Source: Treponema sp. (GTDB lineage: Bacteria > Spirochaetota > Spirochaetia > Treponematales > Breznakiellaceae). From it: a stretch of 46,825 nt of DNA. The number at the start of each line of letters is the position of its first letter. Position 1 is the stretch's first letter. Under the pieces are notes generated by a model, which worked only from the letters and a program-made list of their open reading frames with translations, ran no database searches and was not told the origin of the DNA. Below, one piece after another: positions 1 to 46,825 of the stretch. The stretch spans positions 1 to 46,825 of the forward strand of contig WQSQ01000008.1 in assembly GCA_009787775.1 (NCBI GenBank), read 5' to 3'. A program made the translations under genes and the position numbers.

Positions 1-1347
1 GACTACCGTAAAAACTTGGACAAACAATTCAAGAAAAATAATTCAAATTTTAAGATAGCAATAGTTGTTGATATGTGGATAACAGGTTTTGATATTCCTT
101 CGCTTTCCGTTATGTATATTGATAAACCAATTCAACGTCATACGCTTATACAAACAATTTCCCGCGTAAATCGAAAATTTGAAGGCAAGGACAAAGGACT
201 TATTGTTGATTATATCGGTATTAAGGAAGATATGATGCTGGCAGTTAAGAAATATTCTGGTCCTCAGGGAAGTCCCGTAGAAGAACTGGAAATTGCGATA
301 GATGTATTTAAAAATCATTTAAAACTTGTTTCAAATATAATGCACGATTTTAACGCAGACAATTTTTATCACGGTACACCGCTTGAACGTCTTGTTTGTT
401 TAAATCATGCTGCAGAGTTTGTTCAGTTAAAGAAGGATATTGAGACTCGCTACATGAATCTTTCACTTAAATTGAAATCAGCTTATGAAATTTGTTATGC
501 ATCGGGTCGCCTGACTGACAGCGAAATCGAACAAGCGCAATTCTTTCTTGCAATTCGTTCCATTATTTACAAGCAAACAAAGGGCAATACACCTGATGCG
601 GAGATAATGAATCGTCATGTTGAAGAAATGGTTATGAAAGCCATTAGCTGCTCCGGTATAGAAAATATCGTAAATTATAAGGAGAGCGAAGATATCTTCA
701 GCGAAGAATATAAAAAACAACTTGATGTAATAAAATTGCCAATAACTAAATTTAACGCACTCTTACAGCTTCTAAAGAAAGCAATCTCCGCTTATGGAAA
801 AACAAACAAGGTAAAAGCCATTGTTTTTGATGAACGCCTTAAAAAGGTTGTAGAGCAATATAATAGCCGTGATAAACTGGTTTTTACCAGCGTAGTTGTA
901 GCAGATTTTGTTAATGGACTTTCAGACGAAATTATTAAGATAATCGATGATCTTAAAGAAGATAAAAACTCATTTGAAAAATTGGGTATCACATACGAAG
1001 AGAAGATTTTTTATGATATCCTTGTAAAAGTACGTGATGATCATAAATTTGAATATGCAGAAGAAAAATGTGTAAATCTCGCCCGTGAAATAAAAAAGTT
1101 GGTTGACGATAAATCAAAATACACAGACTGGGCTACTCGTGAAGATATAAAGAGCGAACTAAACATGGATTTAACCATGCTTCTTTATAAAAATGGATAT
1201 CCCCCTGAATGGGATGACGAAGTTTTTCAACAGGTTTTGGAACAATCTGAAAATTATAAGAAATACTCAAGTTCTGTCGTGTTTGAATACCCTGAAACAA
1301 AAAATGGGTATGCGTTTGGAATGGCAGCGGAGAAAAATCCTTTATAG
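1..1347 (+). CDS. hsdR: Type I restriction enzyme R subunit (HsdR), 3' part only
   Basis: The reading frame is open from base 1, so the gene begins before the window; about 448 codons remain. The start shows the C-terminal half of the SF2 helicase motor: a VDMWITGFDIPSLS stretch (motif V region) followed by TLIQTISRVNR (motif VI), then GLIVDYIGI, the typical junction of HsdR with its C-terminal helical domain (DUF3387-like). HsdR is the ATP-dependent translocase/nuclease of type I restriction; the nuclease domain and Walker A would lie upstream. HsdM and HsdS are not in the window and should be upstream. The end is intact and convergent with the next gene. The assignment to HsdR is strong; whether the whole gene is intact cannot be seen. 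Confidence 0.9.
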   Translation, partial: DYRKNLDKQFKKNNSNFKIAIVVDMWITGFDIPSLSVMYIDKPIQRHTLIQTISRVNRKFEGKDKGLIVDYIGIKEDMMLAVKKYSGPQGSPVEELEIAIDVFKNHLKLVSNIMHDFNADNFYHGTPLERLVCLNHAAEFVQLKKDIETRYMNLSLKLKSAYEICYASGRLTDSEIEQAQFFLAIRSIIYKQTKGNTPDAEIMNRHVEEMVMKAISCSGIENIVNYKESEDIFSEEYKKQLDVIKLPITKFNALLQLLKKAISAYGKTNKVKAIVFDERLKKVVEQYNSRDKLVFTSVVVADFVNGLSDEIIKIIDDLKEDKNSFEKLGITYEEKIFYDILVKVRDDHKFEYAEEKCVNLAREIKKLVDDKSKYTDWATREDIKSELNMDLTMLLYKNGYPPEWDDEVFQQVLEQSENYKKYSSSVVFEYPETKNGYAFGMAAEKNPL

Positions 1348-1398
1348 GTAATCTTCGTTTAGGTTCAAAATATCGGTTAGCGTTCATTAAGTAATTTA

Positions 1399-2265
1399 TT
1401 AAAATAATTCCATTTGTTTCTTTTCTTTCTCTGCAAATGTACTCATGTATTTAAACAGATTATCAGCGTTGTAAACAATGTTGTGTTTTTCGCAGGCGGC
1501 ATGCAGCGCTTTAACAAGTTTTTCACTGTTGTCGCTTATTATTTCGTATTTATAGTCGTACTTTTTATGATAGATATCTTTTAGTCCGGAGAAATGTTCA
1601 TCAAGCTTCCGATAGAAGTAATCGCGGCTGCCCTCTCTTAAGGTCATACCTATTCCCCAAAAAATGATACCGTAAACGCCTGCATCAACGCAGTAATTTA
1701 ATAGTCCGTGTAAGTTTTCTTCGGTGTCATTTATAAAAGGCAGAAATGGACAAAGCCACACGATTGTTTGAATACCGTTTTCCCGTGCGATTTTCAGCAT
1801 TTCATAACGGCGTCTTGTACCGCAGACATTGGGTTCTAATTTTTTACAGAGATCTTCGTCAAAAGTGGTTAATGTTGTTTGAATAATACAGTTTGCTTTT
1901 TTATTTATACTGGTTAATATATTTAAATCATGAAGGATTAGATCCGATTTTGTTTGAATTGCAATGCCGCAATTATATTTATCAATTATTTTCAGGCATG
2001 ATCTAATATTCGCAAGATTTTCAGGGATGTTAATATAAGGATCGCTCATTGCTCCTGTGCTGACAACGCATTTATTACGTTTTCTTTTAAGCGCGTCTTC
2101 CAAAAGAAAAGGCGCGTTTGATTTTATTTGCACATCTTCAAAATCGTGATCTATCTGATAACATCTGCTCCGCGAATCGCAATAAATACAGCCATGAGTG
2201 CAGCCCCGGCTTATATTCATGCCGTTGGATGCGCTTAATATTCCATTTGCTTCTTTTAGGTGCAT
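1399..2265 (-). CDS. Radical SAM protein, SPL/Rv2578c-like
   Basis: The 288-residue protein carries a CTHGCIYC cluster near residue 22, the CxxxCxxC motif that binds the [4Fe-4S] cluster of radical SAM enzymes. The following STGAMSDPYINIPE segment and the internal QTTLTTFDEDLCKKLEPN stretch resemble the family of small radical SAM proteins related to spore photoproduct lyase-like and Rv2578c proteins, whose substrate is generally unknown. A good promoter lies upstream (TTGACA, 18 nt, TATTAT). It is divergent from the U32 gene and convergent with hsdR. No substrate can be inferred from the sequence or neighbours. Confidence 0.85.
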   Translation of the reverse strand: MHLKEANGILSASNGMNISRGCTHGCIYCDSRSRCYQIDHDFEDVQIKSNAPFLLEDALKRKRNKCVVSTGAMSDPYINIPENLANIRSCLKIIDKYNCGIAIQTKSDLILHDLNILTSINKKANCIIQTTLTTFDEDLCKKLEPNVCGTRRRYEMLKIARENGIQTIVWLCPFLPFINDTEENLHGLLNYCVDAGVYGIIFWGIGMTLREGSRDYFYRKLDEHFSGLKDIYHKKYDYKYEIISDNSEKLVKALHAACEKHNIVYNADNLFKYMSTFAEKEKKQMELF

Positions 2266-2282
2266 ATTTAAAATCCGGATTA

Positions 2283-2312
2283 ATAATATCTATGCTGGTT
2301 AACAAATGTCAA
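2283..2312 (-). promoter_or_regulatory. Promoter of the radical SAM gene
   Basis: On the minus strand TTGACA (2312-2307) is followed after 18 nt by TATTAT (2288-2283). The -10 box ends 17 nt before the ATG, giving a leader of about 10 nt. There is no good Shine-Dalgarno; CGGA is the only candidate. Confidence 0.6.
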
Positions 2313-2366
2313 GCAATATGTTATAGCATAACAATTATTTTACTTTTTTGATAAAATGATCGTATT

Positions 2367-3542
2367 GTGAAAAATAAATACGGAAACATCATCGAATTAC
2401 TGGCTCCTGCGGGAGATTTTTCCTGTTTAAAAACCGCTTTTTATTTCGGTGCGGATGCTGTCTATTTGGGAGGGAAAGAATACGGTTTACGTGCAAAATG
2501 CGGTAATTTTTCTGATGACGAAATAATAGAAGCTGTTAAATATACTCATGATCTGCATAAAAAATTTTATGTTACTGTTAATATTTTTGCCAGAAATGCT
2601 GATATTCATAAAATAGAAGAATATGCATTGTTTTTGGAAAAAGCGGGCGTGGATGCAGTTATTGTATCTGATCTTGGCGTGTTAAAAATCTTTAAGTCAC
2701 TGACAAATTTGGAAATCCATATATCTACCCAGGCCAATGTTTGTAATTCTCAGGCGGCAATGCAATATATTGAGTTAGGCGCAAAACGAATAATTCTTGC
2801 GCGTGAGCTGCCTGTTGCAGATATCAGTGAAATTTGTAAAAACCTGGAAAACAAAGCGGACATAGAAGTCTTTGTTCACGGAGCGATGTGTATTTCATAC
2901 TCTGGGCGCTGTTTGTTGTCGAAATATATGACAGGAAGAGATGCAAACCGCGGTGATTGTGCGCATCCATGCCGTTATAAATATGAAATATTTTATGCAC
3001 TGCGGGAAGAGAAACGGCCTGGAGAATATTTTTCTGTCGAAGAAGACACTAACGGTACATATATTATGAACAGCTGCGATCTATGTTTAATTAATAAATT
3101 AAACGAATTGGCTGAAGCCGGTGTTGCAAGTTTTAAAATAGAAGGCCGAATGAAAAATGAATACTATGTAGGCGGCGTTCTAAACGCATACAGAAGAGCA
3201 ATGAACGGTGAAAATTTCGATTGTACACTAGCGCTGGAAAAGCTGCCTCACCGCCCGTTTACAACAGGTTTTACATTTAATGATAAAAACAGAGAATATA
3301 CAGAGTCATCGGCAATCATTTTAAATTATCAAATTGCTGCTGTTGTAACGGAGAAAAATCAAATAAGAATTAAAAATAAAATTGCCAAAGGAGATGAAAT
3401 AGAAATATTGTCTCCTTCCTGCAGCAACGGAAAAACATTTATATTCAACGGAGATACTTTAAATATTCCTGAGCAGATTTCATTTATAGACTGTCCGCAT
3501 AATATTCAGCCTTGTGACATTCTAATTAAAAAAGTGCGCTAA
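2367..3542 (+). CDS. U32 family peptidase-like protein (YegQ/TrhP-like)
   Basis: The 391-residue protein opens with ELLAPAGDFSCLKTAFYFGADAVYLGG, the hallmark N-terminus of the U32 family, and contains the signature EVFVHGAMCISYSGRCLLS with the cysteine cluster continuing in RGDCAHPCRYKY and SCDLCLI. These cysteines match the metal or Fe-S site of U32 proteins involved in prephenate-dependent tRNA wobble-uridine hydroxylation (TrhP) or 23S rRNA hydroxylation (RlhA). With about 390 residues ending in a small beta-barrel-like tail it is closest in build to YegQ/TrhP; this subfamily choice is inference. The start is GTG, preceded by TAAAAT (2352-2357) only 9 nt upstream and no Shine-Dalgarno, so it may be nearly leaderless. 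Confidence 0.85.
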   Translation: MKNKYGNIIELLAPAGDFSCLKTAFYFGADAVYLGGKEYGLRAKCGNFSDDEIIEAVKYTHDLHKKFYVTVNIFARNADIHKIEEYALFLEKAGVDAVIVSDLGVLKIFKSLTNLEIHISTQANVCNSQAAMQYIELGAKRIILARELPVADISEICKNLENKADIEVFVHGAMCISYSGRCLLSKYMTGRDANRGDCAHPCRYKYEIFYALREEKRPGEYFSVEEDTNGTYIMNSCDLCLINKLNELAEAGVASFKIEGRMKNEYYVGGVLNAYRRAMNGENFDCTLALEKLPHRPFTTGFTFNDKNREYTESSAIILNYQIAAVVTEKNQIRIKNKIAKGDEIEILSPSCSNGKTFIFNGDTLNIPEQISFIDCPHNIQPCDILIKKVR

Positions 3543-3620
3543 TTTCATTTGCATTCATACGAGATGTGAAAACCGCAATGTTTTTTACTTCAAGTGCGTC
3601 CAGTTTTAACCATTGTAACA

Positions 3621-3953
3621 TTATTCGATTAATTCCCATATTGCGTACAAGTGAATAAAATAGTCATTAGTTATTGGCAATTTATCACCTGGGTTGTAGG
3701 AATCATCAGTATCTTTCCAATGGGTATTCCAGTGTTTAAATGTATGTCCTTCTTTAATAAATGTATTATTTAATACAACAGCTTCCTGACCAGAAGTATA
3801 ATTGTTTGGATCAACAGGCCGGCCTCCACCAATTGTTTCATTGGTTCCATTACCATCATAAATAATTCTGCAATGTTTTGTTACCTGTGTTTCGCAACTT
3901 GTAATAACTATTCCTAATGAGAGAATGACAATTAAAAACAATAATTTTCGCAT
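3621..3953 (-). CDS. Small lipoprotein with one InlB/Flg_new-type repeat
   Basis: The 110-residue product starts MRKLLFLIVILSLGIVITSC: a lipoprotein signal with the lipid-modified Cys at residue 20. The start is chosen at the second Met of the longer frame because a GGAG lies 8 nt before it. The mature part has YDGNGTNE early and HTFKHWNT plus LYAIWELIE at the end, the pattern of the Listeria-Bacteroides (InlB B / Flg_new) repeat often found on surface proteins. It is a single repeat unit and nothing more, so it could be a short surface lipoprotein or a remnant of a longer one. It is divergent from the sirtuin gene. Confidence 0.7.
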   Translation of the reverse strand: MRKLLFLIVILSLGIVITSCETQVTKHCRIIYDGNGTNETIGGGRPVDPNNYTSGQEAVVLNNTFIKEGHTFKHWNTHWKDTDDSYNPGDKLPITNDYFIHLYAIWELIE

Positions 3954-4009
3954 AATAGAACTCCAATTAAAATATCTTACTTTATTATGCACCTATCAGG
4001 CGGTATTTG

Positions 4010-4039
4010 TCAAGTAATCTATTGAATAATGTTACTTGA
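4010..4039. promoter_or_regulatory. Inverted repeat in divergent promoter region
   Basis: TCAAGTAA (4010-4017) and TTACTTGA (4032-4039) form an 8-bp inverted repeat with a 14-nt centre, followed by a second TACTTGAT copy a few bases later. It lies between the divergent lipoprotein and sirtuin starts, where an operator or a weak hairpin would both fit. No regulator is identified. Confidence 0.35.
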
Positions 4040-4097
4040 TTTATACTTGATAACTAAGAAAGCATTAATCTGGATACACCGTAAATGATTTTTGTGT

Positions 4098-4126
4098 TTG
4101 ACGCGCTGTTAAAAAGCGGATAACAT
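4098..4126 (+). promoter_or_regulatory. Promoter of the sirtuin gene
   Basis: TTGACG (4098-4103), a 17-nt spacer and TAACAT (4121-4126). The start codon follows 11 nt after the -10 box, so the predicted 5' leader is about 5 nt. No Shine-Dalgarno is present. Confidence 0.55.
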
Positions 4127-4137
4127 TAAATAATATT

Positions 4138-4896
4138 ATGAAGACTAATATAAAAGACATTAAAGAGTTATTCTCGCTAATTAAGGAGTCAAAATATTGT
4201 GTAGCTCTTACAGGCGCGGGAGTCAGTACGCTTTCCGGTATTCGTGATTTTCGCGGCAAGAATGGGCTATACAACGATACGGACGCAGAAAAAATCTTTG
4301 ATATCAGTTATTTTGAAAAAGATCCTTCTCTTTATTATAGTAAGGCGGGTTCTTTTATTTACAATCTTGGTGAAAAAGAAGCGTCAATTGTTCATACAGT
4401 GCTTGGCAGATTCGAACAACGCGGATATTTAAAAGCCCTGATAACGCAAAATATCGATCTTCTTCATCAAAAAGGCGGCAGTAAAAATATGATTGAAATT
4501 CACGGATCGCCTGAAACGCATTACTGTCTGCGTTGTGCCGGAATTAGGGTTGGTTATGAAGAGGCGGCTGTTGTTGTCCGCATGGGAGAGATGCCCAAAT
4601 GTCCCAGCTGCGGAAGAGTATTGAAACCTGCGATTACATTTTTCGGTGAAAGCCTTCCTGCGGATGCTCTAAGACGCGCTGTAACAGAATCACAGCAGGC
4701 AGATTTGATGCTGGTACTCGGAACTAGTCTAACTGTGCACCCAGCAGCTTCCATGCCTGAATATACCCTGCGTAACGGCGGCAGAATTGTTATTGTAAAT
4801 AATATGCCGACTCCATTGGACAGCAGAGCATTTCTTCACCTTGATGATCTGGGTACAGTCTTTGAGGAATTAGACGATTATTTACAAAATAAATAA
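4138..4896 (+). CDS. cobB: NAD-dependent protein deacylase, Sir2 family
   Basis: The 252-residue protein contains the complete sirtuin core: GAGVSTLSGIRDFRG at residues 26-40 (NAD binding), TQNIDLLHQKGG near residue 101, the catalytic His in IEIHGS, and a zinc ribbon with CLRC and CPSC pairs, followed by ITFFGE and VLGTSLTVHPA. It should remove acyl groups from lysines while consuming NAD. Length fits small bacterial class III/U sirtuins. The HLDDLG tail is ordinary. It is convergent with gltX, with only 23 nt between the stops, and no clear terminator was seen there. The start is supported by the promoter position rather than a ribosome binding site. Confidence 0.93.
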   Translation: MKTNIKDIKELFSLIKESKYCVALTGAGVSTLSGIRDFRGKNGLYNDTDAEKIFDISYFEKDPSLYYSKAGSFIYNLGEKEASIVHTVLGRFEQRGYLKALITQNIDLLHQKGGSKNMIEIHGSPETHYCLRCAGIRVGYEEAAVVVRMGEMPKCPSCGRVLKPAITFFGESLPADALRRAVTESQQADLMLVLGTSLTVHPAASMPEYTLRNGGRIVIVNNMPTPLDSRAFLHLDDLGTVFEELDDYLQNK

Positions 4897-4919
4897 TCGT
4901 TTTTCATAACGGTTCTTTT

Positions 4920-6422
4920 TTAGCCGCAATCTGTCAGGCGGGCAAAGGCTTTTTCTATTCTTTTCAGTGAACATTCTTCTCCAAGCAGGCGAAGTGATCC
5001 GAAAAGCGGAGGGCTTACGCGGCTTCCTGTAATTGCGACACGCAGAGGCATCATCAGGTCTCCAAGCTTAATTTCTCTCTTTTCCGCTTCTGCTTTTATA
5101 AAACTCTCAGATTGTTCATCATTAATCGCTTGTGCCAGATATTTCACAATCTCTTTTCCGATTTGTAAAAGCTCTATTGTTTTTTCAAGATCGCATTTTT
5201 TAGGGATAAACTCTTCTTTTGCCGGAACATCTGGCTCTTTAAACAAGTATGCAATCTTCTCCGGTACTTCGCTCAAAAACACAAGTCTCTCTTTTACTAA
5301 TGACATCGAAGCAAGAAAAATCTTTCTTTGCTGCTCCGTAGGACTCTCTCCTGCGAAAAGTCCCTTTTCAATCGCGTACGGTAAACAAAGCCGCGCCAGC
5401 ACTTCATTACTTTTCATTCTAATGTACTGGCCGTTGTACCATTCCAGTTTTTTATAATCAAACACAGCAGGTGCCTTGTTCAGTTTTTTTATACTAAAGT
5501 GCTTCGCGAGCTCGTCAAGTGTGTATATTTCCGGATGCTTTGCATCCAGGCTTTCTTCATAGGAGGCGCCCAATAGCGCGATGTAATTAAGCAGCGCTTC
5601 GGGAAGATATCCCTGTTTCGCAAATTCATCAATGCTTGTGGCCCCGTGCCGTTTGGATAATTTTTTTCCGTCCTGACCCATCACCATCGGAAGGTGGCAA
5701 AACTCAGGTGGTGTCCAGCCAAAAGCGCGGTACATGATTATATGCAGAGGAGTGGAAGCAAGCCATTCCTGTGCGCGAAGAACGTGGGTCACTTCCATTA
5801 AATGATCATCAACAACATTCGCAAGGTGATAAGTCGGGAAGCCGTCTGATTTTAACAGCACAGGATCGGGATTGATATCATCGTTCAGCCATTCAATATC
5901 GCCAAGCAGTTGGTCCTGAAATATTGTTTTTTCTCCAAGAGGGATTTTAAGCCTGACTGTGCAGCTTTCTTCTGCGGCTCTTATCGCAGCTTTATTTGGC
6001 TCGATACTTCTGCAAATACGGTCATAACCTGTCTCCGATGAGCGCTCCGATTCCCTCTTTTTTCGAACATCTTCTATTCTTTCCGCCGAACAGAAACAAT
6101 AATAAGCGTGACCCTTTTCAAGCAGTTCCTGCGCATATTTTTTATATAATTTCGTGCGTTCAGATTGAATATACGGACCAAACGACCCGCCGATGTCAGG
6201 CCCCTCATCCCATTTAAATCCCAGCCAGTTAAATGTATCGTAAAGGTTTTTTACATAACTTTTGTCAAAGCGGGTTCTGTCGGTATCTTCCAGCCGCAGG
6301 ATAAACTTCCCTTCTTCTGTATTAAAGGAACGCGCAAACAGGAAATTAAAAAGGGCGGTACGTATTCCGCCGATATGCTGAAGGCCGGTCGGAGAAGGTG
6401 CGTAGCGTACTCGTATTTTCAT
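4920..6422 (-). CDS. gltX: Glutamyl-tRNA synthetase
   Basis: The 500-residue protein starts MKIRVRYAPSPTGLQHIGG, with the class I HIGH-like motif within the first 20 residues, and has the KLSKRHG (KMSKS) loop in the middle, then the C-terminal anticodon-binding helices. It charges tRNA-Glu (possibly tRNA-Gln as well) in the cytoplasm. A longer frame reaching 6488 exists, but the family start is the Met just before KIRVRYAPSP, and a promoter (ATGACA, 17 nt, TACACT) ends 7 nt before that ATG, so the upstream codons cannot be translated from it. No Shine-Dalgarno is present, so a leaderless mRNA is predicted. Confidence 0.96.
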   Translation of the reverse strand: MKIRVRYAPSPTGLQHIGGIRTALFNFLFARSFNTEEGKFILRLEDTDRTRFDKSYVKNLYDTFNWLGFKWDEGPDIGGSFGPYIQSERTKLYKKYAQELLEKGHAYYCFCSAERIEDVRKKRESERSSETGYDRICRSIEPNKAAIRAAEESCTVRLKIPLGEKTIFQDQLLGDIEWLNDDINPDPVLLKSDGFPTYHLANVVDDHLMEVTHVLRAQEWLASTPLHIIMYRAFGWTPPEFCHLPMVMGQDGKKLSKRHGATSIDEFAKQGYLPEALLNYIALLGASYEESLDAKHPEIYTLDELAKHFSIKKLNKAPAVFDYKKLEWYNGQYIRMKSNEVLARLCLPYAIEKGLFAGESPTEQQRKIFLASMSLVKERLVFLSEVPEKIAYLFKEPDVPAKEEFIPKKCDLEKTIELLQIGKEIVKYLAQAINDEQSESFIKAEAEKREIKLGDLMMPLRVAITGSRVSPPLFGSLRLLGEECSLKRIEKAFARLTDCG

Positions 6423-6429
6423 AGAAAGC

Positions 6430-6458
6430 AGTGTACCATATAGAATAAATGGTGTCAT
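6430..6458 (-). promoter_or_regulatory. Promoter of gltX, leaderless type
   Basis: On the minus strand ATGACA (6458-6453), a 17-nt spacer and TACACT (6435-6430). Seven bases separate the -10 box from the gltX ATG, placing the predicted transcription start at or next to the start codon. Confidence 0.6.
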
Positions 6459-6489
6459 GCAGCGTATGAATGCACCGCAGGAGAACATT

Positions 6490-7923
6490 ATGGCAAAAAA
6501 CGAAAAAAATAAAAAAGAAAAACTTTCGGACAGATTGTTTTATAAATTAAAAAACTGCTGGGAAGGAATAGATAAAAAAACCGAGAAAGAAGTAGAGGAT
6601 TTTGCTTTATCATATAAGCAGTTTCTTGATAAGGGAAAAACAGAACGCGAATGTGTTGATGCAATTTGCGAACTGCTTGACAAAGACGGCTTTGTAAACG
6701 TTGAAACATTAAAAGACAAAAAGCCTGATTCCGGCATGAAAATATATCAAAATATCAAAGGTAAGTCCGTTCTTGCTGCTGTTATCGGGAAAAAATCTGC
6801 TGTAGGCGGCTTTAATATTTTAGGCGCGCACATAGACTCACCCCGCCTGGATCTTAAGCAAAACCCTCTTTATGAAGATAACGATCTTGCGTTATTTGAC
6901 ACTCATTATTACGGCGGCATCAAGAAATATCAATGGACAACCATCCCGCTTTCCATGCACGGTGTATTTGTAAAGGAAGACGGAAAAAGAATACCAGTCA
7001 GAATCGGCGAAGATCCCGGCGATCCTGTTTTTACGGTAACAGATTTATTAATCCATCTTGCAAAGGAACAGATGGAAAAGAAAGCATCTGTTGTTGTGGA
7101 AGGCGAAGACCTTGATATATTAGCCGGTTCACGTCCTTATAATGACACAAAAAATGAAGAAAAAGAAAAAGTAAAACTTGCCCTTCTAGACCTTTTAAAT
7201 AAAAAATACGGTATTACGGAAAAAGATTTCGCGAGCGCGGAAATTGAGTTTGTTCCCGCATTTAAAGCAAGCGATGTAGGACTTGACCGCAGCATGATTG
7301 GTGCATACGGACACGATGATCGAAGCTGTGCCTTTCCTTCTTTACGGGCTCTTACCACTATGGCGCGCGAAAAAAACGTGCCCGACAAAACACTTGTTTG
7401 TTATTTATCTGACAAGGAAGAAATCGGCTCTGCAGGGAATACTGGGGCGCGGTCTTATAATTTTGAGAAATTCCTCGCGTATCTTTGCGGCGGAAGTGAT
7501 GCGGATTTTAGAAAATGTTTGTTGAACTCGGCAATGTTATCTGCTGATGTTGACGCAGCTTATGATCCGTCCTACGCTGGTGTATTTGATAAAAAGAATG
7601 GTTCTTTCATCGGAAAAGGGCTGTCTCTGAGCAAGTACACAGGTACAGGCGGCAAGTACGGTGCAAGCGATGCCAATGCCGAATTCTGCGCTAAAATTCA
7701 ATCAATCCTTGACAGGAACAATGTTCAGTGGCAGTTCGGCGAATTGGGAAAAGTAGACAAGGGCGGCGGCGGGACAATAGCTCTTTATGCCGCCCAATTG
7801 GGTATTGAAGTTCTTGACTGCGGAGTGCCGGTTCTGTCAATGCATTCGCCTTTTGAGGTTATCAGTAAAATTGATCTGTATACAACATACAGAGGTTATG
7901 TTGCATTTTTGCGCGAAGCATGA
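6490..7923 (+). CDS. M18 family aminopeptidase
   Basis: The 477-residue protein has the M18 metal-ligand and catalytic motifs: GAHIDSPRLDLK around residue 110, DKEEIGSAGNTGARS in the centre, SADVDAAYDPSY, and the C-terminal MHSPFEVISKIDLY. M18 enzymes are cytoplasmic dizinc aminopeptidases, typically dodecameric, releasing N-terminal acidic or neutral residues from peptides. The start is the ATG with AGGAG six bases upstream (6479-6483); the longer frame from 6457 lacks a site. The gene is divergent from gltX with about 70 bp between the start codons, so the two promoters share this short gap. Confidence 0.93.
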   Translation: MAKNEKNKKEKLSDRLFYKLKNCWEGIDKKTEKEVEDFALSYKQFLDKGKTERECVDAICELLDKDGFVNVETLKDKKPDSGMKIYQNIKGKSVLAAVIGKKSAVGGFNILGAHIDSPRLDLKQNPLYEDNDLALFDTHYYGGIKKYQWTTIPLSMHGVFVKEDGKRIPVRIGEDPGDPVFTVTDLLIHLAKEQMEKKASVVVEGEDLDILAGSRPYNDTKNEEKEKVKLALLDLLNKKYGITEKDFASAEIEFVPAFKASDVGLDRSMIGAYGHDDRSCAFPSLRALTTMAREKNVPDKTLVCYLSDKEEIGSAGNTGARSYNFEKFLAYLCGGSDADFRKCLLNSAMLSADVDAAYDPSYAGVFDKKNGSFIGKGLSLSKYTGTGGKYGASDANAEFCAKIQSILDRNNVQWQFGELGKVDKGGGGTIALYAAQLGIEVLDCGVPVLSMHSPFEVISKIDLYTTYRGYVAFLREA

Positions 7924-8028
7924 TAATTGCATGATATTCGGTTTAGTTTTTATTAGATATGGTTATTTTTAACTGTTTTTATTGTTGAAGTTATATTATA
8001 TTTGAAATAGTACCGCACGAGGAAAAAA

Positions 8029-9414
8029 ATGAAGTCATTGGATACACCGCAGCAAAAATTAAAGAAAATATCTCCTATTGCATTATTCTCATTGCTGACA
8101 GCCATAATTTTCTGCGCATTTATTATCAGCGCAACGATTATTGACAGAATGAAAGTGACCAATATGGAATTGGAGCAGAAAATACTGGAAAAAACACATC
8201 GGATCACTGAAACAATTACTAAGCTATTATATAAAACACATATATTGGCGGCACTGGCTGTTCACGACAGCGGTGACAGTTTTGATATTATTGCGCCTGC
8301 TCTTGTAGATGATCCGTCTATAAGAAATGTGCTTATTGCGCCGGACGGTATTGTTTCAAAAGTATACCCTCTCAGCGGAAACGAAAGTGTTATAGGATTA
8401 AACTTTTTTTCCGAGGGAGCGGGCAATAAAGAAGCGGTGCTTGCGAGAGAACTGGGCGATCTTGTATTGGGCGGCCCTTTTAATTTAATTCAGGGCGGAC
8501 AGGCGCTTGTCGGAAGAATGCCTGTTTATACTGATACATCAACCGGAGAGCAAAAGTTCTGGGGGCTTGTTTCTGTTACATTGAATTTCCCCCAGGTGCT
8601 TGATCATTCTGAACTGGATATATTTGACGAGTTTGGCTATTCCTACGAACTGTGGAGAATTAATTCCGATACGGGCGAAAGACAGATAATAGCCGGTAAT
8701 TACAGTGATAATACCAGTTCGCATTTTATTGAGAGATCAGTTAAAATTCTTAACGCAGAATGGTTCGTTAGAATATCGCCTGTGCGCATGTGGTACAATT
8801 ATCCGGAAAACATTGTTCTGATTATTGCGGGTATCTGCATTAGTTTTATAGTTTTCTTTGTTATGCAAAACAATTTTGATATGAAAAACATGCAGGTTAT
8901 TTTTGAACAGATGGCAATAAGCGATCCGTTAACCGGTATATTTAACAGGCGTCACTTTATGGATATAATGTCTATCAATATAGAAAAATCGCGCAGAAAA
9001 AAAGAGGACTGTTATATTATAATGTTTGATATAGACGGTTTCAAACAGATCAACGATACATACGGACATCAAATCGGCGATAAGGTTTTGATAGAGGTAA
9101 CAACCAGAATTAAAAGCCATATTCGTCCCTATGATTTGTTTGCAAGATACGGCGGCGAGGAATTTATCATCTTTACGACAGATATTTCAAAGACTGACGT
9201 TAAGGATATGGCAGAGCGTCTTAGGGTAAGTCTATGCGGCAGTAAGTACGAATATGACAGGGTCAGCGTTAACTCGTCTTCCAGTTTTGGAATTGCACAT
9301 ATTTTCGATTATGATCTTGATAAAGCCGTTAAACATGCTGATGAAGCTCTTTACAAGGCCAAGAAAAACGGGCGTAACTGTGTTGTTTTTTATACCGACG
9401 ATAACTGTCAATAG
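8029..9414 (+). CDS. Membrane diguanylate cyclase with CHASE-like sensor
   Basis: The 461-residue protein has a transmembrane segment at about residues 18-38, an extracytoplasmic sensor of about 220 residues that resembles a CHASE-type domain (ALVDDPSIRNVLIAPDGIVS), a second membrane segment at 262-280, and a GGDEF domain from about 297. The active site is GGEEF (375-379) with the upstream DIDGFKQINDTYGH motif. RPYD at 366-369 lies exactly five residues before GGEEF, the position of the inhibitory I-site, so product feedback by c-di-GMP is likely. GAGGA precedes the ATG. The ligand is unknown. Together with the HD-GYP protein encoded near 23 kb it gives both synthesis and breakdown of c-di-GMP in this window. 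Confidence 0.92.
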   Translation: MKSLDTPQQKLKKISPIALFSLLTAIIFCAFIISATIIDRMKVTNMELEQKILEKTHRITETITKLLYKTHILAALAVHDSGDSFDIIAPALVDDPSIRNVLIAPDGIVSKVYPLSGNESVIGLNFFSEGAGNKEAVLARELGDLVLGGPFNLIQGGQALVGRMPVYTDTSTGEQKFWGLVSVTLNFPQVLDHSELDIFDEFGYSYELWRINSDTGERQIIAGNYSDNTSSHFIERSVKILNAEWFVRISPVRMWYNYPENIVLIIAGICISFIVFFVMQNNFDMKNMQVIFEQMAISDPLTGIFNRRHFMDIMSINIEKSRRKKEDCYIIMFDIDGFKQINDTYGHQIGDKVLIEVTTRIKSHIRPYDLFARYGGEEFIIFTTDISKTDVKDMAERLRVSLCGSKYEYDRVSVNSSSSFGIAHIFDYDLDKAVKHADEALYKAKKNGRNCVVFYTDDNCQ

Positions 9415-9422
9415 AAGAGCAG

Positions 9423-10121
9423 TTAATTCCGGAATACCCTGTATGTTTCCAGAAGTTCAAGAAAATTTCTGCGTGACATTTCTTCTCCGCCGAGGCTTAT
9501 CAGATGCTTGTTGGGCACCTGACAGTCAATAAAAGCGGTATTATGTTCAAAAAGATACTGTGCAAAACTGATAAAAGCCGCTTTTGACGCGTTTGCTTTA
9601 TTAGCAAACATTGACTCTCCGCAGAATGCTCTGCCGAGTATTATACCGTAACAGCCGCCCGCCAGCTCTCCGTCTTGCCAGGCTTCCGCTGAATGAGCCC
9701 AGCCCAGCTTATGTAATTCAGTGTATGCCTTAATAATATCGCCTGTAATCCATGTTCCGTTTTGATTGGAGCGTTTTTTTTCCGCACAGCTCTTGATTAC
9801 ACCGTCAAAGTTATTGTCAATTGTTATTTTAAATGTCCGATTTTTTAATATTTTCTGCATTGAAGAAGAAATATGAAGCGTATCCGGAAAGATCACACAG
9901 CGCGGATCCGGTGACTGCCATATGATCGGGTCTTCCGGATTGTTCCAGGGAAAGATTCCCTGTTCATATGCGGATAACAGCATTCCAGGCGATAAGTTTC
10001 CTCCTATTGAAACAATATCATTATCCCATTTTTCCGGATCCGGAAATTGATAACGGATTGTTTCATCAAGATAGGGAAAGTCCGGATCAGGCCCTGGTGT
10101 AAATAATGCTTTTATTCCCAC
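9423..10121 (-). CDS. aat: Leucyl/phenylalanyl-tRNA-protein transferase
   Basis: The 232-residue protein contains the family blocks GNLSPGMLLSAYEQGIFPWNN, IIWQSPDPRCVIFP, AHSAEAWQDGELAGGCYGI and FCGESMFA. Aat transfers Leu or Phe from aminoacyl-tRNA to N-terminal Arg or Lys, making primary N-degrons. The start is GTG with AGGAG (10132-10128) at good spacing. It lies downstream of clpA and clpS on the same strand (47 bp after clpA), so one operon can make the degron, its adaptor and the unfoldase. It is convergent with the diguanylate cyclase, 8 nt apart. Confidence 0.96.
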   Translation of the reverse strand: MGIKALFTPGPDPDFPYLDETIRYQFPDPEKWDNDIVSIGGNLSPGMLLSAYEQGIFPWNNPEDPIIWQSPDPRCVIFPDTLHISSSMQKILKNRTFKITIDNNFDGVIKSCAEKKRSNQNGTWITGDIIKAYTELHKLGWAHSAEAWQDGELAGGCYGIILGRAFCGESMFANKANASKAAFISFAQYLFEHNTAFIDCQVPNKHLISLGGEEMSRRNFLELLETYRVFRN

Positions 10122-10168
10122 TTTACACTCCTAACTCACTGTAAAAGCCGGTAAAGAGAAGTGAGAAG

Positions 10169-12526
10169 CTATACTATTTCCATTAAATAATCGCTTTGCC
10201 AGTCAACAACCGCGCTGCCGCCTTCGCTTAAGCGTCCAAAGAGAACTTCATCTACAAAAAAGCTCTTGATTTTATCTTCAATGAGCCGCCCGGCGTTTCT
10301 TGCGCCGAACTCACGGCTGTAGCCGTCTTCTGCCAGCTTGTCCACGCATGATCCCGTAACAGTAAGGGTAACGTTCTTTCCCGCAAGCTGCGCTGTAAAG
10401 GTATCAAGTTCTTTTCGAACAATTGAAACCATGATGTCGCGTGAAAGATGCCCGAATCGCACCACTGCGTCAAGCCGATTACGGAACTCAGGCGTAAAGA
10501 TCTTTTCAATAGCGTCTGTTACCGCTCTGTCGTCCTGAACCCGATCTCCGAAACCGATTAACCCTTTGCCGATTTCTCTTGCTCCGGCATTGCTCGTCAT
10601 GATTAAAATTACATTGCGGCAATCCGCCTTGCGTCCCTGATTGTCGGTTATAGTCGCGTAATCCATTATCTGAAGAAGTATATTAAAAATATCCGGATGA
10701 GCTTTTTCAATTTCGTCCAGCAAAACCACTGCATGCGGCTGTTTGCGGATTGCGTCTGTAAGCTGCCCTCCGTCGTCGTAACCGACATAACCGGGAGATG
10801 AGCCGATAAGACGCGAGACAGTATACTTTTCCTGATATTCGCTCATGTCGAAACGCAGCATCGCGACGCCGAGAATATTGGCAAGCTGACGCGCGAGTTC
10901 TGTCTTTCCTACTCCTGTAGGGCCCGCGAAAAGGAAGTTTGCGACAGGTTTTCCGTCCGCCCTGAATCCCGCTCTGGATCGTTTAACCGCTTTAACAACA
11001 GCAGCAATAGCGTCATCCTGTCCGAAGACACGCTCTTTAAGCCTTTTTTCCAGTTCCTTAAGCTTGTCTTTTTCGCTTTCACCGACAGATCTTTGCGGTA
11101 TCCGCGCGATCTTTGAAATAACTGTTTCGATAACAGGCAGGCTGATTTCTATTTTTTTAATTTGCGCGTCCTGTACTGTAGAAGAATCCTGTTTCTCTTC
11201 CGCGGACACGGCTTCATTTGCCGTCATGCTGTCCGCGGCTGTTTCTTTTCTTACTGATTCGTCCGTTGTCTCTTTCTTGTACGCTTCAATCCGCGCATAC
11301 GCGCCGGCTTCATCAATAACATCAATCGCTTTATCGGGAAGGCGGCGCTCTGTGATGAATTGCGCGGAAAGACGCACAGCGGTTTCTACAACTTCGTCGC
11401 TGTAAAGAACATTGTGGTAATCCTCGTACCGGCTTTTTACTCCCTTTAGGATGTCAATTGCTGTTTCTTCGGATGGTTCATTTATATCGATTTTCTGAAA
11501 CCTTCGCGAGAGCGCCCTGTCTTTTTCAAAAAACTTATTATATTCTTCGTGCGTAGTCGAGCCTATGCAGCGAAGCTTGCCGGAAGCGAGAGCGGGTTTA
11601 AGCAGATTTGACGCATCCAATGCACTGCCTGAAACAGAACCCGCTCCCACTATAGTGTGAATCTCGTCAATAAAAAGAATGACTTTTTCTTTCTTGAGCA
11701 GTTCTTCAATAACGCGTTTGATTCTCTCTTCAAAATCACCGCGGTATTTTGTTCCCGCTACAAGAGCACCCATATCCAGGGATAAAATGCTGAAATCTCG
11801 GAGAATCGGCGGCACCTTGCCCGCTGTGATTCTCTGCGCAAGGCCTTCTGTTATCGCTGTCTTTCCTACGCCTGAATCTCCGACATGAATGGGGTTATTT
11901 TTCAGCCTGCGGCAGAGCACCTGTACCGTACGATCAAGTTCGTCTTCCCTGCCGATAACAGGCTCAAGTTTATATTCACGCGCAAGAACTGTAATATCTA
12001 CAGCGTAACGATCCAGCGCGGTTTTCTTTCCTGTCTTTTTCTGGGTATCAATTTCCTCTTCAGTGCCTGCGTACTTGCCGCCTTTCTCCGTTTCCGGGAG
12101 AGCGTCATTCCCGTAACTGTGGGACAGCACCTGCAGCAGCTCAAGCCGGTTGATTCCTGCCTTGCGCAGATAATAGCCGCTGTAGCATCTTTCTTCGTCA
12201 TAAAGGGAGACAAGAATGTCCGCAACATCGATCATATCTTTCTGCGCGGACCTGCAGTGAATCAAAGCACGCTCTATTATATTGTGAAAACCTACGGTTT
12301 TTGTCGGTTCTCCGGACGCAATCGGCATTTTCTGCTTAAAAAAGTTTTCCATCCCGTGTTTTAGCTGTTCCAAATCGGCTCCGCACGAGAAAAGCACCCC
12401 CTGTACCTCGTCAAAAGCCAGCGCTGCAAACAGAATATGCTCCGGCGTTAGGTACTCGTGGCTGCGAATCTTGGCTTCATTGTATGCGGCATCAATTATT
12501 GCCTGTACATGTCCGGAAACTCTCAT
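10169..12526 (-). CDS. clpA: ATP-dependent Clp protease ATP-binding subunit ClpA
   Basis: The 785-residue protein has an N-terminal Clp-N domain (about 1-145, starting SGHVQAIIDAAY and HEYLTPEHIL), a first AAA+ domain with GDSGVGKT at 216-223 and ILFIDEIHTIVG, and a second with GPTGVGKT near 535-542 and VVLLDEIEKAHPD. It unfolds substrates for ClpP and receives N-degron substrates from ClpS. A charged insert of about 40 residues (415-457) between the two AAA+ domains is variable-looking. No middle domain of the ClpB type is present, which with ClpS upstream decides ClpA over ClpB/ClpC. No Shine-Dalgarno: TATAAT ends 8 nt before the ATG. Confidence 0.95.
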   Translation of the reverse strand: MRVSGHVQAIIDAAYNEAKIRSHEYLTPEHILFAALAFDEVQGVLFSCGADLEQLKHGMENFFKQKMPIASGEPTKTVGFHNIIERALIHCRSAQKDMIDVADILVSLYDEERCYSGYYLRKAGINRLELLQVLSHSYGNDALPETEKGGKYAGTEEEIDTQKKTGKKTALDRYAVDITVLAREYKLEPVIGREDELDRTVQVLCRRLKNNPIHVGDSGVGKTAITEGLAQRITAGKVPPILRDFSILSLDMGALVAGTKYRGDFEERIKRVIEELLKKEKVILFIDEIHTIVGAGSVSGSALDASNLLKPALASGKLRCIGSTTHEEYNKFFEKDRALSRRFQKIDINEPSEETAIDILKGVKSRYEDYHNVLYSDEVVETAVRLSAQFITERRLPDKAIDVIDEAGAYARIEAYKKETTDESVRKETAADSMTANEAVSAEEKQDSSTVQDAQIKKIEISLPVIETVISKIARIPQRSVGESEKDKLKELEKRLKERVFGQDDAIAAVVKAVKRSRAGFRADGKPVANFLFAGPTGVGKTELARQLANILGVAMLRFDMSEYQEKYTVSRLIGSSPGYVGYDDGGQLTDAIRKQPHAVVLLDEIEKAHPDIFNILLQIMDYATITDNQGRKADCRNVILIMTSNAGAREIGKGLIGFGDRVQDDRAVTDAIEKIFTPEFRNRLDAVVRFGHLSRDIMVSIVRKELDTFTAQLAGKNVTLTVTGSCVDKLAEDGYSREFGARNAGRLIEDKIKSFFVDEVLFGRLSEGGSAVVDWQSDYLMEIV

Positions 12527-12534
12527 TATATTTA

Positions 12535-12540
12535 ATTATA
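12535..12540 (-). promoter_or_regulatory. Extended -10 promoter of clpA
   Basis: A perfect TATAAT with an upstream TGT (extended -10, TGnTATAAT) lies on the minus strand eight bases before the clpA ATG. The -35 region is weak (TTTACA only 13 nt away or TTTCTT at 17 nt). It predicts a leaderless or one-base-leader clpA transcript, independent of clpS. Confidence 0.55.
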
Positions 12541-12652
12541 ACACAATTGGCAGTGTAAAGAAAGATAATTGAGACTGTGCTATAAACACAGCTCTTCGGT
12601 TTGAAAACTTTATAACAGTTTCAATTTTAATTCGGTATCAGATAAGCGCATC

Positions 12653-12958
12653 TCAGACTTTTTCTACAATACATTTTAACGGGAAATTATTTTCCTTTGC
12701 TGCTGTATGCACTTGTTCTGTTTTGGTTAATGCGATGTCCCAGGTAAAAACCCCGACCAGTCCCTTGCCTTTTTTATGAACATCAAGCATTATCCTGCTT
12801 GCTTCTTCGATGCTTTTATGGAAAATGGCCATTAAAATTTCAACAACAAACTCCATTGTTGTATAATGATCGTTAAGAAGAATCACCTTGAATTGTTCCG
12901 GCTCCTTTACTCTGTCGTCAATCTTGGATGCCGGTTTATTTTTGGTTCGTATTCCCAC
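12653..12958 (-). CDS. clpS: ClpS adaptor
   Basis: The 101-residue protein has the ClpS core FKVILLNDHYTTMEFVVEIL and the IMLDVHKKGKGLVG helix that supply the pocket binding destabilising N-terminal residues (Asn-Asp of LLND and the His of DVHKKG). It hands N-degron substrates to ClpA, encoded 126 bp downstream, with aat after that. The start is GTG; TTGACC, 17 nt, TAAGAT ends 6 nt before this GTG and there is no Shine-Dalgarno, making it one of the clearest predicted leaderless genes here. Confidence 0.95.
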   Translation of the reverse strand: MGIRTKNKPASKIDDRVKEPEQFKVILLNDHYTTMEFVVEILMAIFHKSIEEASRIMLDVHKKGKGLVGVFTWDIALTKTEQVHTAAKENNFPLKCIVEKV

Positions 12959-12964
12959 AAGACT

Positions 12965-12993
12965 ATCTTATGAAATCGGCGCACGATGGTCAA
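12965..12993 (-). promoter_or_regulatory. Promoter of clpS, leaderless type
   Basis: TTGACC (12993-12988), exactly 17 nt, TAAGAT (12970-12965), then AGTCTT and the GTG start. The predicted transcription start coincides with the start codon. Confidence 0.65.
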
Positions 12994-13230
12994 TGGATGA
13001 GCTGGAATTCTTATTCCAGTCAGGAATATTAAAATTCGCCGCGGCTCGGTAGATGCATATTATTACATGGAATAATAGGGAGGCGATACAGAATTTTACT
13101 TAAAATAACATACTTTGAGTAATGAGAAATATGGCAGAAATATACTGAATACCATGTACCTCAAAATTTATCATTGAATTAAGTATTTAAACATAGATAA
13201 AAAATACCATTTCCATTATACTTTATATAT
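12994..13230. other. Intergenic stretch before the toxin/antitoxin relic
   Basis: No coding sequence was recognised in these 237 bases. A hairpin CTGGAAT (13002-13008), TCTT loop, ATTCCAG (13013-13019) is present but has no T-tract. The stretch is AT-rich towards 13200-13230, where the promoter of the antitoxin relic would be expected. Confidence 0.5.
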
Positions 13231-13431
13231 ATAACCTATACACTGAATACAGACGAACTTACCTCTCAATTCGTTTCTGCCCTGCAACAAACCTATCCTG
13301 GAAAGAAGATCGAAATTGTTGTCCAAGAGGCTCAAGATGAAACAGAGTATTTATTAAAGGATTCTCAGCTTCTTAATGCTGTTGAGGATATAAAAAACTG
13401 CAAAAATCTGGTTTCTGTCTTATTAGGTTAA
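13231..13431 (+). pseudogene. Antitoxin relic (RelB/YefM-type small antitoxin)
   Basis: An open frame of 66 codons reads TYTLNTDELTSQFVSAL, then KKIEIVVQEAQDETEYLL and a C-terminal NAVEDIKNC helix. The DETEYLL block and small size fit antitoxins paired with YoeB/Txe-type toxins. The codon where Met is expected (13231-13233) is ATA, and no Shine-Dalgarno is visible, so the start seems lost; use of ATA as a start is the alternative. The decayed toxin follows 9 nt downstream. Family assignment rests on sequence resemblance plus the neighbour. Confidence 0.6.
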
Positions 13432-13440
13432 TCTATAATC

Positions 13441-13705
13441 ATGAATATTCAGTTTCAACATTCCTCTTTATAATGACTATCAACAATGGGCAAATGATGA
13501 CAAAAATATATTTTAAAAAATAGGCAGCCTTATCAAAGAAATAACAAGAACTCATTTTACTGGTACGGGTAAACCAGAACCGTTAATAAGGTAGTCTTTC
13601 AGGCTTTTGGTCTCGCCGTATTACAGATACTCATCGTCTTGTTTATAAATTTTAAAAGGATGTTTTTTAATTGCCGTTTGTAAATCTCATTATAGAGAAG
13701 GATAG
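13441..13705 (+). pseudogene. Decayed YoeB/Txe family toxin
   Basis: Starts MNIQFQ, then a frameshift. From 13469 another frame gives NDYQQWANDDKNIF, a TAA stop at 13514, then KIGSLIKEITRTHFTGTGKPEPL. A second shift at about 13590 gives GSLSGFWSRRITDTHRLVY, and a third gives LIAVCKSHY before the stop at 13703-13705. Joined, these match the YoeB mRNA interferase core from end to end, including the GKPEPL and GFWSRRI..HRLVY blocks and the catalytic-region His-Tyr end. At least three frameshifts and one nonsense codon make it inactive. The order antitoxin then toxin matches an intact yefM/yoeB-type operon before decay. Confidence 0.88.
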
Positions 13706-13744
13706 ATAGGATATTTTCTGCAGCACGAGTTTCTAAAATACTAA

Positions 13745-13914
13745 AATGAAAAAGACGGATCACAGTTGACACCGCATTACGATTATCTAAATAATTTGGG
13801 AACAGCGTTGAATTTTGGGTTGGCATCTAGACTGATTATGAGATAAGAAAAGCAAAAAAGATTTTAGAAAAACAATTGGCACAGACAAATCGGACGGAAG
13901 CAGTGACAGCATAA
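13745..13914 (+). pseudogene. Frameshifted remnant of unknown gene
   Basis: Frame two reads NEKDGSQLTPHYDYLNN and continues GTALNFGLASRL to a stop at 13844-13846; an overlapping frame from 13831 continues TDYEIRKAKKILEKQLAQ and ends TEAVTA at 13914. Joining them by one frameshift near 13830-13840 gives a natural-looking C-terminal protein segment. No start was found and the family was not recognised. It lies directly after the toxin relic, so it may be part of the same decayed accessory island. Confidence 0.35.
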
Positions 13915-13962
13915 ATTCCAAAGCTTATATCGCAAATGTACCCATGCCTTAAAATAGTTTTT

Positions 13963-14565
13963 TCACCCTGCCAGTTCAATCTCGCTCCCTGCCTCAACAA
14001 TCAGTTTGTTAGGTGCATTAACACGCTCAGCGGATTCCCTGTCGAACAGCGTTCCCGGTTTTGTGTGCATTGGAATAGTGCGTTTAGCGCCGATAATAGC
14101 GGCGCATTCCGCCGCGGTTTCTGTGTTCATATTGTAAATGCCGTCGCAGGGAAGAAGCGCGTAATCAAGGTTTCTGGCGGCGAAGGAACTCATCTGCACT
14201 GTTTTGGATGTATCTCCAGCGTGATAGAGGCTGATGCCGTCAATTGTGATTATAAAGCCGACGCACTCAAGAGGATTATGGTTTTTGTTTGATGCTTCCA
14301 CAGATTCAATTTTTATTCCCTTTACATTAAATGTGTTGTGCTTTCCGCCTTTGAGCGCTTCTTTGTTTGTAATCACAGTACAGCCGTTTTTTTGCGTAAT
14401 TTTTTCGACTTGATTGTGATCGCCGTGCTGATGCGTAACAAGAATAATGTCGGCGGGTAAATCATAACCTTCGCCCGCGTATGGGTCAATGTAAATCACT
14501 GTTCCGTCTTTTGCGGTAAGACGGCAGCTTGCATGTCCTTGATATAAAAGCGTTGTTTTGTTCAT
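13963..14565 (-). CDS. MBL-fold metal-dependent hydrolase
   Basis: The 200-residue protein has VTHQHGDHNQVEKI, the metal-binding HxHxDH-type motif of the metallo-beta-lactamase fold, then YHAGDTSKT and a late IPMHT histidine, the pattern of the UlaG-like/UPF0173 group of small hydrolases. The substrate is not predictable. AAGGGGAAAG precedes the ATG. It lies 13 nt after the flavodoxin gene on the same strand, so the two are probably co-transcribed; pairing with a flavodoxin may hint at a redox context, but that is only inference. Confidence 0.85.
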   Translation of the reverse strand: MNKTTLLYQGHASCRLTAKDGTVIYIDPYAGEGYDLPADIILVTHQHGDHNQVEKITQKNGCTVITNKEALKGGKHNTFNVKGIKIESVEASNKNHNPLECVGFIITIDGISLYHAGDTSKTVQMSSFAARNLDYALLPCDGIYNMNTETAAECAAIIGAKRTIPMHTKPGTLFDRESAERVNAPNKLIVEAGSEIELAG

Positions 14566-14578
14566 TTCTTTCCCCTTC

Positions 14579-15049
14579 TTAAACTAACTTATTGATCCAG
14601 TCTTCAACTTTCTGCTTTTTCTCATCGCTTTCATTAATTGGGTTTAAAAAATCAATTTCCGCGATTATTTCATTATCAGCCAATGACATCTTTAATTCTT
14701 CAAGAGAGTTACCTTTGCCTCCGGCGTGACAGACATAAACAGCTGTCTTTTTTCCTTTAATGCCTGCCTGTGAAAGAAAGGCTTTTACAGGCGATGCGGG
14801 AGAGCCTGCCCAAACCGGAGCGCCTATTATAATTAAGTCATAAGCCGATGGATCAAATGTATAAGGGAGCAGTTTTGGTTTTTTAGAAAGCATCACGCCG
14901 ATTGCCCAAAAGAAACCGGCTGCTTTGCCGCGTTTTTTTTCATTTTTTATATGTAAACGAATTAAATCGGCATCTAATCGAGATTTAATCTTTTCTGCGA
15001 TATGGGCGCAGTTTCCGTCAAGTGAATAAAACACAACCGCTATTTTCAC
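14579..15049 (-). CDS. Flavodoxin family protein
   Basis: The 156-residue protein starts MKIAVVFYSLDGNCAHIAEKI, where the usual T/S-rich phosphate loop of flavodoxins is SLDGNCAHIA, and continues with YDLIIIGAPVWAGSPASPVKAFL, the FMN isoalloxazine-binding region. Single-domain length and lack of a signal peptide fit a cytoplasmic FMN electron carrier or quinone-type oxidoreductase. A strong AAGGAG lies upstream. It is the first gene of a short operon with the MBL-fold hydrolase. Confidence 0.88.
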   Translation of the reverse strand: MKIAVVFYSLDGNCAHIAEKIKSRLDADLIRLHIKNEKKRGKAAGFFWAIGVMLSKKPKLLPYTFDPSAYDLIIIGAPVWAGSPASPVKAFLSQAGIKGKKTAVYVCHAGGKGNSLEELKMSLADNEIIAEIDFLNPINESDEKKQKVEDWINKLV

Positions 15050-15137
15050 ATTCTCTCCTTAAATAAACCAGAATTTAATTATATAGAATCAAATCCGCTC
15101 TTTCAATGGATTTAAACCTTTTGGTTCGCCTCCGCAG

Positions 15138-15166
15138 TTGCTTATGATATCTGTTTGGATTATCTT
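15138..15166 (+). promoter_or_regulatory. Probable promoter of the XPB-like helicase operon
   Basis: TTGCTT (15138-15143), 17-nt spacer, TATCTT (15161-15166), with the ATG 11 nt further on. No Shine-Dalgarno is visible, so a leader of about 5 nt is predicted. The -10 is weaker than in the other promoters of this class. Confidence 0.4.
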
Positions 15167-15177
15167 TATTGTATAGT

Positions 15178-16908
15178 ATGAAAAATTCTACAAAGACTAC
15201 GGTGAATGTCAATACATCCGGCACCCGGGCATTAATTGTTCAAAGCGATAAAACCCTGCTTCTGGATGTCCATTGTGAAAACGCGGAAGAAACAAGACAG
15301 GCAATAATACCGTTTGCAGAGCTGGAAAAGTCGCCTGAACATGTTCATACATATCGAATAACGCCTATTTCTCTGTGGAACGCTGCAAGTGCAGGCCTTA
15401 CCCCGCAGGATGTTATAAATACTCTTAAAGAATACAGCCGCTACGAGATACCGCCGGGGATTATCGAGGGATTTTCCCTTGTAATGTCCCGTTACGGAAA
15501 AATCAAAATGACTGCGCAGGATAAAAAAAACGACAGTCAGGATGACAGGGAGGAAAGGCTTATCCTGCGGATTGATGATAAGATAATACAGCTTGAAATA
15601 GGGGAAATGAAAGCGTTAAAAAAACATCTTGTTAAAACTTCGGACGGGTTTTCCCTTTCGATGCTCGACAGGGGGACTGTCAAACGTGAGTTAATACGAA
15701 CCGGCTGGCCTGTACAGGATCACGCTCCGTTTGTTAAGGGCGAAGATCTGGAAATTAATTTACGTACTAACTGCCTTTCCGGAAGGCAGTTTACGTTGCG
15801 GGATTATCAGATAACAGCGGCGCGTTCTGTCATTGGCTCGGGAGGTGCAGGTTCGGGTTACGGCATTGTAGTGCTTCCCTGCGGTTCCGGAAAAACAATT
15901 GTCGGCATGCTGATAATGTCCATGCTTAAAACAAATACGCTTATCCTTACAACAAATGTAGCGGCGGTGCATCAATGGATAGAAGAACTTTTGGATAAAA
16001 CGACTCTTTTAAGAGAACAAATTGCAGAGTATTCAGGGGACACCAAAACAATTGCGCCTGTAACTGTCGTCACATATCAGATAATTTCCTGGAGACCTGA
16101 CAAAAATGGTGATTTTCCGCACTTTAAACTTTTCCGCGAAAGGCCGTGGGGGCTTGTCATCTACGATGAAGTTCATATGCTTCCTGCGCCTGTATTTCGC
16201 GTAACGGCGGAGCTTCAGGCGATTAGGCGGCTTGGGCTTACTGCGACGCTTATCCGCGAAGACGGAGAAGAGGACGCAGTTTTCAGCCTTGTCGGCCCCA
16301 AGCGCTATGATGTACCCTGGAAGGTTCTTGAGAATCAGGGCTGGATTGCCGAGGCTCTCTGTACGGAAATAAGGCTGGATTTGCCGCAGAATTTAAAAAT
16401 ACCGTATGCAACGGCATCGCCGAGAGACAAGTACAGAATAGCCGCGGAAAATCCTTTAAAGGAAAATGCAGTAATACAACTGATCGAAAACCACAGAGAA
16501 GATCAAATTTTGGTTATCGGTCAGTATCTGACGCAGCTCAATTCTCTTGCCAGGCTTTTAAAAGCGCCTCTTATCACGGGGAAAACTCCGAATCATGAAA
16601 GGGATCGAATTTACCGCAGTTTCAAAAACAGGGAAGTGCGTGTTATTGTCGTGTCAAAAGTAGCCAATTTTGCCATTGATCTTCCCGATGCTTCCATGGC
16701 GGTGCAGGTTTCAGGTTCTTTCGGTTCGCGCCAGGAAGAAGCGCAAAGGCTGGGACGGATTTTAAGACCGAAAGGCAAAAACAACGCATGGTTTTTTTCA
16801 CTGGTGTCGGGCTATACAGTAGAAGAAGAATTTGCAGCTAACCGCCAGAAATTTCTGACGGAACAGGGCTATAAATATTCGATTCAGCGATGGATGGATT
16901 GCAAATGA
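15178..16908 (+). CDS. XPB/Rad25-like DNA helicase
   Basis: The 576-residue protein has an N-terminal domain of about 190 residues, then an SF2 motor: GRQFTLRDYQ, PCGSGKTIVGMLIM (Walker A), IYDEVHML (DEVH box), LGLTATLIREDG (the XPB-specific motif III region) and EEAQRLGRILRPKG (motif VI). This is the bacterial form of ERCC3/XPB, a 3'-5' DNA translocase. Bacterial XPB proteins occur in spirochaetes and actinobacteria; their role in repair is not settled. TTG at 15169 is possible, but ATG at 15178 is favoured by family starts. Its TGA overlaps the ATG of the next gene (ATGA), so the two products are probably made together. Confidence 0.92.
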   Translation: MKNSTKTTVNVNTSGTRALIVQSDKTLLLDVHCENAEETRQAIIPFAELEKSPEHVHTYRITPISLWNAASAGLTPQDVINTLKEYSRYEIPPGIIEGFSLVMSRYGKIKMTAQDKKNDSQDDREERLILRIDDKIIQLEIGEMKALKKHLVKTSDGFSLSMLDRGTVKRELIRTGWPVQDHAPFVKGEDLEINLRTNCLSGRQFTLRDYQITAARSVIGSGGAGSGYGIVVLPCGSGKTIVGMLIMSMLKTNTLILTTNVAAVHQWIEELLDKTTLLREQIAEYSGDTKTIAPVTVVTYQIISWRPDKNGDFPHFKLFRERPWGLVIYDEVHMLPAPVFRVTAELQAIRRLGLTATLIREDGEEDAVFSLVGPKRYDVPWKVLENQGWIAEALCTEIRLDLPQNLKIPYATASPRDKYRIAAENPLKENAVIQLIENHREDQILVIGQYLTQLNSLARLLKAPLITGKTPNHERDRIYRSFKNREVRVIVVSKVANFAIDLPDASMAVQVSGSFGSRQEEAQRLGRILRPKGKNNAWFFSLVSGYTVEEEFAANRQKFLTEQGYKYSIQRWMDCK

Positions 16909-19061
16909 AGAAAGATATTTTCCGTACTGTAGAATTCTGGAAATCCGCCGTAATGACAATGCCGGATAGTTCTTTCTTTGAATTGATGCGAAGCGTATTC
17001 GGAAAAATTAAAACGCCTTTTAATAAACAGCAACTTTTAAACGATTTGGAAACATTTTTACTTCGTAATGATATTCAGAAAACAATTGTTTCGTATATTG
17101 ATGAAACTGACGCTAAAATAATCGCAGCAGCTGCTCTCTACTGCGAACCTTTTCCTGAACAGCTTGGAAAATTTTTCTCTGATGAGTATAGTTACGCGCA
17201 GCTTCAGGATATAATCGTGAATCTGGAAGAACGCTTTATTTTATATCGGTTCAGGGAATATACCGCAGTTACACAGAAACACAGCAGCTCTTTATCCGGA
17301 AAACCGCATTACAGCAGCCGCCTTGCCCTTAACCCGGTCTTAAAATCCCTGCTGCTGCCAATCACATCAGATACATCCGCTCTTTTTCCGGTGATGCGCG
17401 AATGTAAAACATCATCTGCTTTCGGAACGCAAAAGATATTTTTTAGCGATCTTGTGCTTGCTTCGCTGTTTTCTTTTATTTCAAAATGGGATTCTTTTTT
17501 CAAGTCAGAAGGCATTATACGAAAACGAATTATTGAAGAAGGCAAAAGAATATTTCCAGGAATTGATTTGGAGAATATTCTTGGTGCTTTACAGGTGCTT
17601 GGTTTGCTTTATACTGACGGCAGCAGGCTTGCTCACGACAGAAAATGTGTTAATGAATTCAGTCAGCTTTTGCCGCATGAACGTATAGAATATATTGCTG
17701 CTGCTTTATTGGTTTACGGAGAATCACAGCATCCTGCGGAAATACTTCCTCCGCTCTTCCGTAGTAAAATACGCAATATAGTAAATATAATACACAGTTT
17801 CTTAAACCAGCTAAAAGAAAAGTCATTTTACCCTGAAAAAACATTAAAAAGAATGATTGAAATACTTATTGCGCATACGGATACAAACATTGTATGCGAG
17901 AAACTGTTCGGAGTTTTGGAAAAAACATGTCTTATAGAAAAATCTGCGCATAAAATATTTTTTTCTGGCTCGATTCTGATTAATAAAAAAAATATCGTTG
18001 ATTCGGTAATAACTATAGATTCAGGATCATCAATTCTTGTATATCCTGAAATAGAATTTTCTGATGCTGTTAAACTGGCGTTCATATTGAATGTCTGCGA
18101 AACAGGATCAGTTCCGGGAAGCACTGTTGTTCGTTTTGAACTTGACAAGGATTCCGCAGTCCGTTCCTTTAATAATAATATAAGCGCTGATGAAATAATT
18201 GAATTATTAAACAGGCTTTCCGGAATACGTCTTTCGAACGGCGGCAATGCGTGGGACACGCTGATTTGGAACCTTAAAGATTGGGAAAAACGTTTTCATG
18301 AGGTTTCTTTAAGAAGGGGAGTGATCTTAAAGCTTTCGGAAGATCGTGTTTTTCTGACAGAGACACATCCGCTTTCACGTTTAATCATTGAAACTCTTGC
18401 TCCGGGTATTTATCTGCTAAATGAAGACTCAATGCATGAGGCAATATACACCCTGCATAATGCCGGAATAGATATAATCGCATGTATGAAAAACAATGCT
18501 AACAGCAATGCGCCCGGAAGCGAAGAAAAGGAAAGTTCTGCGGCAGCTTTGGGACATTTTTCTCCGCCGGAATCAAATGCAATTCTTTCGGACAGCGAAT
18601 ATGAATCCGTTAATACAGTTCCGGACAGGATGTTTTCAGATAATCTGACAGCCGACTTTCGCACGATACTCGAAAAAATGCAGATGGGCGATGCTGAAAA
18701 AAACGAATTGGCTGCAAGAATTGACAGACGGCTTATACTGTGCGAAACACAGTTAAGGGAAGCAAATATTCGCTATGAAAAACTTGAAGCCCGCCATATG
18801 GATTATGCAGGAAAACAGATTATCGCAAAACAGGCAATATCGCAAAAATCACCTGTTGAGATTATTTTACCGGAAAAAGGAAAAGACAAACAAATCTTCG
18901 GGATTCCTCTTGCGCTGGAAAAAGATGAAAAAGACATATATCTTGTCATTGACATCATGTCCTCATCAGAAAATAAAGGCGAAGCTAACTCTGTAAAACG
19001 CATACCGCTTGCAAAAGTAAGTCTTTTGCGCAGAATTAAAAAATCAATATTTGAAACCTGA
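16905..19061 (+). CDS. Large partner protein of XPB-like helicase
   Basis: The 718-residue protein overlaps the helicase stop by an ATGA. The N-terminal 150 residues (MKKDIFRTVEFWKSAVM, then winged-helix-like segments ending SRLALNPVLKSLLLP) and the middle part with HPLSRLIIETLAPGIYLLNEDS resemble the helicase-associated/XPB N-terminal-like domain proteins found beside bacterial XPB genes. The last 150 residues are predicted helical, with a possible coiled coil (ENEL-like ARIDRRLILCETQLREANI), and end in a small beta domain (DIYLVIDIMSSSENKGEA). No nuclease motif was recognised. Similarity to the archaeal XPB partner Bax1 is by position only. Confidence 0.75.
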   Translation: MKKDIFRTVEFWKSAVMTMPDSSFFELMRSVFGKIKTPFNKQQLLNDLETFLLRNDIQKTIVSYIDETDAKIIAAAALYCEPFPEQLGKFFSDEYSYAQLQDIIVNLEERFILYRFREYTAVTQKHSSSLSGKPHYSSRLALNPVLKSLLLPITSDTSALFPVMRECKTSSAFGTQKIFFSDLVLASLFSFISKWDSFFKSEGIIRKRIIEEGKRIFPGIDLENILGALQVLGLLYTDGSRLAHDRKCVNEFSQLLPHERIEYIAAALLVYGESQHPAEILPPLFRSKIRNIVNIIHSFLNQLKEKSFYPEKTLKRMIEILIAHTDTNIVCEKLFGVLEKTCLIEKSAHKIFFSGSILINKKNIVDSVITIDSGSSILVYPEIEFSDAVKLAFILNVCETGSVPGSTVVRFELDKDSAVRSFNNNISADEIIELLNRLSGIRLSNGGNAWDTLIWNLKDWEKRFHEVSLRRGVILKLSEDRVFLTETHPLSRLIIETLAPGIYLLNEDSMHEAIYTLHNAGIDIIACMKNNANSNAPGSEEKESSAAALGHFSPPESNAILSDSEYESVNTVPDRMFSDNLTADFRTILEKMQMGDAEKNELAARIDRRLILCETQLREANIRYEKLEARHMDYAGKQIIAKQAISQKSPVEIILPEKGKDKQIFGIPLALEKDEKDIYLVIDIMSSSENKGEANSVKRIPLAKVSLLRRIKKSIFET

Positions 19062-19084
19062 GAGAAAACCATATCTGTTCTGTT

Positions 19085-22000
19085 TCATGCTTGCAGGAAA
19101 CTTTCAATTGTGATTATGGCTTTTTTAAAAGCGCTGTGCAGTAAATGCAATGCAATATCATCCAAAAGAGAAGTTTCCTGCTTTGGCCAGGTTTTGGTTT
19201 TTAATTCATCAAGCGCCAGCCTGGCTGTGTTTTTATCAAACGCGGCGCATGCTGTTATTATAACCTGCAGCTTTTCATGCAGAAAAGCAGAGTCCTCTGC
19301 AGTAATTTTTAACGAATTATATTTATCTTCAGGTTTATTTTTGTTAATCAAGGATTGAAGCGTATTGATAAACGCAGGCGTCTCACTTGATATTAAAGAA
19401 ACATTATTTTCTTCGCCTGCCTGTTCCAGTTTTTTCGCGAAGGCGGAAGCTTCTGTCTCTCCTGTGTTCGCCAGAGCGCTTTTCATTCCGTGTACAGTTG
19501 TTATGTACAACTCTTTTTCTTCATTGTCAATTTCCGGTAATTTCCCGACTATGGTTTCCAGTATTTTTACCGCGTTTTCGGCATCATGTACAAAAAATTT
19601 CTTTTTTTCTGAACTTATAATAACAGGAGTTATTTTAAATTTCTTTTCCCGCTGCTCCCTTCTCGCTTCTTCCACGGTTTCCTGCGATTTTTTACTGCGG
19701 ATAAAATCATTTAATATCACATTTAATTCGCGGGAATCTATCGGTTTGGATATAAATCCATCGAATCCGTTTTTCATAAACATTTCCGCGCGGCCGATTA
19801 ACGCGTTTGCTGTTAAGGCAATAAGACTATTTTTATATCCATAGTCGCGTATTATTTTTGCGGCTGCGATACCGTCCATTTTCGGCATCATATGATCCAT
19901 GAATATAATATCGTATACTTTACCGCTTTTAATTTTATCTATTGCTTCAAATCCGCTGGATGCAGTATCTATGTTTAAACCATACGGCATCAGCATGCCT
20001 TTTGTAACATAAATGTTTGAATCCATATCATCAACAATAAGAACGCTACCGTACGGCATATACTCGCGGAAGAACTGAATCTTTTTTGCAATGGTTGAAC
20101 CTTGAAAATTGAAATTCCGCAGTTTCTCAACAAGTTCAGTTCCGCATACAGTCGAACCAATCCGTTTCTGCGGAATGTGTACCGTGAAAACAGAGCCTTT
20201 GCCGGCCTCGCTTTTAACATCAATTTTACCATTCATCTCATTTAAAAGACGCATTGTAATACTCATACCCAGGCCTGTGCCGACAATAGCGCGGTTGGTT
20301 TTCATATTGAAACGGGTATATTCATCAAAAAGCATTTCAATCTGCTTTTTTGTCATACCTTGTCCGGTATCACTAATGCGGAAAACAAGAATTACATCAT
20401 CAGGTATGGAATTTTGCACTGGTTCAACAGATATAAAAAACTCTATCTTGCCTTCGGCAGTATATTTAAACGCATTGGATAAGAGATTATTCAAAACCTG
20501 TTTAATGCGAAGCTCATCACCGAACAATTCAAGCGGAGTATTCTCATCCATCTGCAGAATAAATTCAATTGGATTGCTGTCATAACGCAGGCGGTTTAAA
20601 AGAGCTGTGTCATTAATCAAGCTTGATATATCGTACTTTGCCGGAGTCAGTTCCAGTTTACCAGCTTCTATTTTTGACAGGTCAAGAAGGTCGTTGATGA
20701 TGTTAAGAAGTATATCGCCTGATTCATATATTTTTGCGATAGCTTCCTGTGTATCTGTATCAAGTTTTTCTTTCTGAAGCTGGATTTCTGCGATTCCAAG
20801 AATTGTATTCATTGGGGTGCGAATTTCATGGCTCATGTTTGCCAAAAAAGAACTCTTATAACGGCTGCTCCTTTCTGCGAATTCTTTTGCTGCGACCAGT
20901 TCTGTTGCGTCAACAGAATGCTGTACATGAACAGTCTGTCCATTGGGCCAGTCTATATATCTGTCGGTATTGCGGTATATTTTATTGGTTAATGTGTTGT
21001 GTTCTTCCCAAATTATTACCTTCTCAGGCTCATTGTCAAGCTGGAAACAGGGACAGAAACTGCATCTATTATAAATATCTTTTTGAAAAACCTCGTAGCA
21101 TAATCTTCCGGTACAGTCTCCTGCTATATCGTAATGTTTCTTCATGCTTTCATTAACAAAAAGAATTTTGTTGGTACTCGGTTCGGTAACATAGATCATC
21201 GCATCAATGCTGTTCAGAATGGTTTCCATTGATCTGGTAGAAACATTTTTAAGTTTGTTTGCTTCATTTGCCTTATCTACCAGTTGGGCAAGTCTTCTTC
21301 TTTCATCACTGCTTCTGTAGAACATCACCAATAAAAGAAAAAGCACAACGGCGAACATGGATATTGCGCCAAGCAGCCATGGCAGACGCGCTTCCGCCAC
21401 ATTTACACGGTAATCAAAAGTTCTCTGCGACCATTGAACTGTAATTGCGTCAACACTAATTAATTTAAGCGATTTATCGATAATCGAGCGCAGGACGGTT
21501 TCATTTCTGTTAAATCCGAATCTTGTTTCTATCGGCTGGCTGAATAACAGGTTTATTTTATAGCCGGTATGTTCCAGATAATGAGTCTGCTGCATTAGCC
21601 TTCTTTGGGTTGTCATAACAAGGTCGACTTCGTTTTTCTGCATGGCCTCGAAAGCAAGATCAATTGTTTCATATTCAATTGAGTGCTTATGATTGGGGAA
21701 CCATTGCCTGAACATATCGGCATGAACTGTATTTGCGGCAAAGCCTACTTTTTCCAGCAGAATCTCATTAAGCGAGACATTGTGATGTTCCAATTTTGAA
21801 ACAAGCGCGTAATGATCTGTCATTATAAGCACATCAGACCAGATGAAAAAAGCTTCGCGTTCTTTTGTCCTGACCAGTTCCGGAATAATGGCGGCATCTC
21901 CTTTTTTCAACAGTTCCTGAACAGCCGGAAATAACGCCTTATCATCATTTACTACATTGAATTTAATACCCGTAAGCGATGTAATTTCATTTACTAAATC

Positions 22001-22984
22001 AAAAAATATTCCCTGCCATTTCTTTTCGCGCGAGTTGTAAAAAGAAAACGGATAATTATTTGACTGCACCCCAACCGGAATTACCGGATTGTTTTTTATA
22101 TATTCGCGTTCTTTATCGCTGAGCAAAATGGACAGTTTATATTTTTTATAATCCATATTTCCCTGATTGTACAAATTAATAAGATGGTACATGGCGCCGT
22201 TTCTTAACGCTTTGTTAACAACAGAAATGACTGGCATCAGTTCAGGGTTAGCCGTTGCCATGGAAACAGGATTGAAAAGCAGAGGAAAAAAATCTTCTAT
22301 GACAATATTGTCATAATTAATTAACGCCGCGTCTGTGGTGCTTGTCGCGATATACGCGTCAGCTTCATCATTTTCAAGCAGGCGGTATGCGCCTGAAAAC
22401 CCGTTTACAGGTATTACTTCATATGTGCTGGCTTCCATTACAGATGCCACGGCTTCTTCAAGGGGAGTGTAAGCCGCAAACGCGAACCTGAGCGGGCGTT
22501 CTTCCAGTATTTTATCAATGGAGCGGCTTCCTTCAAGCCTCACCATTACAAACTGTCTTTCGGCAATTGTGTCAGTCAAAAAAAGCGTTCTTAAACGCTC
22601 CTCGTTCGGCATTATATTACCCGAAAAATCAATTTCCCTGTTATTTAATCCCCGGATTAGTTCATTAGCTGCATAAATTTTTGGAATAAAAGGAATATTA
22701 AAAAGCTGCGTCAGCCATTCGCAGAAAAGTGCGGCATATCCGCCTGTTTCGCCGTTTTCTTTTTCAAATGCCTCTGTAGAAAGAATCATTCCGTATGTAA
22801 ATGATTCATATTTTTCCCGAAGCGCGTTTATTTCCGCAGTTTCATGTTCTGTTACTCCCGGAATGCTGCGAAATGTTTTAAATAGTGCGTAATCATGAGA
22901 GTGTTCAGTTGAATTGTTCGTACAGTAAGTAAGGGCGCAAGCGCAAAGCAGTATTAATATAACTCGGTTTGCGTTTCCTCTCAT
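19085..22984 (-). CDS. BvgS-like hybrid sensor histidine kinase
   Basis: The 1299-residue protein starts with a hydrophobic leader ending LTYC, suggesting a lipoprotein or signal anchor, then two tandem SBP_bac_3 (periplasmic binding) domains at about 55-285 and 295-525, a transmembrane helix near 535-556, a PAS domain with a CSFCPC cysteine cluster at about 585-700, the HisKA H-box SFLANMSHEIRTP (His719), HATPase boxes (NNLLSNAFKYT, DTGQGM, GTGLGMSI), a receiver with IIFMDHMMPKMDG, and an HPt with TTVHGMKSAL. This is the full BvgS layout for a His-Asp-His-Asp phosphorelay. The ligand is likely a small molecule caught by the SBP domains. Its ATG overlaps the TGA of the HD-GYP regulator gene. 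Confidence 0.93.
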   Translation of the reverse strand: MRGNANRVILILLCACALTYCTNNSTEHSHDYALFKTFRSIPGVTEHETAEINALREKYESFTYGMILSTEAFEKENGETGGYAALFCEWLTQLFNIPFIPKIYAANELIRGLNNREIDFSGNIMPNEERLRTLFLTDTIAERQFVMVRLEGSRSIDKILEERPLRFAFAAYTPLEEAVASVMEASTYEVIPVNGFSGAYRLLENDEADAYIATSTTDAALINYDNIVIEDFFPLLFNPVSMATANPELMPVISVVNKALRNGAMYHLINLYNQGNMDYKKYKLSILLSDKEREYIKNNPVIPVGVQSNNYPFSFYNSREKKWQGIFFDLVNEITSLTGIKFNVVNDDKALFPAVQELLKKGDAAIIPELVRTKEREAFFIWSDVLIMTDHYALVSKLEHHNVSLNEILLEKVGFAANTVHADMFRQWFPNHKHSIEYETIDLAFEAMQKNEVDLVMTTQRRLMQQTHYLEHTGYKINLLFSQPIETRFGFNRNETVLRSIIDKSLKLISVDAITVQWSQRTFDYRVNVAEARLPWLLGAISMFAVVLFLLLVMFYRSSDERRRLAQLVDKANEANKLKNVSTRSMETILNSIDAMIYVTEPSTNKILFVNESMKKHYDIAGDCTGRLCYEVFQKDIYNRCSFCPCFQLDNEPEKVIIWEEHNTLTNKIYRNTDRYIDWPNGQTVHVQHSVDATELVAAKEFAERSSRYKSSFLANMSHEIRTPMNTILGIAEIQLQKEKLDTDTQEAIAKIYESGDILLNIINDLLDLSKIEAGKLELTPAKYDISSLINDTALLNRLRYDSNPIEFILQMDENTPLELFGDELRIKQVLNNLLSNAFKYTAEGKIEFFISVEPVQNSIPDDVILVFRISDTGQGMTKKQIEMLFDEYTRFNMKTNRAIVGTGLGMSITMRLLNEMNGKIDVKSEAGKGSVFTVHIPQKRIGSTVCGTELVEKLRNFNFQGSTIAKKIQFFREYMPYGSVLIVDDMDSNIYVTKGMLMPYGLNIDTASSGFEAIDKIKSGKVYDIIFMDHMMPKMDGIAAAKIIRDYGYKNSLIALTANALIGRAEMFMKNGFDGFISKPIDSRELNVILNDFIRSKKSQETVEEARREQREKKFKITPVIISSEKKKFFVHDAENAVKILETIVGKLPEIDNEEKELYITTVHGMKSALANTGETEASAFAKKLEQAGEENNVSLISSETPAFINTLQSLINKNKPEDKYNSLKITAEDSAFLHEKLQVIITACAAFDKNTARLALDELKTKTWPKQETSLLDDIALHLLHSAFKKAIITIESFLQA

Positions 22985-23997
22985 TCAGTACTTACTCTTT
23001 CTATTTCGCTTTCACACTCAAGAAAAACATTTATTAACTGCGGGTCAAGATGGGTACCGCCGCTTTTTTTTATTATCTCCACTGCATCTTTATGCGAAAA
23101 CGCATTTTTATATGATCGTTTGGAAACAAGCGCATCGTAAACATCGGCAATTGCCATAATGCGTCCCTGAAGAGGTATTTCTTCTCCTTTCAGTCCGTGC
23201 GGATATCCTTTCCCGTCCCATCGTTCATGATGGTAACCTGCAAACATTTTTGCGTATTGAAGAAATATCTCATCTCCTGAATCCTCTATAATGGTATCAA
23301 TAATTCTTTCGCCTTCAGCGGTGTGTGTTTTTATTATTTCAAATTCCTCCGGGCTAAGGCTGCCGGGCTTGTTTAAAATTGAATCTGATATAATAATCTT
23401 TCCGACATCATGAAGACGCGCGGACGATATGGCAGTTTCTAAATCCCATCTTCTGACTTCATCGGAATAAACACCAAGCTCCAGCATTTTATTAAGGATT
23501 AGCCTGATGTACTTGGTTGTGCGTTCAATGTGACTGCCTGTTATTGTGTCACGGTTTTCTACCATATTCGCCAGAACAGACACAATACTATTTTTCATTT
23601 TTTTAATATTTTCCGTACGTTCGCGGATTATATCTTCAATTTCAAGATGTGTTTTTATGCGGTTTAACAGCACTGGCCCTGAAAACGGTTTTGAGATAAA
23701 ATCTATCGCGCCTATTTCAAAGCCAAGAGATTCAGTCAGAGGATCATTTCTGCTGGTAACAAAAATTACCGGAATACCGTTATACCTGCCGCTGGATTTC
23801 AAGCGCTTCAGCGTTTCAAATCCGTCCATCTCCGGCATTAAAATATCAAGAAGAATTATATCAGGTCTTACATCATCCAGCAGTTCAAACATGCTCAAAG
23901 CCGACGGCAGTGTGTAAACCCTGTAAAATTTTGATAGTGCTTCGTCAGCTGACAGTAAATTAACATTATTGTCATCAACAACAAAAACAGTTTTCAA
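22981..23997 (-). CDS. Response regulator with HD-GYP phosphodiesterase domain
   Basis: The 338-residue protein has a receiver domain (VVDDNNVN, phosphoacceptor Asp51 in ILLDILMPEMDG, ISKPF at about 110) and an HD-GYP domain with SARLHDVGKI (HD pair), a second His in KTHTAEGERI, and HHERWDGKGYPHGLKGEEIP (HHE and GYP motifs). HD-GYP domains hydrolyse c-di-GMP. The start is TTG with GGAGAGG six bases before. The overlapping ATGA with the downstream hybrid kinase means that kinase and regulator are co-translated; the regulator is the natural phosphotransfer target of its HPt. Confidence 0.93.
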   Translation of the reverse strand: MKTVFVVDDNNVNLLSADEALSKFYRVYTLPSALSMFELLDDVRPDIILLDILMPEMDGFETLKRLKSSGRYNGIPVIFVTSRNDPLTESLGFEIGAIDFISKPFSGPVLLNRIKTHLEIEDIIRERTENIKKMKNSIVSVLANMVENRDTITGSHIERTTKYIRLILNKMLELGVYSDEVRRWDLETAISSARLHDVGKIIISDSILNKPGSLSPEEFEIIKTHTAEGERIIDTIIEDSGDEIFLQYAKMFAGYHHERWDGKGYPHGLKGEEIPLQGRIMAIADVYDALVSKRSYKNAFSHKDAVEIIKKSGGTHLDPQLINVFLECESEIERVSTE

Positions 23998-24090
23998 TCA
24001 AAACCTCTCCATTTGTTTTTTATATTACGTCATTAAAAGATATCTTTCAATATGGGTAATATATCCTGTTGTTGAAGTGTTTTTTCTGTT

Positions 24091-24753
24091 TTATCTGAAA
24101 AAATGGAATTTTCCGAATTTATGGAGTTTGCCGTTAGAACTTTTTCTTATGTCTTCCAGCGATTTGAATATATAAGATGCGAAAGCCGCTTCGTTGCCGG
24201 CGTCTGTCGTGTAGAACCCCATCGTTGTATACGGTTCATTGCCTGCGGCTGCAAGAAGTCCGTTTGCAAAAGCACGGAACGACGAGAGCGCCGAAGGCCC
24301 GAGCATGTCGACAGTATCATCCTTTCCTGAACTCGGGATATCGGGATATACAAGCGCCATGGTTCCGTGTTTGCGTATTCTGAACAGAACAGCCAATTCC
24401 TTTACAAGGAAAAACCATCCTTTAATTTGGTCGTTAATCATCATGTCGACATCAGACAGGGAAAGTTCCGCCGCGCTGCTTCGGATTGAAGGAGGTGAGC
24501 AAATCAGAATAGCTTCACCAATGTGTTCAAGCCGGTTTTCCGCAGCGATTGCCAGCGTCCGCGCCGATATTGGACTCGACGGATTCCACTCCAGAGGAAG
24601 CCGTCCTGTTTCCTGAGACTGATTTTTCGATGCACCGGAAATTCTGTTCGGTATTATGGCAGAAACATACTGTTCCACTCTTCTTATAGTCTCAGTTTCA
24701 ATTGCCCGGCTGAGAGCGCAATCATTACCTGCTATAAGGATACCCCTTGTCAT
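24091..24753 (-). CDS. SDR-like (Rossmann-fold) conserved protein
   Basis: The 220-residue protein starts MTRGILIAGNDCALSRAI, a degenerate nucleotide-binding turn, and has DVDMMINDQIKGWFFLVKEL then HGTMALVYPDIPSS and SALSSFRAFANGLLA. The order resembles short-chain dehydrogenases, in which the NVxG-type helix is followed by a serine strand and a YxxxK helix, but the Tyr-Lys pair is not preserved (FRAFANG), so it is probably not an active oxidoreductase. Function unknown. The promoter (TTGATA, 17 nt, TACACT) ends 6 nt before the ATG. Confidence 0.65.
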   Translation of the reverse strand: MTRGILIAGNDCALSRAIETETIRRVEQYVSAIIPNRISGASKNQSQETGRLPLEWNPSSPISARTLAIAAENRLEHIGEAILICSPPSIRSSAAELSLSDVDMMINDQIKGWFFLVKELAVLFRIRKHGTMALVYPDIPSSGKDDTVDMLGPSALSSFRAFANGLLAAAGNEPYTTMGFYTTDAGNEAAFASYIFKSLEDIRKSSNGKLHKFGKFHFFR

Positions 24754-24759
24754 ACAATC

Positions 24760-24788
24760 AGTGTATATTTATATTTAGTTTCTATCAA
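24760..24788 (-). promoter_or_regulatory. Promoter of the SDR-like gene, leaderless type
   Basis: TTGATA (24788-24783), 17 nt, TACACT (24765-24760), then GATTGT and the ATG. It is back to back with the ymdB promoter, the two -35 boxes being only 6 bp apart, so one bound protein could affect both. Confidence 0.65.
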
Positions 24789-24794
24789 TACCAA

Positions 24795-24823
24795 GTGACA
24801 ATCGTTTTATTACTTGTTATATT
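24795..24823 (+). promoter_or_regulatory. Promoter of ymdB, leaderless type
   Basis: GTGACA (24795-24800), 17 nt, TATATT (24818-24823), then TTTTAT and the ATG at 24830. The predicted transcription start falls at the start codon; no Shine-Dalgarno is present. Confidence 0.6.
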
Positions 24824-24829
24824 TTTTAT

Positions 24830-25678
24830 ATGAATCTAGTAAAAGCAGCCATGATTGGTGACGTAGTGGGATCTTTCGGTCTGGAAACACTCGAAGCCAG
24901 ATTGCCTGCCCTGATTAAGGATCGCAGTATCAGTTTTGTTACTGTTAACGGAGAAAATGCCGCGCAGGGTTTTGGCATGACAGAGAGCGATTACAGGCGC
25001 ATCATCGCGGCGGGAGCTGATGTAGTTACTTCCGGCAATCATGTGTGGGAAAAACGCGAATTCTGGACAATACTGGAAACCGAGAAAAACATGCTGCGCC
25101 CTGCGAATTACTCCTCAGGTTCGCAGTGTAGCTTTAATGTTGCAGGAAAAGGGTTCATTAGTTTAAACAAGAAAGGAACCATCTGGACAGTAATAAACCT
25201 TCAGGGGCGTGAGTTTATGAACCCCATCGACTGCCCTTTTAAATGTTTTGACTATATATTTGGTTTAGTTAATGGAGATAAGAAAGATACTCATTCTTTA
25301 TCATTGGACAGCAGCCCTTCTGCCGCTTTAAGTATTGTTTTGGTTGACTTTCATGCCGAATCCAGCCGTGAAAAAGAGGCGCTTGGCTATTTTGCCGACG
25401 GCCGCGCCGCGGTTATTGCCGGAACGCATACTCATGTTCAGACCGCTGATGAACGAATACTGCCTGGAGGCAGCGCATACATTACAGACCTCGGTATGAC
25501 CGGAAATACAGACAGTGTAATTGGAATGGATCCGCAAATTTGCCTGGAGCGCGTCCGCAAACAGGTACTGTATCACATGGAAACGGCTTTACCGAAAGGT
25601 CCGGGGCAAATGCAGGGGATAATCGCGGAGATAGACGCTGATACAGGAAGGGTAGTTTCGATTGAGCGAATAAAATAA
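24830..25678 (+). CDS. ymdB: YmdB-like cyclic-nucleotide phosphodiesterase
   Basis: The 282-residue protein matches the YmdB/TIGR00282 family: IGDVVGSFG near the start, TVNGENAAQGFGMT, VTSGNHVWEKRE, MLRPANYSSG, VDFHAESSREKEALGYFADGRAAVIAGTHTHVQTADERILPGGSAYITDLGMTG in pieces in the usual order. These supply the Asp, Asn and His ligands of a dimetal site. Family members hydrolyse 2',3'-cyclic nucleotides and affect RNA processing and biofilm switching in Bacillus. It often sits beside rny; that gene is not present here. Divergent from the SDR-like gene. Confidence 0.95.
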   Translation: MNLVKAAMIGDVVGSFGLETLEARLPALIKDRSISFVTVNGENAAQGFGMTESDYRRIIAAGADVVTSGNHVWEKREFWTILETEKNMLRPANYSSGSQCSFNVAGKGFISLNKKGTIWTVINLQGREFMNPIDCPFKCFDYIFGLVNGDKKDTHSLSLDSSPSAALSIVLVDFHAESSREKEALGYFADGRAAVIAGTHTHVQTADERILPGGSAYITDLGMTGNTDSVIGMDPQICLERVRKQVLYHMETALPKGPGQMQGIIAEIDADTGRVVSIERIK

Positions 25679-25730
25679 ATTTATATATGTCCACATTATA
25701 GACGGACACTAACAAAAGCCAAATGCGCTG

Positions 25731-26018
25731 TTAATTTTTCTTAATACTCTTGCTTTTTGAAAAAATAGGATCAAAATATTTTTCAACGTCAATTTTCTTG
25801 ATCAGGACTTTTAAGACAGCGCGGTAAACTAGAATTGAAACCGCAATGGCGCCGATAAAGATTACTGTAAAGCTCCATGATTGGCTGCTTTCCGGCAGTA
25901 TTGGATGAATGAATCTTGCGTATAAAAAAAACAGGATTAAAAAGCTCGCTATACAGACAATGACATTAAATAAAGTTGCACCCAGAATAAACAGTACAGT
26001 ATTTGTTTTTTTATTCAC
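25731..26018 (-). CDS. Small two-helix membrane protein coupled to lspA
   Basis: The 95-residue protein starts at GTG 26018, chosen because AAAGGAG lies upstream and because GTGA overlaps the lspA stop; an extended frame up to 26084 has neither. It has hydrophobic segments at about residues 6-32 (NTVLFILGATLFNVIVCIASFLILFFL region) and 47-67, and a basic C-tail ending KSKSIKKN. Function unknown; the tight coupling suggests a role near lipoprotein processing or simply co-expression. Confidence 0.75.
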   Translation of the reverse strand: MNKKTNTVLFILGATLFNVIVCIASFLILFFLYARFIHPILPESSQSWSFTVIFIGAIAVSILVYRAVLKVLIKKIDVEKYFDPIFSKSKSIKKN

Positions 26019-26548
26019 TTTTTGACTCCTTTTCCGTTTTTTCTGAATGTGAAAAACATGGTAACAAGCAAAAGAATACAGCACACTACGACAGATGCGT
26101 CAGCGGCATTAAATGTCGGCCAGCGTTCAAAACCGAAAAGACCGTAAAATTTTATGCTGATAAAATCCACTACTCCGTCGGGACGGAATATCCGGTCGAT
26201 AATATTTCCCATACCGCCGCCGATAATGCCTGCTGCAGCCCAGCGCTGAATACATGTAAACTCATCTGTCCTGAAATAATACCACACAAGAAACCCCAAA
26301 ACCAGAATCGGGACAATAATGAATATAACCGGTTTGATAAAATCCGGAATGTTCTCACCCAGGCTGAAAGCTATCGCCTTGTTCCGTACATGGTATATCC
26401 AGAGAAAGTCATTGTTAAAAACATCATGTATAAATGCGGGATGTAAGGGCTTGATTTTAACGATAATTGCTTTGGATATCTGATCTATCAGTAAAATTAA
26501 GGCAGTAAGCAACAAGGGTAATAGCCGTTCTTTCGCAAATTGCTTCAT
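26015..26548 (-). CDS. lspA: Lipoprotein signal peptidase (signal peptidase II)
   Basis: The 177-residue inner-membrane protein has four hydrophobic segments and the conserved blocks LLIDQISKAIIV, GNIIDRIFRPDGVVDFI and FNAADASV, whose Asp residues (in GNIIDR..VVDF and NAADA) form the catalytic aspartate dyad. It cleaves signal peptides of diacylglyceryl-modified prolipoproteins. The start at 26548 has GGAG six bases upstream; the frame from 26566 is longer but has no site. Its substrates in this window would include the xylanase, the BspA-like protein and the small Flg_new-type lipoprotein. Confidence 0.95.
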   Translation of the reverse strand: MKQFAKERLLPLLLTALILLIDQISKAIIVKIKPLHPAFIHDVFNNDFLWIYHVRNKAIAFSLGENIPDFIKPVIFIIVPILVLGFLVWYYFRTDEFTCIQRWAAAGIIGGGMGNIIDRIFRPDGVVDFISIKFYGLFGFERWPTFNAADASVVVCCILLLVTMFFTFRKNGKGVKK

Positions 26549-26668
26549 TAAAACTCCGGATAACATTATATTTAAATACAGATACAGTTTATGTTTTTAA
26601 TTGGGCATGGTCAAGGCAATAGCACAGTTCTTTTATTTCCGGAGAATTATGTTTCAGCAAAAACGGTA

Positions 26669-27442
26669 TTACAATCCTGTAGGAATATCAATAAATTCAG
26701 CATCAATGCCAAGCCCGGAAATACAGTGACGCATAACGGCCTGAACTCCCCAGACTTCGGTACTATAGTGTCCGCCTGAAATCATGTTTAATTTTTCTTC
26801 AAGGCATTTATGGTATATGCTGTGCCTGCTTTCGCCTGTTACAAACAAATCAATCCCTTCTTCGATTGCTTCGTTCGCGTTATCAGCAGCGCCGCCTGAA
26901 ACGACGGCCGCGTTCGCGCATTCGCTTTTCCCAAACGGGAAAACGCTTAAAGGCGGCCTGTTAACAAAACTGATTTTCTTTACAGCATCATCAATCTTTA
27001 CAGGTTTTGGAAATGTTCCCTTATAGCCGATCTTGCGCCCATGATATGAGCCAAAAGGCTGGATATTCTCCAATCCCAGAAGCTGCGCAAGAACTGCGTT
27101 ATTTCCAAGTACTGGATGCTGATCGAGAGGCAGGTGAACGCCATAAAGGCAAATATTGTTATCCAGAAGAAACTTGATCCGCCGCCTGAGATTCCCGGCT
27201 ACTCTTAGAGGTGTTCCCCAAAAAAGCCCGTGATGAACAAAGAGCATACCAGCTCCCATAACCGCAGCCTGTTCAAATGTTTCAAGGGCGGCATCTACTC
27301 CAAATGCAATTTTTCGGACTGCGCTGCCGTCATTATCGATCTGGATTCCGTTTTGGGAATCATCAATGGAAGAAAATCCTTCGATATCCAGAACGCTTTT
27401 AAAAAAGGCATCAAGCTGAGCTGTTGTCATTTCTTTACTCAT
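26669..27442 (-). CDS. NIF3/YqfO-type dinuclear metal-centre protein
   Basis: The 257-residue protein has the NIF3 family blocks DDSQNGIQIDN, GVDAALETFEQA, FVHHGLFWG (metal-binding His pair), GVHLPLDQHPVLGNNA, VVSGGAADNANEAIEEGIDLFVTGE in the usual order, and GGHYSTEVWGVQAV near the end. Members form toroidal hexamers with a dimetal site; although annotated GTP cyclohydrolase I type 2, the function is uncertain. The start is MSKEM or the next Met (27430); neither has a strong ribosome site. Confidence 0.92.
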   Translation of the reverse strand: MSKEMTTAQLDAFFKSVLDIEGFSSIDDSQNGIQIDNDGSAVRKIAFGVDAALETFEQAAVMGAGMLFVHHGLFWGTPLRVAGNLRRRIKFLLDNNICLYGVHLPLDQHPVLGNNAVLAQLLGLENIQPFGSYHGRKIGYKGTFPKPVKIDDAVKKISFVNRPPLSVFPFGKSECANAAVVSGGAADNANEAIEEGIDLFVTGESRHSIYHKCLEEKLNMISGGHYSTEVWGVQAVMRHCISGLGIDAEFIDIPTGL

Positions 27443-27500
27443 AAAGGCAGTATACAGTAATAAAAAATGAATGTCATGTTACAAGAGACAATTAATATTG

Positions 27501-27537
27501 GACTTGTAGGGGAACCTGGTTGGTTCCCTTACAAGTT
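27501..27537. repeat. 16-bp stem-loop upstream of the xylanase promoter
   Basis: Positions 27501-27516 pair with 27522-27537 around a TGGTT loop; only two pairs are G-U. The arms contain ACTTGTA and GGGAACC. No T-run follows on either strand, so a simple terminator is unlikely. Position 25 bp before the xylanase -35 box would allow a regulatory role. Confidence 0.6.
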
Positions 27538-27561
27538 ATGCCGTGTCATACGATAGTTGTC

Positions 27562-27590
27562 TTGACATGGGTGAATCTCATCTGTAAATA
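27562..27590 (+). promoter_or_regulatory. Promoter of the GH10 xylanase gene
   Basis: TTGACA (27562-27567), 17-nt spacer, TAAATA (27585-27590). The ATG at 27622 is preceded by AGAGGAA, so this gene has a normal leader of about 25 nt with a ribosome binding site. Confidence 0.6.
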
Positions 27591-27621
27591 TATTATTAAT
27601 ACAAAACAAGAGAGGAATATT

Positions 27622-28698
27622 ATGATAAAAAAAACAATATTGGTTCCATTGTTTTTCATAATACTCTGTACAGCCGCCTGCGAAGATAAAACAGCGCTGA
27701 AAACGATATATAAAAATGATTTTTTAATCGGGAATATTATCACTCCAGCCTATATGGACGGTGATAATTTTGACCTGTTAAAAAAACATTTTAACATTGT
27801 AACATGCGAGAATGATATGAAACCTGATCGTCTTGCTCCGGCAAACAAGGGCGGAGCATACAGGTGGACGGAAGCCGATCGCATGGCTGACAAGGCAAAA
27901 GAAAACGGTATGCAGGTTCACGGTCATGTTCTTGTATGGCATTCCCAATCCCGCGCATGGTTTACGGCGGGAACAGCGGAAGAAGCAAAAGAGAACATGG
28001 TCAACCATATCAATACTGTACTGGATCATTTTAAAGGCAGAGTAGTTTCATGGGATGTCGTAAATGAAGCAATGGGGGACAGCATTACAGATCCTTCAGA
28101 CTGGAGAAGCAGCCTGCGAACTAACAGCGGCTGGTACAGAACGCTTGGGCCGGACTTTATAGAACTCGCTTTCAGAACCGCGCGCGAGGCAGATCCGGAT
28201 ATTATTCTTTATTATAACGACTACGGTCTGAATAACCGTAATAAAGCGGCAGCTGTCAGGAATATGGTTAAGGAAATTAACGATAAATACAAAGCCGAGG
28301 GCAATAGCCGAAATCTGATTGACGGAATCGGTATGCAGGGACATTACGGGCTTTGGCTTAATATTGGTGATGTACGCAATTCTCTGGAACTATTTTCGGG
28401 AATTGGAGTTGAAATATCCATAACCGAGCTTGATGTTGAATCGCGCCAGACAAACTCAAGTGAATGGGGAGTAAACAGAAATTCTGTAATGCCGGAGCCG
28501 CAAGCTCAGGCGCAGGCTAATCTTTACGCAGCGCTCTTCCGCCTGTTCAGGGAATACAGAGACAAAATAGCACGGGTAACATTCTGGGGAATGGACGACA
28601 AGAACAGCTGGAAATCAGTCGGGAATCCCTGTCTATTCGACGGAAACATGGAACCTAAACCTGCGTTTCTTGCAGTTTCAAATCCGGATGATTATTAG
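27622..28698 (+). CDS. Endo-1,4-beta-xylanase, GH10, lipoprotein
   Basis: The 358-residue protein starts with a lipoprotein signal (FFIILCTAAC, Cys20). The catalytic domain fills the rest: HGHVLVWHSQS at about 100-110, the acid/base Glu149 in WDVVNEAM, YYNDYG at 198-202, GIGMQGHYG, and the nucleophile Glu269 in SITELDVE, with the family end VTFWGMDDKNSW. It should cut xylan backbone at the cell surface or in the periplasm. A longer frame from 27520 lacks a site; ATG 27622 has AGAGGAA and follows a good promoter. It supports a plant-polysaccharide lifestyle. Confidence 0.95.
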   Translation: MIKKTILVPLFFIILCTAACEDKTALKTIYKNDFLIGNIITPAYMDGDNFDLLKKHFNIVTCENDMKPDRLAPANKGGAYRWTEADRMADKAKENGMQVHGHVLVWHSQSRAWFTAGTAEEAKENMVNHINTVLDHFKGRVVSWDVVNEAMGDSITDPSDWRSSLRTNSGWYRTLGPDFIELAFRTAREADPDIILYYNDYGLNNRNKAAAVRNMVKEINDKYKAEGNSRNLIDGIGMQGHYGLWLNIGDVRNSLELFSGIGVEISITELDVESRQTNSSEWGVNRNSVMPEPQAQAQANLYAALFRLFREYRDKIARVTFWGMDDKNSWKSVGNPCLFDGNMEPKPAFLAVSNPDDY

Positions 28699-28759
28699 TA
28701 TAAAACATTTTATTACAGAGTAAACCAGAACTTCAGCTCCGTTAAAGATTAAAGGACAT

Positions 28760-28795
28760 AAAAAAACCGCATAAACTTTTCAAGCATATGCGGTT
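28760..28795 (-). terminator. Rho-independent terminator of the small membrane gene
   Basis: Minus-strand stem AACCGCATA (28795-28787 paired with 28773-28765), 13-nt loop, followed by seven U residues (28766-28760, partly in the stem). It lies about 70 bp after the stop of the gene ending at 28866. It may also act, less well, against read-through from the xylanase gene. Confidence 0.75.
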
Positions 28796-28865
28796 CTTTG
28801 TGAACGGCAGGAGCTGCACGAGAAGACGGAATAACTTCTTCGGACACCTCTGCTGTAAGTAGCTG

Positions 28866-29261
28866 CTACCTGTTGCCCTTTCTGGCTGTAATAAGGAGAG
28901 AACCGAGAACCATTGTATGAACACCCAATCTCTGTAACATGTACCAGATAGTAGTATTGCCGGGACTTGTAACCCACGAAATAATACCAATGACGATATA
29001 CGCTGCCCAGATAACCGCAAGACCCAACGCAATATAATCCAAAATGCGAATGGTTTTGCCAAACATCTCAATTACTACCATAATACCTGCTATTAACGAT
29101 AAAACAGCAATTATCGTTGCAATGATTGACGGAAATTTCATTGTGCCAGTAAGTATTGTATGATAATCACCGCCACCCATTAATCCTAAAACACCATTTG
29201 CAATCAAATACAGCGCAACCGCAAGCTTCCACAGAAAAACTCCTATTCCATCCTTAAACAT
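28866..29261 (-). CDS. Small multipass membrane protein
   Basis: The 131-residue protein has four hydrophobic stretches (about 8-26, 40-62, 70-95, 105-125) and few charged residues; MFKDGIGVFLWKLAVALYL starts it. GAGAGG lies about 7 nt before this ATG; the frame from 29276 is longer but unsupported. It is not recognised. Lying between the two GH10-related genes, it may be accessory to them, but no link is shown. Confidence 0.6.
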   Translation of the reverse strand: MFKDGIGVFLWKLAVALYLIANGVLGLMGGGDYHTILTGTMKFPSIIATIIAVLSLIAGIMVVIEMFGKTIRILDYIALGLAVIWAAYIVIGIISWVTSPGNTTIWYMLQRLGVHTMVLGSLLITARKGNR

Positions 29262-29326
29262 AATTAAACCTCTCAAAATCAGTTTTAACTTAGATAAAAA
29301 TTTTTAAATTTCTATCAATAAGCACA

Positions 29327-29360
29327 GCTCAACGAGCCATATAACTCAACGAGTTATATG
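29327..29360. repeat. Two adjacent hairpins with CTCAACGAG cores
   Basis: GCTC-AAC-GAGC (29327-29337) and CATATAACTC-AAC-GAGTTATATG (29338-29360) stand side by side with the same loop and core. The second has a 10-bp perfect stem. No T-tract follows in the direction of the GH10-like gene, so classification as a terminator is doubtful. Confidence 0.55.
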
Positions 29361-29427
29361 AAAAATTCTATAATAGATAGTACGGAAATACAAGTAAAAA
29401 AAAGAAAATAGTTAAAAATATAATAAC

Positions 29428-31566
29428 TTATTCTGTAATTTTCTCATATTCACCGTTGAAAAATCCATTTAAATATGAATGTTCAATAATGAATTTATCC
29501 GGCTCCATTATACCGTAATATGCCTGACTTGCCATTTTTTCCTGATCGAACGGTACATAACTGTCCATTAGGCTTGCTCCGTATTGGCTCCAGATAATGA
29601 CATGATCAATATACTTTTTATATTTTTCAAACAATTTAAAAAGAAGCGCGTATTGATAACCGATTGAATCAGCCTGCTTTTGGTTTAATACCGCCGGAGC
29701 ATGAGCCTCTCCTCCAGGTGCGATATACGGCTGCCTCATGTCAACGCTTGAGTAGCTGATACAATCAAGCAGACCTTCATCTATTAGACTTGCAAACATG
29801 GCGGCTGATCGCCTGTTCTGACTGGCTGTAACAGGAGTAACAATTTCATGTCCCTGTATTCCCATACACTCAATCAAATTTCTGCCGTCATAGAGCGGAT
29901 CGTTTTTCCATTTAGCATTAAGTTCCTTAATCATATTGTATGCAACTTTTGCCCTGAACAAAACAAGAATACTGTAATCACTGTAGACAAGTATGGGAGG
30001 CTTTTCTGTAATGAAAGCGTCAATACTGCCATTATCATCATGATTATCCGTTTTCATGTATTCCGGTATTATTCCCGGATCGTTAAAATGGGTTTTGTAT
30101 TTGGCTGCCATCTGTGAATTGGGAACTGCAATATGTGCGAACTTAAACAGCAGATAAATATAATGATTTTCCATGTCGTTAATATCCAGATCAGTCATCG
30201 CCATAAGCCATGAAAGGTTTTTCATGGCGGATTTCCACTCATTGGGTTTAGCATTAATTATAGAGTCATATCTGCTTTCGTGAATTTCTTCTGACACAAC
30301 ACTAAATGAATGAAACGGGATAATACCCCGTTTTTCGCTTGAATCATATCTTGCATCTGTTGTCATAAAGTGCCGCATTACATACAGGACATGATTAAAC
30401 AACAGTCTGCGGGCAGCATCCCTGCTTACTTTAATATACGGTCCTGTTGCATTATTACCTCCTGTATAAAACAAACAGTCAGATTTCCATTGCATGGAAG
30501 TAACATTTTCAGGAATAATCTGCCACATCCACGGAGGCGACTGATTAGTCCATGCCAGACAATGGCCGTGTAATTTATATTTTGCTCCCGAATCCCTGAT
30601 ACTAATGTAAGCATCGTCAGGCATGTTCCATTCCGGCCCTTCACCGTCAAATTTGAATTTAAAATCCGGATATTCGTTCCTGAGCCATATTGGAGGTCTT
30701 ATATGACAATCCGGAGTAAGATTGTCCTTATCAACAAAAATTTCATAGTGGCGGGCCCTTATTGAATCGGGCGCAATGGTTCCTGTCCCTGAAGTGCCAA
30801 TAAGAAAATATCCGTTATCAGGGTTATACTTTCCTTTAATTGGATTGACATCCATAAAACTTTTTATATTAACCGCATCAGGTATATCCGACTCGCCTGT
30901 TTTTATCTGCGTTAGCAGGATATTTCCGATCATAATTTGATCGCCGTTCAGCTTTGCACCGATTTCTGTGTGCAGATCGATATTCATGTATTCCCAGCTT
31001 CCGGATGTTACCGGAACTGCCGCGTAAACAGATCTCTTATACCATGTGTCTCCGTTATAAAAACCTGCTCTGTCCGATCTTATTATTTCGATACTGTCCA
31101 AATCGGAGGCTCTTATATAAATCTGTGTTCTGCTGCTTCCGGCAAAACCGTTAACCCCCTGTTTCCCTTCGCCGCCGGAAGAGGTAGACCAGATTTCAAA
31201 TCTCATATATTTCCCGACTGCACTGACAGGGTAATAAAGATCAAATTCAATAAATGTATGGCTGCTTATGGTTACAGGGGGATTGATTGGTATTCTCATA
31301 CCGAATCCGCCGAAGGATTTTCCTGCAAAGGCAGGATCAAAAAAAGAGGTAAGTAAAATAAGGCTGCCGCTGCCAAAGGGATTTATAATTTGTGAAAAGC
31401 TGCTGTTAACATTAGGAAGAACCCGCCCGTCATTGGTACGCCAGGATTTCCACGCAGAAAAATTATTTTCCAGATCAAATTTAAAAATTGTATTGTGCTT
31501 TAGATCTGAGCCGGATACGGTAATATTTTGAAAATTTATACTGTTTACGCTTTCCTTTTGGATCAT
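29428..31566 (-). CDS. GH10-like protein lacking the catalytic nucleophile
   Basis: The 712-residue protein has an N-terminal beta-sandwich-like part (about 25-230, FDLENNFSAWKSW...) and a GH10-fold part from about 330. HGHCLAWTNQS, LVYSDYS, NLIECMGIQGHE and the C-terminal IDHVIIWSQYG align with the xylanase encoded nearby. At the acid/base site it reads VVSEE (Glu426 kept, preceding Asn changed to Ser). At the nucleophile TEL is SSV (Ser607), and the His of VWHSQ is Thr340. A large insert separates the two sites. No signal peptide: an in-frame TAA lies 27 nt before the first Met. A non-hydrolytic, cytoplasmic role is inferred; binding or regulation are possible. Confidence 0.75.
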   Translation of the reverse strand: MIQKESVNSINFQNITVSGSDLKHNTIFKFDLENNFSAWKSWRTNDGRVLPNVNSSFSQIINPFGSGSLILLTSFFDPAFAGKSFGGFGMRIPINPPVTISSHTFIEFDLYYPVSAVGKYMRFEIWSTSSGGEGKQGVNGFAGSSRTQIYIRASDLDSIEIIRSDRAGFYNGDTWYKRSVYAAVPVTSGSWEYMNIDLHTEIGAKLNGDQIMIGNILLTQIKTGESDIPDAVNIKSFMDVNPIKGKYNPDNGYFLIGTSGTGTIAPDSIRARHYEIFVDKDNLTPDCHIRPPIWLRNEYPDFKFKFDGEGPEWNMPDDAYISIRDSGAKYKLHGHCLAWTNQSPPWMWQIIPENVTSMQWKSDCLFYTGGNNATGPYIKVSRDAARRLLFNHVLYVMRHFMTTDARYDSSEKRGIIPFHSFSVVSEEIHESRYDSIINAKPNEWKSAMKNLSWLMAMTDLDINDMENHYIYLLFKFAHIAVPNSQMAAKYKTHFNDPGIIPEYMKTDNHDDNGSIDAFITEKPPILVYSDYSILVLFRAKVAYNMIKELNAKWKNDPLYDGRNLIECMGIQGHEIVTPVTASQNRRSAAMFASLIDEGLLDCISYSSVDMRQPYIAPGGEAHAPAVLNQKQADSIGYQYALLFKLFEKYKKYIDHVIIWSQYGASLMDSYVPFDQEKMASQAYYGIMEPDKFIIEHSYLNGFFNGEYEKITE

Positions 31567-31579
31567 TTTATATATGTTA

Positions 31580-31608
31580 ATTGTAACATGTTATTGGCAT
31601 GTATGCAA
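31580..31608 (-). promoter_or_regulatory. Promoter of the GH10-like gene
   Basis: TTGCAT (31608-31603), 17 nt, TACAAT (31585-31580), then 13 nt to the ATG. The leader would be about 6 nt. No Shine-Dalgarno is present. Confidence 0.5.
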
Positions 31609-31627
31609 AAGCTTGATCTATTATTAA

Positions 31628-31672
31628 TAAGAGCTTTTTCCGAAACCAACCTGGTTTTGGAAAAAGCTCTTA
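31628..31672. repeat. Long palindrome, GAGCTTTTTCC family, copy 1
   Basis: A 21-bp stem (one G-U) with a 3-nt loop: arm AAGAGCTTTTTCC, then AAACC around the centre. It shares GAGCTTTT..CCnAAACC and GGTTTTGGAAAAAGCTC with the palindrome at 36404. It lies between the LuxR-family stop and the GH10-like promoter. No T-run follows, so a repeat element fits better than a plain terminator, though it may work as one. Confidence 0.8.
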
Positions 31673-31717
31673 AATAAGTTTTATATTATCCCACGAGGAT
31701 AACAGCTTGTTCCGTTT

Positions 31718-34354
31718 TTAAATAATCTTTCTGTCAACCGCGGCGCGAATGGCTTCAGGCAGACTGAATACACCTAATTTATCATAGATTGAATTAATTG
31801 CTTTTTTTACCGTGTTAATTGAAAGATTCTGATTGTCCGCTATCTCATTACGCGAAAATCCATCCGAAAGATCTTTCATGATGTCGGTTTCCCGCCTTGT
31901 CAGAATTACTTCTTTCCTGATGTTATTGGACAATTTATATTCAGATATATTTTTAAATTTCCGTTTCGCGTAGGCTGATGATTTTCGGTTAATGTCTTCC
32001 AGCCATTTTTTTGGAATTAGGCATGTGTTATCATTCATGCAGTTATCTTTAATAACGGCAGTTGTTAATGTTCGAATGTCCTTCTCGTATTTGGCGAACA
32101 TCACAATGATATTGTTTGATTCTGCCAGATGCCAGGCTTGTTCGAGCGCTGTGATTGCTTCATTCCGCCGTTTAAGCCGGTAAAGGGACAGCGCCTTCAG
32201 CGTTGTTAATTCAATTTGACTTAATAAAATCGTTTGCTGTTCCGTAGAGTTTTCTATAAAAGCCAACAGTGCGCTGTACTTATGTGTTTTATAATGATAC
32301 TGCAGTTTTACGCGGTTAGCATAATTTTCCAGAAAAGACGGATGAGTATACGGTGAAAAATCACTTTTCAGCCAGTCTGGTATATGTTCGCATCTGTCCA
32401 GCGACAGTTGGTAATATCCGCAGGCGATATCGTACATAGTGTAACGGACTCCGTAATCCTCCTCGCTTATCATCGCTTCCATCTCTTTGAGTTTTACCGT
32501 TGCTTCATTAAGATCTCCGCGGAAAAAAGCGAGCTGCATCAGGTATATCAGGGCGCGGGTCTGTGTGAGATACTGTCCGCAGACGCGCGCTTTTTCTACC
32601 GATTGCTTAAGGTATTGCTCAGCATCATTTATCTGTCCGCGGCAAAAACACAGTTCACCGCGCGCAAGGTCGTCAAAACCGGTAAGAAAGCCTTTTCCCA
32701 GAATGGATGCGTAAGGAATTGAACGGGAAATGGCGTCAATGTATTCTTCCTGCGCGCCTTTTCGGTTTGTTCCTACCAGAGATGCCCATGCGCTCATCGG
32801 TATAATGTTAAATGAACCGATAGTCTTGAACGAAATTTTGCTGCAGCACTCTCCCATTTTTTTATAATACTTTTCAAAGTCATAAACATCAGTGTATGTG
32901 CACATGAACATTAATAAAATTGCCCAATTGCCGTAAATGGCAGTGAGAGCATGGTTTTTTTCGAATGATTCAGGCTGCGCTTCATAATTTTCTGCATACA
33001 TGCGGGCAAGAGCTATTGTACTTTCATCAAGCTGGCCTGTGTTTATTCTCAGTCTGATATGCATTCCCGGAAACATTATATTTTGGGACTTCGCTTCGTC
33101 AGGAGCGCTGTCAAATATGCGCAGCGCATATTTCGCCGTATCCGGCGGCATCTGTACATTCAGTGATCCTATTTTGTGCGCAATAGCACTGTAATCGCCG
33201 GACTTCTCGTAATAGGAAATTGCGTCTGTGTGATAACCGTTTGTGTCACACCACTCACCCGCAGTCTGGTATGTCTGTCTTCTCTCGTTTTCCGTTAACA
33301 CCTGTTCCTGTTTCTTCTTAAGGTAATCACGCAATAGATGATGGATCATGTAGGTATCCAGATTAAAATCATATCGTATATAAGCATTTACTGTTTCCAT
33401 TTCCCTAACGAGCGAATCATCTTTTGCCAATAATTTAATCAGACTGGCGGCAAGATGATCGATCAGCGAAATACGCAGCAGGAAACGCATGAGCGGCTCT
33501 GTAACAATATTGGAAATTTCCGCCTCGATAAGACGGTAAATGTTTTTCTTTGTCGCTTCGAGCGCGCTTCGTTCATACTTGCAGACGCTGTTTGCGCGTT
33601 CTTTAACCAAAGAACGTCCGATCATATTTATGGCAAAAGCCCATCCCTGTGTGTCATCGTAAATATTCCGTACATCTCCCCTCATGACAGGAAGATTAAT
33701 CTGGCTGAAGAACCCCGCGATTTCGTCTTCGGTAAAGCACAATGTATCTTCGCTGATTGTGACAGTGCGTTCAATAAGGTTCCTGTTTATCAGATAGAAG
33801 TCCGGCATGGTTCGTGAGATCAGTATTATGGCTACATTTGGCGGACATGAATTGAGTACCTGTTCAAAAAACCTGAGCAGGGCGGGATTGTGCAGCAGAT
33901 GGAAATCATCAAATACCCTGATGTGCTTACCAGGCAATGATGCCAATCCGCGCGTTATCGCAGAATATTTTAAATACGCTTCGTTAGTTTTGGGGAATCC
34001 TATTTCTTTTAAACGCGCTCCGGCTCTGGGCTGGGAAAAAGACATCATATTGGAAAAGCTTTCCCAAAAACGGGCTGTTACATTATCGTGCTCTGAAAGC
34101 TGAAGCCATATTGAAGCCGCTTTATACCTGGATAAAAATGAAAAAACTGCCCTTGTTTTGCCGTAACCTGCGCCGGCGCAGACGATAACCAGCGGATAAT
34201 TAACTGCTTTTTCAAATAACGCATTCAGGCGGGGGCGATCCAGATGAGCGCCAGTTTGATGAAAGATTCTTTTATCAGCGATTAAGTTCGGCATCAAGCC
34301 GACCTTTCTTCCGCTGATTCTTTTATTTATTAGATTATTTTGTGTTATAGCCAT
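31718..34354 (-). CDS. MalT-like LuxR family transcriptional regulator (LAL)
   Basis: The 878-residue protein has a P-loop GAGYGKT at 61-67 with a STAND-type region (VFDDFHLL as Walker B at about 140), a long helical repeat middle (TPR-like, about 370-800) and a C-terminal LuxR HTH: LTRRETDIMKDLSDGFSRNEIA followed by SINTVKKAINSIYDKLGV. Such large ATP-binding LuxR regulators bind an inducer and activate sugar or other catabolic genes. AGGAGAAGGA precedes the ATG. Neighbouring GH10 genes are plausible targets. The end of a small ORF overlaps its start. Confidence 0.92.
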   Translation of the reverse strand: MAITQNNLINKRISGRKVGLMPNLIADKRIFHQTGAHLDRPRLNALFEKAVNYPLVIVCAGAGYGKTRAVFSFLSRYKAASIWLQLSEHDNVTARFWESFSNMMSFSQPRAGARLKEIGFPKTNEAYLKYSAITRGLASLPGKHIRVFDDFHLLHNPALLRFFEQVLNSCPPNVAIILISRTMPDFYLINRNLIERTVTISEDTLCFTEDEIAGFFSQINLPVMRGDVRNIYDDTQGWAFAINMIGRSLVKERANSVCKYERSALEATKKNIYRLIEAEISNIVTEPLMRFLLRISLIDHLAASLIKLLAKDDSLVREMETVNAYIRYDFNLDTYMIHHLLRDYLKKKQEQVLTENERRQTYQTAGEWCDTNGYHTDAISYYEKSGDYSAIAHKIGSLNVQMPPDTAKYALRIFDSAPDEAKSQNIMFPGMHIRLRINTGQLDESTIALARMYAENYEAQPESFEKNHALTAIYGNWAILLMFMCTYTDVYDFEKYYKKMGECCSKISFKTIGSFNIIPMSAWASLVGTNRKGAQEEYIDAISRSIPYASILGKGFLTGFDDLARGELCFCRGQINDAEQYLKQSVEKARVCGQYLTQTRALIYLMQLAFFRGDLNEATVKLKEMEAMISEEDYGVRYTMYDIACGYYQLSLDRCEHIPDWLKSDFSPYTHPSFLENYANRVKLQYHYKTHKYSALLAFIENSTEQQTILLSQIELTTLKALSLYRLKRRNEAITALEQAWHLAESNNIIVMFAKYEKDIRTLTTAVIKDNCMNDNTCLIPKKWLEDINRKSSAYAKRKFKNISEYKLSNNIRKEVILTRRETDIMKDLSDGFSRNEIADNQNLSINTVKKAINSIYDKLGVFSLPEAIRAAVDRKII

Positions 34355-34503
34355 TCCTTCTCCTGCAATAAAGCTGCGATAAGCTCATACATTGCCATTT
34401 CATCTTTTTCCAGTTTGTTAAAGATGTCCTGAGAAGGGCCCGTCATCCGCCAGAGAAGCTCGTACAATTTGACACAATCAATCAACACCGAAATAATACG
34501 CAC
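34345..34503 (-). CDS. Possible 52-residue protein overlapping the LuxR start
   Basis: From GTG 34503 the frame reads VRIISVLIDCVKLYELLWRM, then TGPSQDIFNKLEKDEMAMYE and LIAALLQEKEWL, ending 10 nt inside the regulator gene (ATGGCTATAA). The composition is protein-like and helical. No Shine-Dalgarno was seen at the GTG. Directly upstream in the same frame stand a TAA and a 14-codon ORF MGCNNHCWSCGVFL, while another frame there encodes a hydrophobic WAVIIIVGVAVFS stretch, so this may be the 3' part of a frameshifted gene. Translation could couple to the regulator. Unrecognised. Confidence 0.4.
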   Translation of the reverse strand: MRIISVLIDCVKLYELLWRMTGPSQDIFNKLEKDEMAMYELIAALLQEKEWL

Positions 34504-34650
34504 ATCATACGGAGCAAAGTGGCCGTTTTACAGGAAAACACCGCAACTCCAACAATGATTATTACAGCCCATTTTAAAGTATCAGAGTATATATTTCAAT
34601 AGATTATTCGTTTTCCCTGATCTTTTTACGCCGGGTTAACGGTAGAGCGT

Positions 34651-35070
34651 TCATTTTCTCCTGCATAATCCATCCGCTCTTGCCATAAACTCATTCGAAA
34701 GCCGTTTTTCCCACTTAATGCACAGACTGACAGGCAGATGCGACTCTTTAAAGTCGTTTAACAGCGTTTGAATTCCCCGTATATTGGGATTTTTCGTAAC
34801 ATTGGCAGTATTTCCGTTAACCTTCGCGATTATTGCCTGAGAATCGGTGGTAAGAATATAATTATCAGGGTGATTTTTGGCGTACTGCATCGCGTGAATA
34901 ATCCCTTCGGATTCTGTATCGTCATTGCTGGTAGATGCAGAGATACCGTATTTCCCTGATTCTTCATGGATTATTTTGTTTTGTTTTACAACAACAAAAG
35001 CCCATTTCTCTGGTCCGCCGTCAGTGTATATGCAGACATATTTGGATGACTTCCCTTTCTTTGGACTCAA
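34651..35070 (-). CDS. RNase H-fold protein
   Basis: The 139-residue protein has the four acidic residues of RNase HI in order: Asp17 in IYTDGG, Glu53 or Glu55 in DDTESEGI, Asp76 in LTTDSQAI and Asp133 in RADGLC. It should therefore be able to cleave RNA in RNA-DNA hybrids or structured RNA, though it is shorter and more diverged than RnhA. The start is set at TTG 35070, with GGGGA eight bases before. It is in the same frame as the RNA ligase gene upstream, with only its TAA and nine sense codons between, none of them a standard start. Confidence 0.82.
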   Translation of the reverse strand: MSPKKGKSSKYVCIYTDGGPEKWAFVVVKQNKIIHEESGKYGISASTSNDDTESEGIIHAMQYAKNHPDNYILTTDSQAIIAKVNGNTANVTKNPNIRGIQTLLNDFKESHLPVSLCIKWEKRLSNEFMARADGLCRRK

Positions 35071-35100
35071 CCGGCGTTCCCCGCTGCCAATTCTATCAGG

Positions 35101-36312
35101 TTAAAACTCTTTTATCTCGGGCATCCAGAAGCTTCTTAGTTCACTGTAATTAATCCTGTTGAAAAGCGGCTCAATATCGGCGTTTTCTTTTATTATTTCA
35201 AAGAGGAAAGAAGAGAAAGTCCTGTGCTTGTCCATTACATATTCGGCGTAGCGTTTCTTAGCTTCCTTTGGGTCTTCGCTGCCGTTTCTGCATTCCTGAT
35301 AAAAACCAGCGGCGGTTTTGCAAAGCGCTTTTACAGCGTTCCTGAAACCAATCCATTCCGAGGTAATTTCGTCAGTTCTTTTGCGGATTTCCGGCCACGC
35401 GACAATCGCGTCATCGATGCTTCCCTGCTTGATGGCGGAAAAGAGACGCTCGTCAGAAAAATGATCCTCGCCTTTCAGGTAAAAAAGGCTTCTGTAATGA
35501 TCTGTTTTAACCTTTATGCGGTTAAAATTGGCATCCTGAACAACAAAGCCCTCCCGGTCGTCAGTATCTACAGCCTGGCAGTACGCGATTATGGCATCAA
35601 GGTTTTTAAGCGGAAGAATCTGCGGCGTGGAAAAAGACAGACCGAAGCTGTCCGCGGTCCATTCGGGAGTATGTTCCTGTCCTTCGCTGTCGCGGCAGCC
35701 CAAAAGGTATAATTTTGTTTCCCTGTACGGGACAATTATCCTGTTGTAGGGAGAAACAAGCTCAAACATGAACGTCCAGCCTTTCGGCAGGCGCTTTATT
35801 TCGTCTCTGCGTCCGCGCAGCGCGTAATCGCGCAGGCCCGCGAAAGTATACGGCGGCGGAAGGTTTTCATCGTTATCTGTACGGATAAACTCCGGCACTT
35901 CGGCGTTTACGTCAAAACTGCCGTTTGTCGTCCAGAGATCGTTTCCGTCATCTTCCTTGAGGAGCTTAAGGAGAGAACCGTCAAGTTTGTCCCTTACATA
36001 CAGTTTGCTGTTCCAGTCGATGGGGTCGGCGCCGGCTTCGCCTGAATTCATGAACTTGAAAAAAGGCAGAAGGCAGGGTTTTACCGTTCCGGCTTCCTCA
36101 TTAATGTCGTAAACGGAACCGCGGCAGCAGCGGACTATAGGATTTGTAAAGTCCGATTCAAACTGGCTGTACCTGAACATGACAAGATTCGCCCGCCGGG
36201 GATGACGCTTTACCTTTACGGCGTAAGGAGCCCCGGAAAGTTCTTCCTCAAAATTGTTCAGGTTCTTTTTGAGGAAATTGGTTAAATATTCCCAGCTGTC
36301 ATATTGTCCCAT
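35101..36312 (-). CDS. T4 Rnl1-like RNA ligase
   Basis: The 403-residue protein has nucleotidyltransferase ligase motifs: the adenylated lysine Lys109 in DKLDGSLLK (motif I), FMFELVSPYNRIIV (motif IIIa region), DREGFVVQD (motif IV) and RIKVKTDHY (motif V). The FELVSPYNRIIV block and helical C-terminal third match the T4 Rnl1 family, which repairs broken tRNA anticodon loops in phage T4. Rnl1-type enzymes in bacteria are thought to act in RNA repair. No Shine-Dalgarno: the promoter ends 6 nt before the ATG. An RNase H-fold gene follows in frame. Confidence 0.9.
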   Translation of the reverse strand: MGQYDSWEYLTNFLKKNLNNFEEELSGAPYAVKVKRHPRRANLVMFRYSQFESDFTNPIVRCCRGSVYDINEEAGTVKPCLLPFFKFMNSGEAGADPIDWNSKLYVRDKLDGSLLKLLKEDDGNDLWTTNGSFDVNAEVPEFIRTDNDENLPPPYTFAGLRDYALRGRRDEIKRLPKGWTFMFELVSPYNRIIVPYRETKLYLLGCRDSEGQEHTPEWTADSFGLSFSTPQILPLKNLDAIIAYCQAVDTDDREGFVVQDANFNRIKVKTDHYRSLFYLKGEDHFSDERLFSAIKQGSIDDAIVAWPEIRKRTDEITSEWIGFRNAVKALCKTAAGFYQECRNGSEDPKEAKKRYAEYVMDKHRTFSSFLFEIIKENADIEPLFNRINYSELRSFWMPEIKEF

Positions 36313-36318
36313 ATATCA

Positions 36319-36348
36319 AATATAGTGTTTCTTCAGCGCTCCGCGCAA
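36319..36348 (-). promoter_or_regulatory. Promoter of the RNA ligase gene, leaderless type
   Basis: TTGCGC (36348-36343), 18 nt, TATATT (36324-36319), TGATAT, then the ATG. Predicted transcription start at the start codon. Confidence 0.5.
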
Positions 36349-36403
36349 GTTCTCCCGGGTTATTTCGCATAAAACAGGCGGTATATGAAATGTTAAGTTA
36401 ATT

Positions 36404-36442
36404 GAGCTTTTCCCAAAACCCGGCCGGTTTTGGAAAAAGCTC
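36404..36442. repeat. Long palindrome, GAGCTTTTTCC family, copy 2
   Basis: GAGCTTTTCCCAAAACC (36404-36420) pairs with GGTTTTGGAAAAAGCTC (36426-36442) around a CGGCCG-like centre, with one mismatch. The arms match the palindrome at 31628. It stands in the divergent gap between the RNA ligase and BspA-like genes, where no terminator is needed. Confidence 0.8.
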
Positions 36443-36500
36443 CTGCAATAAGGAATTTACGCACTTTGTAATTTTTGAAACCGAAAACCCCCGATCCTCG

Positions 36501-36579
36501 GTATTTACATAGGGCTTCCCATGTATTTACATGGGAGATTTTACGCGAATTTTGGCATTTCCTGGGTATTTACATGGGA
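36501..36579. repeat. Three copies of GTATTTACATGGG-type motif
   Basis: Copies at about 36501, 36522 and 36566 (GTATTTACATAGGG, TGTATTTACATGGG, GTATTTACATGGGA). The middle one also forms a hairpin CCCATGT-ATTT-ACATGGG (36518-36535). They lie 65-140 bp before the BspA-like start, in the rest of a 330-bp gap without a gene. Operator sites are possible. Confidence 0.55.
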
Positions 36580-36642
36580 TACATTGTTTTTATTTTTTAA
36601 TAATATTTTCTTAATATTAATTTCTTAATTAAGGAGTATTAA

Positions 36643-38514
36643 ATGAAAAAGACAAAGTTTTTAATCGGGATTATCACCATGCTGGCGGTAATCGTATTAG
36701 CGTTCGCCGCATGTCCCAACGAACCTGCAGCCAAGCCGGCGTCGAAACCGCTTTATACGGTGTATACATGGGAAGAAGGCGACTATGATTATGAACTGAC
36801 CATTACTGATCCCAGCGCCAAAGCGGCGGTAACAGCCGGCACGTATGTATTATTTATCTTTAATAAGCTTACAGATGAAATATTGATAAGCGAAGGAACA
36901 GCATCCGGCACAGAAGGAAACTTTATATTACAGCCTGATTACACCGATGCTCCGATCGTAACCATAACAATAACGGGTAATTCAATTGTTGTTACCAGCG
37001 ACGAACCTATTAAAGCCGTAAGAGTTAATGATACTGATGGAACGAAGGTTGAAATAAACATTACCATCGAAGAAAGCACTGTTACTGTAGGTACCACCAA
37101 TACCGGCAGCAATGCTTGCGCGCACACATGGGAATGGAAAGTGACAACCGCTGTAAGCGCAACAGCTGACGGCGTAATAACAAAAACCTGTTCCAAGTGC
37201 GGCGCTGCAGACGGCACGCAGCCCATACCAATGTCCGGCACCCCCGGCCTTGAGTTTACGCTTATAAACGACGGTAAAGAATATGAAGTATCAGCGGGAG
37301 ACGCAACATCAGGAGTAATAGTAATTCCCTCTGTGCATAACAATAAGCCTGTAACCACAATAGCCGACGGTAGTTGGGATTACGATCCACCGTCAGGCGG
37401 TTTTATTAAAACTGAAATAACAGGAGTTATCATCCCCTTAAGCGTTACAAAAATAGGCGGTAACGCGTTCGAAGATTGCCATAACCTTACAAGCATAAAC
37501 ATACACGCCGGCATTACCGATATCGGCGGCACCGCATTCAGAAACTGCAAAAGCCTTGCGGTTATTAACGTAGATCCTGACAACAAGCATTACAAAGTTG
37601 TTAACGGCGTGTTGTACAACATAGAGATGACCGAACTTATACTGGCGCAGGTAACATTAAGCGGAAACTTTACTATCCCCTCTACTGTCGAGATCATCAG
37701 AGACGCCGCATTCCGTAACTGCACAGGGCTTGTAAGCGTAACAATCCCCAACAGCGTTACCGGTATTGAAAGAGCCGCGTTTGAAGACTGCACCAGCCTT
37801 ACAAGCATAACAATCCCGGGAAGCGTCGAGTTTATCGAAGATTTTGTGTTTGAAAATTGTCCAAAACTTATAAGCATTACTGTTGATGCAAGCAATCCTA
37901 ATTTTTCAAGCCAGAGCGGAATATTGTACAACAAGGCAAAAACTGAGATTTTACATGTTCCTCAGGCTATCAGCGGAAGCATAACAATTCCGTCAAGCAT
38001 TACTGAAATCGGTGAAAGTATATTTAAGAACCGCTCAGGCATTACAAGCATAACAATCCCCAACAGTGTTACTTCTATCGGCGATTATGCGTTCGAACAT
38101 TGTATCAAACTGACAAGTGTAGTAATCCCTAACAGCGTTACTTCCATCGGTAAAAACGCATTTGGAATGCCTGATCATCAGTTTAATCCTGTAGATAACC
38201 CGATACCCTCAGCTCTTACAGATGTTACAATCGGCACTGGTATTAAAAGCATCGGTGTCATGGCGTTCATAAGCTGTTACAGCCTTACAAGCGTAACTTT
38301 CAACGCGGTTGTTCCTCCTACGTTTGAAAATCTTGTTGAAGATAATGGAGACTCAACTCGTTATTCTGCGTTCTGGGGTACACCATTGTCAGATGAAGGG
38401 CTGCCTGGATTTGATGAAGCGTTTATCTATGTTCCTTCAGCCAGCGTTGAGGCGTACAAGAGTATATTCAACTCTGACGGCAGACCGGATAAATTTGTAG
38501 CAATAACACCGTAA
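36643..38514 (+). CDS. BspA-like leucine-rich repeat lipoprotein
   Basis: The 623-residue protein has a signal with lipobox AFAAC (Cys24), a beta-rich N-terminal half (about 35-230, with a CAHTWEWK...CSKCG pair of cysteine motifs at about 160-190), and then LRR_5-type repeats from about 250 to 600: NAFEDCHNLTSINI, AAFRNCTGLVSVTIPNSV, AAFEDCTSLTSITIPGSV, YAFEHCIKLTSVVIPNSV. BspA-type repeats mediate adhesion to host or other cells in oral and gut bacteria. GGAG precedes the ATG. Surface display is inferred from the lipobox. Confidence 0.93.
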   Translation: MKKTKFLIGIITMLAVIVLAFAACPNEPAAKPASKPLYTVYTWEEGDYDYELTITDPSAKAAVTAGTYVLFIFNKLTDEILISEGTASGTEGNFILQPDYTDAPIVTITITGNSIVVTSDEPIKAVRVNDTDGTKVEINITIEESTVTVGTTNTGSNACAHTWEWKVTTAVSATADGVITKTCSKCGAADGTQPIPMSGTPGLEFTLINDGKEYEVSAGDATSGVIVIPSVHNNKPVTTIADGSWDYDPPSGGFIKTEITGVIIPLSVTKIGGNAFEDCHNLTSINIHAGITDIGGTAFRNCKSLAVINVDPDNKHYKVVNGVLYNIEMTELILAQVTLSGNFTIPSTVEIIRDAAFRNCTGLVSVTIPNSVTGIERAAFEDCTSLTSITIPGSVEFIEDFVFENCPKLISITVDASNPNFSSQSGILYNKAKTEILHVPQAISGSITIPSSITEIGESIFKNRSGITSITIPNSVTSIGDYAFEHCIKLTSVVIPNSVTSIGKNAFGMPDHQFNPVDNPIPSALTDVTIGTGIKSIGVMAFISCYSLTSVTFNAVVPPTFENLVEDNGDSTRYSAFWGTPLSDEGLPGFDEAFIYVPSASVEAYKSIFNSDGRPDKFVAITP

Positions 38515-38515
38515 T

Positions 38516-38962
38516 TTACTGTGTAAAGACAATTTTCGGGGGTTTCCGTAACATTTCCGGCCGCCCCCGAAACCTATGCGGGCGTTCCCGCGAAAGTCGC
38601 GAGCGCTCTCGCGAAAGCTGCGAGCGCTCTCGCGGAAGCTGCGGGCGCTCTCGCGGAAGTTGCGAGCCCTCTCGCGGAAGCTGCGAGCCCTCTCGCATAA
38701 GTTGCGAGCGCTCTCGCAAAAGATGCGAGCGCTCTCGCAGATAGTTAATATCAACAGGCGGCGCGCCAAAATCTGCAAGAGCTTTTCCGAGCTTTTTTAA
38801 ATTTTTATTGTCCGTGAAAATAAGAAAATCAATGTCTTTAGTCGCTCTGGGATGACCGTATAAACCAACCGCCCAGCCGCCGACAAGCAGATATTTAACC
38901 TTGTTTGAGTTTAGACAGTGTATAAAATCTTTGAAGTCTTCCGGTAGTTGCTTCCTTTCCAT
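38516..38962 (-). CDS. Nucleotidyltransferase with repeat-replaced C-terminus
   Basis: Residues 1-75 match small nucleotidyltransferases: DFIHCLNSNKVKYLLVGGWAV, GHPRATKDIDFLIF with GG and the DxD pair, and FGAPPVDIN. The expected C-terminal domain is missing; from residue about 76 the protein is heptads of the type LPRERSQ encoded by the minisatellite at 38578-38745, ending in RPEMLRKPPKIVFTQ. The third catalytic acid would be in the lost part, so the enzyme is probably dead. AAGGGAA precedes the ATG. It overlaps the small upstream ORF by 68 nt. Such pairs resemble MNT/AbiEii-type toxin modules, here broken. Confidence 0.65.
   Translation of the reverse strand: MERKQLPEDFKDFIHCLNSNKVKYLLVGGWAVGLYGHPRATKDIDFLIFTDNKNLKKLGKALADFGAPPVDINYLRERSHLLRERSQLMREGSQLPREGSQLPRERPQLPRERSQLSRERSRLSRERPHRFRGRPEMLRKPPKIVFTQ
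38578..38745. repeat. 21-bp minisatellite, eight units, inside a nucleotidyltransferase gene
   Basis: Units start at 38578 (degenerate), 38599, 38620, 38641, 38662, 38683, 38704 and 38725. The core GCGAGCGCTCTCGC is itself a hairpin (GCGAG-CGCT-CTCGC), followed by a 7-nt variable part such as GGAAGCT. Unit length is seven codons, so the host frame stays open; several other frames over the array are also open as a result. Confidence 0.9.
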
Positions 38963-39101
38963 AAAAACATTCCCTTAAATATGTTATTGTTTGTAATTTT
39001 TCCTTTATTGTCGCTTTTTTCCAATATTCTGAATCATCTTTATCAAATATTTCCTTATTTCCGTATGATATTTTACTTCTGTCCATTTTTTCAGAAAACA
39101 T
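38895..39101 (-). CDS. Small ORF upstream of the nucleotidyltransferase
   Basis: The 68-residue protein MFSEKMDRSKISYGNKEIFD, then EYWKKATIKEKLQTITYLRE and FYGKEATTGRLQRF. It resembles the small proteins often encoded just before nucleotidyltransferases (pattern: W..T..ERL....LR...YG......RLQR). AGGAG lies nine bases before the ATG and TATAAT at 39141-39136 gives a possible promoter. It overlaps the nucleotidyltransferase gene by 68 nt in another frame; that overlap is longer than usual. The function is unknown; an antitoxin-like role is inference. Confidence 0.65.
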   Translation of the reverse strand: MFSEKMDRSKISYGNKEIFDKDDSEYWKKATIKEKLQTITYLRECFYGKEATTGRLQRFYTLSKLKQG

Positions 39102-39218
39102 ACAATTAAGCTCCTATTCTTTAAATAATACCAATATTATACCAGAGTATCATGAGAATAAAAATTATTTGATATATCTCACCTCAGGGGGCAGACCGAA
39201 TAAAGCCGAAGCAAAGTA

Positions 39219-39379
39219 AACCGCGTCAAGCCTTGGTGTGAGATCGCGTCAAGGCCTGGTGGATGATCGCGTCAAGGCCTGGTGGATGATCGCGTCAAGC
39301 ATTGGTGTGGGATCGCGTCAAGCATTGGTGTGGGATCGCGTCAAGCTTTGGTGTGAGATCGCGTCAAGGCTTGGTGTGA
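39219..39379. repeat. 23-bp minisatellite, seven units
   Basis: Units start at 39219, 39242, 39265, 39288, 39311, 39334 and 39357. Each has GATCGCGTCAAG followed by a variable CATT/GCCT/CTTT and GGTGTGG-like end; the first unit begins AACCGCG. Copies come in identical neighbours (2 and 3; 4 and 5), a sign of recent slippage. It lies in the gap before the citrate synthase stop, not in a recognised gene; 23 is not a multiple of three. Confidence 0.92.
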
Positions 39380-39588
39380 AACCGATATATTCTGGAACAA
39401 TGTCTGTAATTAATTGTTATTACCTATGGCAAACAGTTAACTGCCGGTATACAGGCAGAAGCAGACGTGCTGTTGAAACTTTTGCAAAGAGCCCGCCGCA
39501 GATGAGTGATTCATTGAGAGGGATGTTAAGTTTTTCTGTATGTACGGCTGCCGCTTCTGCGTTTAAATAACGCCGCAGCCGCAGGTGT

Positions 39589-40923
39589 TTAACGCTTATC
39601 CACGCTTGTGTACTCGAGCTGCGGCTGGACGCATTTGTACGCGGGGCGGATGATTCTGCCGCCGGCGGTGATTTCTTCCAGACGGTGGGCGCACCATCCG
39701 GCAATCCTGCTGACCGCGAATATCGGGGTGTTCAGGTCTTCAGGGATTCCGAGCATTTTGTAAACAAAGCCGGAATAGAAATCAACATTTGTGCATATAT
39801 CCTTGTCGGAGCCCTTAACTCTTTTAAATACCGAAGGAACAAGCCTTTCAATCAGGCAGTAAAGATTGAATTCCTTGAGCATGTTTTTTTCCTCCGCGAG
39901 CGCTTTTGCCTTGTCGCGCAGTAAAATCGCGCGCGGATCTGTGATTGTGTAGACAGCGTGGCCCTGTCCGTAGATCAGCCTTGTACCGTCATAAGCTTCG
40001 CCTTTCAGGATTTTTTCAAGGTATGCGGCAACTTCCCTTTCGCTTTCCCAGTCTTTTACATTGTTTTTTATTTCATCCATCATTTCGATAACTTTCGCGT
40101 TCGCTCCGCCGTGCTTGTAGCCCTTAAGCGATCCAATGCCTGCAGCGATGGAGGAAAAAGTGTCGGTATCGGATGAGGAAACAACGTGCACAGTAAATGT
40201 TGAGTTGTTGCCTCCGCCGTGCTCCGCGTGAAGAACAAGCGAAAGATCCAAAAGCTGCGCTTCGTATTGGGTGTATTTCTTGTCAGGCCTGATTAGGGAA
40301 AGAAGTATTTCCGCGCAGGACAACGAAGGATCAATTTGATGAATGATTAGGCTGTCGCTGTCAAAGTGATGTTTCTTTGACATGTAGGAATAAGCCGCGA
40401 TGCTGGGAAAACGCGCGATTAGTTCAACGCACTGGCGGAGAATATTCTCAGGGGACTGGCTTTCTGGGTTATCGTCATAGGGGTACAGCGCGAGTATGGA
40501 AGAAGCGAGTTTATTCATGATGTTGCGCGAAGGCGCCCTCATAATTACGTCTTCGACAAAGTGGCTGGGCAGCGCGCGGTTTTCCCCGATAAGGACATTG
40601 AAAGCCTTTAATTGATCCCTGGTCGGCAGTTTCCCGAACAGGAGAAGATAAATTGTTTCCTCAAAGCAGAATCGGTTTTGGCTCGCGGCCTCGGCGGCTA
40701 TCTGCCCAACGTTTATTCCCCTGTAAAACAACTTTCCTGGGACAGCGGTCTTTTTTCCGTCTATTACTTCATAGCCATGCACATCGCCGACCCGTGTAAG
40801 GCCGACAAGTACGCCCGTGCCGTCTTCGTTGCGCAGACCGCGTTTTACGCTGAACCTGGTAAATAATTCTGAGTCAATATAATCATTGCCTGAAATCTCG
40901 GCTAAGTGTTCTTTTACGTCCAT
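39589..40923 (-). CDS. gltA: Citrate synthase
   Basis: The 444-residue protein has LHAEHGGGNNSTF (His235), LKGYKHGGANAK (His271), GQGHAVY (His322) and TNVDFYSG (Asp381), the active-site residues of citrate synthase. It belongs to the longer, variant-type group with an extra N-terminal part. AAAAGGAG precedes the ATG. It follows the acyl-CoA synthetase by 24 nt, so acetyl-CoA made there could feed citrate formation for glutamate synthesis. 2-methylcitrate synthase is an alternative. Confidence 0.93.
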   Translation of the reverse strand: MDVKEHLAEISGNDYIDSELFTRFSVKRGLRNEDGTGVLVGLTRVGDVHGYEVIDGKKTAVPGKLFYRGINVGQIAAEAASQNRFCFEETIYLLLFGKLPTRDQLKAFNVLIGENRALPSHFVEDVIMRAPSRNIMNKLASSILALYPYDDNPESQSPENILRQCVELIARFPSIAAYSYMSKKHHFDSDSLIIHQIDPSLSCAEILLSLIRPDKKYTQYEAQLLDLSLVLHAEHGGGNNSTFTVHVVSSSDTDTFSSIAAGIGSLKGYKHGGANAKVIEMMDEIKNNVKDWESEREVAAYLEKILKGEAYDGTRLIYGQGHAVYTITDPRAILLRDKAKALAEEKNMLKEFNLYCLIERLVPSVFKRVKGSDKDICTNVDFYSGFVYKMLGIPEDLNTPIFAVSRIAGWCAHRLEEITAGGRIIRPAYKCVQPQLEYTSVDKR

Positions 40924-40947
40924 AACTTCTTCTCCTTTTTTATTTTA

Positions 40948-42693
40948 TTACTTTGGTTCGGTTTTATCCGAGTCTTCTTCGCGAATCTGCACCCTGCGGA
41001 TTTTTCCGCTTATGGTTTTTGGAAGCTCGTTTACAAACTCAACAATCCGCGGATATTTATAAGGGGCGGTGGTTTTCTTTACATGGTTCTGTAGTTCGGT
41101 TTTTAGTTCGTCTGCTGCCGTATAATTTTTCGCAAGAACGACTGTCGCCTTGATGATTGTGCCGCGTTCTTCATCGGGGACGCCTGTTATGGCACATTCA
41201 AGAACCGCCGGATGGCTCATAAGAGCGCTTTCCACTTCGAACGGCCCGATTCTGTAACCGGAACTTTTAATAACATCGTCATTACGGCCGACAAACCAAT
41301 AGTAGCCGTCTTCGTCTGTCCACGCGACATCGCCCGTATAATAGATATCGCCGCGCCACACGCTTGCGGTGAGATTTTCGTCTCTGTAATAACCCCCGAA
41401 CATTCCGTAGGGTTTTCGCCTGCCTGTTCTCACAGCAATCTGGCCTTCTTCGCCCATGGCGCACGGCGATCCATCTTCGCGCAGCAGCCCGATGTCGTAA
41501 CCGGGCGCGGGCTTTCCCATGGAACCGGGTTTCGGTTCCAGCCACGGCCATGTACACAGGGAGACAGTAAGTTCTGTCTGTCCGTAACATTCCCTTAATT
41601 TAATTCCGGTACCGGCAAGAAACTGTTCAAAGATTTCCGGATTAAGCGGTTCTCCTGCTACGCTGCAGTGTTTTAAGGCGGAGAAATCATATTTCTTTAA
41701 ATCTTCTTTTATAAAGAAACGGTATATTGTAGGGGGAGCGCAGAAGCTTGTCAGGCGGTATCTGCTTATTATCTCCAGCATTTGCCGCGGATCAAAACGG
41801 TCATAATCAAATACAAAGATTCCGGCTTCGCATAGCCATTGTCCGTAAATGCATCCCCACGCGGCTTTTGCCCATCCTGTGTCGGCAACAGTCAGATGCA
41901 AACCTTCCGGTACTACCTGATGCCAGTATTTCGCGGTTGCGATGTGGCCCAAAGGATATGTAAAATCATGGCGCACCATTTTCGGCATTCCTGTTGTGCC
42001 GGAAGTAAAATAAAGAAGCATGATGTCGGTTTTATTATTTACAGCCGGTTTTTGGTAAACATCGGAAGCCTCTTTAATTTGCAGACTTAAATCGTTCCAT
42101 TGCAGCGCCGGATCGGCTGCAAATACGGATTTTGCCGGATCATGATCTTTTGGTGTGTGAACCGAACGGACAAATGCCTTGTACTTAAGGTGCATCTTTT
42201 CGGAGAAGCCGCTGCTTTGTTCCATGGCGGCTTCAGCTTCATTAATGCGAAGCATCAGATCGTGATCATCAACGCAGACAATTCCTTTAATACCGGCGGC
42301 ATTGCATCTGTAAACAATGTCTTTTGCTGTAAGAAGATGCGTTGCCGGAATTGCGATCGCTCCAAGTTTATGCAAAGCCAGCAATACCGGCCAGTATTCC
42401 CACCTGCGCTTTAATATCAGCATAACAGGATCGCTTTTTTTTATTCCGGCCTTGTCTAATACATTAGCGGCCCTGTCCGTCAGATTTCTTATTTCAGAAA
42501 ATGTAAAGGAAGCGTCCGCGCCTTTTTCATCACACCATTGAAGCGCGCGCCCGTTTGGTTTTTCCTGTGCAAGAACGTCAACTACATCATATGCAAAGTT
42601 AAAATTATCCGGAATATTGACGGTATAATTATTATAAAAATCCTCGTAGGATTCGAAATCTGTTCTTGGCAAATATTTGTCAAGCAAGGACAT
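40948..42693 (-). CDS. AMP-forming acyl-CoA synthetase
   Basis: The 581-residue protein has the P-loop-like YFTSGTTGMPKMV, the ECYGQTE adenylate motif (A5), YYTGDVAWTDEDGYYWFVGRNDDVIKSSGYRIGP in pieces (A7/A8) and the catalytic lysine in KTISGKIRR (A10). Family is ACS/medium-chain acyl-CoA synthetase; the acid is not predictable. It sits between an XRE-cupin regulator gene (62 bp upstream) and citrate synthase (24 bp downstream), forming a probable operon for acid activation. Confidence 0.93.
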   Translation of the reverse strand: MSLLDKYLPRTDFESYEDFYNNYTVNIPDNFNFAYDVVDVLAQEKPNGRALQWCDEKGADASFTFSEIRNLTDRAANVLDKAGIKKSDPVMLILKRRWEYWPVLLALHKLGAIAIPATHLLTAKDIVYRCNAAGIKGIVCVDDHDLMLRINEAEAAMEQSSGFSEKMHLKYKAFVRSVHTPKDHDPAKSVFAADPALQWNDLSLQIKEASDVYQKPAVNNKTDIMLLYFTSGTTGMPKMVRHDFTYPLGHIATAKYWHQVVPEGLHLTVADTGWAKAAWGCIYGQWLCEAGIFVFDYDRFDPRQMLEIISRYRLTSFCAPPTIYRFFIKEDLKKYDFSALKHCSVAGEPLNPEIFEQFLAGTGIKLRECYGQTELTVSLCTWPWLEPKPGSMGKPAPGYDIGLLREDGSPCAMGEEGQIAVRTGRRKPYGMFGGYYRDENLTASVWRGDIYYTGDVAWTDEDGYYWFVGRNDDVIKSSGYRIGPFEVESALMSHPAVLECAITGVPDEERGTIIKATVVLAKNYTAADELKTELQNHVKKTTAPYKYPRIVEFVNELPKTISGKIRRVQIREEDSDKTEPK

Positions 42694-42755
42694 ATTGTTA
42701 CTCCTATAAAAAAAATAATTGCGGCGGTTACGGCGTTTAAACGCCTTATCGTAGT

Positions 42756-43340
42756 CTAGAAAACAAACGCCAGAAAGCGGGCTGCTTTTCCTCCCAATGC
42801 CTTCATGCCGTGCGGCTCTGAAGAATTGTAATAAACGCAGTCGCCTGGATTGAGTTCAATTTCGTGGCCGCTGATCGATATCAGCAGCCGCCCCTCCAAT
42901 ACATAATTGAATTCCTGTCCGGGATGTGTGTTTAAATTAATTTGTTTGTTTTCTGTTTCTGCGGAAGCTTCAACCAGAAAAGGTTCTGCGTTTTTGCCGT
43001 GGAAATTATAAGCAAGATTCCAATATCCGTACATCGGGCGGCGGGTTACTTCCGGGGCTTGCCCTGACCGCGTAACACAGTATGTTTTTAATTTTGATGC
43101 CGCTCCGCTTATTAGCTCAGACAGGTCAACTTTGAACCTTGCGGCAATTTCTACAAGAGCTCCTACCGGAAAATCCTTCTCCCCTGATTCCCATGCTGTA
43201 TATTCTGCCGGATCGAAGCCAAGCTCTTTTGCCAGATTTACGGCTGTTATTTCCTCAATTTCCCTGAGTACGCGTACACGGGATGCGATTTCCCTTACGC
43301 TCTGTTCCGTGGAGCCATGTTCCAGTTTATCTTTTTTCAT
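42756..43340 (-). CDS. XRE-family regulator with cupin domain
   Basis: The 194-residue protein has an HTH_3 domain (about 17-75, VLREIEEITAVNLAKELGF) and a C-terminal cupin (about 120-190, HPGQEFNYVLEGRLLISISGHEIELNPGDCVYYNSSEPHG). Such regulators sense a small ligand with the cupin and often control the adjacent AMP-ligase. GGGAG precedes the ATG. It is the first gene of the operon with the acyl-CoA synthetase and citrate synthase. Confidence 0.93.
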   Translation of the reverse strand: MKKDKLEHGSTEQSVREIASRVRVLREIEEITAVNLAKELGFDPAEYTAWESGEKDFPVGALVEIAARFKVDLSELISGAASKLKTYCVTRSGQAPEVTRRPMYGYWNLAYNFHGKNAEPFLVEASAETENKQINLNTHPGQEFNYVLEGRLLISISGHEIELNPGDCVYYNSSEPHGMKALGGKAARFLAFVF

Positions 43341-43366
43341 TAACTTTTCTCCCGTACTGTTTGTCT

Positions 43367-44116
43367 TTAACCAATCATCCTTGTTTCTACTGTTCCGTTG
43401 GATCGGGCGACGTAGACTACCGGCGGATTCTTTGTAAAAAAACCATTCTCCACAACACCGGGGATTTGATTTAATTCTGTTTCCATTAACGAAGGGGTTA
43501 CCGCAGACCCGTGAAACTCCATCCCAAGACGGATGTCCAGAATTATATTGCCATGCTCGGTTATAACAGGCCCAGCTTTTCTTAGTGCCTCTCTGAGTAT
43601 AACGGCTGCGCCGTGTTTTTCAAGTACTCTTGTTACCTGAACTCTTGCCGCAGGGATTACTTCCAAAGGAACGGGAAACCCGCTTCCAAGCCGGTCTGTA
43701 AGCTTGGATTCGTCTATTGTAATAACATACTGCGAGGACGCGTAAGCCGCCAATTTTTCTATAAGCAAAGCGCCCCCTCCTCCCTTGATTAAATTATTTT
43801 GTTTGTCTACTTCGTCCGCTCCGTCAATTGTTAAATCAAGCCCCGAGGAGAGTTCGCGTGAGTTCAGATTGTAAAACGGGATATTTTGCTTTTCACATTC
43901 AATTTCGGTCTGAAAACTGGTTGCGAATGCGCAGATGTCGCGTAATATTCCCTGTGCAAGCAGTTCTCCTATTCTGCGGACTGCGTAAACCGCTGTAGAA
44001 CCTGTCCCAAGACCGAGCTTCATGCCGCTTTTTACCATGCTGTCCGCAGCTGCTTTACCGGCACGCTGCTTTAACAGCGCCGCTTCATTCATTAACCTGA
44101 TTGTATCCTGTTCCAT
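43367..44116 (-). CDS. rpiA: Ribose-5-phosphate isomerase A
   Basis: The 249-residue protein has LGLGTGSTAVYAVRRI, DLTIDGADEVDKQNNLIKGGGGALL and DESKLTDRLGSGFPVPLEV, the RpiA substrate-binding motifs with catalytic Asp, Glu and Lys. It interconverts ribose 5-phosphate and ribulose 5-phosphate. Two starts are possible: ATG 44116, with GGGAG seven bases before, inside the end of aroDE; or ATG 44092, which overlaps the aroDE stop as TAATG. Either way translation is coupled to aroDE. Confidence 0.96.
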   Translation of the reverse strand: MEQDTIRLMNEAALLKQRAGKAAADSMVKSGMKLGLGTGSTAVYAVRRIGELLAQGILRDICAFATSFQTEIECEKQNIPFYNLNSRELSSGLDLTIDGADEVDKQNNLIKGGGGALLIEKLAAYASSQYVITIDESKLTDRLGSGFPVPLEVIPAARVQVTRVLEKHGAAVILREALRKAGPVITEHGNIILDIRLGMEFHGSAVTPSLMETELNQIPGVVENGFFTKNPPVVYVARSNGTVETRMIG

Positions 44117-45702
44117 GTGCTTGCTCCCATTGTATTTAACCTTGTTAAAAACTGCTGGTGAATTTCTGTGCCAAAAAAATTATAATATTGCATACAGGCC
44201 TGCCGTATAACCATATCGTAGCCGTTAATGGTTTTGCATCCCGCCTCCGCGGCTCTTTTCAGGAAAGGCGTTACCGCCGGCGTATATATCAAATCCATGA
44301 CGCTTTCCTTTCCGGTAAAAGAGTATAATTCCAGAGGATCAACTGGAGAATCTTCATCCGCGGACTTTTGACCGTATGAATCCAGTGTTGCGGAATCTCC
44401 GTTAGATATTGATTCAGCAAAACCTTCCATCCCGACTGAGCTTGTCTGAATAATTATATCGCTGTATTTTGCCATGAGTTCTATTCCGTGATTATCCAGT
44501 CCTCCAAAGCGGAAATTGTACTGAGACGCGATGTTTTTTGCTTTATGGACAGTACGGTTTAATATAAGGGCTTTGCCGCCCAAACGGTAAATTTCCGAAG
44601 CGACAGATCGCGCTACGCCGCCGGCGCCCACAATAGTAATCTTTTTATGTTTTAGGTTTTTTTTATTAAGGAATTCCAGAAGCGAAGCGGAGAACCCCAA
44701 ACAATCGGTATTGTCTCCGTACCATCCGTCTCCGCTGCGGAATACTGTGTTGCATGCTCCAATGGACTTTACAGCGTCAGAGCTGTCTGTAAGCTCATTA
44801 AGTACTGCTTCCTTGTAAGGTACTGTGACTGATAACCCCTGAACATCCAGTTCTTTTGCCAGAGTAATAAAACTGCTGATGGAATCTACCGGAAAAGGAA
44901 CGTACACTGCGTCTGTATTTTCCATGTTAAATACATTATTAAAAAACCACGGACTGACGCTTGCTTTTAAAGGATAGCCGACGACGCCGTATACTTTGGT
45001 ATTTTTTGTTATTTTTTTAAACTGATAAAGTTCGGCCAGTTCGCGGACATCCATTTGTCCTGAAGCTCCGGGCGTTTCATCTTCAGATAACGCGCTTGAA
45101 TATGTCAGGAATGAGCCGAATTTTTCTGTAAGGATTCTTGAATAAATACCGTAATGTCCCATGCAAATCAGGATTTTATCCTGTCCTTTAAACTCGCCTG
45201 AAGCGTTGAATACCCGCAGAACATCGTTTACCGAGTTTACTTTTAGCGCAAATTTTACTATCTCATCTCCGACTCGCTTCATGGATTTCAGCTTGTCGTG
45301 AATATTGTCAATGATGCCGTTTACATTATGGCAGGAGCGGATAATTCGTGTTCCGAAAGTACGTGCGGCTTCTTCAAGGCTGGGTACGTCAAAATCGTCC
45401 TCAATATCTACATACGCGAAATTATATCTTGAGTCCGCGTTCGCGTACGCAAGTCCGTTTGCGAACAGCCTTACCCTTGCCCCTTCGCCCTGTGAGTAAT
45501 ACCCTCCGTCAACATCGCGTCTGATTGTAAGGATGACAGGCATGCCCGCCAGTTCGGGGAACCGGCGTATATATAAACGCTCATCATCATCAAGGCAATC
45601 TACCCTTAATTCCGCAATATCCGTATATTTGCCGTATTTGTTTAATATTTCCAGATTTCGCTGAATGGTTTTTGCGGTAAGGCATAAGCAAATCTTTGCC
45701 AT
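44092..45702 (-). CDS. aroDE: Bifunctional 3-dehydroquinate dehydratase/shikimate dehydrogenase
   Basis: The 536-residue protein has a type I dehydroquinase part (about 1-225: AELRVDCLDDD, IIRSCHN with the catalytic His, EIVKFALKVNS with the Schiff-base Lys) fused to shikimate dehydrogenase (about 235-536: YGVVGYPLKASVSPWFFN, SVTVPYKEAV with the catalytic Lys, DNTDCLGF, VGAGGVARSVA as NADP site). It catalyses steps three and four of chorismate synthesis. The fusion occurs in plants, chlamydiae and some spirochaetes. AGAGG precedes the ATG. Coupled to rpiA downstream. Confidence 0.96.
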   Translation of the reverse strand: MAKICLCLTAKTIQRNLEILNKYGKYTDIAELRVDCLDDDERLYIRRFPELAGMPVILTIRRDVDGGYYSQGEGARVRLFANGLAYANADSRYNFAYVDIEDDFDVPSLEEAARTFGTRIIRSCHNVNGIIDNIHDKLKSMKRVGDEIVKFALKVNSVNDVLRVFNASGEFKGQDKILICMGHYGIYSRILTEKFGSFLTYSSALSEDETPGASGQMDVRELAELYQFKKITKNTKVYGVVGYPLKASVSPWFFNNVFNMENTDAVYVPFPVDSISSFITLAKELDVQGLSVTVPYKEAVLNELTDSSDAVKSIGACNTVFRSGDGWYGDNTDCLGFSASLLEFLNKKNLKHKKITIVGAGGVARSVASEIYRLGGKALILNRTVHKAKNIASQYNFRFGGLDNHGIELMAKYSDIIIQTSSVGMEGFAESISNGDSATLDSYGQKSADEDSPVDPLELYSFTGKESVMDLIYTPAVTPFLKRAAEAGCKTINGYDMVIRQACMQYYNFFGTEIHQQFLTRLNTMGASTWNRIQSG

Positions 45703-45791
45703 TGTTAACCTCTGTTATTTTGCGGTGATATCACTGCAAATTGAATAGTATTTTTAAAACTAACCGGGTTTTGTAAACAGTTCATTATACT

Positions 45792-46256
45792 TTAAAAATC
45801 GGGGCGGTATATATATATTGCGGCAGCCAGCTCCGTATTGTTAACATTGCTGAAATTAACGCGAAGCATCAGCGGCCAGTCCCTGCTGTTTATTGCCATA
45901 AGCACATAATCTCCGTAATCTACCGCCCTGTTTCCCAGAGTCAGCAAAACGACCGCTTTTCTGTCTCCGTTTGAGATGCCATGCGTTGAGACAAGTTTAA
46001 CCTGCCAGACACGATCCCTGTAAATATAAAAATCCGCTCCGTTGTACTGAAAAACAACATCGTCCTGCCAAGTCTCCATTCCTCTTTCTGCGGCAACTGT
46101 TCCAGGCGGTCCAAACCGCTGAATTAAATCAGGTATCATCATTCCGACAAATGAAAGATGTTCATCACTGCCAAGGCCGGTAATCGGCAGTGATTGCTGC
46201 GCGTTTAACGCTGAAGAGACAAGGAAAAACATTAATATAACTAATCTGCGGCTCAT
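45792..46256 (-). CDS. Small exported protein, unrecognised
   Basis: The 154-residue protein starts MSRRLVILMFFLVSSALNAQQ, a signal peptide with an ALNA cleavage site. The mature part has IQRFGPPGTVAAERGMETW, DDVVFQYNGADFYIYRD and VNNTELAAAIYIYRPDF, small beta-rich repeats. The longer frame from 46376 is rejected because of the signal position; TATAAT upstream (about 46285) supports the shorter one. The ribosome site is weak (AGAGC). A periplasmic or outer-surface role is inferred. Confidence 0.7.
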   Translation of the reverse strand: MSRRLVILMFFLVSSALNAQQSLPITGLGSDEHLSFVGMMIPDLIQRFGPPGTVAAERGMETWQDDVVFQYNGADFYIYRDRVWQVKLVSTHGISNGDRKAVVLLTLGNRAVDYGDYVLMAINSRDWPLMLRVNFSNVNNTELAAAIYIYRPDF

Positions 46257-46427
46257 AATGCTCTTTTTAAACCTGCCTGTTATTATACCGAAAACAAAGC
46301 CAAATAATCCATAGAAACAATCAAATTGAACGAAAAAAAGAACGTAAAAGAAGCTATTTCGGCGGATATTGATCACATTTTAACTATTAGATTACTTGAA
46401 GGGGAGTAAATTCAATTCTTTCAAATA

Positions 46428-46447
46428 TACGTTATTGGAATAACGTA
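46428..46447. promoter_or_regulatory. Perfect 9-bp inverted repeat in a divergent gap
   Basis: TACGTTATT-GG-AATAACGTA (46428-46447), followed on the plus strand by six T (46452-46457). It lies between the divergent exported-protein gene and nuoE-like gene. Either an operator or a terminator/attenuator. The rest of the 315-bp gap holds only the two promoters and a 25-codon TTG frame (about 46335-46408) of doubtful meaning. Confidence 0.5.
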
Positions 46448-46536
46448 ATCGTTTTTTCCGGTTTCTGATCCCAGATTAGTCGAAACAGAAAATAAGGTCA
46501 ATATGCAGTTTAAAAAACGCGGTTGTCTCTCTTGCC

Positions 46537-46565
46537 TTGTAAAAATATGCAAATCCCCGTAAACT
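46537..46565 (+). promoter_or_regulatory. Promoter of the nuoE-like gene, leaderless type
   Basis: TTGTAA (46537-46542), 17 nt, TAAACT (46560-46565), AAAATA, then the ATG. No Shine-Dalgarno, so the transcript is predicted to start at the start codon. Confidence 0.6.
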
Positions 46566-46571
46566 AAAATA

Positions 46572-46825
46572 ATGCAAAGTCTTAACAAAAATCAAATGCT
46601 TAAAATAATGGAAAGATACGGCAATGATCCTCAGCAGTTAATAGCTGTCTTGCTGGATATTCAGGCCGCGTCGGGAAAATTCTGCGTTGAACAGCATTGG
46701 GCTGAGCTTACCTCGGAAGTTTTGGGTGTTCCGCTGTCGAAAATTTATGATGTACTGACTTTTTATTCCATGTTTAAAACAGAGCCGCACGGCGAGTTTA
46801 TCATCGAAATTTGCCGCAGCACTCC
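46572..46825 (+). CDS. NuoE/HydA-type [2Fe-2S] subunit, 5' part only
   Basis: Eighty-four codons are present before the window ends. LIAVLLDIQAASGKFCVEQHWAELTSEVLGVPLSKIYDVLTFYSMFKTEPHG in pieces is the helical N-terminus of the thioredoxin-like ferredoxin family (NuoE, HoxE, gamma subunit of electron-bifurcating hydrogenases). The first cluster Cys appears in EICRST at the edge. In anaerobes it usually begins a hydrogenase or NADH-oxidising operon, which would lie to the right. Confidence 0.88.
   Translation, partial: MQSLNKNQMLKIMERYGNDPQQLIAVLLDIQAASGKFCVEQHWAELTSEVLGVPLSKIYDVLTFYSMFKTEPHGEFIIEICRST

Follow-up and report, generated by a model that had tools for sequence, protein, structure and literature searches.

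Sigma-70-type promoters close to start codons point to leaderless genes in a Treponema-type spirochaete

Genes and close promoters in the window

The window, the whole 46,825-nt stretch of DNA that was analysed, is contig C8 of a 2.04-Mb, 109-contig assembly, which is 71% complete and yielded no 16S gene. The host is a spirochaete. Its nearest ClpA loci (best 80 of 552 related loci) belong to Treponema sp. MAGs, and these were also the best ClpA matches among named genomes within that set, with identities of up to 84%. The isolate codes of these MAGs presumably point to termite-gut samples. Several genes of the window lack a Shine-Dalgarno (SD) site and carry a -10 box close to the start codon, an arrangement referred to hereafter as leaderless-type. 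In the list below, spacing is the number of nucleotides between the -35 and -10 boxes, and gap is the number between the -10 box and the start codon.

4098-4103, plus strand: sirtuin -35 box TTGACG
4121-4126, plus strand: sirtuin -10 box TAACAT, gap 11, predicted leader about 4-5 nt (SIR2, E 4.8e-47)
4920-6422, minus strand: gltX coding sequence (tRNA-synt_1c, Pfam PF00749, E 1.3e-95), start at 6422, no SD
6430-6435, minus strand: gltX -10 box TACACT, 7 nt before ATG
6453-6458, minus strand: gltX -35 box ATGACA, spacing 17
10169-12526, minus strand: clpA coding sequence, no SD; identity supported by family search
12535-12540, minus strand: clpA -10 box TATAAT, 8 nt before ATG; same in the nearest relative, G010
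12558-12563, minus strand: weak clpA -35 box TTTCTT, spacing 17 nt
12653-12958, minus strand: clpS coding sequence (Pfam PF02617, E 2.6e-33), GTG start, no SD
12965-12970, minus strand: clpS -10 box TAAGAT, spacing 17, 6 nt before GTG
12988-12993, minus strand: clpS -35 box TTGACC; same hexamer and same 17 + 6 nt spacings in G010
15138-15143, plus strand: XPB-like helicase -35 box TTGCTT
15161-15166, plus strand: XPB-like helicase -10 box TATCTT, gap 11
24091-24753, minus strand: gene for a 220-aa protein (SDR-like in the initial annotation), no SD
24760-24765, minus strand: -10 box TACACT of the gene at 24753, 6 nt before ATG
24783-24788, minus strand: -35 box TTGATA of the gene at 24753, spacing 17
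24795-24800, plus strand: ymdB -35 box GTGACA, spacing 17
24818-24823, plus strand: ymdB -10 box TATATT, 6 nt before ATG
24830-25678, plus strand: ymdB coding sequence (Pfam PF13277, E 4.9e-86), no SD
26669-27442, minus strand: NIF3/DUF34 coding sequence (Pfam PF01784, E 1.9e-55), no SD
27449-27454, minus strand: NIF3 -10 box TATACT, 6 nt before ATG
27472-27477, minus strand: NIF3 -35 box ATGACA
31580-31585, minus strand: -10 box TACAAT of a GH10-like gene (family search supports GH10-like), gap 13, predicted leader about 6-7 nt
31603-31608, minus strand: GH10-like -35 box TTGCAT
35101-36312, minus strand: RNA ligase coding sequence (RNA_lig_T4_1, Pfam PF09511, E 7e-10), no SD
36319-36324, minus strand: RNA ligase -10 box TATATT, 6 nt before ATG
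36343-36348, minus strand: weak RNA ligase -35 box TTGCGC, spacing 18 nt
46537-46542, plus strand: nuoE -35 box TTGTAA, spacing 17
46560-46565, plus strand: nuoE -10 box TAAACT, 6 nt before ATG
46572-46825, plus strand: nuoE-like reading frame (name from the initial annotation), running off the window, no SD

The initial annotation had proposed -35/-10 promoters for six genes (clpS, gltX, the gene at 24753, ymdB, RNA ligase and nuoE-like). All six lie where it had placed them, with the -10 box 6-7 nt before the start and a spacing of 17-18 nt, and the clpA TATAAT was likewise present 8 nt upstream of its ATG (gap 8). Leaders of 5-6 nt had been suggested for the sirtuin, XPB-like and GH10-like genes; their gaps of 11, 11 and 13 correspond to leaders of about 4-7 nt. 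The supposed lack of a ribosome site was borne out by an SD test that was negative for every gene named. The NIF3 gene (start at 27442) is a clear further case absent from that annotation, reading ATGACA-17-TATACT-6-ATG. Taken singly, some of the promoters score weakly: of 1,616 ATGs in the window, 28% do at least as well as that of the RNA ligase gene and 9% at least as well as that of clpS.

The 220-aa protein gave no Pfam or NCBIfam match. The leaderless-type promoters of its gene and of the divergent ymdB stand back to back in the 76 bp between the two (24753-24830), and this architecture is kept on both sides in the relatives L001 and L004. Among the orthologues found, 4 of 4 were leaderless-type for the 220-aa gene and 2 of 3 for ymdB. 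Elsewhere in the window, the gltX -35 box (6453-6458) overlaps the ATG at 6457 of a divergent M18 aminopeptidase; this start is doubtful, and the gene may begin further in. Within 15178-19061, an XPB/ERCC3-like helicase (PF16203, E 7.3e-47) precedes a 723-aa protein for which Pfam gave no match at E 0.001. The RNA ligase at 35101-36312 places a T4-type RNA ligase domain (PF09511) in a spirochaete.

Close -10 boxes in a larger sample of the genome

The sample consisted of the window and 40 stretches of the same assembly (838,768 bp, about 40% of the assembly). The gene caller chose start codons by codon type and coding potential and made no use of the sequence upstream. It returned 609 genes, eight of which were dropped because a stretch ended within the 60 bases upstream of them. 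Of the 601 usable genes, 269 had an SD-like core and 332 had none, so that among the latter the lack of an SD is a matter of definition. In 200 kb of E. coli K-12, 63 genes were found of 69 annotated genes compared, and since only 48 of these 63 starts were exact, some starts in the sample must be wrong.

The motif TANNNT occurred at gaps 6-7 in 63 of the 332 non-SD genes (38 at gap 6 and 25 at gap 7). Gaps 9-29 averaged 12.8 each, so that a pair of gaps would be expected to hold about 25.5. By this strict count the excess amounts to about 37 genes, or about 6% of genes. The distance plot split by SD, which the initial annotation had put forward as a check that could refute it, has its peak at 6-7 nt in this 40% or so of the assembly. 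Its further claim that SD genes do not show the spacing also held, with TANNNT at gaps 6-7 in 4 of 269 (4 at gap 6, 0 at gap 7), a contrast with the non-SD genes that is partly built in because the SD site takes up the same bases.

The strongest evidence is a -35 spike at 17 nt, which is independent of the -10-based selection. When the 63 genes were chosen by the -10 box alone, at least 4 of 6 matches to TTGACA were found at 17 nt in 20 of the 63, as compared with 0-6 of 63 at the other spacings between 8 and 30 nt. The mean number of matches was 2.83 at 17 nt and 1.10-1.90 at the others. The 60 genes with TANNNT at gaps 0-4 and the 76 with it at gaps 10-14 showed no 17-nt spike.

A mixture model was run in which the matrices for the -10 and -35 boxes took the E. 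coli consensus as their starting point and gaps of 0-25 and spacings of 15-19 were left free. It placed 88.9 of the 332 non-SD genes in gaps 5-8 (12.3 at gap 5, 46.9 at gap 6, 19.0 at gap 7 and 10.8 at gap 8), and spacing 17 held 68% of the weight. Longer gaps received fewer genes (4.4 at gap 9, 6.5 at 10, 8.2 at 11, 8.4 at 13 and 0.1-3.2 at each of gaps 14-25). Gaps 0-4 received 2.1 genes in total, with gaps 2-4 empty, a drop that would be expected if a gap shorter than 5 left the start codon outside the transcript.

With the learned matrices, 20 dinucleotide shuffles gave a mean of 5.8 and a maximum of 13.6 genes of 332, SD genes gave 1.4 of 269, and internal ATGs gave 3.6 of 511 in frame and 18.9 of 504 out of frame. 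Non-SD genes of E. coli K-12 gave 0.6 of 63 (a number equal by coincidence to that of the E. coli genes found above). When the matrices were left free, shuffles gave a mean of 28.5 and a maximum of 57.7 genes in gaps 5-8, at log-likelihoods of at most 111 as compared with 216 for the real genes, and E. coli gave 8.8 of 63 with a peak at gap 3. The model's figure of 15% is therefore soft, because free matrices find many genes in shuffles and some in E. coli; the leaderless-type share is estimated at about 6% (strict excess) to about 15% (model) of genes.

Leaderless-type genes were rarely found close behind another gene. Only 6 of 76 lay within 25 nt behind a same-strand gene, as compared with 106 of 258 SD genes (p = 7e-9); operons were judged here by distance only, and the caller missed some neighbours, clpS for example. 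Among genes apparently heading a transcription unit, 61 of 335 were leaderless-type at a posterior above 0.5. The start codons of 85 leaderless-type genes were 82 ATG, 2 GTG and 1 TTG, and other non-SD genes had TTG in 14 of 209. A pyrimidine stood at -1 in 56 of the 85, in 148 of 269 SD genes and in 110 of the 209 other non-SD genes. Unusually low 5' structure was considered as a feature of the class and rejected, the folding of the first 40 nt showing no significant difference from SD genes (p = 0.66) or from other non-SD genes.

Genus, phylum and single orthologues

Whole genomes were scanned for the pattern TTGAC, 17-19 nt, TANNNT, gap, ATG, and matches at gap 6-7 were compared with those at control gaps. 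The excess in the host's own assembly was modest, with 26 matches at gap 6-7 as compared with 15 and 8 at the control gaps 10-11 and 3-4. In the genus, 36 of 36 genomes had more matches at gap 6-7 than at 10-11 (1,516 vs 537 overall). The ratio exceeded 1 in 139 of 150 genomes sampled from the phylum, significantly in 71 at a 1% false discovery rate, and the other 79 showed no significant excess. The systematic class suspected by the initial annotation in a spirochaete thus spans the genus (36/36) and much of the phylum (71/150), with transcript starts deduced from geometry. The highest counts were found in G173, a genome of another genus of the same family (182 vs 35 and 24), and in family f42 (178 and 163 vs 44-46), and the complete genome of Breznakiella homolactica strain RmG30 had the same excess (58 vs 18). 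Families f7, f28 and f37 showed no excess. Relative to background, matches stood at 0.72 in f7, whose five genomes measure 1.0-1.8 Mb and resemble Borrelia in size, at 0.69 in the single genome of f28 and at 0.98 in the three of f37.

With the matrices learned from the host, the model assigned 21.5% of 172 genes in G173 and 12.4% of 306 genes in G030, which belongs to the same genus as the host. Three pools of ClpA loci gave 20.2% of 194, 9.6% of 240 and 14.6% of 231 genes; because all these pools surround clpA, a small set of genes, clpS and gltX included, recurs in them, and they are not genome-wide samples.

The gltX promoter is widespread in the genus. TANNNT stood at gap 5-7 in 16 of the 17 scored genomes, the host's own included, and the remaining upstream DNA differs between many of them. 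The single miss was L196 (G011), and L198 was counted as leaderless-type with an SD test that was also positive. Of 22 genomes, those left unscored were G002 and G017 (no N-terminus), G020 (no start), G004 (paralogue only) and G005 (no locus). Outside the genus, 29 of 32 genomes were scored; those left out were L177, which lacked the N-terminus, L189, for which there was no start, and L191, a paralogue. Of the 29, six had the architecture (families f3, f4, f8, f9, f10 and f13), 21 had an SD and two had neither, the distant match L190 being kept among the latter. Both an SD and a close -10 box are missing from gltX of G173 (L162), where the upstream bases, judged by eye, resemble a tRNA gene's 3' end. 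One in-frame TAG lies within the gltX match of G016 (L200).

A narrower distribution was found for clpA. The host and G010 share its promoter, with TATAAT at gap 8 and no SD. Another 26 relatives were scored, of which 24 had an SD and two, with doubtful starts, had none, and an SD was present in all 78 of a further set of relative loci. Between alignment ends, clpS and clpA lie 6-13 nt apart in other families, 21-149 nt apart in the genus and 129 nt apart here. We infer that clpA acquired a promoter of its own in this lineage; alignment of its upstream DNA with six relatives revealed no simple deletion of an SD site.

In clpS, comparison with G010 showed that the -35 box and all spacings are kept and that the -10 box is kept but for one base, with most of the six bases before the start changed and the start codon too (GTG or ATG). 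A hand count found TANNNT at gap 5-8 in 38 of 74 clpS loci of relatives. Across 13 leaderless-type genes, identity to G010 was 144/169 in the box windows and 199/299 over the remainder of the 36 nt before the start (p = 8e-6); the corresponding values for 16 SD genes, 132/208 and 208/368, did not differ significantly (p = 0.11). The windows were chosen after the profile had been seen, and rounded values were used. With clpA set aside, 33 aligned-start pairs of the host's leaderless-type genes comprised 19 leaderless-type, 9 SD and 5 neither; the clpA pairs alone comprised 68 SD and 1 neither.

Transcription starts and initiation of translation

The promoter geometry, the excess over controls, the conservation and the rarity close behind same-strand genes are direct observations. 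It is highly probable, as far as sequence can tell, that sigma-70-type promoters set the start of transcription on the start codon of these genes, and that their mRNAs are leaderless or nearly so. The genes would be transcribed from ordinary promoters of this type, with a TTGACA-like box, 17 nt and a TATAAT-like box, and the usual transcription start, 7-8 nt past the -10 box, would land on the first base of the start codon. Because the two would coincide, the transcript would have neither a 5' leader nor an SD, and the ribosome would have to begin at a 5'-terminal AUG (or GUG). Leaderless mRNAs elsewhere are initiated by 70S ribosomes, and these would probably use the 5'-terminal start codon here. 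Such initiation would form a second route beside the SD-led one, mainly for genes heading their own transcription unit. The exact 5' ends and translation from a 5'-terminal start codon we infer from the same geometry, and some genes, with gaps of 8-13, would carry leaders of about 1-7 nt rather than none.

If RNA generally began slightly upstream, the class would have very short leaders of 1-7 nt and would not be truly leaderless. The model genes at gaps 8-11 and 13, which exceed the level at gaps 14-25, agree with this, as do gap 8 of clpA and the gaps of 11-13 of the sirtuin, XPB-like and GH10-like genes. The peak, however, is at gap 6, which canonically puts the transcription start on the first base of the codon, and falls off on both sides, with gaps 2-4 empty; as a general account, very short leaders are unlikely.

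Chance hexamers in A+T-rich, SD-less regions that hold no promoter and act by way of low structure or of ribosomal protein S1 are a very improbable source of the pattern, and we reject this account. TANNNT is indeed common at every distance (12.8 of 332 genes per gap at gaps 9-29), and a passage in PMC5397173 holds that A+T bias at about -20 to -10 is not simply attributable to leaderless promoters. Such hexamers would not, however, account for the -35 spike at 17 nt and its absence at control gaps 0-4 and 10-14, for the empty gaps 2-4, or for the low counts in shuffles, internal ATGs and E. coli. Both boxes are moreover conserved, with more divergence between and after them, and the folding energy of the first 40 nt shows no difference from SD genes.

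Misassignment of start codons, with the true start downstream and the promoter-adjacent ATG incidental, is scarcely credible and was also rejected: the caller is imperfect, as the inexact E. coli starts and the doubtful M18 start at 6457 illustrate, but homologous starts of gltX, clpS, clpA, ymdB and the gene at 24753 agree in most, if not all, relatives, and the conserved-looking RVRYAPSPTG of gltX begins at residue 4, which leaves hardly any room for a downstream start.

Transcription from the start codon itself, the reading we prefer, has precedents. In Leptospira interrogans, likewise a spirochaete, dRNA-seq and 5' RACE are reported to place the start of 430-450 genes at most 10 nt from the start codon, and of 170-184 exactly at it (PMC5243855, 2017); those transcripts were mapped on RNA, whereas ours are predicted from sequence in another lineage. 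That report describes no E. coli-like promoter consensus for Leptospira, in contrast to the clear TTGACA-17-TATAAT pattern seen here. It also quotes 505 leaderless mRNAs in Mycobacterium tuberculosis and 1174 in Deinococcus deserti, organisms of other phyla in which RNA sequencing found a large minority of genes to be leaderless, as predicted here. Zheng et al. (2011; PMC3160421) list TA-led predicted leaderless genes in 6 of 18 spirochaete genomes, recognized by a TA-like motif some 10 bp upstream of the start codon, which is also the signal seen here. Their shares of 1.8-6.9% of genes stand against about 6% (strict) to 15% (model) in the Treponema-type genome, figures that are not directly comparable because the methods differ. 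Titles and abstract openings, in a search mostly outside the subscription literature, yielded no paper on leaderless genes in Treponema. Leaderless genes as such are already known; the set described here is apparently larger, and wider in the phylum, than earlier predictions.

Taken together, the results may describe an old second route of initiation across spirochaetes, larger in the Treponema-type genus than phylum predictions had it, absent or lost in one small-genome family, and with gltX and clpA switching between SD-led and leaderless over short evolutionary times; we advance this combined picture tentatively, at somewhat short of an even chance. The passage between modes is testable, since gltX and clpA are leaderless-type in some relatives and SD-led in others, and Breznakiella homolactica RmG30 offers a named relative with a complete genome in which 5' ends are directly mappable. 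Gene finders that rely on an SD could misplace such starts. If the reading holds, between about one-sixteenth and one-seventh of this organism's genes, and a comparable fraction of those in its relatives, would start translation without a leader or an SD, and leaderless initiation, known as a minor mode, looks from sequence to be common in many spirochaetes.
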